From Oceanivirga miroungae (GTDB lineage Bacteria; Fusobacteriota; Fusobacteriia; Fusobacteriales; Leptotrichiaceae), in assembly GCF_902505095.1 (NCBI RefSeq), contig NZ_CABWIB010000001.1, positions 62,001 to 126,000 of the forward strand: 64,000 nt of DNA, in the 5' to 3' direction. The notes beneath the pieces were generated by a model. It did not search any database and was not told where the DNA came from. It worked only from the letters and a program-made list of their open reading frames with translations. Positions within the stretch are counted from its first letter, which is position 1, and each line of letters begins with the position of its first letter. The position numbers and the translations under genes are program-made. Positions 1 through 64,000 of the stretch are shown here, one piece after another.

Positions 1-2
1 TA

Positions 3-86
3 ATTAAAAATGCCGATATAAAAAAAGGAGATAAGTTAAAAACTATTTACTCGGGTAATAAAACTATTGAAAGCGTGGTAGAATAA
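3..86 (+). CDS. xseA: C-terminal end of a gene cut by the window edge, probably exodeoxyribonuclease VII large subunit
   Basis: An open frame runs from the window edge to a TAA that shares one base with the next ATG (TAATG), so the two genes are translationally coupled. The 27 visible residues contain the stretch IKKGDKLKTIYSGNKTIESV, which resembles the conserved tail of XseA ('lk.GD.l...f.dG.i...V'). Only this tail is visible, so the assignment is tentative. Confidence 0.5.
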   Translation: MKNADIKKGDKLKTIYSGNKTIESVVE

Positions 87-568
87 TGGAAAAAAGATTA
101 GAATACATTTCTTGGGAAGAATATTTTATGGGAGTTGCTTTTTTATCAGCTCAAAGAAGTAAAGATCCAACAACACAAGTTGGAGCTTGTATTGTAAAAG
201 ATAACAAAGTTATTGGCATGGGCTATAACGGATTTCCTAAAGGCTCTGATGATGATTTTATGTCTTGGGAAAGAGAAGGAGATATATTAAATACAAAATA
301 TCCTTATGTTGTTCATGCAGAATTAAATGCTATTTTAAACTCTATAAAATCACTAGATAATTCTACTATTTATGTAACTCATTTCCCTTGCAATGAATGC
401 TCAAAAGCAATTATTCAATCAGGAATTAGTGAAATTATATATTTTTCTGATAAACATAAAGGCTCTGACTCTACTAAAGCGTCTGAACTTATTTTAAAAA
501 ATGCTAATGTATCTTATAGAAAATATGAGGGTAATAAGCTAAAATTAGAAGTCTTATTTAAAGACTAA
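86..568 (+). CDS. dCMP deaminase family protein (ComEB-like)
   Basis: Zinc-dependent deaminase of 160 residues, expected to convert dCMP to dUMP for thymidylate synthesis in the cytoplasm. The zinc site is complete: HAE at residues 77-79 (His ligand and proton-shuttling Glu) and PCNEC at 101-105 (two Cys ligands). The N-terminal part has the SKDPTTQVGACIV motif typical of dCMP deaminases rather than of cytidine or tRNA deaminases. The ATG overlaps the stop of the upstream gene, and tRNA-Arg begins six bases after the stop, so all three probably share one transcript. A ComEB-type name is possible, but competence genes are not visible here. Confidence 0.88.
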   Translation: MEKRLEYISWEEYFMGVAFLSAQRSKDPTTQVGACIVKDNKVIGMGYNGFPKGSDDDFMSWEREGDILNTKYPYVVHAELNAILNSIKSLDNSTIYVTHFPCNECSKAIIQSGISEIIYFSDKHKGSDSTKASELILKNANVSYRKYEGNKLKLEVLFKD

Positions 569-573
569 ATCTT

Positions 574-648
574 GAGTTAGTAGCCTAAAGGAGAGGCGGC
601 AGTCTTCGAAACTGTTTAATGTAGGTTCGATTCCTATCTAACTCGCCA
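574..648 (+). tRNA. tRNA-Arg(TCG), CCA encoded
   Basis: Cloverleaf folded by eye: acceptor GAGTTAG (574-580) pairs perfectly with CTAACTC (638-644), discriminator G645, CCA 646-648. The D-loop contains GGA, so A20, an arginine identity element, is present. The anticodon stem GCAGT/ACTGT encloses loop CTTCGAA, giving anticodon TCG for CGA codons. The T-arm is GTAGG TTCGATT CCTAT. The gene lies between the deaminase and a terminator, so it is processed from an mRNA-tRNA transcript. Confidence 0.9.
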
Positions 649-677
649 TTTAAAATAAAATTATTTATATACATAAG

Positions 678-709
678 AAAAAAGGATGACATCAAAATCA
701 TCCTTTTTT
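678..709. terminator. Bidirectional Rho-independent terminator
   Basis: GGATGA (684-689) pairs with TCATCC (698-703), flanked by A6 on the left and T6 on the right, so it works for both strands. It ends the xseA-deaminase-tRNA transcript and the leftward dnaA-to-rqcP series; it overlaps the rqcP stop codon. Confidence 0.85.
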
Positions 710-953
710 ATCCAATTATTTCTATATAGTTTTCTATATCTTCTTTTTTTAAATTTTTATCAGGAACTTCTATAACTTTTACTTTTATACTCTTATCGTA
801 TATTTTTGTTTCTATTATATCTCCTTTTTTTACACTATATGATGGCTTTTTCTCTATATTATTTACCAAAACTCTTCCAGCATCGCTAACTTCATTAGCA
901 ACCGTTCTTCTTTTTATTATTCTGCAAACCTTTAAAAATTTATCTAATCTCAT
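708..953 (-). CDS. rqcP: S4-domain RNA-binding protein, RqcP (YabO) family
   Basis: An 81-residue protein that is almost entirely an S4 RNA-binding domain. It starts MRLDKFLKVCRIIKRRT, the hallmark of the YabO/RqcP group, which binds the 50S subunit and P-site tRNA during RqcH-driven C-terminal tailing of stalled nascent chains. The conserved VKKGD and K..V loops follow. Hsp15 is a related alternative, but the length and N-terminal sequence favour RqcP. The start codon shares one base with the stop of the upstream lipoprotein gene, indicating coupled translation. Confidence 0.85.
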   Translation of the reverse strand: MRLDKFLKVCRIIKRRTVANEVSDAGRVLVNNIEKKPSYSVKKGDIIETKIYDKSIKVKVIEVPDKNLKKEDIENYIEIIG

Positions 954-1741
954 TATCTTAACTTTCTATTTTTTGCTACTCTATCTATAGCTATAATAAA
1001 TGATCTTGTTCTTAATTCTTTAATCATTTCATGAATTTCTTGCAATACCTTTGTAGAACTTATACCTGGTTCTTGTTCTTTTCTTATAATATAGATTAAC
1101 TCTTTTGTTTTTAACTCCATTATTTCATATGATTCTAAAGTCTCATAATGTTTTTTTATTAAATTAAGAATTTTTTTATCACTAGATGTTAATCTTATAC
1201 TTTCATAATCTTCTCTTGTATATTTAGGTAAAATCTTTTCGCTTTCAACTACAACTTCTTGTAATTTTTTCTCTACTTTTTTAACTACTGGTTTTACTAC
1301 TTTTTTCTCTTCTACTACAACCGGTATTATCTTTACTTTTTCTTCTACCCTTACTTTTGGTTTTTCGCTAGATATTACTACTTCACCAGATTTTATTTCT
1401 ATATTTTTATAATTACTAGGATTTGTTTCCTTTGGTTTTTCTAATAAAACTTCACTATTAGGTCCATATAATCTATAATATTCTTCTCTTTCTTCTTTAG
1501 TTAAAGTAGATAAAAAATCATCTATTTTTTCATCTTCCTTTTTTGAATCTTTTATTTCAACAATTTCAACTTCTTGCTTAGTATATGTTTTTTCTTCGTA
1601 AGTATTTTTTAAATTTTCTTTTTTTTCTGTTTCTATAATTTCTCTACTTATATAACTTCTACCATATGGATCAGTATGTGTTGTGCTACAAGAGATTATA
1701 AACATAGAAAATGTAGCTGCTATTATTACTTTATTTTTCAT
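953..1741 (-). CDS. Lys/Glu-rich lipoprotein of unknown function
   Basis: 262 residues. A short positively charged N-terminus, a hydrophobic stretch and the lipobox FIISC (Cys18) indicate a lipoprotein signal peptide. The middle (about 50-170) is low-complexity and rich in Glu, Lys and Val with PKV/VEEK repeats, likely extended. The last 80 residues are predicted helical, with amphipathic segments around 190-255. No family is recognised. It overlaps mfd by four bases and is coupled to rqcP, but has no evident link to DNA repair. A periplasmic-facing, envelope-spanning role is possible but inferred only from its layout. Confidence 0.75.
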   Translation of the reverse strand: MKNKVIIAATFSMFIISCSTTHTDPYGRSYISREIIETEKKENLKNTYEEKTYTKQEVEIVEIKDSKKEDEKIDDFLSTLTKEEREEYYRLYGPNSEVLLEKPKETNPSNYKNIEIKSGEVVISSEKPKVRVEEKVKIIPVVVEEKKVVKPVVKKVEKKLQEVVVESEKILPKYTREDYESIRLTSSDKKILNLIKKHYETLESYEIMELKTKELIYIIRKEQEPGISSTKVLQEIHEMIKELRTRSFIIAIDRVAKNRKLR

Positions 1742-4449
1742 TCTTCCACCTTCTTTAAAAATTCCTCTTTATTTAATTCTAGCATAGTTTCATTATTTTT
1801 TAAATGATTTTTATGCCTTTTTATAATTACCTTATTCTTTTTTTCATAAATTCTTTCTATGAAATTTTCTTTTGCGAATATTTTTATTTTAACATAAGAA
1901 AATAGTTCCTTAGTCTTTATTGGCATCTTACCAAATCTATCCATTAACTCTTTTTCTATTTCTTTTATTTCTTCTATTGATTCAGCATTGTATATTCTTT
2001 TATATATTCTTATTCTTTCATTTTCTTTTATATATTCATTTGGAATATATCCATTATTATATATTTCAACACTTACATTTTCTAGAACTTCTTTTTTATT
2101 TTCTTTAGTTTTTGCTATTTCCTCTTTTAACATTTTTAAATAAAGGTCATAGCCAAAACTTTCTATTACACCACTTTGTTTTTCCCCTAGAATCTCTCCT
2201 GCTCCTCTTATATTCATATCTTCTACTGCAATTTGATAACCACCTTGAGTTATATCCTCTATTGTTTTCATACTAAGTTCTTTGTCTTTTGCCTTACTTG
2301 ATATATTAGAATCTCTTAGTAAATAGCAGTATGCTTTTTTCTCTGCTCTTCCTACTCTTCCTCTTAACTGATAAATTTGTGATAAACCTAGTTTTGTAAA
2401 ATTATCTATTATTATCGTATTAGCATTTGGTATATCAATTCCATTTTCGATAATAGTTGATGCTATTAAAACTTCAAATTTTTCATCTTCAAAGTCCTTT
2501 ATTTTTTTTCTTATTTCTTTTGGATTTAATTGACCATTTATATACTCAACTTTAATATAACTAGGAAGTATTCTTTTTATTTCTTTTTTTAGCTCTTCCA
2601 TTTTTTTTACATCATTTGAAACATAATATACTTGGCCTTCTCTTGCTATTTCTTTTAAAATAATCTCTCTTAATCTTTCACTTGTGATATTTTCAATAAC
2701 TTCTGTTTTTATAGGCTGTTTTTTTTCAGGAGGTGTTGCAATTATTGAAATATCTCTTATACCTAACAAAGCTAAATTTAATGTTCTTGGTATCGGGGTT
2801 GCTGTTAATGTTAAAACTTCTAATTTTTCTTTTTTCTGTTTTAATTTCTCTTTATGTTTTACACCAAATTTTTGTTCCTCATCTATTATTAATAAACCTA
2901 AGTTTAAAAATTCAAGCTTATCACTTAATATTTTATGAGTTCCTATTAAAATATTTGTTTTTCCGTTTTCTACGTTTTCTAATATTTTTTTATTTGAATT
3001 TAGTCTTGAATATACTTCAACTTCTAATGGATAATCTTCAAATCTTTTTTTAAAGTTTTTGTAATGTTGCATAGCAAGTATAGTAGTTGGTGCTAAAACT
3101 GCTACTTGATACCCATTCATAGCCGCTATGAAAGCTGCTCTTATTGCAACCTCTGTTTTACCATATCCAACATCTCCACAAATTATTCTATCCATCATTT
3201 TAGGGCTTCTCATGTCTTCTTTCACATCATTTATAGCCTTTAATTGGTCTATTGTTTCTATGTATTCAAATTTTTCTTCAAACTCATTTATAAATACATC
3301 CTCTGTAGAAAAAATTATACCTTTATTTTCATTTCTTTTTGCTTGAACTTCTATTAATTTTTTAGCAACTTTTTCTATATCTTCTTTGTATTTTAATTTT
3401 CTTTTTTCAAATCCTCTTGTACCTAATTTATACAAAGATGGTTCTTCGTTAGATAGATTTATATATTTTTCAAGTCTTGAAATACTTTCAATAGGTATAT
3501 ATAGTTTATCTCTATCTTTATAGCTTACACTTAATACTTCTTTATTATTTATTATTTCTAAACCATTATATTTACCTACTCCATGAACTATATGTATAAC
3601 ATAATCTCCTTTATTTAACTCATTTACATCTTTATATTTTGTTACCCTTCTTCTTTTGTTCGAGTAAAGTTTATCATATTCTGTTTTATAGTTTCTATTT
3701 TCACTTATACTTACATTTAATAATTTTGATTTACTAAGTAATTCTTTATATCTTTGTATGAATACATCTTTATTTTCTGGCTCTACTAAACATAGAGTTT
3801 CTACGTGATAAGAAATTAGTTCTTCATTTTCTAGTAATATTTCAACATCATTTTTTAGATATTTTTCTAAAAGTGTTGTCATTAAAATAGCGTCCCCTTG
3901 TAATTTTGTAGAAAATATTCTAATTGAATCTCGATTTTCAAATGATTTTTGAGTTTCTAAATCAAAATACTTAATTTTTTCTAGTTCTATATCAAAAAAA
4001 TCAAGTCTTATAGGGAAATCTTGCCCGTAAGAAAATATATCTATTATATCTCCTCTTACTGAATATTTTCCTATTTCATCAATTATATATTCTTTTTCAT
4101 AAGAAAATTCTAGTAATTTTTCTTCTATTTTTTTTAAACTATACTCTTTACCTTTTTCTAGGATAAAATAATCTAATTTATCAAAAAAAACTTTCATAGC
4201 TAAATTTATATCACAAAAAATATACTTTTTCTCATCTTTTTCTAAACACTCTATCAATTTTATGTTAAAATCTAGACTTTCTTTTTCATCTGAATTTTCT
4301 ATTTTAAATAAATATGCGTTTTTATTCTCCAATATTGCCTTGTTATAATAATACTCTAAATTTTTTATTGATGAACTTATGTATATTTTATTATTTTTAT
4401 TTATCTTTTCTAAATATTCTATTACATTTTCTTTTAATAAGTTAGTCAT
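1738..4449 (-). CDS. mfd: Transcription-repair coupling factor Mfd
   Basis: Superfamily 2 translocase that removes stalled RNA polymerase at DNA lesions and recruits UvrA. Domains in order: a reduced UvrB-like region with YSVRGDIIDIFS at 129-140; the CarD-like RNA-polymerase interaction domain at about 278-330; Walker A GDVGYGKT at 425-432; Walker B DEEQ at 523-526; TATPIPRTL near 549-557; RecG-like second motor domain; C-terminal D7/TRCF region. At 903 residues it is clearly shorter than the usual 1,100-1,180, the loss being mainly in the N-terminal UvrB-homology part. It lies in the minus-strand series downstream of dnaA and recF. Confidence 0.95.
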   Translation of the reverse strand: MTNLLKENVIEYLEKINKNNKIYISSSIKNLEYYYNKAILENKNAYLFKIENSDEKESLDFNIKLIECLEKDEKKYIFCDINLAMKVFFDKLDYFILEKGKEYSLKKIEEKLLEFSYEKEYIIDEIGKYSVRGDIIDIFSYGQDFPIRLDFFDIELEKIKYFDLETQKSFENRDSIRIFSTKLQGDAILMTTLLEKYLKNDVEILLENEELISYHVETLCLVEPENKDVFIQRYKELLSKSKLLNVSISENRNYKTEYDKLYSNKRRRVTKYKDVNELNKGDYVIHIVHGVGKYNGLEIINNKEVLSVSYKDRDKLYIPIESISRLEKYINLSNEEPSLYKLGTRGFEKRKLKYKEDIEKVAKKLIEVQAKRNENKGIIFSTEDVFINEFEEKFEYIETIDQLKAINDVKEDMRSPKMMDRIICGDVGYGKTEVAIRAAFIAAMNGYQVAVLAPTTILAMQHYKNFKKRFEDYPLEVEVYSRLNSNKKILENVENGKTNILIGTHKILSDKLEFLNLGLLIIDEEQKFGVKHKEKLKQKKEKLEVLTLTATPIPRTLNLALLGIRDISIIATPPEKKQPIKTEVIENITSERLREIILKEIAREGQVYYVSNDVKKMEELKKEIKRILPSYIKVEYINGQLNPKEIRKKIKDFEDEKFEVLIASTIIENGIDIPNANTIIIDNFTKLGLSQIYQLRGRVGRAEKKAYCYLLRDSNISSKAKDKELSMKTIEDITQGGYQIAVEDMNIRGAGEILGEKQSGVIESFGYDLYLKMLKEEIAKTKENKKEVLENVSVEIYNNGYIPNEYIKENERIRIYKRIYNAESIEEIKEIEKELMDRFGKMPIKTKELFSYVKIKIFAKENFIERIYEKKNKVIIKRHKNHLKNNETMLELNKEEFLKKVEE

Positions 4450-4460
4450 TTTTTCTCCGA

Positions 4461-5333
4461 TTAATAAACATCCACTGTTTTTTCATATATTTTTTTTATA
4501 TTTTCTTTAATTCTAGCTTTTGCTCTTTTTTTAAATGAATCCTTTATATCTTCATCATCTGAATTGATATAGTATGATGCATATTTATCTAATTCAGAAT
4601 CTAAATTAATTTCTGTTTTTCTCTCAATTCTTATTGTCTCATCTATTTTAATATATATCATTTGCATTAATTCATCTAGTATTTCTGCTTTTGCTTTTTC
4701 ATAAGATGTTTCACTTATATTATATATTTTTTTTGCATATTCTTTAGTTAAAAGATTATCTTTATATATTTTAGACTTTATATATGAGAGTTCTTCTTTG
4801 TACCTTCTATTTTCACATAAAATACATTCTTTTTCATCTTCTACTGGTAAAAAGTATTCACTACAGACATTACATAGAATTGCATTTTTTGATTTCATTA
4901 TATATTTAGTTATCTTAGCCTGTGTTTTATATGCTACATATATATTTTTTAAATTTTCATCTTCTATTTTTTCATACTCTTTTAAAGATTCTTCGTAAAA
5001 CTTTAAAATTTTTAATTTATCTATTTTATTTTCTGAGTTTTTTTTAATTTCTTTTTTAAAATCCTCTGGCTTTTTTATTTTTTCTCTTACTTTTACTATT
5101 TCAAGTTCTCTTATATCTGGTATCTCTTTTTTTATGCTATCTAATAAAATTGATTTATACTCTATTAGTACATTTTCTATTGTATTATCATTTACATAAA
5201 CTATTATCTTACTATCTTGTAATTTTATATTTGTATTTTTATATATTATTGGCTTTTTTTCATTTATTTTTTTCCATACTTTATCTACGCTATAGATTTC
5301 AGCGTATTCATTTATTTTTTTTATTCCATCCAT
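4461..5333 (-). CDS. DciA-like (DUF721) protein with a C-terminal zinc finger
   Basis: 290 residues between recF and mfd. Residues 15-85 resemble the DUF721/DciA fold (W20, then alternating strands ending in a helix), the family that loads the DnaB helicase in bacteria without DnaC or DnaI. Residues 154-173 form a CxxC-x12-CxxC zinc-ribbon-like motif (Cys154, 157, 170, 173), followed by a long helical tail to about residue 290. Its start codon adjoins the recF stop. Placement in a dnaA-recF operon supports a replication role, but the domain match is weak by eye and the tail is unusual for DciA. Confidence 0.6.
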   Translation of the reverse strand: MDGIKKINEYAEIYSVDKVWKKINEKKPIIYKNTNIKLQDSKIIVYVNDNTIENVLIEYKSILLDSIKKEIPDIRELEIVKVREKIKKPEDFKKEIKKNSENKIDKLKILKFYEESLKEYEKIEDENLKNIYVAYKTQAKITKYIMKSKNAILCNVCSEYFLPVEDEKECILCENRRYKEELSYIKSKIYKDNLLTKEYAKKIYNISETSYEKAKAEILDELMQMIYIKIDETIRIERKTEINLDSELDKYASYYINSDDEDIKDSFKKRAKARIKENIKKIYEKTVDVY

Positions 5334-6391
5334 TAAATATCCCTATCTAAGATTATATACTTTGCATTTTTCACATCGATTTTTTCTGTAGATGTAAAAA
5401 AACATTGTGTATTTTCTTTATTTAAATAATCTAACACACTATATTTTCTAAATTCATCAAAATATGCACTTATATCATCAAATAAATATATTGCCTTTTT
5501 GTTATATTTTCTTTTTATATATTCCCCTTGTGCTAATTTTATTGCCAGTAGTATTGATTTTTTCTCTCCTGTTGAAGCGTATGATTTTGAAAGTTTATTA
5601 TCTAGTAAAATACTAAAATCATCTTTTTGAGGACCACTTATTGAATATCCATAAATTCTTTCTTTTTCTTCTCTTTGTAATAAATAGTTTTTGAAAAATT
5701 TTTTCATTTCATTTTTATCTTCAATAAATGCCATAAATGAGTTATATACTATCTCAACACTTTTTTCTCCAAGAAATAGATTTTGATATATTTCATTTAC
5801 AATTTTAGATAATTCTTTTATATACCTATATTTTATTACCATTAATTCTACTGATAAATCTATAAATTTTTCTGTATATACTAAAAAAATTTCTGAATTC
5901 ATATTATTTTCTTTTATTAACTTGTTTCTAATTTTTAAAATTTTTTGAAAATCTAGTAAAAGCTTTAAATAGTTCGCATCTACTTGTGAAATTTCGTAGT
6001 TAAAAACTCTTCTTCTAACATCAGGACTTCCTGCTATTAGTTCTACATCTTCTGGAGAAAAAGATATGGCTAAAATATTTCCTAAATATTCTTTATACTG
6101 TATTTTTTCACCATTTTTATAGAATTCTCTTTTTTCTTTATTAAGTCTTATACTATATTTTTCACCGTCTTTTATTCCAAAAACTATAGCTTCTGTTTCC
6201 TTATTTTTTATTTGTTCTATTACTTTTCTTGTTCTAAAACTTTTACCACTTGCTAAAAAATACACAGATTCTATCAAACTAGTTTTCCCCTGTGCATTTT
6301 TTCCGTATATTAAATTAAAGTTTTTACTAAATTCATATTCTTTATTTTCTAAGTTTCTAAAATTGCTAAGTAATATTTTTTCTATATACAT
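5333..6391 (-). CDS. recF: DNA replication and repair protein RecF
   Basis: SMC-like ATPase of 352 residues that, with RecO and RecR, loads RecA at single-strand gaps. Walker A is GKNAQGKTS near residue 30, with the conserved N-terminus of RecF before it; the ABC signature STGEKKSILLAIKLAQ and Walker B YLFDDISAYFD lie in the C-terminal third. The ATG shares one base with the stop of the upstream S4 gene. The order dnaA-S4-recF is the standard origin cluster except that dnaN is missing. Confidence 0.95.
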   Translation of the reverse strand: MYIEKILLSNFRNLENKEYEFSKNFNLIYGKNAQGKTSLIESVYFLASGKSFRTRKVIEQIKNKETEAIVFGIKDGEKYSIRLNKEKREFYKNGEKIQYKEYLGNILAISFSPEDVELIAGSPDVRRRVFNYEISQVDANYLKLLLDFQKILKIRNKLIKENNMNSEIFLVYTEKFIDLSVELMVIKYRYIKELSKIVNEIYQNLFLGEKSVEIVYNSFMAFIEDKNEMKKFFKNYLLQREEKERIYGYSISGPQKDDFSILLDNKLSKSYASTGEKKSILLAIKLAQGEYIKRKYNKKAIYLFDDISAYFDEFRKYSVLDYLNKENTQCFFTSTEKIDVKNAKYIILDRDI

Positions 6392-6594
6392 TATTTTACT
6401 ACTATAGTCTCCCCATTAAATTCAACTTTATCGTTTTCTCTTATTTTTTTCCCTCTTCTTAGCTCAACTTCTCCATTTACTTTAACAAGTCCTTCATTTA
6501 TTACTATCTTAGCTTCTCCGCCACTTTCAACAAGATTAGTAAACTTTAAAAGTTGTTCTAATTTTATATATTCATCTCTTATTTTTACTTCCAT
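6391..6594 (-). CDS. yaaA: S4-domain protein of the YaaA/RlbA origin-cluster family
   Basis: A 67-residue S4-like RNA-binding domain with the pattern IKLEQLLKFTNLVESGGEAK followed by V.VNGEVELRRGKK. This small protein sits between dnaA/dnaN and recF in many Gram-positive genomes and is linked to ribosome assembly. It is separated by two bases from dnaA and overlaps recF by one. It differs from the peroxide-stress YaaA encoded at 61.4 kb, which shares only the name. Confidence 0.88.
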   Translation of the reverse strand: MEVKIRDEYIKLEQLLKFTNLVESGGEAKIVINEGLVKVNGEVELRRGKKIRENDKVEFNGETIVVK

Positions 6595-6596
6595 TT

Positions 6597-7985
6597 TTAA
6601 TCCTTTATGTTTCTATTTAATTCTTCTAATTCTTTAACAAAATCTCTGTCAATTTCTAATTGAGTTTCTATTTTTTTTATAGCATTCATTACTGTTGTAT
6701 GATCACGATCAAATATTTTACCTATAGCATCATAAGTTATCATTAAATTTGTTTTTATTAGATACATCGCTATTTGTCTTGGCATTAGTATAGTTTTTTG
6801 TCTTTTTTGTGACTTTATTTCTTCAACGGATATTTCATAATTCTTAGCTATCTTTTTAACTATACTTTCTGCTGTCATTTTTGATTTAATAATAGTTTTT
6901 CTTCTTTCTAAAACTTCTTTTACTAAATCAATATCTATAGGTTTATCCAATAACTCCGATGATACTATAACTCCTTTTAATGTTCCTTGTAGTTCACGAA
7001 CTGAATCGTCAACATGAGTTGCTATATATTCCAATGCTCTATCATTTACTTTTTTATTATTTTCCTCACAGTATTTTTTTAGTATTGCTATTCTTGTTGA
7101 AAAATCCGGTCTTTGCATTTCTACAATAACACCTTCACCTATTCTTGTTTTTATACGCTCTTGCATATTTTTAATATCTGCTGGATTTCTATCACTTATA
7201 AATACTATTTGTTTTTTTTCTAAATAGAGTGTATTAAATGTATTGAAAAACTCTTCTTCGACACTTCCTGTTCCTCTATTAAAAACTCTTTCAAAAAACT
7301 GTATATCATCTATTATTATTAAATCTAATTGCCTATATTTTTGTCTAAAGCTACCACTTCTATCTCTACTATCACTATCTTTAAAATTTCCTCTTCTAAT
7401 AGCTTCTAAAAATTCATTATTAAAATCTTCTGCTGTTAAATACTTAACCTTTTTATCTGGTCTTTTTGCAAGTACTGCATTTCCTATAGCTTGACCTAAA
7501 TGTGTTTTTCCAAGTCCAGATGCACCATATATTAAATAAGGAGTTATAACATTTTTTTTGTCATTTACTATTATATCGATTACTTGATTAGCCACAATAT
7601 ATGCAAACTCTGGATCTTTTCCAGCTACAAAGTTTTCCATTGTAAATTCTTCTTTTAATCCAGTATCAAAGCTTTCTTCTTCAATATATTCATTGTTATT
7701 ATCTATGTATCTTATCTCGTAATCTTTTTCTTCTCTTGTTATTACAATGTCCTCTATTTTTATATCCGAAATTAAAAGAACGTTATTTAAAATTGCTAAA
7801 AATTTTTCTTTTACTTCTTCAAATTCATTTGCTACAACTACATTTTTAGTATGTAAATAGCAAATATTATTTTTTATTTCCTCTATACTTAATTGATTTA
7901 ACATCGTTTCATAACTATTTCCATAGCTTGATTTAAACATCATAGACACTATACTAAAAATATTAGCTAGTTTTTCCTTATTCAT
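6597..7985 (-). CDS. dnaA: Chromosomal replication initiator protein DnaA
   Basis: 462 residues. Domain III AAA+ has Walker A GASGLGKTH, Walker B LIIIDDIQF and sensor motifs; domain IV carries the DNA-binding signature RDHTTVMNAIKKIE near the C-terminus. The start chosen is ATG at 7985 because AGGTGTG lies five bases upstream; the longer frame to 8018 begins with a poor non-ATG codon and would overlap the promoter -10. DnaA binds the box array just upstream (8056-8589). The gene reads away from the origin on the leading strand, heading a dnaA-yaaA-recF-DciA-mfd series. Confidence 0.97.
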   Translation of the reverse strand: MNKEKLANIFSIVSMMFKSSYGNSYETMLNQLSIEEIKNNICYLHTKNVVVANEFEEVKEKFLAILNNVLLISDIKIEDIVITREEKDYEIRYIDNNNEYIEEESFDTGLKEEFTMENFVAGKDPEFAYIVANQVIDIIVNDKKNVITPYLIYGASGLGKTHLGQAIGNAVLAKRPDKKVKYLTAEDFNNEFLEAIRRGNFKDSDSRDRSGSFRQKYRQLDLIIIDDIQFFERVFNRGTGSVEEEFFNTFNTLYLEKKQIVFISDRNPADIKNMQERIKTRIGEGVIVEMQRPDFSTRIAILKKYCEENNKKVNDRALEYIATHVDDSVRELQGTLKGVIVSSELLDKPIDIDLVKEVLERRKTIIKSKMTAESIVKKIAKNYEISVEEIKSQKRQKTILMPRQIAMYLIKTNLMITYDAIGKIFDRDHTTVMNAIKKIETQLEIDRDFVKELEELNRNIKD

Positions 7986-8017
7986 AACACACCTACTTTT
8001 AAAACTTATATACACCA

Positions 8018-8046
8018 ATTATACATATAAAAGGGGGAATTAGCAA
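8018..8046 (-). promoter_or_regulatory. dnaA promoter
   Basis: On the minus strand, TTGCTA and TATAAT are separated by 17 bases, with the -10 about 35 bases before the dnaA ATG. The nearest DnaA-box-like nonamers begin at 8056, close enough for autoregulation by DnaA. Confidence 0.75.
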
Positions 8047-8865
8047 ATTTTTGATTTTTCCACTTTTCCACATTTTAAAAGCTTTATAAAGCCTTTAGTT
8101 TATTTGAAAAACGGTGTTTTCCACAATTTTTATTACTTTTGCACATTTGCCTATAATAACTGATTTAATTATGCAAAATTTTCTTTTTCCACAATGAAAA
8201 AATTTTTTTATCCACAAAATATTTTAAAGTCTATACCTTGAATTTATTGACTTTTTTCTATTTTTCAACAAGATCATTCTATTTTCCACAAATTATAAAT
8301 TAGCATTCCTTATTTTTTTATCCATTTTTGTTCTTTTAATTTTTCAACAAAATTTTATTCTATTTTTATCACTAAAACCATATATTTTTTGCAGTTTTCA
8401 ACAAAATTCAAAAGTTTTACACATTCTCTGTATCCCTTTATTTTCAACACTTTTATTTATTTTTGCACATTCAATATTTTTCAATATGTGGAAAAGTTTT
8501 CAACATTTAATAAACATGGTATTAAGGTAGTTTTCAACAAAGATTTTATACTTTTTCCCTTTATTTTACTGCCTTTACACTTTTACACATCACTTAATAT
8601 TACTATTACTTAAATTAATGAATATATATATATATATGTACCTATCTCTACTTTTTTTTGATTCTAACTCAAATTATATCTTTTAATTTTATCTACTAAT
8701 AAATTCTAAATAAATATTTTATATCTAGCTTATATATATAATTTATAAATTAATTTTCCCTATAATTGAATCAGTTATACAGTCAGTTATTTATTTTTTT
8801 GTTCAATTTCATGTTGATTTTACTAGGTTTATAACTTTTTTTAGTTTCAGTTACAAATTCAGTTG
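8047..8865. other. Replication origin region (oriC)
   Basis: Non-coding DNA upstream of dnaA. A run of nonamers matching TTTTNNACA or TTATCCACA lies in one orientation: TTTTCCACA at 8064, 8117, 8185 and 8282; TTATCCACA (canonical) at 8208; TTTTCAACA at 8262, 8341, 8395, 8441, 8497 and 8531; TTTTGCACA at 8137 and 8461; TTTTACACA at 8415 and 8581; one inverted TGTGGAAAA at 8487. Between 8600 and 8800 follows an almost pure AT stretch including (TA)n, a candidate unwinding element. Genes diverge here: minus strand to the left, mostly plus to the right, as expected at an origin. Confidence 0.85.
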
Positions 8866-8894
8866 TTGACAACTTATATTTTTTGTGGTAATAT
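8866..8894 (+). promoter_or_regulatory. Strong promoter of the cysteine-rich peptide gene
   Basis: TTGACA (8866-8871), 17-base spacer, TAATAT (8889-8894): near-consensus sigma-70. It sits about 40 bases before the small ORF's start. Confidence 0.85.
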
Positions 8895-8934
8895 TGGTTA
8901 TAAAGAAAAAACGAAACAATTAGGAGGAATTATT

Positions 8935-9009
8935 ATGAAAAAGAATTGTACTTGTAAAAAATCTGTTTGTTGTAAAGATAAAGGTTGTAACTGTACTTGT
9001 TGCGAATAA
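8935..9009 (+). CDS. Cysteine-rich 24-residue peptide, metallothionein-like
   Basis: The ORF encodes 24 residues with eight cysteines (5, 7, 12, 13, 18, 20, 22, 23), seven lysines or acidic residues around them and no hydrophobic segment. The spacing CxC-x4-CC-x4-CxCxCC is like a single metal-cluster domain. A perfect TAGGAGGA ribosome binding site lies six bases before the ATG. It has its own near-consensus promoter (8866-8894) and terminator (9021-9048), so it is a monocistronic, probably highly expressed unit next to oriC. The known small-metallothionein families are longer; binding of Zn, Cu or Cd, or a redox buffer role, is inference. Confidence 0.75.
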   Translation: MKKNCTCKKSVCCKDKGCNCTCCE

Positions 9010-9020
9010 GAAATTTATTT

Positions 9021-9048
9021 AAAGATACTGTAAAAGGTATCTTTTTTT
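9021..9048 (+). terminator. Rho-independent terminator of the cysteine-rich peptide gene
   Basis: AAAGATAC (9021-9028) pairs with GTATCTTT (9037-9044) and is followed by a T tract, 12 bases after the stop codon. Confidence 0.88.
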
Positions 9049-9131
9049 GTATATAACAACTCTAATAAAATAGCTATAAAAAGCCCCACAAGCCTTATAG
9101 AACGTTTTTATAGTGTTTAGGCTAACCTTTA

Positions 9132-9159
9132 TTGCTTTATTTTGATTTTGAGGTAAAAT
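9132..9159 (+). promoter_or_regulatory. Putative ackA promoter
   Basis: TTGCTT, 16-base spacer, TAAAAT; the -10 lies about 32 bases before the ackA ATG. Confidence 0.55.
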
Positions 9160-9191
9160 TTAGTGAATAAAGAGAAAAGGAGATATTGGTT

Positions 9192-10352
9192 ATGAATATT
9201 TTAGTTTTAAATAGTGGAAGTTCATCAATTAAATATCAATTGATAGATACTGCTAAAAAAGAAGTTTTAATAAAAGGAAAATTTGAAAAAATTGGATACT
9301 GTGATTCTATGTATTCTATTAAAGATAAAATAACAGGAGAAAATGTAAAAGAAGAAAAAAAAGAATTTTTAACACATAAACTAGCACTAGAATTTATATT
9401 ATCTAAAATAGATCTTAATTTAATTGATGCAATAGGTCACAGAGTTGTTCATGGGGGAGAAAAATTTTGTAAAGCCACTGTAATGACAAAAGAATTAGTA
9501 TCAGAATTAGAAAAAATAAATGATTTAGCACCACTACATAATCCAGCAAATATAAAAGGAATAAAGCTTTGTATGGAACTAATGCCTGATAAAAAAAATG
9601 TAGCGGTTTTTGATACAAGTTTTCATAATACAATAGAAAAGCCTAAATATATATATCCAATACCATATAAATTTTATGAAAAATATGGAATTAGAAAATA
9701 TGGTTTTCATGGAACTAGTGTTAAATATGTAAGTCAAGTTGTAAATGGTTTATTAAATAAAGAAGATAGTAAAATAATAGTATGCCACCTAGGAAATGGT
9801 GCTAGTATAACTGCTGTTAGAAATAATAAGTCAGTAGATACTTCAATGGGATTTACACCATTATCAGGAATTCCTATGGGGACTCGTTGTGGAAGTATAG
9901 ATCCATCTATAGTTAAGTATTTATTTGAAAAGGGATATAATACACAAGAATTATTTGAAATTTTAAATGAAGAATCAGGAATGAAGGGAATTTGTGGAAT
10001 ATCAGATAATAGAGAAATGACAGAAGCTATGCAAAATAAAGATAAAATGGCTGAACTTGCTTTTAATGTTTATTCTAATAGAGTTTCTACTTTTATAGGT
10101 TCATATTTTGTAGAATTAGAAGGAGTAGATGCAATTGTATTTACCGGAGGAATTGGAGAAAATTCTAAAGAAACAAGAAAAAGAATTTGTTCTAAATTAA
10201 AAGCATTAAATATTCATTTAGATGAAGAAAAAAACAATAGTATAAAAGAAGATGGACTTATATCTTGCGAAGATTCAAGCGTTAAGTTATATATGATAAA
10301 AACTGATGAAGAAATGATGATAGCAAAAGATACAGAAGAAATATTAATATAA
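9192..10352 (+). CDS. ackA: Acetate kinase
   Basis: Transfers phosphate from acetyl-phosphate to ADP, giving acetate and ATP in fermentation. The 386-residue protein has the ASKHA-fold signatures NSGSSSIKYQ at the N-terminus, DTSFH and GFHGTS in the middle, CHLGNGAS, SMGFTPLSGIPMGTRCGSID and FTGGIGENS. The ATG at 9192 is chosen because GGAGA lies nine bases upstream; a TTG two codons earlier is too close to it. Phosphotransacetylase is not adjacent. It has its own putative promoter and terminator, so it is monocistronic. Confidence 0.97.
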   Translation: MNILVLNSGSSSIKYQLIDTAKKEVLIKGKFEKIGYCDSMYSIKDKITGENVKEEKKEFLTHKLALEFILSKIDLNLIDAIGHRVVHGGEKFCKATVMTKELVSELEKINDLAPLHNPANIKGIKLCMELMPDKKNVAVFDTSFHNTIEKPKYIYPIPYKFYEKYGIRKYGFHGTSVKYVSQVVNGLLNKEDSKIIVCHLGNGASITAVRNNKSVDTSMGFTPLSGIPMGTRCGSIDPSIVKYLFEKGYNTQELFEILNEESGMKGICGISDNREMTEAMQNKDKMAELAFNVYSNRVSTFIGSYFVELEGVDAIVFTGGIGENSKETRKRICSKLKALNIHLDEEKNNSIKEDGLISCEDSSVKLYMIKTDEEMMIAKDTEEILI

Positions 10353-10356
10353 AAAG

Positions 10357-10380
10357 AGCTACCTCAATTGTGAGGTAGCT
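10357..10380. terminator. Bidirectional terminator between ackA and the EIIC-like gene
   Basis: Perfect ten-base stem AGCTACCTCA/TGAGGTAGCT with an ATTG loop. The minus strand has a T5 tail; the plus strand has a weaker TTAAATTTT tail. Confidence 0.85.
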
Positions 10381-10386
10381 TAAATT

Positions 10387-11430
10387 TTAATTTTCAAATT
10401 TATATATATCTGAACTATATAGTTTAAATACTTTAGTAAATAAGAAATGTGTTATTATTGCAACTCCAAATGGAACTATTAAGTAAGCAATTACTAATCT
10501 TACTAATGCTAAACTTGTTCCCATAGATACAAATTGGTTATATGCTTCAATTGGACCAACTAATCCAACTATACCAAATCCTGCAGATGCTTTATTACCT
10601 AGTATACCTACTACTCTAACAGTGATACCACTTGCAATTGAAGTTACAATTATAGGTAAGTACATAATAGGGTTTTCAACTATATTTGGGAAAAACATTT
10701 TCATGGCTCCAAATAATGCAGCTAATGTTATACCTGATTTATTTTTAGCAGCAATTGAACCTACAACTAATACAGCTGCAGTTACAGTAACTCCCATATT
10801 AGCAGCTCCTGATGATAATCCAGTTAAACCTATTGCATAAGCTATTGCAACTGTTGAAATAGGTGAGATTATGATAATTGCAAATGATATAGTAATTAAA
10901 ATTGACATCATTAGTGGTTGTAAATTAGTAAAGTATAAGATTAAATCTCCTATAGATTTTGTTATTTGAGCTACATAAGGAAGAGCTAATAATCCTAAAA
11001 ATCCTACACCCGCTCCAACTATAATTGGTTGGAATATTATTGTAAGAGATCCTAATTTGTTATCTAAATACATAGTTACTAAAACAGCAACTGCAGCAAA
11101 TAGAGTAACATTGATTAAATCTCCAATACCGGCCATTTTATACATACCAGCTTGTGCATTAAAACTAATAACACCTGATGATATAAATGTAGCAGCACCA
11201 ATTATTGTTGATTTCATCGGATTAAATCCAAATTGTAATCCTACTAACAATCCAACTAATGCAGCACATAAACCTTGCATTATTACCATTGAATCAATAA
11301 ATAATTTAATATATGCGTTAGCAGCATAAGGTTTTAAAATAGCTCCTAATACTGCATTTGGAATTAGTGCAACTACTATAGCTAATGCTAATCCATCTAA
11401 AACTTTTTTAATAAATAATTTTTTACTCAT
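10387..11430 (-). CDS. EIIC-type membrane protein, PTS_EIIC_2/PfoR-like family (copy 1)
   Basis: 347 residues with about nine to ten hydrophobic segments and repeated small-residue motifs such as SPISTVAIAYAIGLTG and SSGAANMG near 195-225. The family is annotated as a PTS sugar EIIC or, in clostridia, as the toxin-regulator-like PfoR. No EIIA or EIIB genes are near, so phosphotransfer is doubtful. It is two bases downstream of a 2-oxoacid-reductase gene on the same strand. A paralog at 39.2 kb shares the same motifs and is again paired with an oxidoreductase, which suggests transport of an oxo- or hydroxy-acid (inference). Confidence 0.8.
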   Translation of the reverse strand: MSKKLFIKKVLDGLALAIVVALIPNAVLGAILKPYAANAYIKLFIDSMVIMQGLCAALVGLLVGLQFGFNPMKSTIIGAATFISSGVISFNAQAGMYKMAGIGDLINVTLFAAVAVLVTMYLDNKLGSLTIIFQPIIVGAGVGFLGLLALPYVAQITKSIGDLILYFTNLQPLMMSILITISFAIIIISPISTVAIAYAIGLTGLSSGAANMGVTVTAAVLVVGSIAAKNKSGITLAALFGAMKMFFPNIVENPIMYLPIIVTSIASGITVRVVGILGNKASAGFGIVGLVGPIEAYNQFVSMGTSLALVRLVIAYLIVPFGVAIITHFLFTKVFKLYSSDIYKFEN

Positions 11431-11431
11431 T

Positions 11432-12370
11432 TTACACTCCTAATATTTTTTCTTTACCGTGAACAAATTCAGTTATTAATTCACAGTAGAAAGCTTCTTT
11501 TCCAGCTTCTTTTGCTTTTTTAGCAACATAACCATTTAAGAAATCAATTTCTGTTTTTCTGTGATTATTAATTAAATCTTGATACATTGATGGATAGTGT
11601 TTAACACCTTGGAATTCGCTAGTTGTAAACCAACAAACTAAATCTGTCATTTCTTTAACATCTAATGTAGTTCCTTGTTCTTTTGCAACCATTGCAAACT
11701 CAGTAACTATTTGTCCTAATAAATGTCTTAAATTAGGTATAGTTCCTAATTGTTCCATATTACATTGTAAGATAGTACAACAAGCATTCATAGTACCGTT
11801 TATACATGCTTTTCTCCAGATAGAGTACATAATATCTTCTGAATAAACTGTAGGTAGTCCTGAATTATTTATAGTTTCTACTACTTTTTTAGCACCTTCT
11901 ATAGCTTCTTTATCATCAACTATATTTTGGATTTCTGTTTTTCCGTAATTAGAAACTTTAAATGAACCAGCACCTTGCATTGAAGCTGTTAATACAGTTA
12001 CACCCATAAGTATATTTTTAGGATCTACAAATCTTTTTAAAGTATCTGTGTGACCTAAACCATTTAATAAACATAATACACGAGTATTAGCACCAAAAAG
12101 GTGTTTAACGCTTTCTAACATGTTAGATAATTGCATTGATTTTGTAAATACAATAACTAAGTCTGGAATATCTGTGAATTCACTTGGTTTACATGCTTGA
12201 ATAGGAATAACTTCATCTGTTCCTAAATTATTGAACTTACAACCATATTGATTTATTGAATCGATATTATCTTGCCAAGAATCTAAAAATACAACTTGAT
12301 TTCCTGCTTTTGCTAACATAGAACCATAAGTAGCTCCCATAGCTCCAGAACCTGCTATAACAATTTTCAT
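11432..12370 (-). CDS. 2-dehydropantoate 2-reductase family (PanE/ApbA-like) oxidoreductase
   Basis: 312-residue NAD(P)H-dependent reductase. The Rossmann motif GSGAMG is at 7-12; the catalytic triad-like K187, N191 and N195 (WRKACINGTMNA) matches ketopantoate reductases. In lactic acid bacteria close homologs reduce 2-oxoisocaproate to D-hydroxyacids, so the substrate may be pantoate or another 2-oxoacid. AAAGGAGGA precedes the ATG. It is first in a two-gene operon with the EIIC/PfoR-like gene; no other pantothenate genes are nearby, which argues for the hydroxyacid option. Confidence 0.85.
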   Translation of the reverse strand: MKIVIAGSGAMGATYGSMLAKAGNQVVFLDSWQDNIDSINQYGCKFNNLGTDEVIPIQACKPSEFTDIPDLVIVFTKSMQLSNMLESVKHLFGANTRVLCLLNGLGHTDTLKRFVDPKNILMGVTVLTASMQGAGSFKVSNYGKTEIQNIVDDKEAIEGAKKVVETINNSGLPTVYSEDIMYSIWRKACINGTMNACCTILQCNMEQLGTIPNLRHLLGQIVTEFAMVAKEQGTTLDVKEMTDLVCWFTTSEFQGVKHYPSMYQDLINNHRKTEIDFLNGYVAKKAKEAGKEAFYCELITEFVHGKEKILGV

Positions 12371-12407
12371 AAGAAAATCCTCCTTTAAAATATATTTTTC
12401 ATGTAAG

Positions 12408-12436
12408 ATTATATAATGAAATGTCTATTTTGTAAA
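12408..12436 (-). promoter_or_regulatory. Promoter of the reductase/EIIC-like operon
   Basis: On the minus strand TTTACA-17-TATAAT, with the -10 about 38 bases before the ATG. It is back-to-back with the promoter at 12458. Confidence 0.75.
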
Positions 12437-12457
12437 TAAAAATGAGAAAATATTAGT

Positions 12458-12486
12458 TTGACAACAAGTAAAAGAAGAGGTAAAAT
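12458..12486 (+). promoter_or_regulatory. Promoter of the DUF5684-like gene
   Basis: TTGACA-17-TAAAAT, about 27 bases before the ATG, facing away from the promoter at 12408-12436. Confidence 0.8.
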
Positions 12487-12512
12487 CATATAAAAATTTA
12501 GGGGGGAAGTAT

Positions 12513-12845
12513 ATGCTTGTATTTTTTTTATTGATTTTATTAGTTTATGTAGTATCTATGTGGAAAATTTTTACAAAAGCTGGTTATGCAGGGTGGCTTT
12601 CAATAATCCCATTTGTTAATTTGTACCTAGACTTTAAAATAGTTTACGGAAAAGGATGGTATTTTTTATTTATGTTTATACCTATAATGAATATAGTTGT
12701 AGGAATAAAAATGGCTTTTGATAGAGCTAAAATATTTGGAAAAGGAATAGGATTTGGATTTGGAGTTTTATTCTTACCATATATATTTATCCCAATATTA
12801 GCCTTCTCTGATGCAGAGTATAAAGGAACAACAACTTTATTTTAA
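12513..12845 (+). CDS. Small membrane protein, DUF5684-like
   Basis: 110 residues with three to four membrane segments. The motif pattern W.IF.KAGY.GW..IIPF.N.Y (about 17-40) and the terminal LPYIFIPILAFSDAEYKG match the DUF5684 family, whose function is unknown. GGGGGGAAG precedes the ATG. It is monocistronic, with its own promoter and a strong terminator. Confidence 0.75.
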   Translation: MLVFFLLILLVYVVSMWKIFTKAGYAGWLSIIPFVNLYLDFKIVYGKGWYFLFMFIPIMNIVVGIKMAFDRAKIFGKGIGFGFGVLFLPYIFIPILAFSDAEYKGTTTLF

Positions 12846-12879
12846 AAAAAGCTAGAAGCGTAATTGTTTCTAGCTTTTT
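12846..12879. terminator. Bidirectional terminator
   Basis: A5-GCTAGAA pairs with TTCTAGC-T5 around a GCGTAATTGT loop, with A and T runs on both sides. It lies between the convergent DUF5684 and pullulanase genes and overlaps the end of the latter. A close relative occurs at 63271. Confidence 0.88.
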
Positions 12880-14897
12880 ACTAATACAAGTGTAGATAAA
12901 GCATTAAGTTTTACTTTGTTATCTACAATATTTATAGTATCTAATCCACTAAGTTTTGCTTTGTGATTATTTACTAATACAGTATATTTACCATTATTAA
13001 TATCAAAATCAAATTCAAAATAGTTCGCATTATGTACTATTATTAAATCTTTAATTTCGTATGCAATTATATAATTATCATCTTTTAAAACTTTTGAACA
13101 CTTTTTAATTTTTTCAAAATCATTTAAAGTAAATATATTAAAATATTTTCTAATTTTAACTAATTCTTTAAAGTAATCTACATATTCACTAAATTCATAT
13201 GCTCTTTTATAATCTATCATATTTATATCATCGCTTGACTTATATGAATTTTCATCACCCATTTTAGTTCTTAAAAATTCTTGTCCTGAATGTATAAATG
13301 GTATTCCAAATGAAAAAAGAATTATACTTGTCCCTAGAAGATGTCTTTTTATTATATCGTTTTCATCCTCATAAGGCATCGTAAGTTTTAGTTGGTCATA
13401 TAGTGTAAGGTTATCGTGAGCCTCAACATATTGAATTAATTGGCTTGGTTTAGTATAGGGCATTATTTCATAGCCAGATAATATATTTTTTAATATATTT
13501 TTTTCGTTATTTTCTACTCTACTTATATATCCACAACCGATATTTTCAAAAGTTGAGCCTTTTATTAAGTCTCTTATACTATCGTTGAAAAATGCAATAT
13601 TAGGTATTTTATCTGCATTTTTTTGATTAGCTCTTTTTTCTTTTTCAAGACTTGGCATATCCCACCCTTCACCTAAAATTAAGATGTTTTTATTTATCCT
13701 ACTTAATTTGTCATAAATTTCTGCCATTGTGTCTAAATCAAGTATTCCCATTAAATCAAATCTAAATCCATCAAATTTGTATTTACTTAACCAAAAAATT
13801 AAAGAGTCTACTATATATCTTCTAACCATAGAATGCTCACTTGCTACATCATTTGAACATCCAGTAGCTGCAATATATTTATTGTTTTCATCTAATCTGA
13901 AGTAATAGTTAGGGACTATAAGGTCAAAAGAGTGCTTTTTTGCATCAAAAACATGATTGTAAACAACGTCCATAATAACTGATATAGAATTATTATGTAA
14001 AACTTTTATTAAATTTTGTAATTCTAAAATACGTGAGTTTGGATCATGAGGATTTGCAGAATAGCTACCTTCTACTACGTTATAGTTTACAGGATCATAT
14101 CCCCAGTTATATTTAGAAAACTGATTAAGTTCATCAACTGAATCTGATGAAAAATCAAATATAGGTAAAAATTGAATATAGTTAATACCTAAGTCTTTTA
14201 TGTAATCGAGTCCGACTTTTTGCCCAAAGGAAGTAGCTTTATTTTCTTCGGTTAATCCTAAAAATTTTGCCTTATTTTCAATATTGGAGTCTTTAAAAAA
14301 AGTAAGATCTCTAATACTTGCTTCATATATTATCTTGTTTTCGTGATTTAAAAAATTAGTATTATTTTCTTTAATATCTACAACTACTGAATATTTTTCA
14401 TTTGCACTACTTGAAATAGCATAAGGATCAGTTGATATATTTTTTTTATCTTTAAAAATAACTTCATAAAGATATTTTTGATTTAAAAGATCTTTATCTA
14501 TTTTTATCTCAAATACAGCGTTTTCTTTTCTAGACATAGGGTATTTAGTGTTATCATCAACTAAAATTAAGTTAATTTCTTTAGCTAGAGGACTCCATAC
14601 TTTAAATATAGTATGAGTATTAGTATAAAGAGCCCCTAATTTTTCTTCTGTATAATAAAGATTATCAAATTCTTTTGTTTTAAATAGTTTAGTTAATAAA
14701 AGTTCTTTATTTTCATTAAATATCTTTATTTCCGGTAAATCATTAATTAAAAGATTTTTATCAAGAATAAGTGTATAAATATTATCTTTAACAAAAAATT
14801 CTAATATATTAAATCCAGTAATTAAAATATCTTCTTTATTTATTTTTCTATCTGTTTTTATCTCTAATTCATTAAATTTTACTACATGTATTATCAT
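12870..14897 (-). CDS. pulA: Type I pullulanase (GH13 debranching enzyme)
   Basis: Hydrolyses alpha-1,6 branches of glycogen, pullulan or starch. The 675-residue protein has an N-terminal beta-sandwich part (about 1-200, including a CBM48-like W.P.A.E..L segment) and a GH13 barrel with YNWGYDPVNYNV, region I DVVYNH, region II DGFRFDLMG (nucleophile Asp), region III GEGW (acid Glu) and region IV EAHDN. No signal peptide is seen, so it acts in the cytoplasm like AmyX. The ATG at 14897 follows AAAGGTGG; a 15-codon longer frame has no such site. No glycogen synthesis genes are nearby. Confidence 0.93.
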   Translation of the reverse strand: MIIHVVKFNELEIKTDRKINKEDILITGFNILEFFVKDNIYTLILDKNLLINDLPEIKIFNENKELLLTKLFKTKEFDNLYYTEEKLGALYTNTHTIFKVWSPLAKEINLILVDDNTKYPMSRKENAVFEIKIDKDLLNQKYLYEVIFKDKKNISTDPYAISSSANEKYSVVVDIKENNTNFLNHENKIIYEASIRDLTFFKDSNIENKAKFLGLTEENKATSFGQKVGLDYIKDLGINYIQFLPIFDFSSDSVDELNQFSKYNWGYDPVNYNVVEGSYSANPHDPNSRILELQNLIKVLHNNSISVIMDVVYNHVFDAKKHSFDLIVPNYYFRLDENNKYIAATGCSNDVASEHSMVRRYIVDSLIFWLSKYKFDGFRFDLMGILDLDTMAEIYDKLSRINKNILILGEGWDMPSLEKEKRANQKNADKIPNIAFFNDSIRDLIKGSTFENIGCGYISRVENNEKNILKNILSGYEIMPYTKPSQLIQYVEAHDNLTLYDQLKLTMPYEDENDIIKRHLLGTSIILFSFGIPFIHSGQEFLRTKMGDENSYKSSDDINMIDYKRAYEFSEYVDYFKELVKIRKYFNIFTLNDFEKIKKCSKVLKDDNYIIAYEIKDLIIVHNANYFEFDFDINNGKYTVLVNNHKAKLSGLDTINIVDNKVKLNALSTLVLVKS

Positions 14898-14920
14898 ATT
14901 ATGCACCACCTTTTCACGAT

Positions 14921-14949
14921 ATATTAACTTAAAAAAATTCAAAAATCAA
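14921..14949 (-). promoter_or_regulatory. Pullulanase promoter
   Basis: On the minus strand TTGATT-17-TAATAT, about 24 bases before the pulA ATG. Confidence 0.7.
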
Positions 14950-15002
14950 TAGTAATTAAAACAGTATTTTGGTAGAATAAAAATAAAAGGAAAAGTGATA
15001 GT

Positions 15003-16094
15003 ATGAGAAGATTAGGAATATCTATATACCCCGAAAAAACTACAAAAGATAAAATATTTAACTATTTAGAAAAAACAAGTAAAATTGGATTTAAAAGAAT
15101 ATTTTCTTGTTTATTATCTTGTAATAAGCCAAAAGATGAAATTATATCTGAATTTAGAGAAATTAATGAATATGCTCACAAATTAGGATTTGAAGTTATT
15201 GTTGATGTTTCACCTAAAGTATTTAAAGATTTAGGGATTTCATATACTGACTTAAAATTTTTTAGTGATATAAAAGCGGATGGATTAAGATTAGACGAAG
15301 GATTTAGTGGGAATGAAGAGAGTTTAATGACATATAATCCTTATGGGTTAATAATTGAAATAAATATGTCAAATAACACTCATAAAATAGATACAATAAT
15401 GGACTATATGCCAAACAAATATAAGTTATATGGATGTCATAATTTTTACCCACATAGATACACTGGACTTGGAGTTGATTATTTTATAGCATCTACAGAA
15501 AGATTTAATAAATATGGAATAAGAACTGCTGCTTTTGTAAGTAGTCAAGAAAAAGATACTTTTGGACCATGGCCAGTAACTGATGGCCTTATAACTTTAG
15601 AAGAAGATAGAGATAAAAGTATAGATGTACAAATAAAACACTTAATAGCACTAGGAATAGATGATATAATAATATCTAATTGTTATCCAAGTGAAACTGA
15701 GCTTGAAAAAATAAAGGATATGGATTTATCTTTAATTTCGTTTAAAGCTGATTTAGAAAAAGATTTAGATGAAATAGAAGAAAAGATAATACTAGAAGAA
15801 CTTCATTTTAATAGAGGTGATATAAATCCATACATGATAAGATCTACCATGCCAAGAGTTAAGTATAAAGAAAATGAATTTAAGGCTCATAATACAAGAG
15901 ATATTAAAAAAGGTGATATCATAATAGAAAGTAGCCTTTATGGACACTATAAAGGAGAAATGCAAATAGCATTAAAGGATATGGAAAACAGTAAAAGAAG
16001 CTCTGTTGTAGGAAGAATCTCTGAAGAAGAGATATATTTATTAGACTATATAAAACCATGGCAAAAATTTAAAATAATAAAAAATAATAGTTAA
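15003..16094 (+). CDS. mupG: MupG-like TIM-barrel protein (DUF871), probable 6-phospho-N-acetylmuramidase
   Basis: 363 residues. The N-terminus RRLGISIYPEK and the motifs CHNFYPHRYTGL and TFGPWPVTDGLITLEEDR match the MupG/DUF871 family: an N-terminal TIM barrel (about 1-240) plus a small C-terminal barrel (about 250-363). In staphylococci MupG cleaves MurNAc-6-phosphate-GlcNAc imported during peptidoglycan recycling. No MurNAc transporter or etherase gene is next to it, so the substrate is inferred from the family. AAAGGAAAAGTG precedes the ATG. Confidence 0.83.
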   Translation: MRRLGISIYPEKTTKDKIFNYLEKTSKIGFKRIFSCLLSCNKPKDEIISEFREINEYAHKLGFEVIVDVSPKVFKDLGISYTDLKFFSDIKADGLRLDEGFSGNEESLMTYNPYGLIIEINMSNNTHKIDTIMDYMPNKYKLYGCHNFYPHRYTGLGVDYFIASTERFNKYGIRTAAFVSSQEKDTFGPWPVTDGLITLEEDRDKSIDVQIKHLIALGIDDIIISNCYPSETELEKIKDMDLSLISFKADLEKDLDEIEEKIILEELHFNRGDINPYMIRSTMPRVKYKENEFKAHNTRDIKKGDIIIESSLYGHYKGEMQIALKDMENSKRSSVVGRISEEEIYLLDYIKPWQKFKIIKNNS

Positions 16095-16143
16095 TATTTA
16101 TTTTACTTTATGATATACTAAGTCTAAGAAATGGAGGGATAAG

Positions 16144-17016
16144 ATGACACTAAAAATATTACTTATAGTAATAGCAATATTAGGACTATATTTTTTCTAT
16201 TATTTAGTAAAAGATAGTTTAAATAATAAAGAAGAATATAGAGATAGCAAAATAAATAATTTTTGGCTTGCCATATTATCTATTATTATTTTCTTTTTTT
16301 CAACCTTCGGAATATCTGATTTTGCATTAAGCACAGTTATATATACAAGGTTAAAATGGTTAAAATTAAAAGATTTAATTGGAACAATAAATATAGACAG
16401 TATGATACCTACTATACTAATGGCTTTAATTTATTTAAGTTCAGTAGAAGTTGGTACTAAAACATTAATTGTTTGTATAGTAGCTCAAATAATAGGAGGA
16501 TATATTGGACCAAATATTGCATTTGTTTTAAATGAAGAGATTATTAAAAAAATAATAGGGGTAGGATTAATTATAGTTTCTATAATAGTTTTATTAGGTC
16601 AGTTAGGATATATAAATGCAACAGGAAGTTTAAAAGAATTAGATGGAGTAAGATTAATAATTGCTGCAATTTGCTTATTTATTTATGGAGTACTTAATAA
16701 TGTTGGTATAGGATCGTTTTCTTTAACTATGGTAACTATGTATTTACTGGGATTAGATCCAAGAGCAGCATTTCCAATTATGATGGCAGCAACAACATTC
16801 TCTGTTTTTGTTGGTAGTTTAAGATTTATTAAAAAAGGAGTATATAATAGAAAGATAGCTATTTATTCATCAACTTATGGTTTAATAGGTGTCTTTATAG
16901 CTGCATATATAGTAAAAAGCTTAGATACATATTACATAAAATGGATAGTATTATTCGTATTTTTACTAACAAGCTATACTCTGCTTAGCAAGAAATTTAA
17001 AGATAGTATAAGTTAA
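16144..17016 (+). CDS. TauE/SafE-family permease
   Basis: 290 residues with eight to nine predicted membrane segments and the family's twofold repeat: STFGISDFALSTVIYTRL in the first half and NNVGIGSFSLTMVTMYLLG in the second. TauE/SafE proteins export sulfite, sulfoacetate or related organosulfur anions; the substrate cannot be told here. ATGGAGGG precedes the ATG. A putative TATACT -10 lies at 16114-16119, and a terminator follows immediately. Confidence 0.8.
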   Translation: MTLKILLIVIAILGLYFFYYLVKDSLNNKEEYRDSKINNFWLAILSIIIFFFSTFGISDFALSTVIYTRLKWLKLKDLIGTINIDSMIPTILMALIYLSSVEVGTKTLIVCIVAQIIGGYIGPNIAFVLNEEIIKKIIGVGLIIVSIIVLLGQLGYINATGSLKELDGVRLIIAAICLFIYGVLNNVGIGSFSLTMVTMYLLGLDPRAAFPIMMAATTFSVFVGSLRFIKKGVYNRKIAIYSSTYGLIGVFIAAYIVKSLDTYYIKWIVLFVFLLTSYTLLSKKFKDSIS

Positions 17017-17018
17017 TT

Positions 17019-17041
17019 AAAAGGCGCTATGCCTTTTTCTT
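17019..17041 (+). terminator. Rho-independent terminator after the TauE/SafE-like gene
   Basis: AAAAGGC/GCCTTTT stem with GCTAT loop followed by TCTTTT. It lies between this gene and gldA and would reduce read-through. Confidence 0.75.
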
Positions 17042-17058
17042 TTAGAAAGAAGGATTTT

Positions 17059-18114
17059 ATGAAAAGACAAATAAAATCTCCAAGTAAATATATACAAGGA
17101 GAAGGAGAAATAAGAAAGTTAAAAGAATACTCAGATATTTTATCAGAAAAAAGAGTGTATATTTTAGTTGATAAATTTGTATATGATAATTATAAAGAAG
17201 ATATAGAGTTTAGCTATAAAAATGATTTATCAAAATGTCATATAGAAGTTTTTACTGCAAATTCCACAAAAAAAGAAATAGGTATTAGAGTAAATATGTT
17301 AAAAGAAAAAGATTTCGGAGTAATAATAGGAATAGGTGGAGGGAAAATAACAGATGTAGCAAAAGCTATTTCATATTACTCTAATCTACCCATAATTATA
17401 GCTTCAACGGTAGCGTCAACTGATGCTCCTTGTTCTAGTTTATCTGTGTTGTATGATGAAAATGGAAAGTTTTTACAATATTTACATCTAAAAGAAAATC
17501 CTAATATTGTTTTAATGGATACAAAAATAATAGTAAATGCACCAGCAAGATTTTTAGTTTCGGGTATGGGAGATGCATTATCTACTTACTATGAAGCAAA
17601 GGCTTGTTACGATAGAGGTGTTAAAAATTCTAAAGTAGCTTTAGCTTTAGCTAAATTATGTCTAGATACAATAATTGAAAAAGGATATTTAGCAAAATTA
17701 GCTAATGAAAAAAAAGAAATAAGTGAAGAATTTGAAGATGTAGTAGAAGCTAATACATATTTAAGTGGAATAGGTTTTGAAAGTGGAGGAGAAGCACTAG
17801 CTCATGCACTTCATAATGGATTTACAATTTTAGAAGAAATAAAGGGTAAATTACACGGTGAAATAGTTGCTTTTTCAACTATAGTTCAAATGCTTATAGA
17901 AAATAGAGAAAAAGAAGAAATAGATAAAGTTATTAAGTTTTGTAAAAAAGTAGGGCTACCTACGAATTTTAAAGATTTAGGTATAGAAAATTGTAATCTA
18001 GAAAATGTTATAAAAAAGACATTAGAAGATGAAACAGTAAATAATATGCCATTTAAAATAACAAAAGAGAATTTATTAGAATCAATAATAAAAGCAAATG
18101 AATTAGGTAAATAA
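17059..18114 (+). CDS. gldA: Glycerol dehydrogenase
   Basis: Iron/zinc-type dehydrogenase of 351 residues converting glycerol to dihydroxyacetone with NAD. Signatures: NAD-binding IGGGKITDVAKA, STVASTDAPCSSLSVLY, and the metal ligands GMGDALSTYYEA (Asp), GEALAHALHNG (His) and KLHGEIVAF (His). The ATG at 17059 is chosen because GAAGGA precedes it; a ten-codon longer frame starts inside the upstream terminator. No dihydroxyacetone kinase gene is adjacent. Confidence 0.9.
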   Translation: MKRQIKSPSKYIQGEGEIRKLKEYSDILSEKRVYILVDKFVYDNYKEDIEFSYKNDLSKCHIEVFTANSTKKEIGIRVNMLKEKDFGVIIGIGGGKITDVAKAISYYSNLPIIIASTVASTDAPCSSLSVLYDENGKFLQYLHLKENPNIVLMDTKIIVNAPARFLVSGMGDALSTYYEAKACYDRGVKNSKVALALAKLCLDTIIEKGYLAKLANEKKEISEEFEDVVEANTYLSGIGFESGGEALAHALHNGFTILEEIKGKLHGEIVAFSTIVQMLIENREKEEIDKVIKFCKKVGLPTNFKDLGIENCNLENVIKKTLEDETVNNMPFKITKENLLESIIKANELGK

Positions 18115-18203
18115 AAAAGGCTATTAGAACATGAACCAATAAACTAGACAAATTAGATTATGGATATTTTATGAAGGGAGGCGCATGTTCTAGTGCCTAT
18201 TTT
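18114..18203. terminator. Large structured bidirectional terminator or small RNA element
   Basis: TAGAACATG (18125-18133) pairs with CATGTTCTA (18184-18192), extended by AT/GT pairing and GGC/GCC. A-rich and T-rich runs flank both ends, so either strand could terminate. The 50-base interior can form a second hairpin (CC-ATAA-CTA with TAG-TTAT-GG, about 18136-18163) and ends in GGGAGG. It lies between the convergent gldA and outer-membrane genes. The interior structure is more than a terminator needs. Confidence 0.65.
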
Positions 18204-18206
18204 TTA

Positions 18207-19625
18207 TTACCAACTATAAACTAGTGATACATTTGATTTTATATCAGCAGAAAGAAATTCTATTCCTTTTTTATTTCCGTTATAATCTGTTGGGTAATTA
18301 AAGTTAAATCCAGCAGAAAAATCAGCTTTTAGAGTTAAATCTTTTAAAATATCATATTTTAAGTCATATTTACGAACAACTTCAAATTTAGTATTATTAA
18401 AAATAGATTTTTTAACTTTATCATATTTAATTATATCTACAGAAACTATAGTATTTAAATGAGATGATAAAGTTAATTTATCTGTTAGGTGAAGATCATA
18501 TTTTGCACCAAGGTCAACTTTTAAATAAGCAAAAGAATCTTTAAGTTTTTCTTCTATTATTTTAGACGGAAACAACTTTTGTTCTCTAGCGATATCTGTG
18601 ATAAATATATTATAGAACTTACCATTAGCACTAAGAGTTAGATTTTTAATGCTTCTATTTTCTTCATTTATTTCAAAACCTAACTCTGAATAAGTATCAT
18701 TAATAGATAAAGAAATAGTATCTTTTGGTGTAAATATTTTTATATTATTCAAAAGAACTTTAAAGCTAAAATCATTATTTTTAAATTTCTTGTGCTTTGA
18801 TTCAAGGCTTAATCTAGTAAATATCGAAGAATTACTGTAAGGAACTTCTTTATCGTTGTATTTTTTAAATTTTATCTTCCCAACATGATTATGTTGAAGT
18901 GAAAGATTACCTATAAGATCGAATTCTTTTAAACCATCAAAATTTGCACTAGCTTCTACTTTTACATATTCAATACCTTTATCACCCCAATAATGTTTAA
19001 GACTAAGTTCTGATTTAAAATCTTTAAACATAGCTAATCTATCTTTTTTTAAAGAAAGGCTATGAATTGATTCAAAATCATCTATATTAGTTTTAGTTAT
19101 TATTTTTCTATATCCAGGTGTTTTGAATGCAGGAAATGCTATATCGTGTAATTTTGTCTTATTCTTAGTATTAAAATTCCAAATATAGTCATAATAGTTG
19201 TATTCAGTATTAAATTCAATTTCTCCAAATACTTTATTTCTTAAATATGGTTGATAAGTACCACGAGAAAGCTCATCTTCTATAGTAAGTTTTACATAAG
19301 ATTCAATATTTTCTTTTTTAGGGAAAGTATATTTTAACCAAACATTTCCTTTAGGGTTGAAATCTAAAAGAATGATCTTTTTTAAACGAACGTTGTCTAT
19401 TGAAATATTTTTTGCTTCATATTCTAAACCAAAATCAAGTCTTAAATCCTTATCGCTTAAATCTAATTTAACTTTAGGAGATAGTGGAAATTCTTCTAAT
19501 TTTTCTTTATAGTTTTTTTTGTTTAAATTTAGTTCTATATTATTTGAAATTTCAAAATTACCATTTAATTTTGAGTAAGAAATAATTGTGCATAAAATGC
19601 TTAGTATTGTTAGTGTTTTTTTCAT
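18207..19625 (-). CDS. Probable outer-membrane beta-barrel protein
   Basis: 472 residues with a signal peptide (MKKTLTILSILCTIISYS, cleavage about residue 18). The rest is a long series of alternating polar/hydrophobic 8-12-residue strands (for example KVKLDLSDKDLRLDFGLEY), with no hydrophobic helices, and ends in VSLVYSW, an aromatic terminal residue typical of BAM-dependent barrels. No family is recognised. It has its own promoter and terminator. Function unknown; a porin-like or adhesin role cannot be told apart. Confidence 0.7.
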   Translation of the reverse strand: MKKTLTILSILCTIISYSKLNGNFEISNNIELNLNKKNYKEKLEEFPLSPKVKLDLSDKDLRLDFGLEYEAKNISIDNVRLKKIILLDFNPKGNVWLKYTFPKKENIESYVKLTIEDELSRGTYQPYLRNKVFGEIEFNTEYNYYDYIWNFNTKNKTKLHDIAFPAFKTPGYRKIITKTNIDDFESIHSLSLKKDRLAMFKDFKSELSLKHYWGDKGIEYVKVEASANFDGLKEFDLIGNLSLQHNHVGKIKFKKYNDKEVPYSNSSIFTRLSLESKHKKFKNNDFSFKVLLNNIKIFTPKDTISLSINDTYSELGFEINEENRSIKNLTLSANGKFYNIFITDIAREQKLFPSKIIEEKLKDSFAYLKVDLGAKYDLHLTDKLTLSSHLNTIVSVDIIKYDKVKKSIFNNTKFEVVRKYDLKYDILKDLTLKADFSAGFNFNYPTDYNGNKKGIEFLSADIKSNVSLVYSW

Positions 19626-19656
19626 GTTTTTCGCCCTTTCTTTTTGTTAGGTGTTC

Positions 19657-19685
19657 ATTATATACAGCGCAAAAAATTAAATCAA
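19657..19685 (-). promoter_or_regulatory. Promoter of the outer-membrane barrel gene
   Basis: On the minus strand TTGATT-17-TATAAT, about 32 bases before the ATG. Confidence 0.75.
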
Positions 19686-20086
19686 TAGCACTATTTCAGT
19701 TATTAATAAGATGAAAAGATAAAAAAAATATTAATGGCTTGAAAAATAAGAGGGGAAGAAAAAAATATTTTTTAGTTATTTTTTGGATATTTTAAAAAAA
19801 TTAACAATCACTAAACTTTTGAAAAAATATAGGGTGTTTTTGGTGAAAAATTACAAAAAACACCTGCATTTACTCATAATTATTAAGAAAAAAACTAAGA
19901 GGTATGAAAAAGTTAGATATTTTTCGGATATATTTTGATTGTATGTGTATTTCTATTAAATTTACTTGATTAAAAGCAAAAAAAATAAAACAGTTAATTT
20001 TCGGTTATATAAAAAAAGTAAAAATCAAAAACCCTACAAGCCTTTAATTTAGAGGTTTATAGAAAAAACTGAAAAAATTTCAAAAT

Positions 20087-20116
20087 TTGACACAAATAAT
20101 CTTTTAGGTATATATT
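20087..20116 (+). promoter_or_regulatory. Autotransporter promoter
   Basis: TTGACA-18-TATATT, with the -10 about 35 bases before the ATG. Confidence 0.75.
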
Positions 20117-20150
20117 CAGTACAAACCAAAATTAAAGAACGGAGAATATA

Positions 20151-23100
20151 ATGAAAAAAAACTATAAATATCATTTGTATTTTTTATTATTAGCAGTAAC
20201 AATTTCTTGTAGTAATAATCAAACAAATAGTCAGTTAAGTAGTCATTCAGGTAGTAATAGAAAACCTAGAATTCCAGCTTCTTATACAGAAATAACAGAT
20301 CCAAACCAAAAAGCTAATTTATCTAATTTCTATAAATTCAATATAACAGGAGAAGACAATATAACAAAAAGTTATATTGAAAAAGAAAATGTAGTAGAAA
20401 ATGGTAATGAAGAAGCTGAAATTGATATAAGGGAAAATAAGGTATTTATATCAGAATATGAATATATGAGAACAGACTACTATAAGAATAAAGAAGAATT
20501 TAAAAATATTAAAATATTTGGTAAGACGAATGATAATGTGAATACATTAGAATTAGGACATGGGGAAGAGGTTTTAAAAGCATTTTTAGACTCTAATTAT
20601 GATGGATATAAAAATGAAAAAAAAAATACCTTAGATGAAAATGCCTATTTGAATATGTCTGACTACATACAGTTTGAAAAAAATAAAAAAGATTATTCTG
20701 GAATAGTTAATATGAGTTATGGAAGTACAACATATGTAAGTGCTTTGAACAAATTAAATCCAAATTCAAAATACATTGATAAATCTAATACAAAGTATTT
20801 TAGTAAAATACCAGAATATTTTTCAGATCTAGTTCAAAACCCTGAATATAAGAAAAATAAGTGGCTTAAAGTAATATCTCTAGGAAATAAAAATGATATT
20901 AAGGTTAAAGGAAAATGGTATTCGTCTATTCTATTATCTAAATATCAAAATTTATCTGAAGAATTACAAAAAGCAGCAAGAAGTGAAGTCATTTTAGTAA
21001 AAAATAGCTTCTATAAAAATGATTATCAAGACAAGGCTTTAGTTCATGAATTTCAAACTACAAAAAGTGGTAAAAAAGTTGTAGAGGTATATGATGAAGT
21101 ATATGCATATGGAGATAATGAAAATTCAAGATACGATGCAAGTGCACTAGCTCTTAGATCAATGACAATAGGAGCTTTAGGTGTAAACTACAGTAATGGT
21201 TTTGAAAGAAAAGGATCTAGTTTTTCTTCTCCTCGTATTACAAGATTAGCTTATGAAGTGAAAAATAAATTCCCTTATCTTACACTTCATCAAGTAAAGG
21301 AAGTAATTTTTGGAACAGCAGATCATGATGAAAGCGGATATTTAAATGATATAAATGGTTGGGGTCAAGTAAATTACAAAAAAGCAATGAATGGGCCGAG
21401 TGATTTTAATGCAGGATTAATTGATGAAACTAAGTTTTTTGATGGTTGGTATTCAAAAACATTTGACAATGAAGGTAATAGATATTTTTATGTAGACACA
21501 AAAGGTATTGATTCTGAGTGGAGTAATGATATAACTAGTGGATTAAAAGGTGATGGAAATACAAAAAAATATAGAATTTATCCAATTATAGATGCAAAAG
21601 AGAAAATATTTAACTATAGATTAGCTAAAGTATTAGATAGTGAAAGACTTTTTTATTCTAATGTAGCAACAGCTGGACTTAGAAAAGATGGAAATGGAGA
21701 TTTAATACTATCTGGTAGACAGCTATATAATGATAAGATTCAAGTATTAGGTGGGAGTTTAACTTTAAAAAATTCTGCAAACTCAAAAGAAATAGATGTT
21801 TTTAATGAAGCTACATTAAACTTAGATGGAAAAAGTAAAATAGAAATAAATGATATAGTATCAGATGGTAGAGTAAACTTTAAAACAAATGTTGATATGA
21901 AAGATTATAGAGCGAGTACAAGTTCAAATACAATATTAAATCCAGGAGTAAATATAAAAGCGAAGAGCTTTAAAGTAAATGGAAAATATAGCATAGGTGA
22001 AATTAAAACATTAGATGAATTAAAAAAACACATAACTATAGAATCAGGTGATGTTTTATTAAATTCGGATACAACAAGCATATATTTAAATCCAGTAATT
22101 ACAAATGATAATAGAAGAGTAAAAATTGAATTTGCTACAGAAACACCAAATTATAGAAAATTAAAAGATTTAACAGAGATTGAAAAAAGAAATATACCTT
22201 CATACAGTATAAATGAAGCAAAGTTTTTTGAAGGGTATGAAAGTTTAGTAGAAGATAATGAAGAAGCTAAAAAAGCAAAATTAGCTTTAGTAAACTTATC
22301 TAGTGATAATAAGGAAATGTTAAAATCACAAGTTTTTACCGATAACTATGCAACATATGCAAAAAATTTATTTGAGTCAAATGAAAACTTTGAAAACGAT
22401 AGATTTAATGAATATTTCAAATCACAAACAAGAAAAAATAGAGTAACAGTAAATACATATAAAAGCAAAAACTTTATGTCAGGAGAAAACTTTACAAGTT
22501 TTTCAAAGGATTTTTCTTCGCATAACTTAAAATACAATCATAAATTTAATGATAAATTAGAAGTAGGTCTTATGGGAAGTATTTTGAATTCAAACTTTGA
22601 GTTTGTAAATAAAGCTAATTTTAAAAATAATGCAGTATCATTAGGTCTTAATACTAATGTTAAGACAAAATATGTAGACTTTATTCTGGAAAATTTTGTA
22701 ACATATAATAGTACAAAAATAAGAAGAAGTATAAAAGATGAAGAAGTTTTTTCTAATTTAAAATCAATTTTATTTGAAAATTCACTTATGTTAAAAAAGG
22801 ATTTTGAATTTAAAAATAATATTTTATCGACATTTATTGGAAATAATTTACAAATTTTAAGTGTATTAGAAAATGATGGAGAAAATTCGGATTATTCTAC
22901 ACAAGTATTAACAACTAATTTAGTAAATAATAAGATATTTTCTGGTGTAGATATGATAACAAAAATAACAAATAAATTTATGCTAGAAAACAGAATAAAA
23001 TTAGATTTTAATTTCCATAAAAATTTAAATTTAAATGTAAAAACTATGGGAGTTAAACAAAAATCAAAAGGTCAAGATTTAGATGTATTTAATGCAGTAT

Positions 23101-23213
23101 ATAATATGAATTTAAAATATAGAGTAACACAAAATTTAAATTTAAATACTAATTTAAGCTTAAATTTAAAGGGGAATTTTGGAATTGGGTTATCTTTTGA
23201 CTACGAATTTTAA
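20151..23213 (+). CDS. Autotransporter with lipoprotein signal and degenerate subtilase (S8) passenger
   Basis: 1,020 residues. The signal peptide ends in VTISC (Cys20), a lipobox. Residues about 90-415 follow the subtilase order: GHGEEVLKAF (His137), VNMSYG, a GN near 245-246 for the oxyanion hole, and GSSFSSP (Ser357). The expected catalytic Asp motif (VAVIDTG-like) aligns with KVFISEYEY, where no Asp is visible. Residues about 500-680 form a beta-helix-like repeat; about 760-1020 is an autotransporter barrel ending in FDYEF. The family cleaves and secretes fusobacterial proteases; this one may be anchored and proteolytically impaired. It is monocistronic. Confidence 0.85.
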   Translation: MKKNYKYHLYFLLLAVTISCSNNQTNSQLSSHSGSNRKPRIPASYTEITDPNQKANLSNFYKFNITGEDNITKSYIEKENVVENGNEEAEIDIRENKVFISEYEYMRTDYYKNKEEFKNIKIFGKTNDNVNTLELGHGEEVLKAFLDSNYDGYKNEKKNTLDENAYLNMSDYIQFEKNKKDYSGIVNMSYGSTTYVSALNKLNPNSKYIDKSNTKYFSKIPEYFSDLVQNPEYKKNKWLKVISLGNKNDIKVKGKWYSSILLSKYQNLSEELQKAARSEVILVKNSFYKNDYQDKALVHEFQTTKSGKKVVEVYDEVYAYGDNENSRYDASALALRSMTIGALGVNYSNGFERKGSSFSSPRITRLAYEVKNKFPYLTLHQVKEVIFGTADHDESGYLNDINGWGQVNYKKAMNGPSDFNAGLIDETKFFDGWYSKTFDNEGNRYFYVDTKGIDSEWSNDITSGLKGDGNTKKYRIYPIIDAKEKIFNYRLAKVLDSERLFYSNVATAGLRKDGNGDLILSGRQLYNDKIQVLGGSLTLKNSANSKEIDVFNEATLNLDGKSKIEINDIVSDGRVNFKTNVDMKDYRASTSSNTILNPGVNIKAKSFKVNGKYSIGEIKTLDELKKHITIESGDVLLNSDTTSIYLNPVITNDNRRVKIEFATETPNYRKLKDLTEIEKRNIPSYSINEAKFFEGYESLVEDNEEAKKAKLALVNLSSDNKEMLKSQVFTDNYATYAKNLFESNENFENDRFNEYFKSQTRKNRVTVNTYKSKNFMSGENFTSFSKDFSSHNLKYNHKFNDKLEVGLMGSILNSNFEFVNKANFKNNAVSLGLNTNVKTKYVDFILENFVTYNSTKIRRSIKDEEVFSNLKSILFENSLMLKKDFEFKNNILSTFIGNNLQILSVLENDGENSDYSTQVLTTNLVNNKIFSGVDMITKITNKFMLENRIKLDFNFHKNLNLNVKTMGVKQKSKGQDLDVFNAVYNMNLKYRVTQNLNLNTNLSLNLKGNFGIGLSFDYEF

Positions 23214-23219
23214 TAATAT

Positions 23220-23248
23220 AAGGCTTTGCAAAATAGCATAGCCTTTTT
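23220..23248 (+). terminator. Rho-independent terminator after the autotransporter
   Basis: AAGGCT-TGC pairs with GCA-AGCCTT with one mismatch, followed by T5. Confidence 0.8.
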
Positions 23249-23320
23249 AAGTCTTAAAAATATTTTTAAAAAAATATGAATATATGATATAATTTTAATA
23301 TATAAAACGAGGTGATAGTA

Positions 23321-23695
23321 ATGTATAAATCAAAAACAACAGTATCAGAGGAATTTTTAGTGAAATCTGTAATAGATGGAGGTGAATACAAGGCAAGTTT
23401 AAATAGAAAGGAAAGTACAACGCCTATGGGAATATTAAATGTAGCCTTATCAGCTTGCATCATAATGTGTGTTAGAGGATACTATATTAAAAATAGAATA
23501 AAAGGTGTTAAAATAGAAATAGAAAATGAGTATGAGTACACAGAAAATAAATATGATATAGAAATTTTAGTATCAAAAAAAATAGATGAAAAAGAAATAC
23601 AAGGAATAAAAGAATATATAAAAGAAAAATGTAGTGTTTCTAAAATGTTAAAAGAAGAAATTAAGTTAAATATAGATATAAAAGGGGTTGAGTAA
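23321..23695 (+). CDS. OsmC-like protein
   Basis: 124 residues with the OsmC/Ohr fold pattern: TPMGILNVALSACIIMCVRGYY (first cysteines, on a central helix) and a C-terminal KEKCSVSKML. OsmC-type proteins reduce organic peroxides with two cysteines; this subgroup is less well known and the enzyme role is inferred. The ATG at 23321 is chosen over an in-frame GTG because GAGGTG lies six bases upstream. It heads the mevalonate operon and overlaps the thiolase start. A TATAAT at 23288-23293 may be its -10. Confidence 0.75.
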   Translation: MYKSKTTVSEEFLVKSVIDGGEYKASLNRKESTTPMGILNVALSACIIMCVRGYYIKNRIKGVKIEIENEYEYTENKYDIEILVSKKIDEKEIQGIKEYIKEKCSVSKMLKEEIKLNIDIKGVE

Positions 23696-24797
23696 AATTA
23701 ATAATAAAGTAGCTGTAGTTGCAGCAAAAAGAAGCCCTATTGGAGTATTTAAAAAAACATATAAAGATGTGGATTTAGTAAGTTTATCTAGTGAATTAAT
23801 AGATAAAATGTTAAAAGAAATTAAACTTGATAAAGATTTAATAGATGAAGTAATAGTAGGTACAGTATTACAAGGTGGAAGAGGACAAAATATAGCAAGA
23901 CAGATAGAAATAAATGCAAAAATTTCCAATGAAAAACCAGCATATACAGTAGATATGGTATGTGGAAGTAGTATGAAAGCTATTAATCTAGCTAAAAACT
24001 CTATTTTAGTAGGAGAATCAAAGGTCATATTAGTTGGTGGAGTAGAATTTATGAGCGATGCTAACTTTATGTATGAAGATGGACTTTTTTGTTCTTTTAG
24101 TAATGCAAGCATGGGAATAACAGCTGAAAATATTGTAGAAAAATATAAGTTAAAAAGATCTGAATTAGATAAATTTTCTTTAAATAGTACAAAAAAAGCA
24201 ATAGAAGCGCAAGAAAAAGAACGTTTTAAAGATGAAATAGTAGAGATTTTTGGAGTATCAAAAGATGAATTTGTAAGACTTGACCAAAGTATAGAAAAAC
24301 TAGGAAAATTAAAACCTGTATTTAAAGAGGACGGAATAGTAACTGCTGGAAATAGTACAGGCTTAAATGATGGTGCTTCTTTTTTAGTTTTAATGGAGGA
24401 AAGTTATGCTAAAAAAATGGGCTTTGAAATTTTAGCGTATATTGATGATGTTGTTTCGGTAGGATTAGATCCAAACTACATGGGATTAGGTCCAATATAT
24501 GCAATAGATAAGTTAATAAAGAAAAATAATATAGATATTTCATCTATTGATTTATTTGAAATTAATGAAGCATTTGCAGCTCAGGCATTAGTTTGTATAA
24601 ATGAATTAGATATAGATGAAAAAAAGGTAAATGTTAATGGAGGAGCAATAGCTCTAGGTCACCCTTTAGGAGCTACAGGAGCTAGAATTGTAACAACATT
24701 AATATATGAAATGAGAAGAAGAAAGGTTAATAAGGGGATTGCTAGTCTATGTATAGGTGGAGGACAGGGAATGGCTTTATTAGTTGGTAGAGATTAA
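23688..24797 (+). CDS. Acetyl-CoA acetyltransferase (thiolase), first step of the mevalonate pathway
   Basis: Condenses two acetyl-CoA to acetoacetyl-CoA. The 369-residue protein has nucleophile Cys92 (VCGSSMKA), NEAFAAQ, GGAIALGHPLGATGAR (His) and the C-terminal CIGGGQGMA (second Cys). It is slightly shorter than the usual 390. The start is unclear: TTG at 23688 gives the best N-terminus but has GGGG directly against it; a non-standard ATT at 23697 would have better spacing. It overlaps the OsmC-like gene and is followed one base later by mvaS. Confidence 0.92.
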   Translation: MSKINNKVAVVAAKRSPIGVFKKTYKDVDLVSLSSELIDKMLKEIKLDKDLIDEVIVGTVLQGGRGQNIARQIEINAKISNEKPAYTVDMVCGSSMKAINLAKNSILVGESKVILVGGVEFMSDANFMYEDGLFCSFSNASMGITAENIVEKYKLKRSELDKFSLNSTKKAIEAQEKERFKDEIVEIFGVSKDEFVRLDQSIEKLGKLKPVFKEDGIVTAGNSTGLNDGASFLVLMEESYAKKMGFEILAYIDDVVSVGLDPNYMGLGPIYAIDKLIKKNNIDISSIDLFEINEAFAAQALVCINELDIDEKKVNVNGGAIALGHPLGATGARIVTTLIYEMRRRKVNKGIASLCIGGGQGMALLVGRD

Positions 24798-25910
24798 ATG
24801 AGTGTAGGTATAGACAAGATAGGAGTATATATTCCTAAATATTTTTTAGATATAAGGTGTTTGGCAAAAGCAAGAAATGTAGAAGAAGAAAAGTATACAA
24901 AAGGACTTATGCATGATAAGATGGCAATAAGTCCTGTAAGTCAAGATATAGTAAGTATGGGAACAATGGCAAGTCTTAAAATTTTAAATGAAGAAGATAA
25001 GAAAAATATAGGTTTAGTAATATTTGCAACAGAAAGTTCATTTGATAAAAGTAAAGCTGCAAGTACATATATACATAGTTTATTAGATTTAAATCCGTAT
25101 TGTAGAACTGTTGAAATGAAGCAAGCTTGTTTTTCAGCAACTGCAGGAATACTTATGGCAAGAGATTATGTAAAATTAAATAAAAATAAAAAAGCGCTAG
25201 TAATTGCAAGTGATATAGCAAAATATGAAATGAAAAGTCCAGGAGAATCCACTCAAGGATCTGGAAGCGTTGCAATTCTAATTTCAGAAAATCCCAAAAT
25301 TGCTGAAATAGAAGAAAATAGCGTGAGTTATACAAAAGATGTAATGGATTTTTACAGACCCTCACAATATGAGTATCCTAAAGTTGATGGTAAATTAAGT
25401 AATGAAATGTATTTACATCACTTAGAGGTTACATACAATGCTTATGTTAAAGAAAAAAATGATACTAATTTTTCTAACATTTGTTTTCATGTGCCATATC
25501 CTAAATTAGCTCTAAAAGCAGTTAAAATGGTAAATAAAAATTTAGAAGATAGATATTATGATACTGTAAAATTAAATAGCCAAGTAGGTAATATTTATAC
25601 AGGATCACTTTATTTAAGTCTTTACTCTTTACTATCTAATGCAGACTATTTAAAAGAAAATGATAGAATAGCAATGTATAGCTATGGTAGTGGTTCTGTT
25701 TCAGAGTTTTTTGTACTTAAATTAAAAAAAGATTTTAAAAAGGAAAAGTTAGATTTAGAAAATAGGATAGAACTTAGCATAGAAGAGTATGAAAAAATAT
25801 TTTATGAAAAAGAAGTTGAAGATAAAGAATATGAAAATTGTACAGATGAAAAAGTGTATTTAAAAGGAATATTTGATTCTAAAAGGAAGTATGTAATAAA
25901 TGGAAAATAA
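24798..25910 (+). CDS. mvaS: Hydroxymethylglutaryl-CoA synthase
   Basis: Joins acetyl-CoA to acetoacetyl-CoA. The 370 residues have the bacterial type pattern: E79 region ATESSFDKSKA, nucleophile Cys111 (MKQACFSATAG) and His231 in FHVPYPKLALK. The GSGSVA and YSYGSGSVSEFF motifs complete the thiolase-fold core. It abuts the thiolase gene directly and its stop overlaps the HMG-CoA reductase start by 11 bases, indicating tight coupling. Confidence 0.95.
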   Translation: MSVGIDKIGVYIPKYFLDIRCLAKARNVEEEKYTKGLMHDKMAISPVSQDIVSMGTMASLKILNEEDKKNIGLVIFATESSFDKSKAASTYIHSLLDLNPYCRTVEMKQACFSATAGILMARDYVKLNKNKKALVIASDIAKYEMKSPGESTQGSGSVAILISENPKIAEIEENSVSYTKDVMDFYRPSQYEYPKVDGKLSNEMYLHHLEVTYNAYVKEKNDTNFSNICFHVPYPKLALKAVKMVNKNLEDRYYDTVKLNSQVGNIYTGSLYLSLYSLLSNADYLKENDRIAMYSYGSGSVSEFFVLKLKKDFKKEKLDLENRIELSIEEYEKIFYEKEVEDKEYENCTDEKVYLKGIFDSKRKYVINGK

Positions 25911-27147
25911 ATTTGGTGGATATTATAAAAAGTCCAGAGAAGAGAGAATAAAAATATTAAAAGACTTAGAATATATTGATGAAAAAATGTATAACTATTT
26001 AATTGAAGAAAAAAGCTTAGAAAACTATAAAGCTGATAAAATGATAGAAAATGAGTTAGGAATTTTTGGTATTCCATTTGGAATTGCTACTAATTTTTTA
26101 ATAAATGGTAAAGAATATATAGTCCCAATGGCAACTGAAGAACCTAGTGTAATAGCAGCAGCAAGTAATGGGGCAAAAATTATAGCAAAAAATGGTGGAA
26201 TTACATCAAAAGTTCAAGAAAATAGACAAATGATAGGACAAATTTGTTTATATGATATAGATGATTTTTCTAAAAGTTTAAAAATATTAGAAGAAAACAA
26301 GGAAAAATTAATAAATCTAGCAAATAAATATCACGAAGGTATAAATAACTTAGGTGGTGGAGCAAAGGATATTAAGTTTTTAAAAAAAGGACAATTTATA
26401 ATCATATACCTTTATGTAGATACATTAGATGCTATGGGAGCTAATATATTAAATACTATGCTAGAAGGTATAAGTTTTGAAATAGAAAATTTAATAAATG
26501 CTAAAAAGTTAATGGCAATAATTTCAAACTATAGCTTAAATACAATAGTTAAAGCAAGTTGTAAATTAAAAGTAGATAGCGAATACGGAAATAAGATGAT
26601 GTTAGCTTATGAGTTTGCAAAAGAAGATGTATATAGAGCAGTTACTAATAATAAAGGGGTATTAAATGGAATAAGTGCTCTTACTTTAGTTACTGGAAAT
26701 GACACAAGAGCAATAGAAGCTTGTATTCATTCTTATGCATCTAAAGATGGAAAATATATGCCTTTAACTAAATGGGAATACAAAGAGGGGTATTTACATG
26801 GAAGTATAGAAATTCCTATTCCAATAGCAACTGTAGGAGGAAGTATAGGTTTAAATGAAACAACAAAAATAGCCTTAAATATATTAAAAAATCCAAACGC
26901 AAAAAAGTTAAGTGAGATAGCAGCAGCTCTAGGTTTAGTTCAAAACTTTGCAGCACTAAATGCACTTGTAACTGATGGTATTCAAAAAGGTCATCTAAAG
27001 CTACATGCTAAAACAATTATGGAGTTTTTAAAAGCAAATGAAAAAGAATCAAATATAGTTATAGAAAAAATGATAAAAGAAAATAAGATAGAAATAGAAT
27101 ATGCAAAAAAAATATTGGGAGAAATAAGAAATGAGTACAAGCTCTAA
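25900..27147 (+). CDS. mvaA: Hydroxymethylglutaryl-CoA reductase, class II
   Basis: Reduces HMG-CoA to mevalonate. The 415 residues have the class II features: GIPFGIATNFLING, TEEPSVIAAAS (catalytic Glu at about 80-81), DAMGANILNTMLEG (Asp), GGSIGLNETTKIAL and a C-terminal His in HLKLHAKT. It overlaps mvaS at the 5' end and the mevalonate kinase gene by 17 bases at the 3' end. Class II bacterial enzymes prefer NADH or NADPH by lineage; the cofactor cannot be decided here. Confidence 0.96.
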   Translation: MENKFGGYYKKSREERIKILKDLEYIDEKMYNYLIEEKSLENYKADKMIENELGIFGIPFGIATNFLINGKEYIVPMATEEPSVIAAASNGAKIIAKNGGITSKVQENRQMIGQICLYDIDDFSKSLKILEENKEKLINLANKYHEGINNLGGGAKDIKFLKKGQFIIIYLYVDTLDAMGANILNTMLEGISFEIENLINAKKLMAIISNYSLNTIVKASCKLKVDSEYGNKMMLAYEFAKEDVYRAVTNNKGVLNGISALTLVTGNDTRAIEACIHSYASKDGKYMPLTKWEYKEGYLHGSIEIPIPIATVGGSIGLNETTKIALNILKNPNAKKLSEIAAALGLVQNFAALNALVTDGIQKGHLKLHAKTIMEFLKANEKESNIVIEKMIKENKIEIEYAKKILGEIRNEYKL

Positions 27148-27931
27148 GATAATTTTAATAGGCGAGCATAGTGTTGTATATGGTAAAAAAGCTATTGCAA
27201 TACCTATAAAAAATTTAAGTTTAAGTGTTTCTTTAATAGATGAATATATTTTTGAAAGTGAGCATGTAAAGTATATCAAAAGTTTAATAGAAGAAAATTT
27301 TGATGTTCCTAAAAAATATATAAAAATAGAATCTAATATACCTAAAAGTGCAGGTATGGGATCTTCTGCTAGTTTAGCTATAGAAATAGCAAGAGCATAC
27401 AATGTAGATGAAAATTTTGTTGTATTAAACGCAGAAAAGAAAAAACACGGTAATCCAAGTGGTATAGATAGTACAGTAATATTAAATGAAAAAGCAATAA
27501 TATACCAAAAAAACGAAAAAATAGAGTTTTTATCTAAATTAAATGCTTTTATAGTAATTGCCAATACAAGAGAGTATGGAAATACTAAAAAAGCTATTGA
27601 AATAGTAAAAGAAAAAAATAGACCTGATTTAATAGACGATTTAGGAAAAATTACAGAATTAGCTATAGTGTATTATAAAAATAAAAGTTTAGTAAATTTA
27701 GGAAAAACCTTTGAATTAGCTCAAAATATTTTAAAACAACTAGGTGTAAGTTCAGAAAAAATAGAAGAAATAGTAGAATTATCAAAACCATATTCTCTAG
27801 GAACTAAGTTAAGTGGTGGAGGACTTGGTGGAGTTACAATTAGTTTATGTAACGGTTTAGATAATGCTAGAGAACTAAGAAAAGTATTAAGAAAAAACAA
27901 AATAAAAGATGTATTTATTGTAAGAATATAG
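27131..27931 (+). CDS. mvk: Mevalonate kinase (GHMP family)
   Basis: Phosphorylates mevalonate at the 5 position. The 266 residues begin SSKIILIGEHSVVYGKKAIA, the mevalonate kinase signature; the GHMP ATP-loop PKSAGMGSSASLAIE and the C-terminal LSGGGLGGVTI follow. It is shorter than the usual 300. Its start lies inside mvaA. Phosphomevalonate kinase and diphosphomevalonate decarboxylase, which normally follow, are not in this operon. Confidence 0.92.
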   Translation: MSTSSKIILIGEHSVVYGKKAIAIPIKNLSLSVSLIDEYIFESEHVKYIKSLIEENFDVPKKYIKIESNIPKSAGMGSSASLAIEIARAYNVDENFVVLNAEKKKHGNPSGIDSTVILNEKAIIYQKNEKIEFLSKLNAFIVIANTREYGNTKKAIEIVKEKNRPDLIDDLGKITELAIVYYKNKSLVNLGKTFELAQNILKQLGVSSEKIEEIVELSKPYSLGTKLSGGGLGGVTISLCNGLDNARELRKVLRKNKIKDVFIVRI

Positions 27932-27942
27932 GGGGGTAAAGT

Positions 27943-28065
27943 GTGGACATGATAGAGTTAAAATTCTTTTTAAAAGAAGAACTAGACGAAATAAAAATAG
28001 TGAATAAGCAACACATTGATATAATAAATGATTTTTTTTCAAATTCAAAAAAAATAAATAGATAA
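27943..28065 (+). CDS. Small ORF of 40 residues between mvk and the desulfurase
   Basis: An in-frame stretch from GTG (27943; or ATG at 27949) to TAA, with AGGGGGG eight bases upstream. The product is charged and helical (FFLKEELDEIKIVNKQ...), with no recognised family. It lies 11 bases after mvk and 13 bases before the desulfurase, consistent with a genuine operon member, but its size makes chance possible. Confidence 0.45.
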   Translation: MDMIELKFFLKEELDEIKIVNKQHIDIINDFFSNSKKINR

Positions 28066-28078
28066 AGGAGAATTACTT

Positions 28079-29185
28079 ATGCAAGTATATTTAGATAATG
28101 CAGCAACAACAAACTTAAGAAAAGAAGTTTTAGAAAAAATTACAGAAATATATGAAAAAACTTATGCTAACCCCTCATCTGTTCATAGTTTTGGTAGAGA
28201 AAGTAGAGCTCTTTTAGAAAATGCAAGAAACAGAGTAGCTAAAAATCTAAATATATTAGCTAAAGATATTATTTTTACTTCAGGAGCTACTGAATCAAAC
28301 AATTTAGCTATAAGAGGGATTGTAAATGCTAAAGGTAAAGATAAAGAAATAATATGCTCTAGTATAGAACATTCAAGTATATTAAATCTTGTAAAACAAT
28401 TAGAATTAGAGGGGTATATAGTAAAATATATAAGAGTAAATGAAAACGGAATAATTGATTTAGAGCATTTAAAAAGCTTAATTAATGAAAATACTGGATT
28501 AATAACTGTTATGGCTGTAAATAATGAAATAGGTTCAATTCAACCAATAGAGAAAATTTCTGATATGATTAAGGGTAAAAACATACATTTTCATGTAGAT
28601 GCTGTTCAAATGATAGGGAAAAAAGAATTAAAACCTTATGAATTAGGTATAGATAGTATGAGTATTTCGTTTCATAAACTATATGGACCAAAAGGTGTTG
28701 GTGTTTTATATATTAAAGATAATATAGAAATAAAAAAAGCCTTTTATGGAGGAGAGCAAGAAAGAAATAAAAGACCGGGTACTGAAAACTTGCATTCAAT
28801 ATTATTAGCTGATATTGCCTTAGACTATGCTATAAATAATATGGAAAAAGAAAGCAAGTATGTAAAAGAATTAATGGACTATTTAGTAGATAATATTAAG
28901 GATTTAGAAAATATTAAGATACACGGAGAAAATAGAATAGATAACATATTAAATATCTCAATTAAGGGTAAAAATATACAAATGCTACTACCAATACTAG
29001 ATATGAGAGGTATTTATGTTAGTGGCGGAAGTGCTTGTATGTCAGGAAGCGTTAGTGGTTCATATGTATTAAAAAATATGGGACTTAGTGAAGATGAGGT
29101 AATGTCATCTATAAGAATAAGTTTAGGAATACACAACACAAAAGAAGAAATTGATTATTTAATTAGTGTTATTAAAGGAATATGA
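28079..29185 (+). CDS. Cysteine desulfurase, NifS/IscS-like
   Basis: PLP enzyme that moves sulfur from cysteine to an active-site Cys for Fe-S clusters or tRNA thiolation. The 368 residues show LDNAATT at the N-terminus, GATESNNLAI, the Lys in SFHKLYGPKGVGVLYI, RPGTENLHS, and the nucleophile Cys in SGGSACMSGS. AAAGGAGAA precedes the ATG. No scaffold (IscU/SufU) gene is adjacent. It ends the mevalonate operon. Confidence 0.93.
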   Translation: MQVYLDNAATTNLRKEVLEKITEIYEKTYANPSSVHSFGRESRALLENARNRVAKNLNILAKDIIFTSGATESNNLAIRGIVNAKGKDKEIICSSIEHSSILNLVKQLELEGYIVKYIRVNENGIIDLEHLKSLINENTGLITVMAVNNEIGSIQPIEKISDMIKGKNIHFHVDAVQMIGKKELKPYELGIDSMSISFHKLYGPKGVGVLYIKDNIEIKKAFYGGEQERNKRPGTENLHSILLADIALDYAINNMEKESKYVKELMDYLVDNIKDLENIKIHGENRIDNILNISIKGKNIQMLLPILDMRGIYVSGGSACMSGSVSGSYVLKNMGLSEDEVMSSIRISLGIHNTKEEIDYLISVIKGI

Positions 29186-29186
29186 T

Positions 29187-29215
29187 AAGAGATAGAGGGT
29201 TTTATCTCTTTTTTA
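29187..29215 (+). terminator. Terminator of the mevalonate operon
   Basis: AAGAGATA (29187-29194) pairs with TATCTCTT (29203-29210), followed by TTTTATTTTT. Confidence 0.85.
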
Positions 29216-29222
29216 TTTTTAA

Positions 29223-29254
29223 TAAAAAAACCGTACCTAATTAAAAGTACGGTT
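29223..29254 (-). terminator. Terminator of galK
   Basis: AACCGTAC/GTACGGTT stem; the minus strand reads into a T7 tail. It lies back to back with the mevalonate operon terminator. Confidence 0.85.
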
Positions 29255-29268
29255 AAAAATATTAGAGG

Positions 29269-30501
29269 TTATATCTTGCTTATATCAACTGAACCATAAG
29301 GACGGATAGAAACCTTATAGCATTTATCATCAATATAATTTTCAATATAATTAATGTAATTATCACTGTCTTTTTTCTCTAAGACTACCATTATAACTCC
29401 AGCGAATCCACCTCCGTGAACTCTTGTGGCTGCATTTAATTTATTATCGTGTATATACATTTCTGTTAAGTTAAGTGCTATTGGAATTGGTTGTTCTTCA
29501 GGTTTTTTAGCAACATAAACATTTTGTAAATATCTAAATGAAGATAATCCAGATTCACGAACAACTTCTAAGAATTTATCATAGTTTTCATTTTTTAAGG
29601 CAGGTATTAATTCATCAACTTTTTCATTTTCGTTAAAGAAATGGAACGCTCTTAAAATTGCACGATCAGATAAATTTTTTCTTAATTCCTTAAAGTTATC
29701 CATTATATATTTTTTATCTATGTATCTTAATTCCTTAGAAGCTATACTTTTCATTTCACTAGGGATGCTTGAATACTCCTCTCCTAAATCTTCATGACTT
29801 CCTCCAGTTGGAACTAGTACTATATCGTATAAATCTTCTAGTTTAGAAGAATTTAATTTTTCTAATGTTGGATTTTTAATGTCTTTAAAATCAATAGCTA
29901 TCATACCACCATGACTACAAGCTATTTGATCTAAAAGACCAGATTTTTTATCCCAATAGAAGTTTTCTGAATATTGTCCAGCTTTAGCAAGACTTACTAT
30001 ATCTAATTTAGAATCATTATAGAATGAATTTAATATAGTAGTTATAAGCATTTCAAATGAAGCTGATGAGCTTACTCCGCTAGAAGGGATAACATCAGAA
30101 GTTACAACTATATTTGCCCCTCCAATTTTACCGATATTGCTTACACCTTTTAATATTCCTTTAATTAAAAGAGTAGACCATGAATCAGACTCTTTTTTTT
30201 CTAAATCATTGATGTCTATTATATATTCTTCTTTAAAATCAAGGCTTTTTAGCTTAAATAAGTTAGAATCCTCTTTTGTAGCAACTGCTATTGTATCTAA
30301 ATCAATACTAGCACAAACAACTTTACCAAAATTATGGTCAGTATGGTTTCCTATTATTTCTGTTCTACCAGAAGAAGAAAATAGCTCGTATTCTTCTGTA
30401 TCTTTGTATGTCTTTTTAAATTCTTTTATTAAATCCTCAAATCTTTTGATTTTTCCTTCATTATTTTTATATAGTTTTTTTACTTGTTCTAAATATCTCA
30501 T
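29269..30501 (-). CDS. galK: Galactokinase
   Basis: GHMP kinase of 410 residues that makes galactose-1-phosphate. It has the galactokinase signature GRTEIIGNHTDHNFG, the ATP loop SSGVSSSASFEM and the C-terminal RVHGGGFAGVIM. It is divergent from the ROK-mgl-galMET operon, sharing its 378-base control region, and has a good ribosome binding site (AAAGGAGGA). Together with galT, galE and galM it completes the Leloir pathway. Confidence 0.97.
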   Translation of the reverse strand: MRYLEQVKKLYKNNEGKIKRFEDLIKEFKKTYKDTEEYELFSSSGRTEIIGNHTDHNFGKVVCASIDLDTIAVATKEDSNLFKLKSLDFKEEYIIDINDLEKKESDSWSTLLIKGILKGVSNIGKIGGANIVVTSDVIPSSGVSSSASFEMLITTILNSFYNDSKLDIVSLAKAGQYSENFYWDKKSGLLDQIACSHGGMIAIDFKDIKNPTLEKLNSSKLEDLYDIVLVPTGGSHEDLGEEYSSIPSEMKSIASKELRYIDKKYIMDNFKELRKNLSDRAILRAFHFFNENEKVDELIPALKNENYDKFLEVVRESGLSSFRYLQNVYVAKKPEEQPIPIALNLTEMYIHDNKLNAATRVHGGGFAGVIMVVLEKKDSDNYINYIENYIDDKCYKVSIRPYGSVDISKI

Positions 30502-30523
30502 ATCAAAAGTCCTCCTTTAATAT

Positions 30524-30551
30524 ATTTTATTATGTAAAAATAAAAAAGCAA
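30524..30551 (-). promoter_or_regulatory. galK promoter
   Basis: On the minus strand TTGCTT-16-TAAAAT, about 23 bases before the ATG. Confidence 0.6.
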
Positions 30552-30644
30552 AAAAATAAAGTATAAAAATGAGTGAGTTTTTTAACTCAGTTTAGTAAAA
30601 CTTACTAGAAGTCTTAAAAATAAAGAAAAAATTTAATTAACTCA

Positions 30645-30662
30645 AAAGTTTATTTAAACTTT
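30645..30662. promoter_or_regulatory. Candidate operator (18-base palindrome)
   Basis: AAAGTTTA-TT-TAAACTTT is a perfect inverted repeat between the divergent promoters, placed where a ROK repressor could control both. AT-richness makes chance palindromes common. Confidence 0.45.
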
Positions 30663-30728
30663 CATTAACTGAAAATGCAATTAATTCTAGATTAAGTAAA
30701 AAAAAAATAATTAACAAAATAATTGTTG

Positions 30729-30757
30729 TTGGTTAATTAAGTATTTTGTGGTATACT
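30729..30757 (+). promoter_or_regulatory. Promoter of the ROK-mgl-gal operon
   Basis: TTGGTT-17-TATACT; the palindrome ACAAAATTTTGT (30781-30792) lies in the initial transcribed region. Confidence 0.65.
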
Positions 30758-30879
30758 ATATTAAAATATTAGATAATTATACAAAATTTTGTTATAGGTT
30801 AAAAAAGTACAAAAAAAAATTAAGAAAAAAAATTGAAATGTAAAAAAATAAAGTTAAAATGTATTAGGTAGGAAAAATT

Positions 30880-32040
30880 ATGACAGAAAATGAGTATAAG
30901 GTGCTTGATTTAATTCTTCATAATGAAGATATAACAAGTGTAGAGCTTTCAGAAAAGTTAAAAGTATCTAAAGTTGCAATATTTAAAATTCTAGAAAAAC
31001 TAGAGAAAAATAACTATATTGAATTTAGAGATGAGGTTAAGCCTGTTAAAATAGGAAGACCTAGAAAACTTATGGCAATAAAAAAAAATAGAAATATAAT
31101 AATTGGTGTTAATTTTGGTGCTGATTTTATAGAAATATCTGTTTGGAATATTGATAGAAGTTTAATTGAAACAAATATAAGACATAATAAGAGTAAGATT
31201 AATGATTCTGTATTACAACTTATTATAGATGGCCTTGATAGTATTTTAGAAAAATATAAAGAGTACAGTGTTGTTGCTGTTGGAATATCACTACACGGAA
31301 TAGTTGATAGTGATAAAAAGATATCGATTTTCTCTCCACATTTTAAGTGGGAAAATTACGAAATAGGACAAATACTAGAAAAAAGATATAAAATACCCGT
31401 TATGATAGATAATGATGTTAGATCTATGCTAAATGCTGAAATAAAAAATGGAGTAGCAATAGGTAAAAAAAATCTTTTATACATCTATATGAAAAATGGA
31501 ATTGGATCATCTTATATGATAAATGGGAAAATTTTTGAAGGAGATAATAACTCAGCTGGAGAAATTGGACATTATATTGTAAATTATAATTCAAAGTACA
31601 CTTGTAAATGTGGAAAAAAAGGCTGCCTTGAAACAGAGTTTTCTGAAAATTCAATAAAATTAATTATCCAAAATGAATATGAGGAAAAAGGCTTAAGCTA
31701 TAATCCAAACATAAATGCAAAAAAAATATATGACATGGCATTAGATGGTGATGAGATTATAGTAGACACCGTAAAAAAAATATCCTACAACTTTGGAATA
31801 GTTATTGGAAATATATTAAATATATTAGATATAGAAAATATAGTAATAAGCGGAGATATTCTTCATGCTAAAAATATATTTATAGACTCATTTAAACTAG
31901 GAATTGAAAAGAGTTTAAATAAAAAATTTCAACAAACTTACCAGGTATATGAAACAACTTTTGGTGATGATGCTCCAAAATACGGTGCACTATCATTAGT
32001 AACAAACAACTTATTTGCTAATTTAAAATTAATTAAATAA
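30880..32040 (+). CDS. ROK-family transcriptional regulator
   Basis: 386 residues: an N-terminal winged helix-turn-helix (about 1-60, LSEKLKVSKVAIFKILEKLE) and a ROK sugar-kinase-like domain with DNDVRS (177-182), GEIGH (227-231) and the zinc motif CKCGKKGCLE (Cys242, 244, 249). It heads the mgl-gal operon and faces galK, so it is probably a galactose- or derivative-responsive repressor of both. TAGGAAAAATT precedes the ATG. Sugar specificity is inferred from context. Confidence 0.85.
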   Translation: MTENEYKVLDLILHNEDITSVELSEKLKVSKVAIFKILEKLEKNNYIEFRDEVKPVKIGRPRKLMAIKKNRNIIIGVNFGADFIEISVWNIDRSLIETNIRHNKSKINDSVLQLIIDGLDSILEKYKEYSVVAVGISLHGIVDSDKKISIFSPHFKWENYEIGQILEKRYKIPVMIDNDVRSMLNAEIKNGVAIGKKNLLYIYMKNGIGSSYMINGKIFEGDNNSAGEIGHYIVNYNSKYTCKCGKKGCLETEFSENSIKLIIQNEYEEKGLSYNPNINAKKIYDMALDGDEIIVDTVKKISYNFGIVIGNILNILDIENIVISGDILHAKNIFIDSFKLGIEKSLNKKFQQTYQVYETTFGDDAPKYGALSLVTNNLFANLKLIK

Positions 32041-32058
32041 ATATTATTAGGAGGAATT

Positions 32059-33057
32059 ATGAAAAAATTTTTATCAGTCGTAGCTTTAGGTATGGCAATT
32101 ATTTCATGTGGATCTAAAAAAGAAGAAGGTCCAAAAAAAGTAAGAATAGGTGTTACTATTTACAAATTTGATGATAACTTTATGTCAACTTTAAGAGATG
32201 ATTTAAAAGTATTCGCAGAACAAAACGGTGGAGTAGAATTATTCTTAAATGATTCACAAAACCAACAAGGTATACAAAATGACCAAATAGACACTATGAT
32301 TTCAAAAGGTGTAGACGTTTTAGCTATAAACTTAGTTGACCCACAAGCAGGAGCAACAGTTGTTCAAAAAGCTAAAAACGCAAATATACCTATCGTATTA
32401 TTCAATAAAGATCCAGGATTTGAAGTATTAAATAGTTATGATAAAGCATACTATGTAGGAAATAACCCTGAAGAATCAGGAGTATTCCAAGGAGAAACTG
32501 CTGTTAAACAATGGATGGCAGATCCTTCATTAGATAAAAATGGTGATGGAATAATTCAATATGCTATGTTAAAAGGAGAACCAGGACACCCAGATGCAGA
32601 AGCAAGAACATTATTCTCAATTAAAACAATAAATGAAAAAGGAATAAAAACAGAAAAATTATTTGAAGATACAGGAATGTGGGATGCTGCATTAGCTAAA
32701 GATAAAGTAGATGCATGGTTATCTTCACCTAAAGGACAAACAATAGAAATGATTTTAGCTAACAATGACGGAATGGCATTAGGAGCAATAGAAGCAACTA
32801 AAGCACACAATATTAAATTACCTATCTATGGAGTAGATGCTATACAAGAAGCATTATTAAAAATAGAAAATGGTGAATTAGCAGGAACTGTATTAAACGA
32901 TGGTACAAACCAAGCAAAAGCAGTTTTAGATTTATCATTAAACTTAGCTAATAAAAAAGGTCCTATACAAGATACTAACTGGAAATTAGATAAAAAAGCA
33001 GTAAGAGTACCTTATGTAGGTGTAGATAAAGACAACTTAAGTAAGTTTAAAAAATAA
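32059..33057 (+). CDS. mglB: Galactose/glucose-binding lipoprotein MglB
   Basis: Substrate-binding component of the Mgl ABC importer. The lipobox AIISC (Cys17) replaces the periplasmic signal of enterobacteria. The mature part closely follows MglB: VTIYKFDDNFMS, the calcium-loop-like DKNGDGIIQYAMLKGEPGHPD and VDAIQEAL. A strong TAGGAGGAATT site and a terminator-like hairpin after the gene would keep its level above MglA and MglC. Confidence 0.93.
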   Translation: MKKFLSVVALGMAIISCGSKKEEGPKKVRIGVTIYKFDDNFMSTLRDDLKVFAEQNGGVELFLNDSQNQQGIQNDQIDTMISKGVDVLAINLVDPQAGATVVQKAKNANIPIVLFNKDPGFEVLNSYDKAYYVGNNPEESGVFQGETAVKQWMADPSLDKNGDGIIQYAMLKGEPGHPDAEARTLFSIKTINEKGIKTEKLFEDTGMWDAALAKDKVDAWLSSPKGQTIEMILANNDGMALGAIEATKAHNIKLPIYGVDAIQEALLKIENGELAGTVLNDGTNQAKAVLDLSLNLANKKGPIQDTNWKLDKKAVRVPYVGVDKDNLSKFKK

Positions 33058-33072
33058 TTAAACCATTTATAG

Positions 33073-33104
33073 AAAGCTATCTCTTAAAAGTGGGATAGCT
33101 TTTT
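33073..33104 (+). terminator. Intra-operon attenuator hairpin after mglB
   Basis: AAAGCTATC (33073-33081) pairs with GATAGCTTT (33094-33102) followed by more T residues. Placed between mglB and mglA, it should terminate part of the transcripts. Confidence 0.7.
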
Positions 33105-33125
33105 AAAAAAATAAGGAGTTAAAAT

Positions 33126-34613
33126 ATGTCAGAATATGTATTAGAAATGGAAAATATTTCTAAAGAATTTCCAGGAGTTAAAGCATTAGATAGCGTACAG
33201 TTAAAAATTAGACCTGGTAGTGTTCATGCACTAATGGGAGAAAATGGTGCTGGTAAGTCAACACTTATGAAATGTTTATTTGGAATATATATTAAGGATA
33301 CTGGTACTATAAAATTAGAAGGAAATGAAGTAGCATTTAAAAATTCAAAAGATGCCCTAGAAAACGGAGTTTCTATGGTTCACCAAGAATTAAATCAAGT
33401 CGTTCAAAGAAATGTAATGGATAACATTTGGCTTGGAAGATATCCACTAAAAAATGGGCTAGTAAATGAAAAGAAAATGTATAATGATACTTTAGAAATC
33501 TTTAAAGAACTAGATATCAAAATAGATCCAAGAGAAAAAGTACACAAACTAAGTGTTTCACAAATGCAAATGTTAGAAATTGCAAAAGCAGTTTCATATA
33601 ATTCAAAAGTTTTAATTTTAGATGAACCAACATCTTCATTAACAGAAAATGAAGTTGGGCATTTATTCAAGATAGTAAAAAAACTACAAAGTAAAAATAT
33701 AGGGATAGTATATATTTCACATAAAATGGAAGAAATAAAGACAATTTGTGATGAAATAACAATATTAAGAGATGGAAAATGGATAGATACAAGAAAAGTA
33801 TCTGATTTAAGTACAGATGATATTATAAACTTAATGGTAGGTCGTGAACTTACAAGTAGATTCCCTAAAAAAGATAATGAACCAAAAGATGTTATATTAG
33901 AAGTTAATAATATAAATTCTAAGTTCTTAAAAGATATTAATTTTTCACTAAAAAAAGGGGAAATACTAGGTATTGCTGGTTTAGTTGGAGCTAAAAGAAC
34001 TGAATTAGTTGAAACAATATTTGGTATATTACCTAAAGATACTGGAGAAGTAATATTACATGGAGAAAAAATAGAAATTAAAGAGCCAAAAGATGCTATT
34101 AAAAATGGTATTGCGCTGATTACAGAAGATAGAAGAAAAACAGGTATATTTTCAATGCTTAGTGTACAATTTAATTCAATTTTAGCAAATGTTAAGTCAT
34201 ATAAAAATAAATTTGGATTATTAGATAATAGCACAACAACTAAAGATACGGCTTGGGTAATAGATAGTATGAAAGTTAAAACTCCATCACAAAAAACTAA
34301 TATTGGAAGCTTATCTGGTGGAAACCAACAAAAAGTAATTATAGGAAGATGGCTATTAACAAACCCAGAAGTTCTACTTATGGATGAACCAACAAGAGGA
34401 ATAGATGTTGGGGCTAAATTTGAGATATATCAACTTATGATAAATCTAGCTAAACAAGATAAAGGTGTAGTTATGATATCATCTGAAATGCCAGAATTAT
34501 TAGGTGTTACAGATAGAATTATAGTTATGAGTAATGGTAGAATAGCAGGTATAGTAGATACTAACAATACTTCACAAGAAGAAATTTTAAGATTAACAGC
34601 TAAGTATTTGTAG
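33126..34613 (+). CDS. mglA: Galactose/methylgalactoside ABC transporter ATP-binding protein MglA
   Basis: 495 residues with two ABC domains. The first has Walker [10 protein letters not shown] (38-46), [14 protein letters not shown] and Walker [12 protein letters not shown]; the second has a degenerate Walker A ([10 protein letters not shown]) but an intact LSGGNQQKV signature and [13 protein letters not shown]. This asymmetry is normal for carbohydrate-type ABC proteins. AAGGAG precedes the ATG. Confidence 0.95.
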
Positions 34614-34622
34614 GAGGATAAA

Positions 34623-35621
34623 ATGAATAATAAGAAAATAAAACAAATGCTATTAGACAGTGGTATATATATAGTTTTAGCATTATTAATACTTTCGATA
34701 ATAGTTAAAGAACCAACGTTTTTAGCATTACATAATTTAAAAAATATTTTAATGCAATCATCAGTTAGAATGATATTAGCCTTAGGGGTTGCAGGTATAA
34801 TAGTAACACAAGGTACTGACTTATCAGCAGGTAGACAAGTAGGTCTTGGTGCAGTTATAGCAGGATCATTATTACAAAAAACAGGGGTAACAACAAAGGT
34901 ATATCCTAATTTAGAAACATTAAATCCGTTATTAGTTATTTTAATAGTAGTTGTAATAGGAGCTTTAGTTGGATTTTTCAATGGTATTATAGTTGCTAAG
35001 TTAAATGTTGTTCCATTTGTTACAACTATGGGTACTATGACAATAGTTTATGGTATAAATTCACTATATTATGAATATATAGGAAATAGACCAGTTGCTT
35101 CATTTGATCAATCTTACACAGATGTTGTTGGATTTATAAACCTAGGAGGAATTGGTATACCTAAATTAATAATATATGCTTTAATTTCAATAGTATTTAT
35201 GTGGGTATTATGGAATAAAACAGTATTTGGTAAAAACTTATTTGCTGTTGGTGGAAACCCAGAAGCAGCTACAGTTTCAGGAGTTAATGTAGTAACTACA
35301 TTAGTATTAGTTTATGTATTATCAGGAATGATGTACGGTGTAGGTGGATTTTTAGAAGCTGCCCGTGTAGGATCTGTTACTAATAATATGGGATTCATGT
35401 ATGAAATGGATGCTATTGGAGCCTGTGTTATAGGAGGAGTATCATTTAGTGGTGGGGTTGGTAAAATCTCAGGAGTAGTTTTAGGTGTTATTATATTCAC
35501 AGTTATTAACTACGGTTTAACATATATAGGAGTAAATCCTTACTGGCAATATATAATAAAAGGGTTAATAATAATCTTTGCAGTAACAATAGATATGTTA
35601 AAATATAAAAAAGGAAGATAG
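34623..35621 (+). CDS. mglC: Galactose/methylgalactoside ABC transporter permease MglC
   Basis: 332 residues with about eight to ten membrane segments and the family motifs QGTDLSAGR, FNGIIVAKLNVVPFVTTMGTM, AVGGNPEAATVSGVNV and GGVSFSGGVGKISG. It follows mglA by nine bases and precedes galM by two. It forms the homodimeric channel used with MglA and MglB. Confidence 0.95.
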   Translation: MNNKKIKQMLLDSGIYIVLALLILSIIVKEPTFLALHNLKNILMQSSVRMILALGVAGIIVTQGTDLSAGRQVGLGAVIAGSLLQKTGVTTKVYPNLETLNPLLVILIVVVIGALVGFFNGIIVAKLNVVPFVTTMGTMTIVYGINSLYYEYIGNRPVASFDQSYTDVVGFINLGGIGIPKLIIYALISIVFMWVLWNKTVFGKNLFAVGGNPEAATVSGVNVVTTLVLVYVLSGMMYGVGGFLEAARVGSVTNNMGFMYEMDAIGACVIGGVSFSGGVGKISGVVLGVIIFTVINYGLTYIGVNPYWQYIIKGLIIIFAVTIDMLKYKKGR

Positions 35622-35623
35622 AA

Positions 35624-36628
35624 ATGATAACAGAGTTTAATTTAGGAAACGAAGTAAAAAGATTTATCTTAAAAAAAGATAATAATTTTGAAGTACATAT
35701 ATTAAACTACGGTTGTATCATAGAAAGAATTATATATAAAGGTCAGAATATGGTTTTATCATATTCTGACTTTAACTTATATAAGAATAATTCTTCATTT
35801 GCAGGTGCAATCGTTGGTAGAAGTTCAGGAAGAATGAAAGATCATAAATATGTATTAAATGGAAAAGAATATATTTTAGATTTAACAGAAGAAGATAGAA
35901 ATACAAATTTACATGGTGGTAGCGAAGGGTACTCTAATAAAATATTTGATTCTAAAATAGAAGGGAATAAATTAATACTAACTTATGTTGATGATAATAA
36001 GATATATGAAAATAAAGCATATATTAAAGCAACATACTATTTAGATGAAAACTTAGATAGACTAAATGTCATATATGAAGCAAATACTGAAAAAGATGGA
36101 TATATAAACATGACAAATCATAGCTATTTTAATCTAGGTAATGAAGAAGATATTAAAAATCATGAAATAGAACTTAATGCTAATTATTACTGGGATTTAG
36201 AAAAAAACATGACCCCATTAAAAAGAACTAATGTAGAAAATACAATATTTGATTTTAGAAAATCTAAAAACTTATTAGAATCTACAAACGAAGTACATGA
36301 ACAATTTGATATTACATATTATTATGACCACCCATTTGAATTAAATAAGGAAAAAGAGTATGATTTAATCTTAAGAAATACTAAAAATAATATAAGTATG
36401 GAACTTAGAACAAATCAAAAATGTGTTGTAATGTATACAGGAAACTTTTTACATCAAGTACCTACTTTTTCAGGGTATAGTGAAAACAAAAGATTCCAAG
36501 GTGTTGCATTAGAACCACAAAACTTACCAAATGGTATAAATATATCAAAAGATTATTATGAAATAACAAACAAAGAAAATCCATACATAGAAAAGATTTC
36601 ATATACATTTAAAGGGGGTAATATATAA
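35624..36628 (+). CDS. galM: Aldose 1-epimerase (galactose mutarotase)
   Basis: Interconverts the anomers of galactose so that galactokinase gets the alpha form. The 334 residues show GRSSGRM, NLHGGSEGYSNK, NHSYFNLG (catalytic His) and GVALEPQNLP (catalytic Glu). The stop overlaps the galE start by one base (TAATG). Confidence 0.93.
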   Translation: MITEFNLGNEVKRFILKKDNNFEVHILNYGCIIERIIYKGQNMVLSYSDFNLYKNNSSFAGAIVGRSSGRMKDHKYVLNGKEYILDLTEEDRNTNLHGGSEGYSNKIFDSKIEGNKLILTYVDDNKIYENKAYIKATYYLDENLDRLNVIYEANTEKDGYINMTNHSYFNLGNEEDIKNHEIELNANYYWDLEKNMTPLKRTNVENTIFDFRKSKNLLESTNEVHEQFDITYYYDHPFELNKEKEYDLILRNTKNNISMELRTNQKCVVMYTGNFLHQVPTFSGYSENKRFQGVALEPQNLPNGINISKDYYEITNKENPYIEKISYTFKGGNI

Positions 36629-37611
36629 TGAAAAATGTTTTAGTTATAGGTGGAGCAGGGTATATTGGATCTCATGTAGTTAAATTATTAAGCGAGACTA
36701 AAAATTTTAAACCAGTAATATATGATAATTTAAGTAAAGGTCATAAAGAGGTTAGCGAAATATTAAATGTACCTTTAATTGTAGGTGATTTAGGTGATAA
36801 AGACCTATTAAAAAAAGTATTTGAAGAATACAAAATAGATGTTGTAATGCACTTTGCTGCATTTATAGAAGTTGGAGAATCTGTGTCAAATCCAGGGAAA
36901 TATTATGAAAATAATGTAGGAAAGGTGATAAATTTACTAAATCAAATGAACGAATCAAACATTAAAAACTTTGTATTTAGTAGTACAGCTGCAACTTTTG
37001 GAGAACCTAAAGAAGAAAAAATAAATGAATTACATCCACAAAACCCAATAAATCCTTATGGTATGAGTAAGTTAATGGTAGAAAAAATATTAGCTGACTT
37101 TGATAAGGCATATGACTTTAAAAGTGTAATATTAAGATACTTTAACGCAGCAGGTGCTGATATGGATGGATTATTAGGGGAATCTCATAGTCCAGAATCA
37201 CACTTAATACCTTTAGTTTTAAGTGCTGCAAGTCATAAAAGAGATAATATTAAAATATTTGGAACAGACTATGAAACGTTTGATGGAACTTGTATAAGAG
37301 ACTACATACATGTTTATGACCTAGCTAAGGCTCATATATTAGCTATGGAAAAGATGATAGAAGAAAATACCTCACTTAACTATAACCTAGGGAATGGAAC
37401 AGGATATTCAGTAAGAGAAATAATAGAAACTGTAAAAAAAGTTTCAAATGAAGAATTTAAGGTTGTAGAAACAGATAGAAGAGCAGGAGACCCAGCTATA
37501 TTAATAGCAGATCCAGAAAAGATAAATAAAGAAACTACTTATAAGGCAGAATATTCACTAGAGGATATAGTTAAAAGTGCATGGACATGGGAAAATAATA
37601 AAAAATATTAA
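36628..37611 (+). CDS. galE: UDP-glucose 4-epimerase
   Basis: Short-chain dehydrogenase-like epimerase of 327 residues with NAD motif GGAGYIG (8-14), catalytic SST (118-120), Y144 and K148 in PYGMSK, and GTCIRDYIHVYDLA. Recycles UDP-glucose for GalT and supplies UDP-galactose for surface glycans. The gene overlaps galM by one base. Confidence 0.96.
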   Translation: MKNVLVIGGAGYIGSHVVKLLSETKNFKPVIYDNLSKGHKEVSEILNVPLIVGDLGDKDLLKKVFEEYKIDVVMHFAAFIEVGESVSNPGKYYENNVGKVINLLNQMNESNIKNFVFSSTAATFGEPKEEKINELHPQNPINPYGMSKLMVEKILADFDKAYDFKSVILRYFNAAGADMDGLLGESHSPESHLIPLVLSAASHKRDNIKIFGTDYETFDGTCIRDYIHVYDLAKAHILAMEKMIEENTSLNYNLGNGTGYSVREIIETVKKVSNEEFKVVETDRRAGDPAILIADPEKINKETTYKAEYSLEDIVKSAWTWENNKKY

Positions 37612-37621
37612 GGATAAAAAG

Positions 37622-39109
37622 ATGATAGATATAAATTATGAAATACAAAAATTAATTGAATACAGTATATACAATAATCTTATAACAAAAGAAGATGAGA
37701 TATTTATTAGAAACCAGATATTAGAAGTAATAGGATTAGATGACTTTGTAGAACAAAAAGTAGATATAAATGAAATAAAGGATTTAGAATTTCCTTGTGA
37801 AATTCTAGATAGAATAACTAAATATGCAGCTGAAAATAACTTATTAAAAGAAAATATATTAGTTTATGAAGATATTTTAAATGCAACTATTATGGGTAGA
37901 ATAATAAATAGACCGAGTATTATAAGAAAAGAGTTTTGGGAAAAATATAGACAAAATAAAGAACTAGCAACAGAGTATTTTTATGATTTATCAAGAAAAT
38001 CAAACTATATTAGAACAGATAGAATAGCTAAGAATATTTCATATAAATATGAAACAAAATACGGAGAATTAGATATAACAATAAATTTATCTAAACCAGA
38101 AAAAGATCCAAAAGAAATTGCTTTAGCTAGAAATCAAAAAAGTTCTTCATATCCTAAAAACCTTTTAACAAAAGAAAATGAAGGTTATTATGGAAGAATA
38201 AATCATCCAGCAAGAGCAAATCATAGAATAATAGAACTAGAGTTAAATAATGAACCTTGGTTTTTCCAATACTCACCATATAGCTACTATAATGAACACT
38301 CAATAGTATTTAGTGGTGAAATAAGACCAATGAAAATAGATAGATCAAGTTTTGTAAAACTTCTTGATTTTGTTACAGTATTTCCACATTACTTTATAGG
38401 ATCTAATGCAGATTTACCTATAGTTGGTGGATCAATATTATCTCACGACCATTTCCAAGCAGGAAGATATACTTTTGCTATGGAAACAGCTTTAAAAACA
38501 TTTGTTAGAAAAATAAAAGATGTTGAAGTAAGTGTAGTTAAGTGGCCTATGAGTGTTATTAGATTAAATTCAACTAATAAAGATAATATGATAGATTTAG
38601 CTAGTGAAATATTGGATAAATGGATAATGTATAGCCAAAATGGTATAGTATCACATACTGATGGTGTAAGACATAATACAATAACACCAATAGCTAGACA
38701 AAAAGATGGTGTGTATGAACTTGATTTAGTTTTAAGAAATAACTTAACAAGTGATGAGTATCCATTAGGAATTTATCATCCACACAGTGAATATCATAAT
38801 ATAAAAAAAGAAAATATAGGTTTAATTGAGGTAATGGGACTAGCGGTTCTACCAAGTAGATTAAAAGATGAAATGCATAAACTAGATACTATCATTAAAT
38901 CATCAACAAATCTTAATGAAATACTTAATAAAATAGATGAAGACAATGACTTATTAAAACATAAAGAATGGATACAAAGATATGTAAATGATGAAAATAT
39001 TAAAATCTCAAATGTTTATGACTTTGTAGGCGATACATTCTCACATGTTTTAGAAGATTGTTCTGTATTAAATGAAGATAAGATAAAAGAGTTTATTGAA
39101 AGATTATAA
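37622..39109 (+). CDS. galT: UDP-glucose-hexose-1-phosphate uridylyltransferase, firmicute type (GalT2)
   Basis: 495 residues of the larger class II GalT, unrelated in architecture to the 350-residue enterobacterial form. The active-site motif is GGSILSHDHFQAGRY (His-Asp-His-Phe-Gln). It exchanges UMP between UDP-glucose and galactose-1-phosphate. The ATG at 37622 is chosen because AAGGAT lies upstream; a 15-codon longer frame runs inside galE. It ends the mgl-gal operon. Confidence 0.93.
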   Translation: MIDINYEIQKLIEYSIYNNLITKEDEIFIRNQILEVIGLDDFVEQKVDINEIKDLEFPCEILDRITKYAAENNLLKENILVYEDILNATIMGRIINRPSIIRKEFWEKYRQNKELATEYFYDLSRKSNYIRTDRIAKNISYKYETKYGELDITINLSKPEKDPKEIALARNQKSSSYPKNLLTKENEGYYGRINHPARANHRIIELELNNEPWFFQYSPYSYYNEHSIVFSGEIRPMKIDRSSFVKLLDFVTVFPHYFIGSNADLPIVGGSILSHDHFQAGRYTFAMETALKTFVRKIKDVEVSVVKWPMSVIRLNSTNKDNMIDLASEILDKWIMYSQNGIVSHTDGVRHNTITPIARQKDGVYELDLVLRNNLTSDEYPLGIYHPHSEYHNIKKENIGLIEVMGLAVLPSRLKDEMHKLDTIIKSSTNLNEILNKIDEDNDLLKHKEWIQRYVNDENIKISNVYDFVGDTFSHVLEDCSVLNEDKIKEFIERL

Positions 39110-39113
39110 TTTT

Positions 39114-39159
39114 AAATAGCATACAGTTTGACAATGTCTATTCTGCTATGCTATTTTTT
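39114..39159 (+). terminator. Terminator of the mgl-gal operon
   Basis: AAATAGCATA (39114-39123) pairs with TATGCTATTT (39147-39156) plus CAG/CTG inside, followed by T residues. Confidence 0.88.
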
Positions 39160-39190
39160 ATATATACAATAATTGAAAGGGGAAATGATT

Positions 39191-40246
39191 TTGGAAAATC
39201 AACAATTAACAACAAAAAAGTTCATATTTAAAGTATTAAATGGACTTAGTCTAGGGATAGTGGTAAGCTTAATACCTAATGCTTTATTAGGAGAATTATC
39301 GAAAGCACTAATACCTACAATGCCTGTATTTAAAACAGTTCTTATAATAACAGCGTTAGCTGTAAGCTTACTTCCTGTAGCTATTGGGATAGGGGTTTCT
39401 ATGGAATTTAAATTAACTCCAATACAAACAGCATCAGTAGCTATAGCTACATTAGTAGGATCTGGTGTAGCTAGATTTCATGAGGGAGCTTTTTTATTTA
39501 AAGGTACAGGAGATGTGGTAAATGCATGGTTAACTGTATCAATAGCTGTATTAATAGTACTAATTTTAGGAAATAAACTAAAAGCATACACAATATTAGT
39601 TATACCAGCAGTTGTAATAGTAATAGCTGGAGGAATAGGAATATTTACATTGCCGTATGTACAAAAAATAACAGAAGCTATAGGAATATTTGTATTACAA
39701 GTAACAACATTACAACCACTAATAATGGGGGCATTACTTGCTGTGATTTTTGCGATATTAATAGTATCACCAATTTCAACAGTAGGAATTGCTATTGCAA
39801 TATCATTAAGTGGAATAGGATCAGGAGCAGCTAACTTAGGAATAACATCAACAGCAATTGCTTTTGCAATAGCGGGTATGAAGTCTAACTCATTAGGAGT
39901 ATTTGTAGCTCACTTAATGGGATCGCCTAAAATGCAACTAGCTAACTTTATAAAAAAACCAATAATGATGGCACCAGCAGTTTGTACTGCATTTATAGTT
40001 GGTATATTTGGAGCAATATTAAATATAAATGGAACAGCATTTAGTGCTGGATTTGGGATATCTGGTTTAATAGGTCCAGTAAATGCATTAAACTTAGCAA
40101 AAGGTGGATGGACAAATATAAATATGTTAAAAGTATTATTTGTCTTTGTAATATTACCATTTATTTTAGCTATAATATTTGATTATGTATTTAAAAAAGT
40201 TTTAAAAATAACAAGTGATGATGATTATAAATTAAATTTCAACTAG
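39191..40246 (+). CDS. EIIC-type membrane protein, PTS_EIIC_2/PfoR-like family (copy 2)
   Basis: About 351 residues and nine to ten membrane segments; parallels copy 1 at 10.4 kb (NGLSLGIVVSLIPNALLG here, DGLALAIVVALIPNAVLG there; SPISTVGIAIAISLSG against SPISTVAIAYAIGLTG). TTG at 39191 is preferred, eight bases after AAGGGG; ATG at 39185 is too close to that site. The downstream D-2-hydroxyacid dehydrogenase is 15 bases away. As with copy 1, no PTS partner genes are present. Confidence 0.8.
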   Translation: MENQQLTTKKFIFKVLNGLSLGIVVSLIPNALLGELSKALIPTMPVFKTVLIITALAVSLLPVAIGIGVSMEFKLTPIQTASVAIATLVGSGVARFHEGAFLFKGTGDVVNAWLTVSIAVLIVLILGNKLKAYTILVIPAVVIVIAGGIGIFTLPYVQKITEAIGIFVLQVTTLQPLIMGALLAVIFAILIVSPISTVGIAIAISLSGIGSGAANLGITSTAIAFAIAGMKSNSLGVFVAHLMGSPKMQLANFIKKPIMMAPAVCTAFIVGIFGAILNINGTAFSAGFGISGLIGPVNALNLAKGGWTNINMLKVLFVFVILPFILAIIFDYVFKKVLKITSDDDYKLNFN

Positions 40247-40261
40247 AAAGAGGTAGTAGAA

Positions 40262-41251
40262 ATGAGAATAAAAGTTTTTGCAGCAAGGCCAGATGAATTT
40301 GAAGCTTTTTCTAAATATGAGAAGAAATATGGACATGAATTATCATTAGAAAGTGTTTCATTAAAACCAGAGACAGTACATCTAGCAAAAGGTTACGAAG
40401 GTGTAGCATTTCTAGGTAATTGTACAGTAAATAGAGAAGTTTTAAAAAAATTAAGTGAATATAATATAAAGTATATAGCAAGTAGATCAGCTGGAGTTAA
40501 TAATATAGACTTTTCGGCAGCTAATGAATTTGGTATTAAAGTATCTAATGTATCAGCATACTCACCAAACTCAGTTTCTGAATTTGCTGTACTATCAGCG
40601 CTTTCTTTACTTAGAAATTTACCCAAATCTCTAAAAAGGTCTAATATAAATGATTATTCATTACCAGGACTTATAGGAAGAGAAATGAGAAATCAAACTG
40701 TCGGAATAATAGGGACTGGAAATATAGGGATAATGGCAGCTAAAGCATATAAAGGATTTGGCGCAAAAGTCATAGCTTATGATTTGTATCCAAAAGAAAA
40801 TATAGATGATTTATTAACATATCATAGCTTAGATTATGTTTTAAAAAATTCTGACATAATATCACTACACTGTCCTTTAACAGAAGCGAATCATTATATG
40901 ATAAATAAGGAAAGTATAAAAAACATGAAAGATAATGTTGTAATAATAAATACAGCAAGAGGCGGACTTATAAATACACGTGATTTAATAGATGGTATTT
41001 ATGATGGTAAAATATTAGCTGCAGCATTAGATGTTTATGAAAATGAAGTGGGTATTTTACATGTAGATCATAAGAATAAAATGATAAAAGATAGTTTATT
41101 TAATGAATTAAAATCGCTATCAAATGTAATTGTAACACCACACTATGCCTTTTATACTGATGAAGCAGTATCTAATATGGTTGAATACTCATTAGATAGT
41201 CTAAAACAATTTGAAAAAACTAAAAAAAGTTCGTATCAAGTTAATAAATAA
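40262..41251 (+). CDS. D-2-hydroxyacid dehydrogenase (D-lactate dehydrogenase-like)
   Basis: 329 residues with NAD motif GTGNIG (151-156), catalytic Arg233 (NTARGGLIN), a Glu near 260 (DVYENE) and His294 (TPHYAF). The pattern fits D-lactate dehydrogenase and VanH-type enzymes that reduce pyruvate or other 2-oxoacids. It is paired with the EIIC/PfoR-like gene; AAAGAGGTAG precedes the ATG. Confidence 0.88.
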   Translation: MRIKVFAARPDEFEAFSKYEKKYGHELSLESVSLKPETVHLAKGYEGVAFLGNCTVNREVLKKLSEYNIKYIASRSAGVNNIDFSAANEFGIKVSNVSAYSPNSVSEFAVLSALSLLRNLPKSLKRSNINDYSLPGLIGREMRNQTVGIIGTGNIGIMAAKAYKGFGAKVIAYDLYPKENIDDLLTYHSLDYVLKNSDIISLHCPLTEANHYMINKESIKNMKDNVVIINTARGGLINTRDLIDGIYDGKILAAALDVYENEVGILHVDHKNKMIKDSLFNELKSLSNVIVTPHYAFYTDEAVSNMVEYSLDSLKQFEKTKKSSYQVNK

Positions 41252-41253
41252 AA

Positions 41254-41290
41254 AAAATAGTATAGATTAAAAACTAGTCTATACTATTTT
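41254..41290 (+). terminator. Terminator after the dehydrogenase gene
   Basis: Perfect 13-base stem AAAATAGTATAGA/TCTATACTATTTT with T tail. It also has an A run on the left, so it can stop the tRNA transcript on the minus strand. Confidence 0.85.
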
Positions 41291-41341
41291 ATTATAAAAA
41301 AAAAAGTATATAGCTTAACTATATACACTAATAATCTTTAG

Positions 41342-41417
41342 TGGTGCCCAGACACGGAATCGAACCATGGACACAAGGAGCTTCAATCCTTTGCTCTACC
41401 AACTGAGCTATCTGGGC
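41342..41417 (-). tRNA. tRNA-Phe(GAA), CCA encoded
   Basis: Acceptor GCCCAGA/TCTGGGC, discriminator A, CCA; anticodon stem AAGGA/TCCTT with loop TTGAAGC gives GAA. Last of three tRNAs in one transcript. Confidence 0.95.
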
Positions 41418-41421
41418 ATAA

Positions 41422-41498
41422 TGGCGGAAGTGACGAGACTCGAACTCGCGACATCTTGCGTGACAGGCAAGCACTCTAACCATCTGAGCTACACCTCC
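41422..41498 (-). tRNA. tRNA-Asp(GTC), CCA encoded
   Basis: Acceptor GGAGGTG/CACTTCC with one wobble, discriminator G (an Asp identity element), CCA; anticodon loop CTGTCAC gives GTC. It lies four bases from tRNA-Phe. Confidence 0.95.
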
Positions 41499-41507
41499 AA
41501 AATTAAA

Positions 41508-41583
41508 TGGTGGTCACAACTGGGCTCGAACCAGTGACCCCCTGCTTGTAAGGCAGGTGCTCTCCCAACTGAGCTATGCGACC
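41508..41583 (-). tRNA. tRNA-Val(TAC), CCA encoded
   Basis: Acceptor GGTCGCA/TGTGACC, discriminator A, CCA; anticodon loop CTTACAA gives TAC. First of the tRNA-Val-Asp-Phe cluster. Confidence 0.95.
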
Positions 41584-41592
41584 AACAAAATA

Positions 41593-41621
41593 ATTTTACT
41601 AAAATAGTTTGGCTTTGTCAA
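41593..41621 (-). promoter_or_regulatory. Promoter of the tRNA-Val-Asp-Phe cluster
   Basis: On the minus strand a consensus TTGACA-17-TAAAAT lies ten bases before the tRNA-Val 5' end. Confidence 0.88.
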
Positions 41622-42150
41622 GGGGGAAAATGAAAAATTGTACTTTAAAGTTTGATATGCAACACTTTGGGATTTTTTATTGCTATTTTTATTATTTAGT
41701 TTATAATCATTTAGAGGTTGTATTTAGTGGTAATAAAACAACTTCACAAGAATTATATACCCTTAATGATAGTTTCAATAAACATTTCATTAGGGGTTTT
41801 ATTTTCTTTAAACTAAAATTTTCTTGCGTTACATTTTTATTTTTCTAAGTCTGTTTTATTGGTAAATGCTCTCTTTTTTGTATAATTTAAAAAAAGACAC
41901 ACGGGTAAACATTGTTTTTAGTTGACAAAGAAAAAATTATAGTGTAATATGTCATAGTACAGCAAAGGTTGTAAGTTTTTAGTATGTCGAAATTTATTGT
42001 AATATAGGCCAATACTTATTTATTGGTTTTTGGAATATATTTGCAAAAGAACGTATGCAAGTATATGTAAAAGTCAATAAATGTTGGTACTAGATAACCC
42101 AAATAAATTTTGCCGTATAAATGAATAAAATAAATTTAGGAGGAGGAAAC
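41622..42150 (+). promoter_or_regulatory. Intergenic region and long 5' leader of the str operon
   Basis: A near-consensus promoter TTGACA (41922-41927)-17-TAATAT (41945-41950) gives a leader of about 190 bases before rpsL. The leader can form CCAATA/TATTGG (about 42010-42027) and TTGC/GCAA pairing. Such leaders carry feedback sites for ribosomal proteins in other bacteria; no known motif is recognised here. 41622-41880 holds only a doubtful ORF. Confidence 0.7.
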
Positions 42151-42522
42151 ATGCCTACAATTAATCAATTGGTAAGATTTGGAAGAAAATCAGCAGAAAA
42201 GAAAAAGAAATCACCAGCATTAAAAGGTAATCCACAAAAAAGAGGAGTTTGTGTAAGAGTTTACACTACAACACCTAAGAAACCAAACTCAGCGTTAAGA
42301 AAAGTTGCCAGAGTTAAATTAGTAAATGGAATCGAAGTAACAGCTTATATCCCAGGTATAGGACATAACCTACAAGAACACTCAATCGTTTTATTAAGAG
42401 GGGGAAGAACAAAGGATTTACCAGGGGTTAGATATAAAGTTATAAGAGGAGCTCTAGATACAGCAGGAGTTGTAAATAGAAAACAAGCAAGATCAAGATA
42501 CGGTACAAAGAGACCTAAATAA
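42151..42522 (+). CDS. rpsL: 30S ribosomal protein S12
   Basis: 123 residues with the S12 decoding-site stretch [18 protein letters not shown] and the [11 protein letters not shown] and [13 protein letters not shown] motifs. The ATG at 42151 follows AGGAGGAAAC; a ten-codon upstream extension is chance. First gene of the str operon. K42 and K87 equivalents, the streptomycin-related lysines, are present as Lys. Confidence 0.97.
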
Positions 42523-42540
42523 GAAAATTAGGAGGAAAAA

Positions 42541-43011
42541 ATGTCAAGAAGAAATAGTGCTAAAAAAAGAGATGTTTTACCTGATTCAAGATATAGTGAT
42601 ATAGTGGTAACTAAATTCATAAATGGTCTTATGTTAGATGGTAAAAAATCAATAGCAGAATCAATATTTTATAGTGCGTTAAACGAAATAGAAAAAGAAA
42701 CTGGAGAATCAGGAATAGAAGTTTTCAGATTAGCAATGGAAAATGTTAGACCACAATTAGAAGTTAGAAGTAGAAGAATTGGGGGAGCTACATACCAAGT
42801 TCCAGTAGAAGTTAGAAAAGAAAGACAACAAACATTAGCTATAAGATGGTTAGTAAATTATACTAGACAAAGAAAAGAATATGGTATGATTGAAAAATTA
42901 AAAAAAGAATTAATAGCAGCATCTCGTAATGAAGGTGGAGCAGTTAAGAAAAAAGACGATACATATAAAGCAGCAGAAGCAAATAGAGCGTTTGCGCATT
43001 ATAAATGGTAA
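42541..43011 (+). CDS. rpsG: 30S ribosomal protein S7
   Basis: 156 residues, starting [18 protein letters not shown] and carrying [12 protein letters not shown] and the C-terminal [11 protein letters not shown]7 nucleates assembly of the 30S head and binds its own operon mRNA in many bacteria. Ribosome binding site AGGAGG. Confidence 0.97.
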
Positions 43012-43025
43012 TTAGGAGGAAATAA

Positions 43026-45104
43026 ATGGCAAGAAAAGTAGCTCTTAAAGATACAAGAAATATAGGTATAATGGCCCATATAGATGCAGGTAAGACAACT
43101 ACTACAGAAAGAATCTTATTTTATACAGGAGTAACTCATAAAATAGGAGAAGTTCATGATGGTGCAGCTACAATGGACTGGATGGAACAAGAGCAAGAAA
43201 GAGGAATTACAATAACTTCAGCTGCCACAACTTGTTTCTGGAAAAACCATAGAATAAACATCATAGATACTCCAGGGCACGTTGACTTCACAGTGGAAGT
43301 TGAAAGATCACTAAGAGTATTAGATGGAGCAGTTGCAGTATTCTCAGCAGTTGATGGTGTTCAACCACAATCAGAAACTGTTTGGAGACAAGCAGATAAA
43401 TATAATGTTCCAAGATTAGCGTTCTTTAATAAAATGGATAGAACAGGTGCTAATTTTGAAATGTGTGTAAACGACATTAAAGAAAAATTAGGTGGAAATG
43501 GTGTACCAATTCAATTACCAATTGGAGCAGAAGAAAACTTTGAAGGAATAATAGATTTAATCGAATTTAAAGAATACTTATTCAAAGATGAAACAATGGG
43601 TGCAGATTATGAAGTTGTTGACATCAGACCAGCTTTATTAGAAGAAGCAGAAATAGCTAGACATAACTTAATCGAATCAGTTGTTGAAACTGATGAAGAA
43701 TTAATGGAAAAATTCTTTGCTGACGAACCAATCTCAGTAGAAGAAATAAAAAGAGCATTAAGAAAAGCAACACTAGCATCAATAGTAGTTCCAGTAACAT
43801 GTGGAACAGCATTTAAAAATAAAGGTATACAACCATTATTAGACGCAGTTGTAAACTACTTACCTTCACCAGTTGATATTGAAGCAATAAAAGGAATTAA
43901 TCCTAAAACTGAAAAAGAAGAAATAAGAAAACCAGCAGATGAAGAAGAATTCAGTGCGTTAGCATTTAAGATAGTTACAGATCCATTTGTAGGAAGATTA
44001 GCATTCTTCAGAGTTTATTCAGGAGTATTAGAAAAAGGTTCTTATGTATTAAACTCAACTAAAGGTAAAAAAGAAAGAATGGGAAGATTACTTCAAATGC
44101 ATTCTAACAAAAGAGAAGAAATTGATATAGTTTATGCTGGAGATATAGCAGCTGTAGTAGGGTTAAAAGATACAGGTACAGGAGATACTTTATGTAGCGA
44201 AGATGCACCTATTATCTTAGAAAATATGGAATTCCCTGAACCAGTTATATCAGTAGCAGTAGAACCAAAAACAAAAGCTGACCAAGAAAAAATGGGAACA
44301 GCATTAGCTAAATTAGCTGAAGAAGATCCAACATTCGTTGTTATGTCTGACCAAGAAACTGGACAAACAATAATAAAAGGAATGGGAGAATTACACTTAG
44401 AAATAATCGTAGACAGAATGAAAAGAGAATTTAAAGTTGAATGTAACGTAGGTAAACCACAAGTTGCTTATAGAGAAACAATTTTAGGTTCATCAGATGT
44501 TGAAGAAAAATACATTAAACAATCAGGTGGACGTGGACAATATGGACATGTTAAGATTAAAGTTGAAGCAAATCCAGATAAAGGTTATGAATTTGTAAAC
44601 CAAATTACAGGAGGGGTAATTCCAAGAGAATATATACCTGCTGTTGATAAAGGAATACAAGAATCTCTAGAAGCTGGGGTTGTAGCAGGATATCCAACAC
44701 AAGATATTAAAGTTACTTTATATGACGGATCATACCATGAAGTCGATTCATCAGAAATGGCATTTAAAATAGCAGGATCAATGGCTATTAAAAAAGCTTT
44801 AAGAGCAGCAGATCCAATATTATTAGAACCAATATTTAAGGTAGAAGTAACTACTCCAGATGAATATTTAGGAGATGTTATAGGAGACTTAAATTCAAGA
44901 AGAGGACAAGTTTCTGGAATGTTTGATAGAAATAATGCTCAAATAGTTAATGCACACGTACCATTATCAGAAATGTTTGGTTATGCAACAGATTTAAGAT
45001 CTAAAACTCAAGGAAGAGCAAATTATTCTATGGAATTTGAAAAATATGAACAAGTACCTAAGAATTTAGCTGAAAAAGTAATAGCTGAAAGACAAGGAAA
45101 ATAA
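43026..45104 (+). CDS. fusA: Elongation factor G
   Basis: 692-residue GTPase that drives translocation. G1 [11 protein letters not shown]2 region [12 protein letters not shown]3 DTPGHVDF, G4 NKMD; domain IV contains [10 protein letters not shown]. Full length, third gene of the str operon, AGGAGG site. No second copy is present in this window. Confidence 0.98.
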
Positions 45105-45120
45105 TAGGAGGAAAATAAAA

Positions 45121-46305
45121 ATGGCAAAACAAAAGTTCGAAAGAGTAAAAGAACACGTTAACGTTGGAACAATAGGACACGTAGATCACGGTAAGACAAC
45201 AACAACAGCAGCGATCTCAAAAGTATTATCTGAAAGAGGATTAGCACAAAAAGTTGATTTTGAAAATATCGACCAAGCTCCAGAAGAAAGAGAAAGAGGG
45301 ATAACAATCAACACAGCACACATTGAGTATGAATCAGAAAAAAGACACTACGCACACGTAGACTGTCCAGGCCATGCTGACTATGTTAAAAACATGATAA
45401 CAGGAGCAGCACAAATGGATGGAGCTATCTTAGTAGTATCAGCAGCTGATGGACCAATGCCACAAACAAGAGAACACATACTATTAGCAAGACAAGTAGG
45501 AGTACCTTACATAGTAGTATACTTAAACAAATCTGATATGGTTGATGATGAAGAATTATTAGACTTAGTAGAAATGGAAGTAAGAGAATTATTAAACGAA
45601 TATGATTTCCCAGGAGATGACGTACCAGTAATAAGAGGGTCAAGCTTAGGAGCATTAAATGGAGAAAAAGTATGGGAAGAAAAAATCTTAGAATTAATAG
45701 ATGCAGTAGATGAATACATACCAACACCAGAAAGACCAATTAACTTACCATTCTTAATGCCAATTGAAGACGTAATGACAATAACAGGACGTGGAACAGT
45801 TGTAACAGGAAGAGTAGAAAGAGGATTAGTAAAAGTTGGAGAAGAAGTAGAAATAGTAGGAATCAAACCAACAGTAAAATCTACAGTAACTGGAGTAGAA
45901 ATGTTCAGAAAATTATTAGACCAAGGACAAGCAGGGGATAATATAGGAGCATTATTAAGAGGAATCAAGAAAGAAGAAGTAGAAAGAGGACAAGTATTAG
46001 CTAAGATAGGATCAATCAAACCTCATACAGAATTCATGGGAGAAATCTACGTATTAACAAAAGAAGAAGGTGGAAGACATACTCCATTCTTTACAGGATA
46101 CAAACCACAATTCTATTTCAGAACAACTGACATAACAGGAGAAGTACAATTACCAGAAGGTGTAGAAATGGTAATGCCTGGAGATAACGTAAAAGTAGAA
46201 GTTAAATTAATACACCCAATCGCAATGGAACCAGGATTAAGATTCGCAATCCGTGAAGGTGGAAGAACAGTAGCTTCTGGAGTAGTTTCTGAAGTAAGAA
46301 AATAA
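45121..46305 (+). CDS. tuf: Elongation factor Tu
   Basis: 394-residue GTPase that carries aminoacyl-tRNA. G1 [30 protein letters not shown]; domain II and III motifs such as [13 protein letters not shown] and ending VVSEVRK. AGGAGG precedes the ATG. A perfect hairpin follows before rpsJ. Confidence 0.98.
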
Positions 46306-46331
46306 GGACAATAAATTTTTTGAAAACATAG

Positions 46332-46355
46332 CTAAGTAGGCTTATGCCTACTTAG
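46332..46355 (+). promoter_or_regulatory. Hairpin between tuf and rpsJ
   Basis: Perfect ten-base stem CTAAGTAGGC/GCCTACTTAG with TTAT loop, not followed by a T tract. It lies just upstream of the rpsJ ribosome binding site, so it may be an S10-leader regulatory element or mRNA processing site rather than a terminator. Confidence 0.55.
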
Positions 46356-46380
46356 ACATCAAATTAGGGAGGAAAGAATT

Positions 46381-46689
46381 TTGGAAAATAAATTAAGAAT
46401 ACAACTTCAATCTTATGATCACAAGTTATTAGATCAAGCTGCTAAAAAAATTGCTGAAGTTGCATTAAAAGCTGGTTCAAAAGTTGTAGGACCAATGCCT
46501 TTACCAACTAAGGTTAAAAAATATACAGTATTAAGATCTGTACACGTAAATAAAGATTCAAGAGAACAATTTGAAATGAGAATCCACAGAAGATTCATCG
46601 AAATAAATGATTCTAATACTAACATTATAAAAGAATTAAGCTCACTTAGCTTACCATCAGGTGTTGGTGTAGAAATTAAACAAAAATAA
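46381..46689 (+). CDS. rpsJ: 30S ribosomal protein S10
   Basis: 102 residues with KLRIQLQSYDHKLLDQAAK and the loop RREQFEMRIHRR-type motif (SREQFEMRIHRRFIEI). It starts at TTG, eight bases after GGGAGGAAAG. It is also NusE in antitermination complexes. First gene of the S10 cluster. Confidence 0.96.
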   Translation: MENKLRIQLQSYDHKLLDQAAKKIAEVALKAGSKVVGPMPLPTKVKKYTVLRSVHVNKDSREQFEMRIHRRFIEINDSNTNIIKELSSLSLPSGVGVEIKQK

Positions 46690-46696
46690 GTAAATT

Positions 46697-46736
46697 GTGT
46701 TTAAAAACACTTTGATACAAGTTGGTTAAATCCAAC
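46697..46736 (+). promoter_or_regulatory. Two small hairpins between rpsJ and rplC
   Basis: GTGTTT-AA-AAACAC (46697-46710) and GTTGG-TTAAAT-CCAAC (46721-46736), without T tracts. They may form part of ribosomal-protein feedback control; no known motif is recognised. Confidence 0.35.
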
Positions 46737-46759
46737 CAATATATTAAGGAGGAATAAGA

Positions 46760-47383
46760 ATGTTATTAGGAAAAAAAGTAGGAATGACACAAATATTTGA
46801 AAACGAAAAGTTAATACCGGTTACAGTTATAGAAGTGCAACCAAACTTTGTTACTCAAATAAAGACAGTAGAAAAAGAAGGATATAATGCAGTAGCATTA
46901 TCAGCTTTCGAAAAAAGAGAAAAATTAGTTAATAAACCTGAAATGGGTGTTTTCAAAAAAGCAGGAATTAGTCCTAAAAGAAAAACTCACGAATTTCATG
47001 TTGATTTAGTTGATTCATATGAATTAGGTCAAGAAATAAATGTATCTTCATTAGAAGGTGTAGAATTTGTTGATATTCAAGGTATCTCAAAAGGTAAAGG
47101 TACTGCAGGGGTTATGAAAAGACATAACTTCGGAGGAAATAGAGCTACTCACGGGGTTTCAAGAAACCACAGATTAGGAGGATCTAATGCAGGGGGAGCA
47201 GCATCTAACTCTAACGTACCAAAAGGTAAGAGAATGGCTGGAAGATTAGGAAATGAAAATGTTACAGTTCAAAATCTTAGATTAGTAAAAGCAGATGTTG
47301 AAAACAACTTAATTTTAGTAAAAGGATCAGTTCCTGGGGCTAAAAAGGGATATCTAGTAATTAAAAAATCAATTAAAAAATAA
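46760..47383 (+). CDS. rplC: 50S ribosomal protein L3
   Basis: 207 residues with MLLGKKVGMTQIFE at the N-terminus and the peptidyl-transferase-facing loop GGNRATHGVSRNHRLGGSN. AGGAGG site. Second gene of the S10 cluster. Confidence 0.97.
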   Translation: MLLGKKVGMTQIFENEKLIPVTVIEVQPNFVTQIKTVEKEGYNAVALSAFEKREKLVNKPEMGVFKKAGISPKRKTHEFHVDLVDSYELGQEINVSSLEGVEFVDIQGISKGKGTAGVMKRHNFGGNRATHGVSRNHRLGGSNAGGAASNSNVPKGKRMAGRLGNENVTVQNLRLVKADVENNLILVKGSVPGAKKGYLVIKKSIKK

Positions 47384-47399
47384 GTGAAAGGAGTAGAAA

Positions 47400-48041
47400 A
47401 TGTCATTAGATTTAAACGTATATAAATTAGATGGTTCTAGTAATGGAACAGTATCTGTAAACGAAGCATTATTTGGTATTACACCAAATGAAAATGTTAT
47501 GCACGAAGTTTTAGTAGCAGAACTTGCTGAATTAAGACAAGGAAGTGCTTCAACAAAATCTCGTGGAGAAGTTTCTGGTGGTGGAAGAAAACCTTTCAGA
47601 CAAAAAGGAACTGGACGTGCTAGACAAGGGTCAACAAGAGCACCTCACATGGTTGGTGGAGGGGTTGTACACGGACCTAAACCAAGAAGTTATGATAAAA
47701 AAGTAAATAAAAAAGTTAGAAAATTAGCATTAAGATCAGCTATAGCTACAAGAATTGCTGCTGGTAATATATTAGTATTAGATGACTTTACTATGGAAGC
47801 TCCTAAAACTAAATCTTTTGTTGAATTTAGCAAAAAATTAAGTTTTGATGGAGAAAAGAAATTATACATAGTAAATGATTTCATAAATGATAACGAATAT
47901 AATTTATACTTATCAGTAAGAAATATAAAAGATACATTTATATTATTACCAAATGAAATAAGCGTATACTGGTTATTAAAGAGTGAAAAAATTGTTATAA
48001 CTAGAGAAGCTTTAAAAGCCTTAGAGGAGGTGCTAGCATAA
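47400..48041 (+). CDS. rplD: 50S ribosomal protein L4
   Basis: 213 residues with the tunnel loop [19 protein letters not shown]. It ends with the TAATG overlap to rplW. L4 represses its own operon in enterobacteria; whether it does here is unknown. Confidence 0.97.
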
Positions 48042-48334
48042 TGAGTATGAGATTATATGATGTTATAAAAAAACCTGTATTAAATACAGAAAAAGCTCGT
48101 GACTTAATGCAAAACAATGAATTCGTTTTTATAGTTGATAGAAGAGCGAATAAAATTGAAATAAAAAAAGCAGTTGAAGAATTATTTGAAGTAAAAGTTA
48201 AAAGTGTTAATGTTTTAAATGTTAAAGCAAAAACAGCAAGATCAAGAATGACTATGTACACTATACCTTCTTACAAAAAAGCAATTGTTAAATTAGCTGA
48301 AGGTCAAGTTATAAAAGCTTTTGAACAAAACTAA
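48041..48334 (+). CDS. rplW: 50S ribosomal protein L23
   Basis: 97 residues with the typical KKPVLNTEKARDLM and the VKVKSVNVLNVKAK strand; binds at the tunnel exit. GGAGG lies inside rplD. The usual tight link to rplB is broken by a 187-base gap. Confidence 0.95.
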   Translation: MSMRLYDVIKKPVLNTEKARDLMQNNEFVFIVDRRANKIEIKKAVEELFEVKVKSVNVLNVKAKTARSRMTMYTIPSYKKAIVKLAEGQVIKAFEQN

Positions 48335-48356
48335 AAATAAAAAAAATTAAAAATAA

Positions 48357-48384
48357 GGTAGATTAGATTTTTTTCTAGTCTACC
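48357..48384 (+). terminator. Hairpin after rplW, possible weak terminator
   Basis: GGTAGATTAG pairs with CTAGTCTACC over ten bases with one G-T, followed only by AAATATTTT. It may partly end the rplW transcript. Confidence 0.5.
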
Positions 48385-48395
48385 AAATATTTTAC

Positions 48396-48424
48396 TAGAT
48401 TTTTTTAGATTATTATGTTATAAT
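48396..48424 (+). promoter_or_regulatory. Possible internal promoter upstream of rplB
   Basis: A perfect TATAAT at 48419-48424, 17 bases after a weak TAGATT. The following leader contains CACAC-12-GTGTG, an inverted repeat at about 48466-48487. Confidence 0.5.
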
Positions 48425-48521
48425 CTATTTTGTTGTGGGAAAAATGCAACAAAAATAATAATAAGGACACACGAGATAATATATGTGTGTATAGGTTTGA
48501 AAATTAGAGGAGGAAAGTTAT

Positions 48522-49349
48522 ATGCCTATTAGAAAATTAAAGCCAGTTACTAGTGGGACTCGGCATATGTCTATACTAGTTAACGCAGAACTAGACAAAG
48601 TTAGACCTGAAAAATCATTAGTAGAACCGTTAAATTCAGCTTATGGAATTGACAACTACGGACACAGAACAGGAAGAAATAGAAGCAAAGGACACAAGAG
48701 ATTATACAGAGTTATAGATTGGAAAAGAGATAAAGTTGGAATACCTGCTAAGGTTGCAACAATAGAATATGATCCAAACAGAACTGCAAACATTGCACTA
48801 TTATTCTATGTAGATGGAGAAAAAAGATACATATTAGCACCAAATGGTCTTAAAAAAGGTGATATAGTATTAGCTGGGCAAGAAGCAGAAATCAAACCAG
48901 GGAATGCTTTAAAATTAAAAGATTTACCAGTTGGTACACAAATTCACAACTTAGAATTAATACCAGGTAGAGGTGGACAATTAGCAAGATCTGCTGGAAC
49001 TTCTGCAAGATTAGTTGCTAAAGAAGGAACTTACTGCCACGTTGAATTACCTTCAGGAGAATTAAGATTAATTCACAAAGAATGTATGGCAACTGTTGGA
49101 GAAGTAGGAAATCAAGAACACTCATTAGTTTCATTAGGTAAAGCTGGAAGAAATAGACATAAAGGTGTTAAACCTCATGTAAGAGGATCAGTAATGAACC
49201 CTGTGGATCACCCACACGGAGGAGGAGAAGGAAGATCTCCAATCGGTAGAAAATCACCAGTTACACCTTGGGGTAAACCAGCTCTTGGTAAGAAAACTCG
49301 TGGTAAGAAAAATAGCGATAAGTTCATAGTAAGAAAGAGAAAAAAATAA
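48522..49349 (+). CDS. rplB: 50S ribosomal protein L2
   Basis: 275 residues with [26 protein letters not shown] and the catalytic-centre loop [21 protein letters not shown] site. It starts after a gap with its own candidate promoter, so expression may be partly independent of rpsJ-rplW. Confidence 0.97.
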
Positions 49350-49379
49350 CAGATAGATAATGAAATATAAGGAGGAAAA

Positions 49380-49649
49380 ATGGCTCGTTCATTAAAAAAA
49401 GGACCTTTTGTTGATACTCACTTAATGAAAAAAGTAGAAGCAATGGGTGAAAAAAAACAAGTTATTAAGACATGGTCTAGAAGATCAACTATATTCCCTC
49501 AATTCATTGGGTTTACATTTGCAGTATATAACGGTAAAAAACATATACCTGTATACGTAACAGATGAAATGATTGGGCATAAATTAGGTGAGTTCGCACC
49601 AACAAGAACTTACAATGGTCACGGAAAAGATAAAAAAGGTAAAAAATAA
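49380..49649 (+). CDS. rpsS: 30S ribosomal protein S19
   Basis: 89 residues with [25 protein letters not shown] and [12 protein letters not shown]. Binds 16S rRNA with S13 near the head. AGGAGG site. Confidence 0.97.
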
Positions 49650-49672
49650 TAAGTATCTGAAAGGAGAATAAT

Positions 49673-50014
49673 ATGGCAGCATATGCTAAATTAACATACC
49701 AAAGATTAAGCCCGCAAAAAGCTAGACTAGTTGCAGACATAGTTAGAGGTAAAAATGCAGAAGAAGCATTAAATATTTTAAGATTTACAAACAAAAAAGC
49801 CGCTCCATTAATAGAAAAAGTATTAAAATCAGCAATAGCTAACGCAGAACATAATTTTGGTATGGATGTAAACAAATTATATGTATCAAAAATTATGATT
49901 GATAAAGGACCGGTTTTAAAAAGAATGAATCCAAGAGCGATGGGAAGAGCAGATGTAATAAGAAAACCATTAGCACACATAACTGTAGAAGTTGACGAAA
50001 GAAAAGATGTATAG
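49673..50014 (+). CDS. rplV: 50S ribosomal protein L22
   Basis: 113 residues with [15 protein letters not shown] and the extended-loop motif [18 protein letters not shown] that lines the exit tunnel. Ends 11 bases before rpsC. Confidence 0.96.
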
Positions 50015-50024
50015 GAGGTAGACT

Positions 50025-50678
50025 GTGGGACAAAAAGTAGATCCTAGAGGACTAAGAATTGGAATAGTAAAAACATGGAATTCTAACTGGTTTGCTGAAG
50101 GTAAAGATTATTTAGAAAACTTCCATGAAGACTTAAGAATAAAAGAATATATAAAGAAAAATTACTATCACGCAGGTATTTCTAATATCTTAATTGAAAG
50201 AAATTCAAAAACTGAAATAACTGTAATAATAGAAACAGCAAAAGCTGGTATATTAATCGGTAGAAAAGGTCAAGAAATTGAAGCATTAAGAGCTAAATTA
50301 GAAAAAATGACTAATAAAAAAGTAAATGCAAAAGCAACAGAAGTAAAAAAACCAAATAAAGATGCTCAATTAGTTGCTGAAAGTATAGCTACTGCAATTG
50401 AAAAACGTGTGGCTTACAAAAGAGCAGTTCAACAAGCAATACAAAGAGCTGAAAAAGACGGTGTTAAAGGAATCAAGGTAATGGTTTCAGGAAGATTAAA
50501 TGGAGCAGAAATAGCTAGATCTGAATGGACTTTATCAGGAAGAGTACCTTTACATACATTAAGAGCAGACATTGATTATGCAACAGCTACTGCACAAACA
50601 ACATACGGTGCATTAGGAATAAAGGTTTGGATATTTAATGGTGAAGTACTTCCTAAAAAAGAAGGAGGGAATGAATAA
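50025..50678 (+). CDS. rpsC: 30S ribosomal protein S3
   Basis: 217 residues with a KH domain ([17 protein letters not shown]) and the C-terminal [20 protein letters not shown]. It starts with GTG following AGGAGGTAGACT. Translationally coupled to rplP (one-base overlap). Confidence 0.97.
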
Positions 50679-51103
50679 TGTTAATACCTAAAAGAACTAA
50701 ATACAGAAAACAATTTAGAGGAAAAATGAACGGTATAGCAACAAAAGGTAATAAAGTTGATTTTGGAGATTATGGAATCGCAGCTAAAGAATTTGGTTGG
50801 ATAACTTCAAGACAAATAGAAGCTTGCCGTGTTACTATAAACAGAACTTTTAAAAGAGAAGGTAAAATTTGGATAAGAATATTCCCTGACAAACCATATA
50901 CTAAAAGACCTGAAGGAACAAGAATGGGTAAAGGTAAAGGTAACACTGAAGGTTGGGTAGCAGTAGTTAAAACTGGTAAAATCTTATTTGAAGTTGGTGG
51001 AGTACCAGAAGAAAAAGCAAAAGAAGCTTTAAGAAAAGCTGGACACAAATTACCTATCAAAACTAAGTTCGTAAGAAGAGAAGAAATAGGTGGTGAAAAA
51101 TAA
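50678..51103 (+). CDS. rplP: 50S ribosomal protein L16
   Basis: 141 residues starting [15 protein letters not shown] and with [17 protein letters not shown] at the end. GGAGG is inside rpsC. Overlaps rpmC by one base. Confidence 0.97.
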
Positions 51104-51288
51104 TGACATCTAAAGATATAAGAAGTTTATCAGTTGAGGAATTAACTGCTAAAGAAAAAGAATTAAAGTTAGAATTATTCAATTTAAAACTACAAAAAAC
51201 ATTAGGTCAATTACAAGACACTGCGAAAATAAGAACAGTGAGAAGAGATATTGCTAGAATAAAAACAATATTAACAGAAATGAAATAG
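51103..51288 (+). CDS. rpmC: 50S ribosomal protein L29
   Basis: 61 residues, two helices, with ELKLELFNLKLQKTLGQL and KIRTVRRDIARIKT. Start overlaps the stop of rplP. Confidence 0.95.
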   Translation: MTSKDIRSLSVEELTAKEKELKLELFNLKLQKTLGQLQDTAKIRTVRRDIARIKTILTEMK

Positions 51289-51300
51289 GGAGGTTTCGTT

Positions 51301-51555
51301 GTGGAAAGAAACGAAAGAAAAATCAGAGAAGGTGTAGTTGTTTCTGATAAAATGGACAAAACTATAGTAGTAGTTGAAGAAACAATGAAACTGCATAAAT
51401 TATATAAGAAAAGAGTGAAATTCACTAAGAAATTTAAAGCTCATGATGAAAATAATGAATGCAAAATTGGAGATAAAGTTAGAATTATGGAAACAAGACC
51501 TTTAAGTAAAGATAAAACTTGGAGATTAGTTAAAATAATTGAAAAAGCTAAGTAG
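51301..51555 (+). CDS. rpsQ: 30S ribosomal protein S17
   Basis: 84 residues with [19 protein letters not shown] and the loop [24 protein letters not shown]-type OB-fold. GTG start, GGGAGG eight bases upstream. Confidence 0.95.
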
Positions 51556-51575
51556 AATATAAAGGAGGGACTGTA

Positions 51576-51944
51576 GTGGTTCAACAACAATCAATACTTA
51601 ATGTTGCCGATAACACAGGAGCTAAAAAGATAATGGTTATAAGAGTGCTAGGTGGATCAAGAAGAAGATTCGGAAGAATTGGAGACATAGTAGTTGCATC
51701 TGTTAAAGAAGCTATCCCTAATGGAAGTGTTAAAAAAGGGGACGTTGTTAAAGCGGTAATCGTAAGAACAAGAAAAGAAACAAAGAGACAAGACGGTTCA
51801 TATATAAAATTTGATGATAATGCAGCAGTTATATTAAATTCTGCGTTAGAAATTAAAGGAACAAGAATTTTTGGACCTGTAGCAAGAGAATTAAGAGCTA
51901 AAAACTTTATGAAAATAGTTTCATTAGCTCCAGAAGTACTTTAA
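51576..51944 (+). CDS. rplN: 50S ribosomal protein L14
   Basis: 122 residues with [20 protein letters not shown] and the C-terminal [15 protein letters not shown] start, AAAGGAGG site. Confidence 0.97.
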
Positions 51945-51962
51945 TAAGGGAGGCTTATACAA

Positions 51963-52346
51963 ATGATTAAATCAAAAATTAAGTCAGTTCCAAGAAAAAT
52001 GCACGTTAAAACTGGAGATACAGTTGTTGTAATATCTGGTAGATTAAATACTGAAAAAAGAAGTGACAAATCTAATGAAATGGGAGATAAAGGTAAAGTA
52101 GCTAAAGTATTAAAAGTTTTCCCTAAAACAGGAAAAATAATAGTTGAAGGTGTAAATGTTAAGAAAAGACATTTAAAACCAACTCAAATGAATACTACTG
52201 GTGAAATAGTAGAAAAAGAAATGCCTATCTTCTCATCAAAAGTTATGTTATGGGACGAAAGTGTTAAAAAAGGAACAAGAGTTAGATATGAAGTTAAAGA
52301 TGGGAAAAAAGTAAGAATTTCTGTAGCTTCAGGAAAAGAAATATAG
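51963..52346 (+). CDS. rplX: 50S ribosomal protein L24
   Basis: 127 residues, KOW domain (KTGDTVVVISG) and GVNVKKRHLKPTQ. Slightly longer than the usual 103-110 because of an insert after TEKRSDKSNEMGDKG. Confidence 0.94.
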   Translation: MIKSKIKSVPRKMHVKTGDTVVVISGRLNTEKRSDKSNEMGDKGKVAKVLKVFPKTGKIIVEGVNVKKRHLKPTQMNTTGEIVEKEMPIFSSKVMLWDESVKKGTRVRYEVKDGKKVRISVASGKEI

Positions 52347-52361
52347 GAAGGAGGATACTAA

Positions 52362-52916
52362 ATGTCAGAAAAATATATTCCAAGATTAGAAAAGAAATAT
52401 AAAGAAGAAATAAAATTAAACTTACAAAAAGAATTAGGATTAGCTAACGTTATGGAAGTACCATATATAGAAAAAATAGTTGTAAATATGGGAATTGGAG
52501 AAGCAGTTAACAATTCTAAATTAATAGAAACAGCTTTAAAAGAAATGGAACAAATAACAGGGCAAAAAGCAATGCCTAGAGAAGCTAGACGTTCAGAAGC
52601 TGGATTTAAATTAAGAGAAGGACAAAAAATTGGTGTTAGCGTAACATTAAGAAAAGAAAAAATGTATGAATTTTTAGATAGATTAATTAGTGTTGCTCTA
52701 CCTAGAGTTAGAGACTTTGAAGGAGTTTCTAAAAAAGCCTTTGACGGAAGAGGAAATTATACTTTAGGAATAAAAGAACAAATAGTATTCCCTGAAATAG
52801 AAATTGACAAGGTTGATAAAGTTTTAGGATTAGGTATAACTATTGTTACATCAGCAAGAACTGATGAACAAAGTAAAGCATTACTTAAAGCATTTGGAAT
52901 GCCGTTTGTAAAATAA
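52362..52916 (+). CDS. rplE: 50S ribosomal protein L5
   Basis: 184 residues with [18 protein letters not shown] and [26 protein letters not shown]-type core. Binds 5S rRNA. GGAAGGAGG site. Confidence 0.97.
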
Positions 52917-52932
52917 TTGGGAGGTATAATTA

Positions 52933-53220
52933 ATGGCTAAAGTAGCTATGGTTCAAAAGAACTTAAAAAGAGAAAGAATAGTTGATAAATACGCTGCTAA
53001 AAGAGCAGAACTAAAAGCTAGAGCAAAAAAGGGTGACAGAGAAGCAATTCTTGAGTTACAAAAATTACCAAGAAATGCATCACCAGTAAGACTTAGAAAT
53101 AGATGTCAAGTAAATGGTAGACCAAGAGGATATATGAGAGAATTTGGTATATCAAGAGTAATGTTTAGAAAGCTTGCTGGAGAAGGTGTTATACCTGGTG
53201 TAAGAAAGTCAAGCTGGTAG
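52933..53220 (+). CDS. rpsN: 30S ribosomal protein S14, long (zinc-independent) form
   Basis: 95 residues with [21 protein letters not shown] at the C-terminus. The zinc-ribbon CxxC-CxxC of short S14 is absent, so this is the C-minus type. GGGAGG site. Confidence 0.95.
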
Positions 53221-53240
53221 AATAAATAAAGGAGGACAAG

Positions 53241-53636
53241 ATGAACTTAACTGATCCTATTGCAGATATGCTTACAAGAATTAGAAATGCGAATTCAGCA
53301 AAACACAGTGTTGTTTCTATTCCGTTTTCTAAAATAAAAGAAAGCATAGCAAACATTTTAAAAAATGAAGGTTACATAGTAGATTATAGTATAGAGGAAG
53401 AAGGTAGCAAAAAGAATATAGTTGTTACTTTAAAATATGTTGAAGGTGAAACTGTTATAAAAGGGTTAAGAAGAATATCTAAACCTGGGAGAAGAGTATA
53501 TAGCTCTTTAGAAAACTTACCTAAAGTATTAGGTGGATTAGGAATTGCAATAGTTTCTACACCTAAGGGAGTTATAACAGATAAAGAATGCAGAAAGCAC
53601 AGTGTTGGTGGAGAAGTTATTTGTTACGTTTGGTAA
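53241..53636 (+). CDS. rpsH: 30S ribosomal protein S8
   Basis: 131 residues with [29 protein letters not shown] and the C-terminal [13 protein letters not shown]...[10 protein letters not shown]8 feeds back on spc operon mRNA in enterobacteria. AGGAGG site. Confidence 0.96.
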
Positions 53637-53685
53637 TAAAAAACTAATAGCCTAACATTGCGGAAATAAACGCTAAGGAGGAAAA

Positions 53686-54219
53686 ATGTCAAGAGTAGGT
53701 AAAAAACCTATAGTTATTCCAGCAGGTGTTGAAATAACTAACGAAGGAAATGTTTACACAGTTAAAGGACCAAAAGGTACATTAACAAGAGAATTTCCAA
53801 AAGAAATATCAATAAAAATTGAAGGAAATGAAATAGTTTTAGAAAGAGAATCAGAAGAAAAAGTAGTAAGATCTTTACATGGAACTACAAGAGCTAACTT
53901 AAATAACATGGTTGTTGGTGTTAGTGAAGGTTTCTCTAAAAAATTAGAATTAGTTGGGGTAGGGTATAGAGTCCAAGCAAATGGTAAAGGATTAACATTA
54001 TCATTAGGATACTCACACCCAGTTGAAATAGCTCCAATAGACGGTATAACTTTTGTTGTTGAAGGAAATACTAAATTAAAAGTTGAAGGAATAGATAGAC
54101 AATTAGTTGGACAAATTTCAGCAAATATAAGAGCAAAAAGACCGCCTGAACCATATAAAGGAAAAGGTGTTAAATATTCTGATGAAGTTATTAGAAGAAA
54201 AGAAGGAAAGAAAGGATAG
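53686..54219 (+). CDS. rplF: 50S ribosomal protein L6
   Basis: 177 residues with [16 protein letters not shown], two L6 repeats and [20 protein letters not shown]. Binds near the factor-binding centre. AGGAGG site. Confidence 0.97.
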
Positions 54220-54233
54220 GAGGTTAGCTTAAT

Positions 54234-54596
54234 ATGTTTAAAAAAGTAGATAGACAAGAATTAAGAATAAAAAAACATAAAAGTATTAGAAATAAAATAA
54301 ATGGTACTGCCGAAAGACCTAGACTTTCAATTTATAGAAGTTTAAATAATATGTTTGCTCAATTAATAGATGACACTAATGGTGTTACTTTAGTATCTGC
54401 ATCAACAATAGAAAAAGGTAATAAGGTAGAAGCTGGTTCAAACTTAGAAGCTGCTAAAATAGTTGGAAGTAGAATAGCAAAAAAAGCTCTAGAAAAAGGA
54501 ATAGAAAATGTTGTTTTTGATAGAAGTGGATATGTATATACAGGTAGAGTTAAGGCTTTAGCTGATGCTGCAAGAGAAGCAGGATTAAAATTCTAA
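54234..54596 (+). CDS. rplR: 50S ribosomal protein L18
   Basis: 120 residues with [20 protein letters not shown] and [20 protein letters not shown]. Binds 5S rRNA. AGGAGG site. Confidence 0.96.
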
Positions 54597-54614
54597 AAGT
54601 GAGGAGGATTTATT

Positions 54615-55112
54615 TTGGCTAAGGAAGTTAAGACTAATGAATATAAAGAAAGTCTTTTAAGAATAAGTAGAGTATCAAAAACAGTTAAAGGAGGAAGAAG
54701 AATTTCATTCTCTGTATTAGCAGCTGTTGGAGATAACAATGGAAAAGTTGGTATAGGATTAGGAAAAGCTAATGGTGTACCAGATGCAATAAAAAAAGCA
54801 ATAGCAAGTGCTAAAAAGAATATGGTAACTGTTTCACTTAAAGGAGGAACTTTACCACACGAACAAATAGGTAAATTTAATGCTACATCTGTATTATTAA
54901 AACCAGCTACAGAAGGTACTGGGGTAATTGCAGGTTCAGCAGCAAGAGAAATCCTAGAATTAGTTGGTGTTAAAGATGTACTAACTAAAATAAGAGGTTC
55001 AAGAAATAAAGATAATATAGCAAGAGCAACAATAGACGGTTTATCTAAATTAAGATCAGTAGAAGAAGTAGCTAGATTAAGAGGAAAAACTGTAGAAGAA
55101 ATAATAAGATAA
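54615..55112 (+). CDS. rpsE: 30S ribosomal protein S5
   Basis: 165 residues with the dsRBD-like N-terminus (RISRVSKTVKGGRRISFS) and GVKDVLTKIRGSRNKDNI. TTG start after GAGGAGG. Confidence 0.97.
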   Translation: MAKEVKTNEYKESLLRISRVSKTVKGGRRISFSVLAAVGDNNGKVGIGLGKANGVPDAIKKAIASAKKNMVTVSLKGGTLPHEQIGKFNATSVLLKPATEGTGVIAGSAAREILELVGVKDVLTKIRGSRNKDNIARATIDGLSKLRSVEEVARLRGKTVEEIIR

Positions 55113-55130
55113 GGCTAGGAGGAAATATTA

Positions 55131-55310
55131 ATGTCTAGAGTAAAGATTACGCTTGTAAGAGGAATTAATGGAAGAAAACCTGCCCATATCGCAACTGTAA
55201 AATCATTAGGTTTAAGAAAATTAAACCAAAGTGTTGAACATAATTTAACAGATGATATACAAGGAAAAATAAAATTAGTTTCTTATTTAGTAAAAGTAGA
55301 GGAGGTTTAA
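55131..55310 (+). CDS. rpmD: 50S ribosomal protein L30
   Basis: 59 residues in frame from ATG 55131, with [20 protein letters not shown]. It is short for the track but a clear L30, with TAGGAGGAAAT upstream. It follows rpsE by 18 bases and precedes rplO by four. Confidence 0.93.
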
Positions 55311-55314
55311 TAAG

Positions 55315-55848
55315 ATGAATTTAAACGAATTAACATCTTCTAATGTTAGAAAAAGCAAAAAAAGAATAGGTAGAGGTCACGGAACTGGTTGGGGAAAAAC
55401 AGCTGGTAAAGGAAGTAATGGTCAAAAGCAAAGATCTGGTAAAAATTTATCTGCTGCTTTTGAAGGTGGACAAATGCCTTTAATTAGAAGAATACCTAAA
55501 AGAGGATTCTCTAATTCTCCATTCAAAAAAGATTTTATCATATTAAACTTAAGAGATATAGTTGGTAAATTTGAAGATGGTGAAGAAGTTTCTTTATCTA
55601 CTTTAGTTGAAAAAAATGTAGTAAAAAACCCAGGATTTATATTAAATGAAAATAAAGAAGGTGGAAGAGAATATAAAGCTTTATTAAAAGTTATTGGTGA
55701 ATATGAATTAACTAAAAAATTAAACTTTAAGCTTGAAAAAATCTCAAAAACTACTAAAGAAATAATAGAAAAAGCTGGAGGAACAGTAGAATTATTAGAA
55801 ATAAGATCATATGCAAATGTTGCTTCTAATAATAAAAAAGAAGATTAG
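55315..55848 (+). CDS. rplO: 50S ribosomal protein L15
   Basis: 177 residues with KRIGRGHGTGWGKTAGKGSNG and EGGQMPLIRRIPKRGFSN. Longer than the usual 145 at the C-terminus (about 30 extra residues). GAGGAGG lies inside rpmD. Confidence 0.95.
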   Translation: MNLNELTSSNVRKSKKRIGRGHGTGWGKTAGKGSNGQKQRSGKNLSAAFEGGQMPLIRRIPKRGFSNSPFKKDFIILNLRDIVGKFEDGEEVSLSTLVEKNVVKNPGFILNENKEGGREYKALLKVIGEYELTKKLNFKLEKISKTTKEIIEKAGGTVELLEIRSYANVASNNKKED

Positions 55849-55853
55849 GATAT

Positions 55854-55877
55854 AAGTAAGTATCTACTTACTTTTTT
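55854..55877 (+). terminator. Terminator-like hairpin between rplO and secY
   Basis: AAGTAAGTA pairs with TACTTACTT around TC (the real loop would be TATCTA), followed by T4. It would attenuate transcription into secY. Confidence 0.65.
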
Positions 55878-55900
55878 CCTGTATTTAAGGAGTGATTATA

Positions 55901-57223
55901 TTGACGTTATCTGAAGCAATTAAAACTAGATTACATTCAATAATGACTATTAGAGAACTAAAAAGAAGAGTTACTTTTACATTGTTAATGTTTCTAGTAG
56001 CAAGAATTGGGGTTCAAATAGCAGTTCCTGGAATAAATATGGCTTTATTTAGAGAGTTTACAAATAATCCGTTAGCTCAATTTTTAGACCTATTTTCAGG
56101 AGGAGCTATACAAAGAGCTTCAATATTCTCACTTGGTATTACACCTATGATTAACGCATCAATAGTATTTCAATTATTAGGAGTTTTATATCCTAAATTT
56201 GAAGAGATGCAAAGAGAAGGTGGAAAACAAAGAGAAAAAATAACGCAATGGACTAGATATTTAGCTATTGCAATTTCTGTTGTTCAATCAGTAGGTATAG
56301 CATTTTTATTACAATCACAAAATATAGTAATAGAACCAGGATTAAGCTTTGTTATTTCAACAGCAGCACTTATGACTGGTGGAGCGGCCTTTTTAATGTG
56401 GATAGCAGAAAGAATTTCTATAAAAGGTATAGGAAATGGAACATCAATGTTAATTTTCCTAAATATAGTTTCTAATTTACCAAATGTTGGATTTAATATG
56501 GTTAATGCACTTAAAAACTCACTTAGAGGAGATTTAATGTTATCATTGTCATTATTATTATTTATATTTATTATAGTAGTAATGGTAATAATTCAATTAG
56601 GTGAAAGAAGAGTTTCTATACAATATGTAGGAAAATCAAGCCGTGGATTTGGACAAGGTGTAAGTACAGTTGGTAAAAAAACATTCTTGCCTGTAAAAAT
56701 TAATACAGCAGGAGTTATGCCAATAATCTTTGCATCAATGTTAATGGCAGTTCCAGGGCTTATAATAACTCTAATAAAAGATCCAGCTAAAAGAGCATAT
56801 TGGAATTCTTTATTAGGACAAACTGGTTGGTTATACTTACTAATTTCAGCATTCCTAATAATAGTATTTTCATTCTTCTACACTGCTATAGTTTTTGACC
56901 CAGATAAAATTGCTGACAGTCTAAAACAAACAGGTGGTACAATACCAAATACAAGAGCAGGTAAAGAAACAGCAGATTATTTAGAATATATAGTAACAAC
57001 AATAACTTATGGAACAGCAGTATTTTTAGCAATACTAGGAATACTTCCTAATATATGGTTTGGATATGTAATAGGAATGCCAGTTCTAATTGGAGGTACT
57101 AGTTTAATAATCTTAGTTGGGGTTGCAGTAGAATTATTACAACAAATAGATTCTCATTTAGCAGTTAGAACATATAGAGGATTTAATAATAGTCAAAGAA
57201 GACAAAGAAAAATAGAAATGTAA
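55901..57223 (+). CDS. secY: Preprotein translocase subunit SecY
   Basis: 440 residues with ten membrane segments. Motifs GINMALFREF, GGAIQRASIFSLGITPMINASI and the C-terminal RTYRGFNNSQ. TTG at 55901 is chosen because GGAG lies eight bases before; the GTG at 55892 has no spacing to a site. Adk, map, infA and rpoA, which normally follow, are absent. Confidence 0.95.
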   Translation: MTLSEAIKTRLHSIMTIRELKRRVTFTLLMFLVARIGVQIAVPGINMALFREFTNNPLAQFLDLFSGGAIQRASIFSLGITPMINASIVFQLLGVLYPKFEEMQREGGKQREKITQWTRYLAIAISVVQSVGIAFLLQSQNIVIEPGLSFVISTAALMTGGAAFLMWIAERISIKGIGNGTSMLIFLNIVSNLPNVGFNMVNALKNSLRGDLMLSLSLLLFIFIIVVMVIIQLGERRVSIQYVGKSSRGFGQGVSTVGKKTFLPVKINTAGVMPIIFASMLMAVPGLIITLIKDPAKRAYWNSLLGQTGWLYLLISAFLIIVFSFFYTAIVFDPDKIADSLKQTGGTIPNTRAGKETADYLEYIVTTITYGTAVFLAILGILPNIWFGYVIGMPVLIGGTSLIILVGVAVELLQQIDSHLAVRTYRGFNNSQRRQRKIEM

Positions 57224-57234
57224 TATATAGAAGG

Positions 57235-57268
57235 TGTACTAAAGAAATTTAGTGCATTTTCTTTATTT
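57235..57268 (+). terminator. Terminator after secY
   Basis: TGTACTAAA pairs with TTTAGTGCA (one G-T) around a GAAA tetraloop, followed by TTTTCTTTATTT. This ends the ribosomal cluster. Confidence 0.82.
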
Positions 57269-57635
57269 ACAGAATATAAATGAAGAAAAAACTGGTATTA
57301 GATTTGTAAGTCATCAAATGAAATGTACAATAGAAAAAGAAAGTAATATTTATTATTTCAATAATAATAAATTTAGAACTATTCAAATAAATAAAAATAG
57401 AGATATATAAATATCAAGTTTAATAATAATTATAAGGATTATTTTTAGCTTCTTTAATATCGTTTATTTATGGAAAAACTTCAGAATCTATTATTGATAA
57501 AATATTATTAGTGAGTAAAAAATTATATTTAGCTTATACATCTGATATATTTGTTTCAAGAAAAGTTATTATTAATTTTTATTAGATGGAGAAATTAATA
57601 TAGAAGATATAAAAAAATTACAGAGGAGAAAATAA
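57264..57635 (+). pseudogene. Decayed ORF remnants upstream of the MFS gene
   Basis: Three translatable pieces in two frames: 57264-57410 (ending at TAA), 57433-57585 (shifted frame, hydrophobic start then FIYGKTSESIIDKIL) and 57582-57635 (first frame again, LDGEINIEDIKKLQRRK). Together they look like one broken gene with frame shifts. No family is recognised. The last piece holds the GAGGAG site used by the MFS gene. The low-complexity AT content makes chance open frames possible. Confidence 0.35.
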
Positions 57636-57638
57636 AAA

Positions 57639-58820
57639 ATGGGGATATTAAAGTTTAATAAGAATTTTAGAAATTTATGGTTAGGGAGATTATTTAGTAA
57701 TGCGGGAGATAGTGTATATTATGTAGTTTTATCTTGGTATTTGATTACAACAACAAAAGATCCTTTTTGGGTAGGATTTATAAATTTCGCAATATTTATT
57801 CCTAATATTTTTTCATTTCTTATAGGGCATATAATAGATAATTATAATAAGAAACACATATTAATAATATTAGAGATAGGACAAGCATTTTTTTTATGTA
57901 TTCTAATAATAGCAATATATTTTAATTTTGATAACCCATATATAATAAGTTTAATAGCGTTCTTAATAGCTTTTTTTGGACAAAATACATATGCAGTACA
58001 AGATGCCATAATACCAATATTAGTTGAAGAAAAAGATTTAGAAAGTGCAAATAAATATATGTCAGCCGCATATAATACCTCAGATTATTTATTTAATGCA
58101 ATAAGTGGAATTATTATAAAATTAATGTCAACTGTTTATATATTGTTATTAGATTTACTATCTTTTGTATTATCTATTATAAGTTTTAGTAAAATAGAAT
58201 ATAAGGAAAAAGAATCATTAAATGAAGATAAAGGTGATTTTTGGTCAGGTTTTAAATTAATATATGAAGATAAATCGTTAGTCTATTTAACTTTTACATC
58301 AGGATATTTAAATATGTTATTTGGAGGATTAGGAGTTTATCAAGTTATAATTGCTAATGAATTTGAAAGTTCAGTATATTATGGGATTTTATTAGGAATT
58401 TTATCGTTAGGTGTAGTAATAGGAAATTCTTATGGAGTTACAGTAATTTTAAAAAAATTAAAACTTGGGTTAGCTATAATAACTAATGAAATACTAAAAG
58501 GTATACCCCTAGTATTATTATTTTTCACATCAGATAAATACTTAATATTAGTATTCTTTTTTGTATTTGGAATATTTTTAGGAATTACACATGTTATTAT
58601 GGCAACATATTTCCAAAAGGCTATACCAAGTAATAAATTAGGAAGATTTTATTCTGCAACTTATACATTGACAGTTTCAGCGTTCCCATTAGGAGCATTA
58701 TTATTTGGATATGTTGCTAAATATATGTCGTATAATTATTTTATGTTATTATTTGGAGTAAATTTTATAATTATAGGAATAAGCATGAGTAAATTTAGAA
58801 AAATTAAAAATTTTGAATAA
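57639..58820 (+). CDS. MFS transporter
   Basis: 393 residues with 12 likely membrane segments. The N-terminal NFRNLWLGRLFSNAGDSVYYVVLSWYL and the loop GHIIDNYNKKH resemble the MFS_3 or MefA-type efflux subfamily. Substrate unknown, possibly a drug or peptide exporter. A decayed ORF lies upstream and a hairpin cluster downstream, which together suggest an acquired or degrading island. Site AGAGGAG precedes the ATG. Confidence 0.82.
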   Translation: MGILKFNKNFRNLWLGRLFSNAGDSVYYVVLSWYLITTTKDPFWVGFINFAIFIPNIFSFLIGHIIDNYNKKHILIILEIGQAFFLCILIIAIYFNFDNPYIISLIAFLIAFFGQNTYAVQDAIIPILVEEKDLESANKYMSAAYNTSDYLFNAISGIIIKLMSTVYILLLDLLSFVLSIISFSKIEYKEKESLNEDKGDFWSGFKLIYEDKSLVYLTFTSGYLNMLFGGLGVYQVIIANEFESSVYYGILLGILSLGVVIGNSYGVTVILKKLKLGLAIITNEILKGIPLVLLFFTSDKYLILVFFFVFGIFLGITHVIMATYFQKAIPSNKLGRFYSATYTLTVSAFPLGALLFGYVAKYMSYNYFMLLFGVNFIIIGISMSKFRKIKNFE

Positions 58821-58824
58821 GATG

Positions 58825-59026
58825 ATATTAAAATAGAGATAGGTCTATTTTAATATTTAGCGTATTATAGACCTATAGGACAAGGGCATTGCCCCTTGAC
58901 ACATTTTTATTCTAGGTATGAATACTAGAACTAAAAATTTAAAAAATTATGAATTGGTACATAGATAATTTTAAGTCGTATCCCTGACTTAAATTTACCT
59001 ATATACCAAGTACTGCCTTTCGGCAG
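58825..59026. other. Cluster of strong hairpins in the gap after the MFS gene
   Basis: From left: perfect 13-base stem ATATTAAAATAGA/TCTATTTTAATAT (58825-58856); ATAGGTCTAT (58839-58848) can instead pair with ATAGACCTAT (58867-58876), a competing fold; CAAGGG/CCCTTG (58881-58898); a 56-base hairpin at 58954-59009 with TTGGTA/TACCAA, ATAG/CTAT, TAA/TTA and TTTAAGTC/GACTTAAA separated by single mismatches; and CTGCC-TTTC-GGCAG (59013-59026). No ORF is present. It may be an uncharacterised RNA, a decayed transposable end or only terminators. Confidence 0.5.
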
Positions 59027-59076
59027 ATCCTTATTTATAAAATTTTAAAATGTGGGATTGTATATTTTTTATAAAT

Positions 59077-59103
59077 AAAAAAGAGAGGCGGTCAACTCTC
59101 TCT
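59077..59103 (-). terminator. Terminator of the EgtU/OpuC-type operon
   Basis: AGAGAG/CTCTCT stem, with T residues on the minus-strand side, 69 bases beyond the stop codon. Confidence 0.75.
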
Positions 59104-59171
59104 AAAAAAACTTATTTGTGCGAACACATATAAATGTCAATTTAAGATTTTTCACTTTATTTTAATTCATC

Positions 59172-60662
59172 TTATTTCTCTAGCAAATGATTCTTTATTA
59201 AGAAGTCTTTTGCAACGGTATTAGCGTCTTTTTTATTTACATCTACATCATAGTTCATTTGTATCATTTCTTCCTCTGTAATAAGTCCTGATAGTTTTTC
59301 TAGCACATCTTTTATTATAGGGTACTTAATGATTAAATCTTCTCTTAATAAAGGTGATGCTTGATATGGTGGGAATAAGTGTTTATCATCTTTAAGCCCT
59401 ACTAAGTTATATCTTTTAATCTCGCTATCAGTTGAGTAAGCATCCATCATATCTATATCACCAGCCAGAATTGCTGTATATCTTAATGCTGGTTCCATTG
59501 TTTTTACCTTAAGATTAATACCATATAGTTTTTTAATTCCAGGATATCCATCTTCTCTGTCATTAAATTCTAATGTAAATCCTGCAGTAACTAGGTTTTC
59601 TACTTTCTTTAAATCAGAAATATTTTTTAGATTATATTTATTTGCAAAATCTTTTTTAAGAGTTAATGCATATGTATTTTGGAATTGCATTGGTTTTAAT
59701 AAAACTAGTTTATCATTATCGTATAACTTTTGTTTTGCTAAGTTATACACTTCTTCACTATCAGTTGAAATTTCACTAGCATCTGTTTTTACAAGTGATG
59801 TTAGAACAGTTCCAGTATATTCAGTATAAATATCAATATCTTTTGATTTTAGTGCTTCGTATAAAAAGACAGTCTTACCAAAGTGTGGTTTTAACTCAAC
59901 TTCTAAATCAGTATTTGCTTCTATTAATTCTTTATACATATTCATAATAATTTCAGGCTCAGCTCCAAATTTACTAGCAATTATTATTTTATCATTACCC
60001 ATTATAGTAGATGGAAGTAATGAAATTATTAGTGCAAATGTAGTAATTATGAATGTTAGGAATATATATTTAATTTTTGTTTTTTCTAGTATCTTAATTG
60101 CAAAGTTGAAAATTATTGCAAGTAAGGCAGATAGTACAGCACCTATTAAAATTAAAGTACCATTATTTCTATCAATTCCTAGCAGTATAAAACTTCCTAA
60201 TCCACCAGCAGCAATTAAAGCAGCAAGCGTAGCTGTTCCTATTATCATAACAGCAGAAGTTCTGATACCTGCCATTATTACAGGCATAGCAAGTGCTAAT
60301 TCGAATTTTTTTAGTTTTTCAAATCTAGTCATACCAAATGCATCTGCAGCTTCTTCTAAATAAGGGTCTATTTCATTTAGTGCTGTTATTGTATTTTGTA
60401 ATATTGGAAATATTGCATAAATAACTAAAGCTGTTACAGCAGGGACTATTCCTATTCCTAGTATTGGTATAAATAAACCAAGTAGAGCTAGTGACGGAAT
60501 TGTTTGCATAACGCTTGTTATATTTAAAAATAAAAAGGAAAGTTTTTTGTTTCTACTTATTATTATTGCAAGTGGTAATGCTACCAATATAGCTATAATT
60601 AGAGATAATAAAGAAATTTGTATATGTTCTAGTAATGCTTTTGTTACACTTAAATTATTCAT
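59172..60662 (-). CDS. Fused ABC permease-substrate-binding protein, EgtU/OpuC-like
   Basis: 496 residues: an N-terminal permease domain of six or so segments (1-210, with the EAA-like loop EEAADAFGMTRFEKLKKFELALAMPVI) and a C-terminal binding domain (about 225-496, with YTEYTGTVLTSLV and GDIDMMDAYSTDSEI). Such fusions occur in quaternary-amine importers and in EgtU, the ergothioneine importer. Glycine betaine, choline, carnitine or ergothioneine are all possible. ATG at 60662 follows GGTG; it overlaps the ATPase gene by eight bases. Confidence 0.85.
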   Translation of the reverse strand: MNNLSVTKALLEHIQISLLSLIIAILVALPLAIIISRNKKLSFLFLNITSVMQTIPSLALLGLFIPILGIGIVPAVTALVIYAIFPILQNTITALNEIDPYLEEAADAFGMTRFEKLKKFELALAMPVIMAGIRTSAVMIIGTATLAALIAAGGLGSFILLGIDRNNGTLILIGAVLSALLAIIFNFAIKILEKTKIKYIFLTFIITTFALIISLLPSTIMGNDKIIIASKFGAEPEIIMNMYKELIEANTDLEVELKPHFGKTVFLYEALKSKDIDIYTEYTGTVLTSLVKTDASEISTDSEEVYNLAKQKLYDNDKLVLLKPMQFQNTYALTLKKDFANKYNLKNISDLKKVENLVTAGFTLEFNDREDGYPGIKKLYGINLKVKTMEPALRYTAILAGDIDMMDAYSTDSEIKRYNLVGLKDDKHLFPPYQASPLLREDLIIKYPIIKDVLEKLSGLITEEEMIQMNYDVDVNKKDANTVAKDFLIKNHLLEK

Positions 60663-61386
60663 TTTTATCACCTACTGTAAATAGAGTTTTAACATAATCA
60701 TTTTTTGGATTATTCTGTATTTCTTCTCTTGTACCAACTTGTACTATTTTACCAGCTTCCATAACACATATTCTATCACCTAATTTTAAAGCTTCATTCA
60801 TATCATGTGTAACAAAAATTGTTGTTATTTTAAACTCATCATGAATTTTTTTAATAAGATCTTGTAAGTTATTTCTAGATATTGGATCTAGTGCACTAAA
60901 TGGTTCATCCATTAATAAAATTTTAGGTGAAGTAATTATAGCTCTTAGTATGCCAACTCTTTGTCTTTGACCTCCTGATATTTGATGAGGGTATTTATTT
61001 AAATATGTTTTAGGGTCAAGACCAACTAATTCAAGTAAACGCTTAACCTCTTCTAATATTTTAGATTTTTTCCATTTTTTCATTTCAGCTATTAATGCTA
61101 TATTTTGACAAACTGTAAGATTTGGAAATAGTGTATCTTTTTGAAGTACATACCCTATATTTAACCTTAGTTCTCTTAAATTATATGTTGATATATCTTT
61201 ATCATCAATACATATTTCACCTTCTGATTGAACTAGGAGTCTATTTATTGTTTTAATAAGAGTTGTTTTACCACTTCCACTAGCACCGACTATAACGAAA
61301 AATTCGCTTTTTTTAATTTCTAAAGTTATGTTATCTAAAACTGTTGTGCTATTACATATTTTAGAAATATTTTTAAGTTTTATCAT
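60655..61386 (-). CDS. ABC transporter ATP-binding protein, EgtV/OpuCA-like
   Basis: 243 residues: Walker A GASGSGKTT, signature ISGGQRQRVGILRA, Walker B ILLMDEPFSALDP and switch His in FVTHDMNE. It lacks the CBS domains of OpuA or OpuCA ATPases, so is not ionic-strength-gated by that route; short ATPases are also typical of EgtV. It overlaps the permease gene. AAAGGAAATTT precedes the ATG. Confidence 0.86.
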   Translation of the reverse strand: MIKLKNISKICNSTTVLDNITLEIKKSEFFVIVGASGSGKTTLIKTINRLLVQSEGEICIDDKDISTYNLRELRLNIGYVLQKDTLFPNLTVCQNIALIAEMKKWKKSKILEEVKRLLELVGLDPKTYLNKYPHQISGGQRQRVGILRAIITSPKILLMDEPFSALDPISRNNLQDLIKKIHDEFKITTIFVTHDMNEALKLGDRICVMEAGKIVQVGTREEIQNNPKNDYVKTLFTVGDKNE

Positions 61387-61400
61387 AAATTTCCTTTCTT

Positions 61401-62072
61401 TTAAATTTTATAGAATCTATATACCGATTCAGTAGAGTATTTTTCACTATATGAAAAATTATCAAGATCAATAAGTTTAATTTTTTCCTTATCAAAAATA
61501 TTCTCATTTAAAATATGACTTGTAAACTTAGCTCTCATTATTTTTGAATTTGTAGATTGTATTGTATAAACGCCTTTTTTATTCTTAATATAGAACTCTA
61601 TTGTAATCATATTTTTATTATTTACCATTTTTGAATACTCACTAGATGCAAGGTTAATAATAAAGTCTTCATCAATAAAGAAGTCATAAATATTTTCCCA
61701 AAATTCATACATATTTTTATATTCATTTTTTACTATATTATTATTCATATCTAGCCTATAATTAGATATATTGTCATTAGGTCTTAAAATACCATAGTAA
61801 GCTGATAATATGTATAATTTATCCATATTTTTTTTAATGTTAAGATTTTTAAAAACTAAACCAGAATATGCAAGAATTGCTTTTGTTTTAACATTAGATG
61901 TGTAGTCTAGTTCACCTACTTTTTCATATTTTAAAAGGGCTTTCAAATCACTTTTATTCATATTTGTTAATATATTTTCTAAATACTTATTTTTTTCTTG
62001 ATATATAATGTCACTACCAAGAGAAATTGTATCAAATTTTTTTGTTTTACTGGGTGATATTATTATTTTCAT
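61401..62072 (-). CDS. Peroxide stress protein YaaA (DUF328) family
   Basis: 223 residues with ISPSKTK, LSAYYGILRPND.I..YRLDM and NLASSEYSK, the family hallmarks. In E. coli YaaA lowers free iron and oxidative DNA damage. The ATG at 62072 follows AAAAGGAGAAAT; a five-codon upstream start has no site. First gene of the operon with the EgtU/OpuC-type transporter. Confidence 0.88.
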   Translation of the reverse strand: MKIIISPSKTKKFDTISLGSDIIYQEKNKYLENILTNMNKSDLKALLKYEKVGELDYTSNVKTKAILAYSGLVFKNLNIKKNMDKLYILSAYYGILRPNDNISNYRLDMNNNIVKNEYKNMYEFWENIYDFFIDEDFIINLASSEYSKMVNNKNMITIEFYIKNKKGVYTIQSTNSKIMRAKFTSHILNENIFDKEKIKLIDLDNFSYSEKYSTESVYRFYKI

Positions 62073-62092
62073 ATTTCTCCTTTTCAACTATA

Positions 62093-62121
62093 ATTATACA
62101 GCTTAATTTTTTTTGTTGCAA
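62093..62121 (-). promoter_or_regulatory. Promoter of the yaaA-transporter operon
   Basis: On the minus strand TTGCAA-17-TATAAT, 20 bases before the ATG. Confidence 0.75.
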
Positions 62122-62224
62122 GATTTAGGCATTATGTTGATACTTTAATTTATGAGATTTATTATTAAAGCAAATAAGTTTCAATATATACAACTTTAAT
62201 ATTTTGTTTTTAAAAAATTTGGTG

Positions 62225-62230
62225 TATAAT
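62225..62230 (+). promoter_or_regulatory. Putative -10 of the Fic gene
   Basis: TATAAT 23 bases before the ATG. No good -35 is seen (nearest TTTTGT with 16-base spacing). Confidence 0.5.
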
Positions 62231-62253
62231 AAAAAAAGAAGGGAAGGATAATT

Positions 62254-63267
62254 ATGGATAGTTTAAGAGCGGGAGAATATATAAGTAATTTATCTGGAAA
62301 ACTTGAATACAAATCGTATAGACCAGCAAAATTACCTATTGAGATTGAATATGATAATGAGTTAGAAGATTTAATAAAAAAAGCTTATGAGAAATTAGAA
62401 AAATTAAACGAATTAGAAATCGATATTGTATTAGAAGGTCAGATTATAAAAAAAGAAGTATTTTTCTCTACAAAAATAGAAAGTGAAAAAACTAATGATG
62501 ATATTTTTGATAAGCACTATGTTCAAGCAATAAGATATGCTATACAAAGGATAAAAACTTTTCCATTATCAAATAGACTTATACAAGAAATAAATGCAGT
62601 GCTACTAAATAATAAAAAATATTCTGGAGAGTTTAGAAAAAGTCAAAATTGGGTAGGAGATGCAAAAAGTACAATAAAAACAGCAATATATATACCACCT
62701 AACGCTTTTGATATGACAGAAGCTATGAATAATCTAGAAATTTATATAAATGATGAAGAGTTAAAAGAAGACAATTTAGTAAAATTAGCCCTTATTCATT
62801 ATCAACTAGATGCTATAAATCCTTTTGTTGAAGGAAATAGTAAAATAGTTAGAATGATTAGTACACTATTTTTAATAGATAAAAAAATAATAACTAATTT
62901 CTGTATTCCATTTTCATATTATATAGATAGAGAAATAACACAGTATTATGGAAGAATGAGAATGATAAAAGAAACAGGAGATTTTGAACAATTTATAAAA
63001 TTTTTCATAAGAATGTTAATAAATGCAATAGATGAAACTTTAGATACTGTAAAAACTATTAGTAAAATAAAAGAAAAAAATATGAAAATAATAGAAGAAG
63101 ATGAAGCTCTAAAAAGAGCATATAGAAGATTTGAAAAAGAGCTTGTAATAAAAAGTGATGAAACTGATGAAATAAAAAAATTAGAAGAATTAGGAATAAT
63201 AAAAAAACTAGATGAAAATATGTATTCGCTAGAAAATTATATGGATGAACTAAAAATTTGGTTATAA
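62254..63267 (+). CDS. Fic-domain protein with a degenerate active-site motif
   Basis: 337 residues. The inhibitory helix motif STKIES (72-77) and the Fic core are recognisable, including the lead IHYQLDAINPF (residues 181-191). The canonical HPFxxGNGRxxR is here NPFVEGNSKIVR (189-200): the catalytic His is Asn189, and Ser196-Lys197 replace Gly-Arg of the anion-binding loop. AMP transfer by the standard mechanism is therefore not expected. The C-terminus (about 270-337) is helical and may be a winged-helix DNA- or partner-binding part. GGGAAGGATAATT precedes the ATG. Monocistronic. Confidence 0.8.
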   Translation: MDSLRAGEYISNLSGKLEYKSYRPAKLPIEIEYDNELEDLIKKAYEKLEKLNELEIDIVLEGQIIKKEVFFSTKIESEKTNDDIFDKHYVQAIRYAIQRIKTFPLSNRLIQEINAVLLNNKKYSGEFRKSQNWVGDAKSTIKTAIYIPPNAFDMTEAMNNLEIYINDEELKEDNLVKLALIHYQLDAINPFVEGNSKIVRMISTLFLIDKKIITNFCIPFSYYIDREITQYYGRMRMIKETGDFEQFIKFFIRMLINAIDETLDTVKTISKIKEKNMKIIEEDEALKRAYRRFEKELVIKSDETDEIKKLEELGIIKKLDENMYSLENYMDELKIWL

Positions 63268-63270
63268 AAA

Positions 63271-63303
63271 AGCTAGAAGCATTTATTGAAAATGTTTCTA
63301 GCT
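63271..63303. terminator. Bidirectional terminator
   Basis: AGCTAGAA-G-CATTT pairs with AAATG-T-TTCTAGCT, with a T-rich right flank and an A-run on the left. It separates the convergent Fic and cdsA genes; the AGCTAGAAGC core also occurs in the terminator at 12846. Confidence 0.85.
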
Positions 63304-63309
63304 AAATTT

Positions 63310-64000
63310 TTATTTTAACATTATTATCATAAATCTAACTAAAATATATATAACTGGGATTACAAATAGGCTAGAATCAAATCTATCTAAAAAACCACCA
63401 TGTCCTAATAAAAGATTACTAGAATCTTTTGTATTAAATTCTCTTTTTATTTTTGATTCGAATAAATCTCCTAAAACAGCTATCATTGTAATAAATAAAG
63501 ATAAGCCAAAAAGTTTTATTGAGAATGAATTAAAAACTTCTACATAACGAGGATATATATTTAAAATTTTAATGTGTGAAAATAGGTAAGTTATAAAATA
63601 TATTATATATCCAAAGTATCTTAGTGTTAAAAGAACTCCAATAAATGCACCTACTAAACCTTCTATTGATTTTTTAGGGGATATTATAGAAAATTTATGT
63701 TTTCCTATAAGCATTCCAAATAGATACGCAAAACTGTCAGCTGACCAAATTAAAATAAATGACAATATAATTAGTTCATTTCCGTAATTTAAATTTTGTA
63801 ATTTCAGTATATAAGAAAATAAAATTGAAATATATACAAAATTAAAGAAAGTAAATGAACTTCTATAAGAAGAATCTTTTATATTTACAAATAATATTTC
63901 AGGTATTGTGATAAATAAAAAACTACAAATTAGATATGAGCTAATATCAAGTAAATTAAAGTAAAATACTATAGGTGTTAAAAACGCTAGAACAATAGCC
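63310..64000 (-). CDS. cdsA: Phosphatidate cytidylyltransferase, 5' part beyond the window
   Basis: Makes CDP-diacylglycerol for phospholipids. The reading frame is open from the stop at 63310 to the right edge, about 230 residues, with no stop, so the start lies outside. It has membrane segments, SADSFAYLFGMLIGKHKFS, SPKKSIEGLVGA and the CdsA signature ESKIKREFNTKDSS...GHGGFLDRFDS. Treating the TTG at 63765 as a start would omit several membrane segments. Confidence 0.92.
   Translation of the reverse strand, partial: AIVLAFLTPIVFYFNLLDISSYLICSFLFITIPEILFVNIKDSSYRSSFTFFNFVYISILFSYILKLQNLNYGNELIILSFILIWSADSFAYLFGMLIGKHKFSIISPKKSIEGLVGAFIGVLLTLRYFGYIIYFITYLFSHIKILNIYPRYVEVFNSFSIKLFGLSLFITMIAVLGDLFESKIKREFNTKDSSNLLLGHGGFLDRFDSSLFVIPVIYILVRFMIIMLK

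Follow-up and report, generated by a model that had tools for sequence, protein, structure and literature searches.

The 183 bases at 8866-9048 of the 64,000-base window analysed here (bases 62001-126000 of a 1,341,221-base contig in the 1.36-Mb genome of Oceanivirga miroungae) look like a genuine gene, expressed independently, whose product is a peptide of 24 residues, one third of them cysteine. We suggest, with a probability of about one half, that this is a real monocistronic gene encoding a cytosolic, metallothionein-like metal buffer. The gene anatomy and the improbability of such a frame arising by chance are observed; transcription and translation are judged from that anatomy, and the peptide is probably translated. 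If it is, metal binding would on balance be its main role, where we infer both the binding and the identity of the metal.

The open reading frame, MKKNCTCKKSVCCKDKGCNCTCCE, runs on the forward strand from an ATG at 8935 through 24 codons to a stop codon ending at 9009. Reading these bases confirmed the arrangement described in the first-pass annotation, eight cysteines in the pattern CxC-x4-CC-x4-CxCxCC, which form two CxC-type clusters and two CC pairs. Also borne out was its description of a peptide that is one-third cysteine (8 of 24 residues, 33%) and lacks a signal or membrane segment; the remaining residues are rich in lysine. In the long ORFs of the window, by comparison, cysteine accounts for 0.6% of residues and for at most 2.9% in any one. 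Seven of the eight cysteine codons are TGT, as expected from the usage in those long ORFs (85 TGT to 10 TGC). Markov simulations of order 3 and order 5 (2 x 10.8 Mb) yielded no ORF with at least 8 cysteines and at least 25% cysteine, and none of 20,000 random versions of a 590-nt stretch contained an ORF with 8 cysteines; by these estimates, which are based on window statistics and simulated sequence, chance is an unlikely source of the cysteine-rich frame.

Every element that had been named as fitting within the 183 bases was found there on the forward strand. The near-consensus promoter is present as a sigma-70-type sequence, TTGACA-17-TAATAT, at 8866-8894, with the -35 element at 8866-8871, a spacer of 17 nt and the -10 element, preceded by TG, at 8889-8894; it matches the consensus at 10 of 12 positions. 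Its support is moderate because the stretch is AT-rich and matches of this kind are frequent in it (15 found in the region against 17.3 expected, not significant alone). A palindrome without strand, AGTTGT-TG-ACAACT at 8861-8874, overlaps the -35 element and may be an operator. It is the sole perfect copy in the genome, and it reveals no regulon, since copies with two mismatches are no commoner than those of a control pattern (120 vs 142). The ribosome-binding site, TAGGAGGA at 8921-8928, lies as described just upstream of the ATG, its AGGAGG ending 7 nt before the start codon, and belongs to the strongest class of such sites. Of the 18 further AGGAGG-N4-9-ATG sites that the window contains, 17 open ordinary genes, many encoding ribosomal proteins and elongation factors; the lone exception precedes a 20-codon frame at 47187. 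The terminator, too, is real, though G+C-poor: a hairpin of nine pairs (arms 9021-9029 and 9036-9044) with a 6-nt loop, followed by a T run reaching 9048. Its energy of -8.0 to -8.5 kcal/mol ranks 12th among the 907 T-runs in the window, and an automated terminator scan overlooked it because that scan demands three G-C pairs. The view that this is a self-contained small gene, of a kind that gene finders would skip, is thus well supported by the succession of promoter, ribosome-binding site, ORF and terminator.

The peptide gene has dnaA upstream on the other strand and ackA downstream. As named from their translations, an mfd-like gene, a recF-like gene, an S4-domain gene and dnaA all lie on the reverse strand, and between dnaA and the peptide unit is an AT-rich intergenic stretch with many repeats resembling DnaA boxes; directly downstream of the unit come ackA, on the forward strand, and then genes for a PTS-like membrane protein and a panE-like protein, both on the reverse strand. 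The proposed position beside oriC proved right, as the sign of the GC skew turns near 8-14 kb of the window and TTTTCCACA/TTTTCAACA-like repeats are packed into the stretch upstream of dnaA. The further point that the gene occupies the highest-dosage site of the chromosome is left without support, because its oriC-side position is shared with no relative seen. Two 21-base copies of a TCAGTTA-type double repeat, 81% alike and 76 bases apart (8771-8867), separate the DnaA-box-like stretch from the promoter of the peptide gene. Elsewhere on the same contig, outside the window at about 1299664-1301591, an extended tandem array repeats every 66 bases and contains AATTTTACACAACT some 30 times. The genome has two acetate-kinase-like genes, the oriC-proximal one at 9192-10352 of the window being 53% identical to the other (C1:478079-479266).

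The first-pass annotation had looked to conservation in relatives, and none could be shown. Protein searches in the genus and family, a DNA search for the eight-cysteine pattern with relaxed spacing in 98 Fusobacteriota genomes (97 and this one) and a profile search of the same set gave no convincing relative of the peptide, so that conservation of the cysteines was found in none of the 97 other genomes; the match of the profile (A1) to the peptide's own genome is circular, the peptide being part of it. Most matches to the eight-cysteine pattern in the phylum are runs of CTG/TTG-type repeats. The same pattern also found a cysteine-rich stretch, CDCGTGCCLGCCAGCGCNCC, in another Fusobacteriota genome (L011, G080:C11:3315-3374). 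Weak protein matches in two genomes (G012 and G016, E about 0.1) were rejected as chance, there being no short cysteine-rich ORF with an ATG, GTG or TTG start at either place, and a third (G014, E 0.7) has a stop codon inside. Nor is there a paralogue in the same genome: an 82% DNA match at C1:550109 falls within a long helicase-like ORF. In the congener, a distant one (dnaA 55% and ackA 71% identical), the dnaA intergenic stretch leads into the panE-like and PTS-like genes and ackA lies elsewhere; neither its dnaA/oriC region nor its ackA locus holds such a cysteine-rich ORF, and none of the family's further dnaA and ackA loci that were examined has a counterpart led by a Shine-Dalgarno sequence. 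Plasmids, phages, PDB, Pfam and NCBIfam gave no match, with no Pfam or NCBIfam family at E up to 10, a search for which HMMER is weak at 24 residues; distant relatives could be missed for the same reason, as the search tools are weak at this length. At present sampling the peptide thus appears to be a single-copy orphan, its place beside oriC known from this genome only.

This apparent lack of conservation, together with the frequency of promoter matches in the region, is what favours a chance ORF in an RNA made beside oriC, either a short transcript that goes untranslated or a regulatory RNA. We consider such an RNA unlikely, as simulations yield no such ORF, a strong ribosome site stands at the proper distance from the ATG, and the unit shows neither excess RNA structure (z -0.57) nor an Rfam match; a structured RNA is accordingly unsupported, and the coding reading fits better. 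The terminator directly 3' of a cysteine-rich ORF could also suggest a cysteine-sensing leader peptide that governs read-through into ackA by attenuation, the more so as ackA starts 143 nt past the terminator with just weak promoter matches between. With no strong ackA promoter seen past the terminator, some read-through into ackA may occur. Yet pairing of upstream sequence with the 5' arm of the terminator was matched or beaten by 299 of 300 shuffles, and the hairpin stays paired in 95-100% of the ensemble calculated at every upstream length tried. With an upstream transcript unable to compete with the terminator, the leader peptide is a weak candidate, and an alternate-pairing attenuator found no support, no competing antiterminator pairing being seen. 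Since, moreover, ackA of the congener lies elsewhere without such a leader and nothing evident links acetate kinase to cysteine, we regard attenuation as improbable.

Two other readings accept that the peptide is made and differ on what it does. Eight thiols among 24 residues could serve an anaerobe that meets transient air by buffering its thiol or redox state or by storing cysteine, metal binding being incidental; Sneathia amnii, of the same family Leptotrichiaceae, is described as a catalase-lacking anaerobe able to withstand short contact with air (PMC3535699). This reading seems to us quite unlikely, given that CxC and CC pairs grouped in this way are characteristic of metal thiolate clusters and that no thiol-redox gene is adjacent. 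A small cysteine-rich peptide also recalls the precursors of SCIFF-like or other radical-SAM-modified RiPPs. That origin is very improbable: the peptide has no NCBIfam match, no radical SAM gene adjoins it, and the SPASM-type form is largely refuted because this genome lacks its radical SAM domain (TIGR04085), which 10 of the 14 control genomes contain.

On the metal-buffer reading, the monocistronic gene would yield a cytosolic peptide of 24 residues whose eight thiolates would cluster metal ions that are soft or borderline in character (Cu(I), Zn(II) or Cd(II)) and which would thus act as a minimal metallothionein-like buffer. In its make-up (CxC and CC pairs, a third cysteine, a lysine-rich remainder) the peptide resembles metallothioneins, and being small, high in cysteine in CxC and CC pairs and free of any other domain, it has the sequence features of metallothioneins in the broad sense. 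The proposal of a metal- or redox-buffering peptide therefore stands in part. Its composition and analogues in other phyla make such a role plausible; against it are the lack of conservation and of a metal gene neighbourhood, there being no metal gene or metal regulator adjacent to the peptide gene. The genome as a whole has no CsoR, one clear ArsR-type protein, itself devoid of cysteine, and only one HMA-domain protein that we found. A literature search for Sneathia together with metallothionein found no paper. Like the curated bacterial metallothioneins (SmtA/BmtA type and MymT), the peptide is small, cysteine-rich and, as predicted, cytosolic; those proteins are about twice as long, and unlike them it has no Pfam or NCBIfam match. 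Closer in size are the fungal copper metallothioneins of the Neurospora crassa and Agaricus bisporus type, with 26 residues and 7 cysteines, which share with it the proportion of about one-third cysteine, the CxC pairs and the absence of another domain (PMC4755600). Their pattern, X2-CxC-X5-CxC-X3-CxC-X2-C-X3 (PMC4755600), has none of the CC pairs seen in the window peptide. The fungal proteins are also eukaryotic and their metal binding is demonstrated, whereas the window peptide is known from its sequence, and there is no sign of common descent.

Analogues in other phyla came from scanning GTDB contigs for the spacing C.C....CC....C.C preceded by GGAG-N4-12-ATG-N3-30, which gave at least 21 in-frame ORFs. 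Among the matches listed, nine peptides of 30-32 residues (L062, L086, L091, L101, L115, L127, L130, L133 and L134), mostly from Proteobacteria, form a clear family, MxxxKCKCDCKxDxCCxxxTCxCCKxSCCCx, with 11 invariant cysteines; the two members tested have no significant Pfam or NCBIfam match, and a tenth member (L353) is on a contig of a viral collection. In five of the nine listed contig members (L086, L091, L115, L133 and L134) the gene directly upstream, with the motif NAMCLCxCCSVDxS, is of ArsR type as read from its translation, not by a model match. Two others (L062 and L130) do not follow an ArsR-type gene, the distance from L130 to a CobW-like gene being some 870 bases, and for L101 and L127 the upstream sequence spans just 100-140 bases or so, too little to judge. 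A different 26-residue peptide with 11 cysteines, MSDDKCCGCHCCSNGCCGGSGCSCCG (L167, about position 5843, read as on the forward strand), directly follows an ArsR-type gene whose motif is DLCVCEL, so that 6 of the 10 peptides of 26-32 residues among the matches listed (five of the nine family members and L167) stand directly behind such regulators.

The window peptide shares with the 30-32-residue ArsR-linked peptides its core spacing C.C....CC....C.C, its size and a solitary short ORF preceded by a ribosome site, and random placement of its eight cysteines reproduces that core in 0.2% of cases. The likeness says nothing on descent, as the scan itself selected on that cysteine spacing. The 31-residue pattern, C-x-C-x-C-x4-CC-x4-C-x-CC-x3-CCC, has 11 invariant cysteines where the window peptide has 8, with neither the CxCxC start nor the CC-x3-CCC end; an ArsR-type gene directly precedes five of the nine listed members, whereas the window gene has dnaA and ackA for neighbours; and that family sits in other phyla, with no demonstrable kinship. 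What the analogues show is only that peptides of such size and spacing occur in apparently metal- or metalloid-regulated operons, and the 30-32-residue peptides are possibly an unrecognised micro-metallothionein family.

We offer, more tentatively, the idea that the window gene encodes a lineage-specific, perhaps newly arisen bacterial metallothionein, one of several micro-metallothioneins that evolved independently and were skipped for their length. If the metallothionein reading is true, 24 residues would undercut the 26-residue fungal metallothioneins once taken as the shortest, and if the peptide is translated it would be an easy test case for the minimum length of a working metal buffer. 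The recurrence of an uncurated 31-residue cysteine-rich peptide beside ArsR-type regulators suggests that micro-metallothioneins may be widely missed. For Oceanivirga miroungae itself, translation of the peptide would mean that a reduced genome carries a gene shorter than annotation usually admits.
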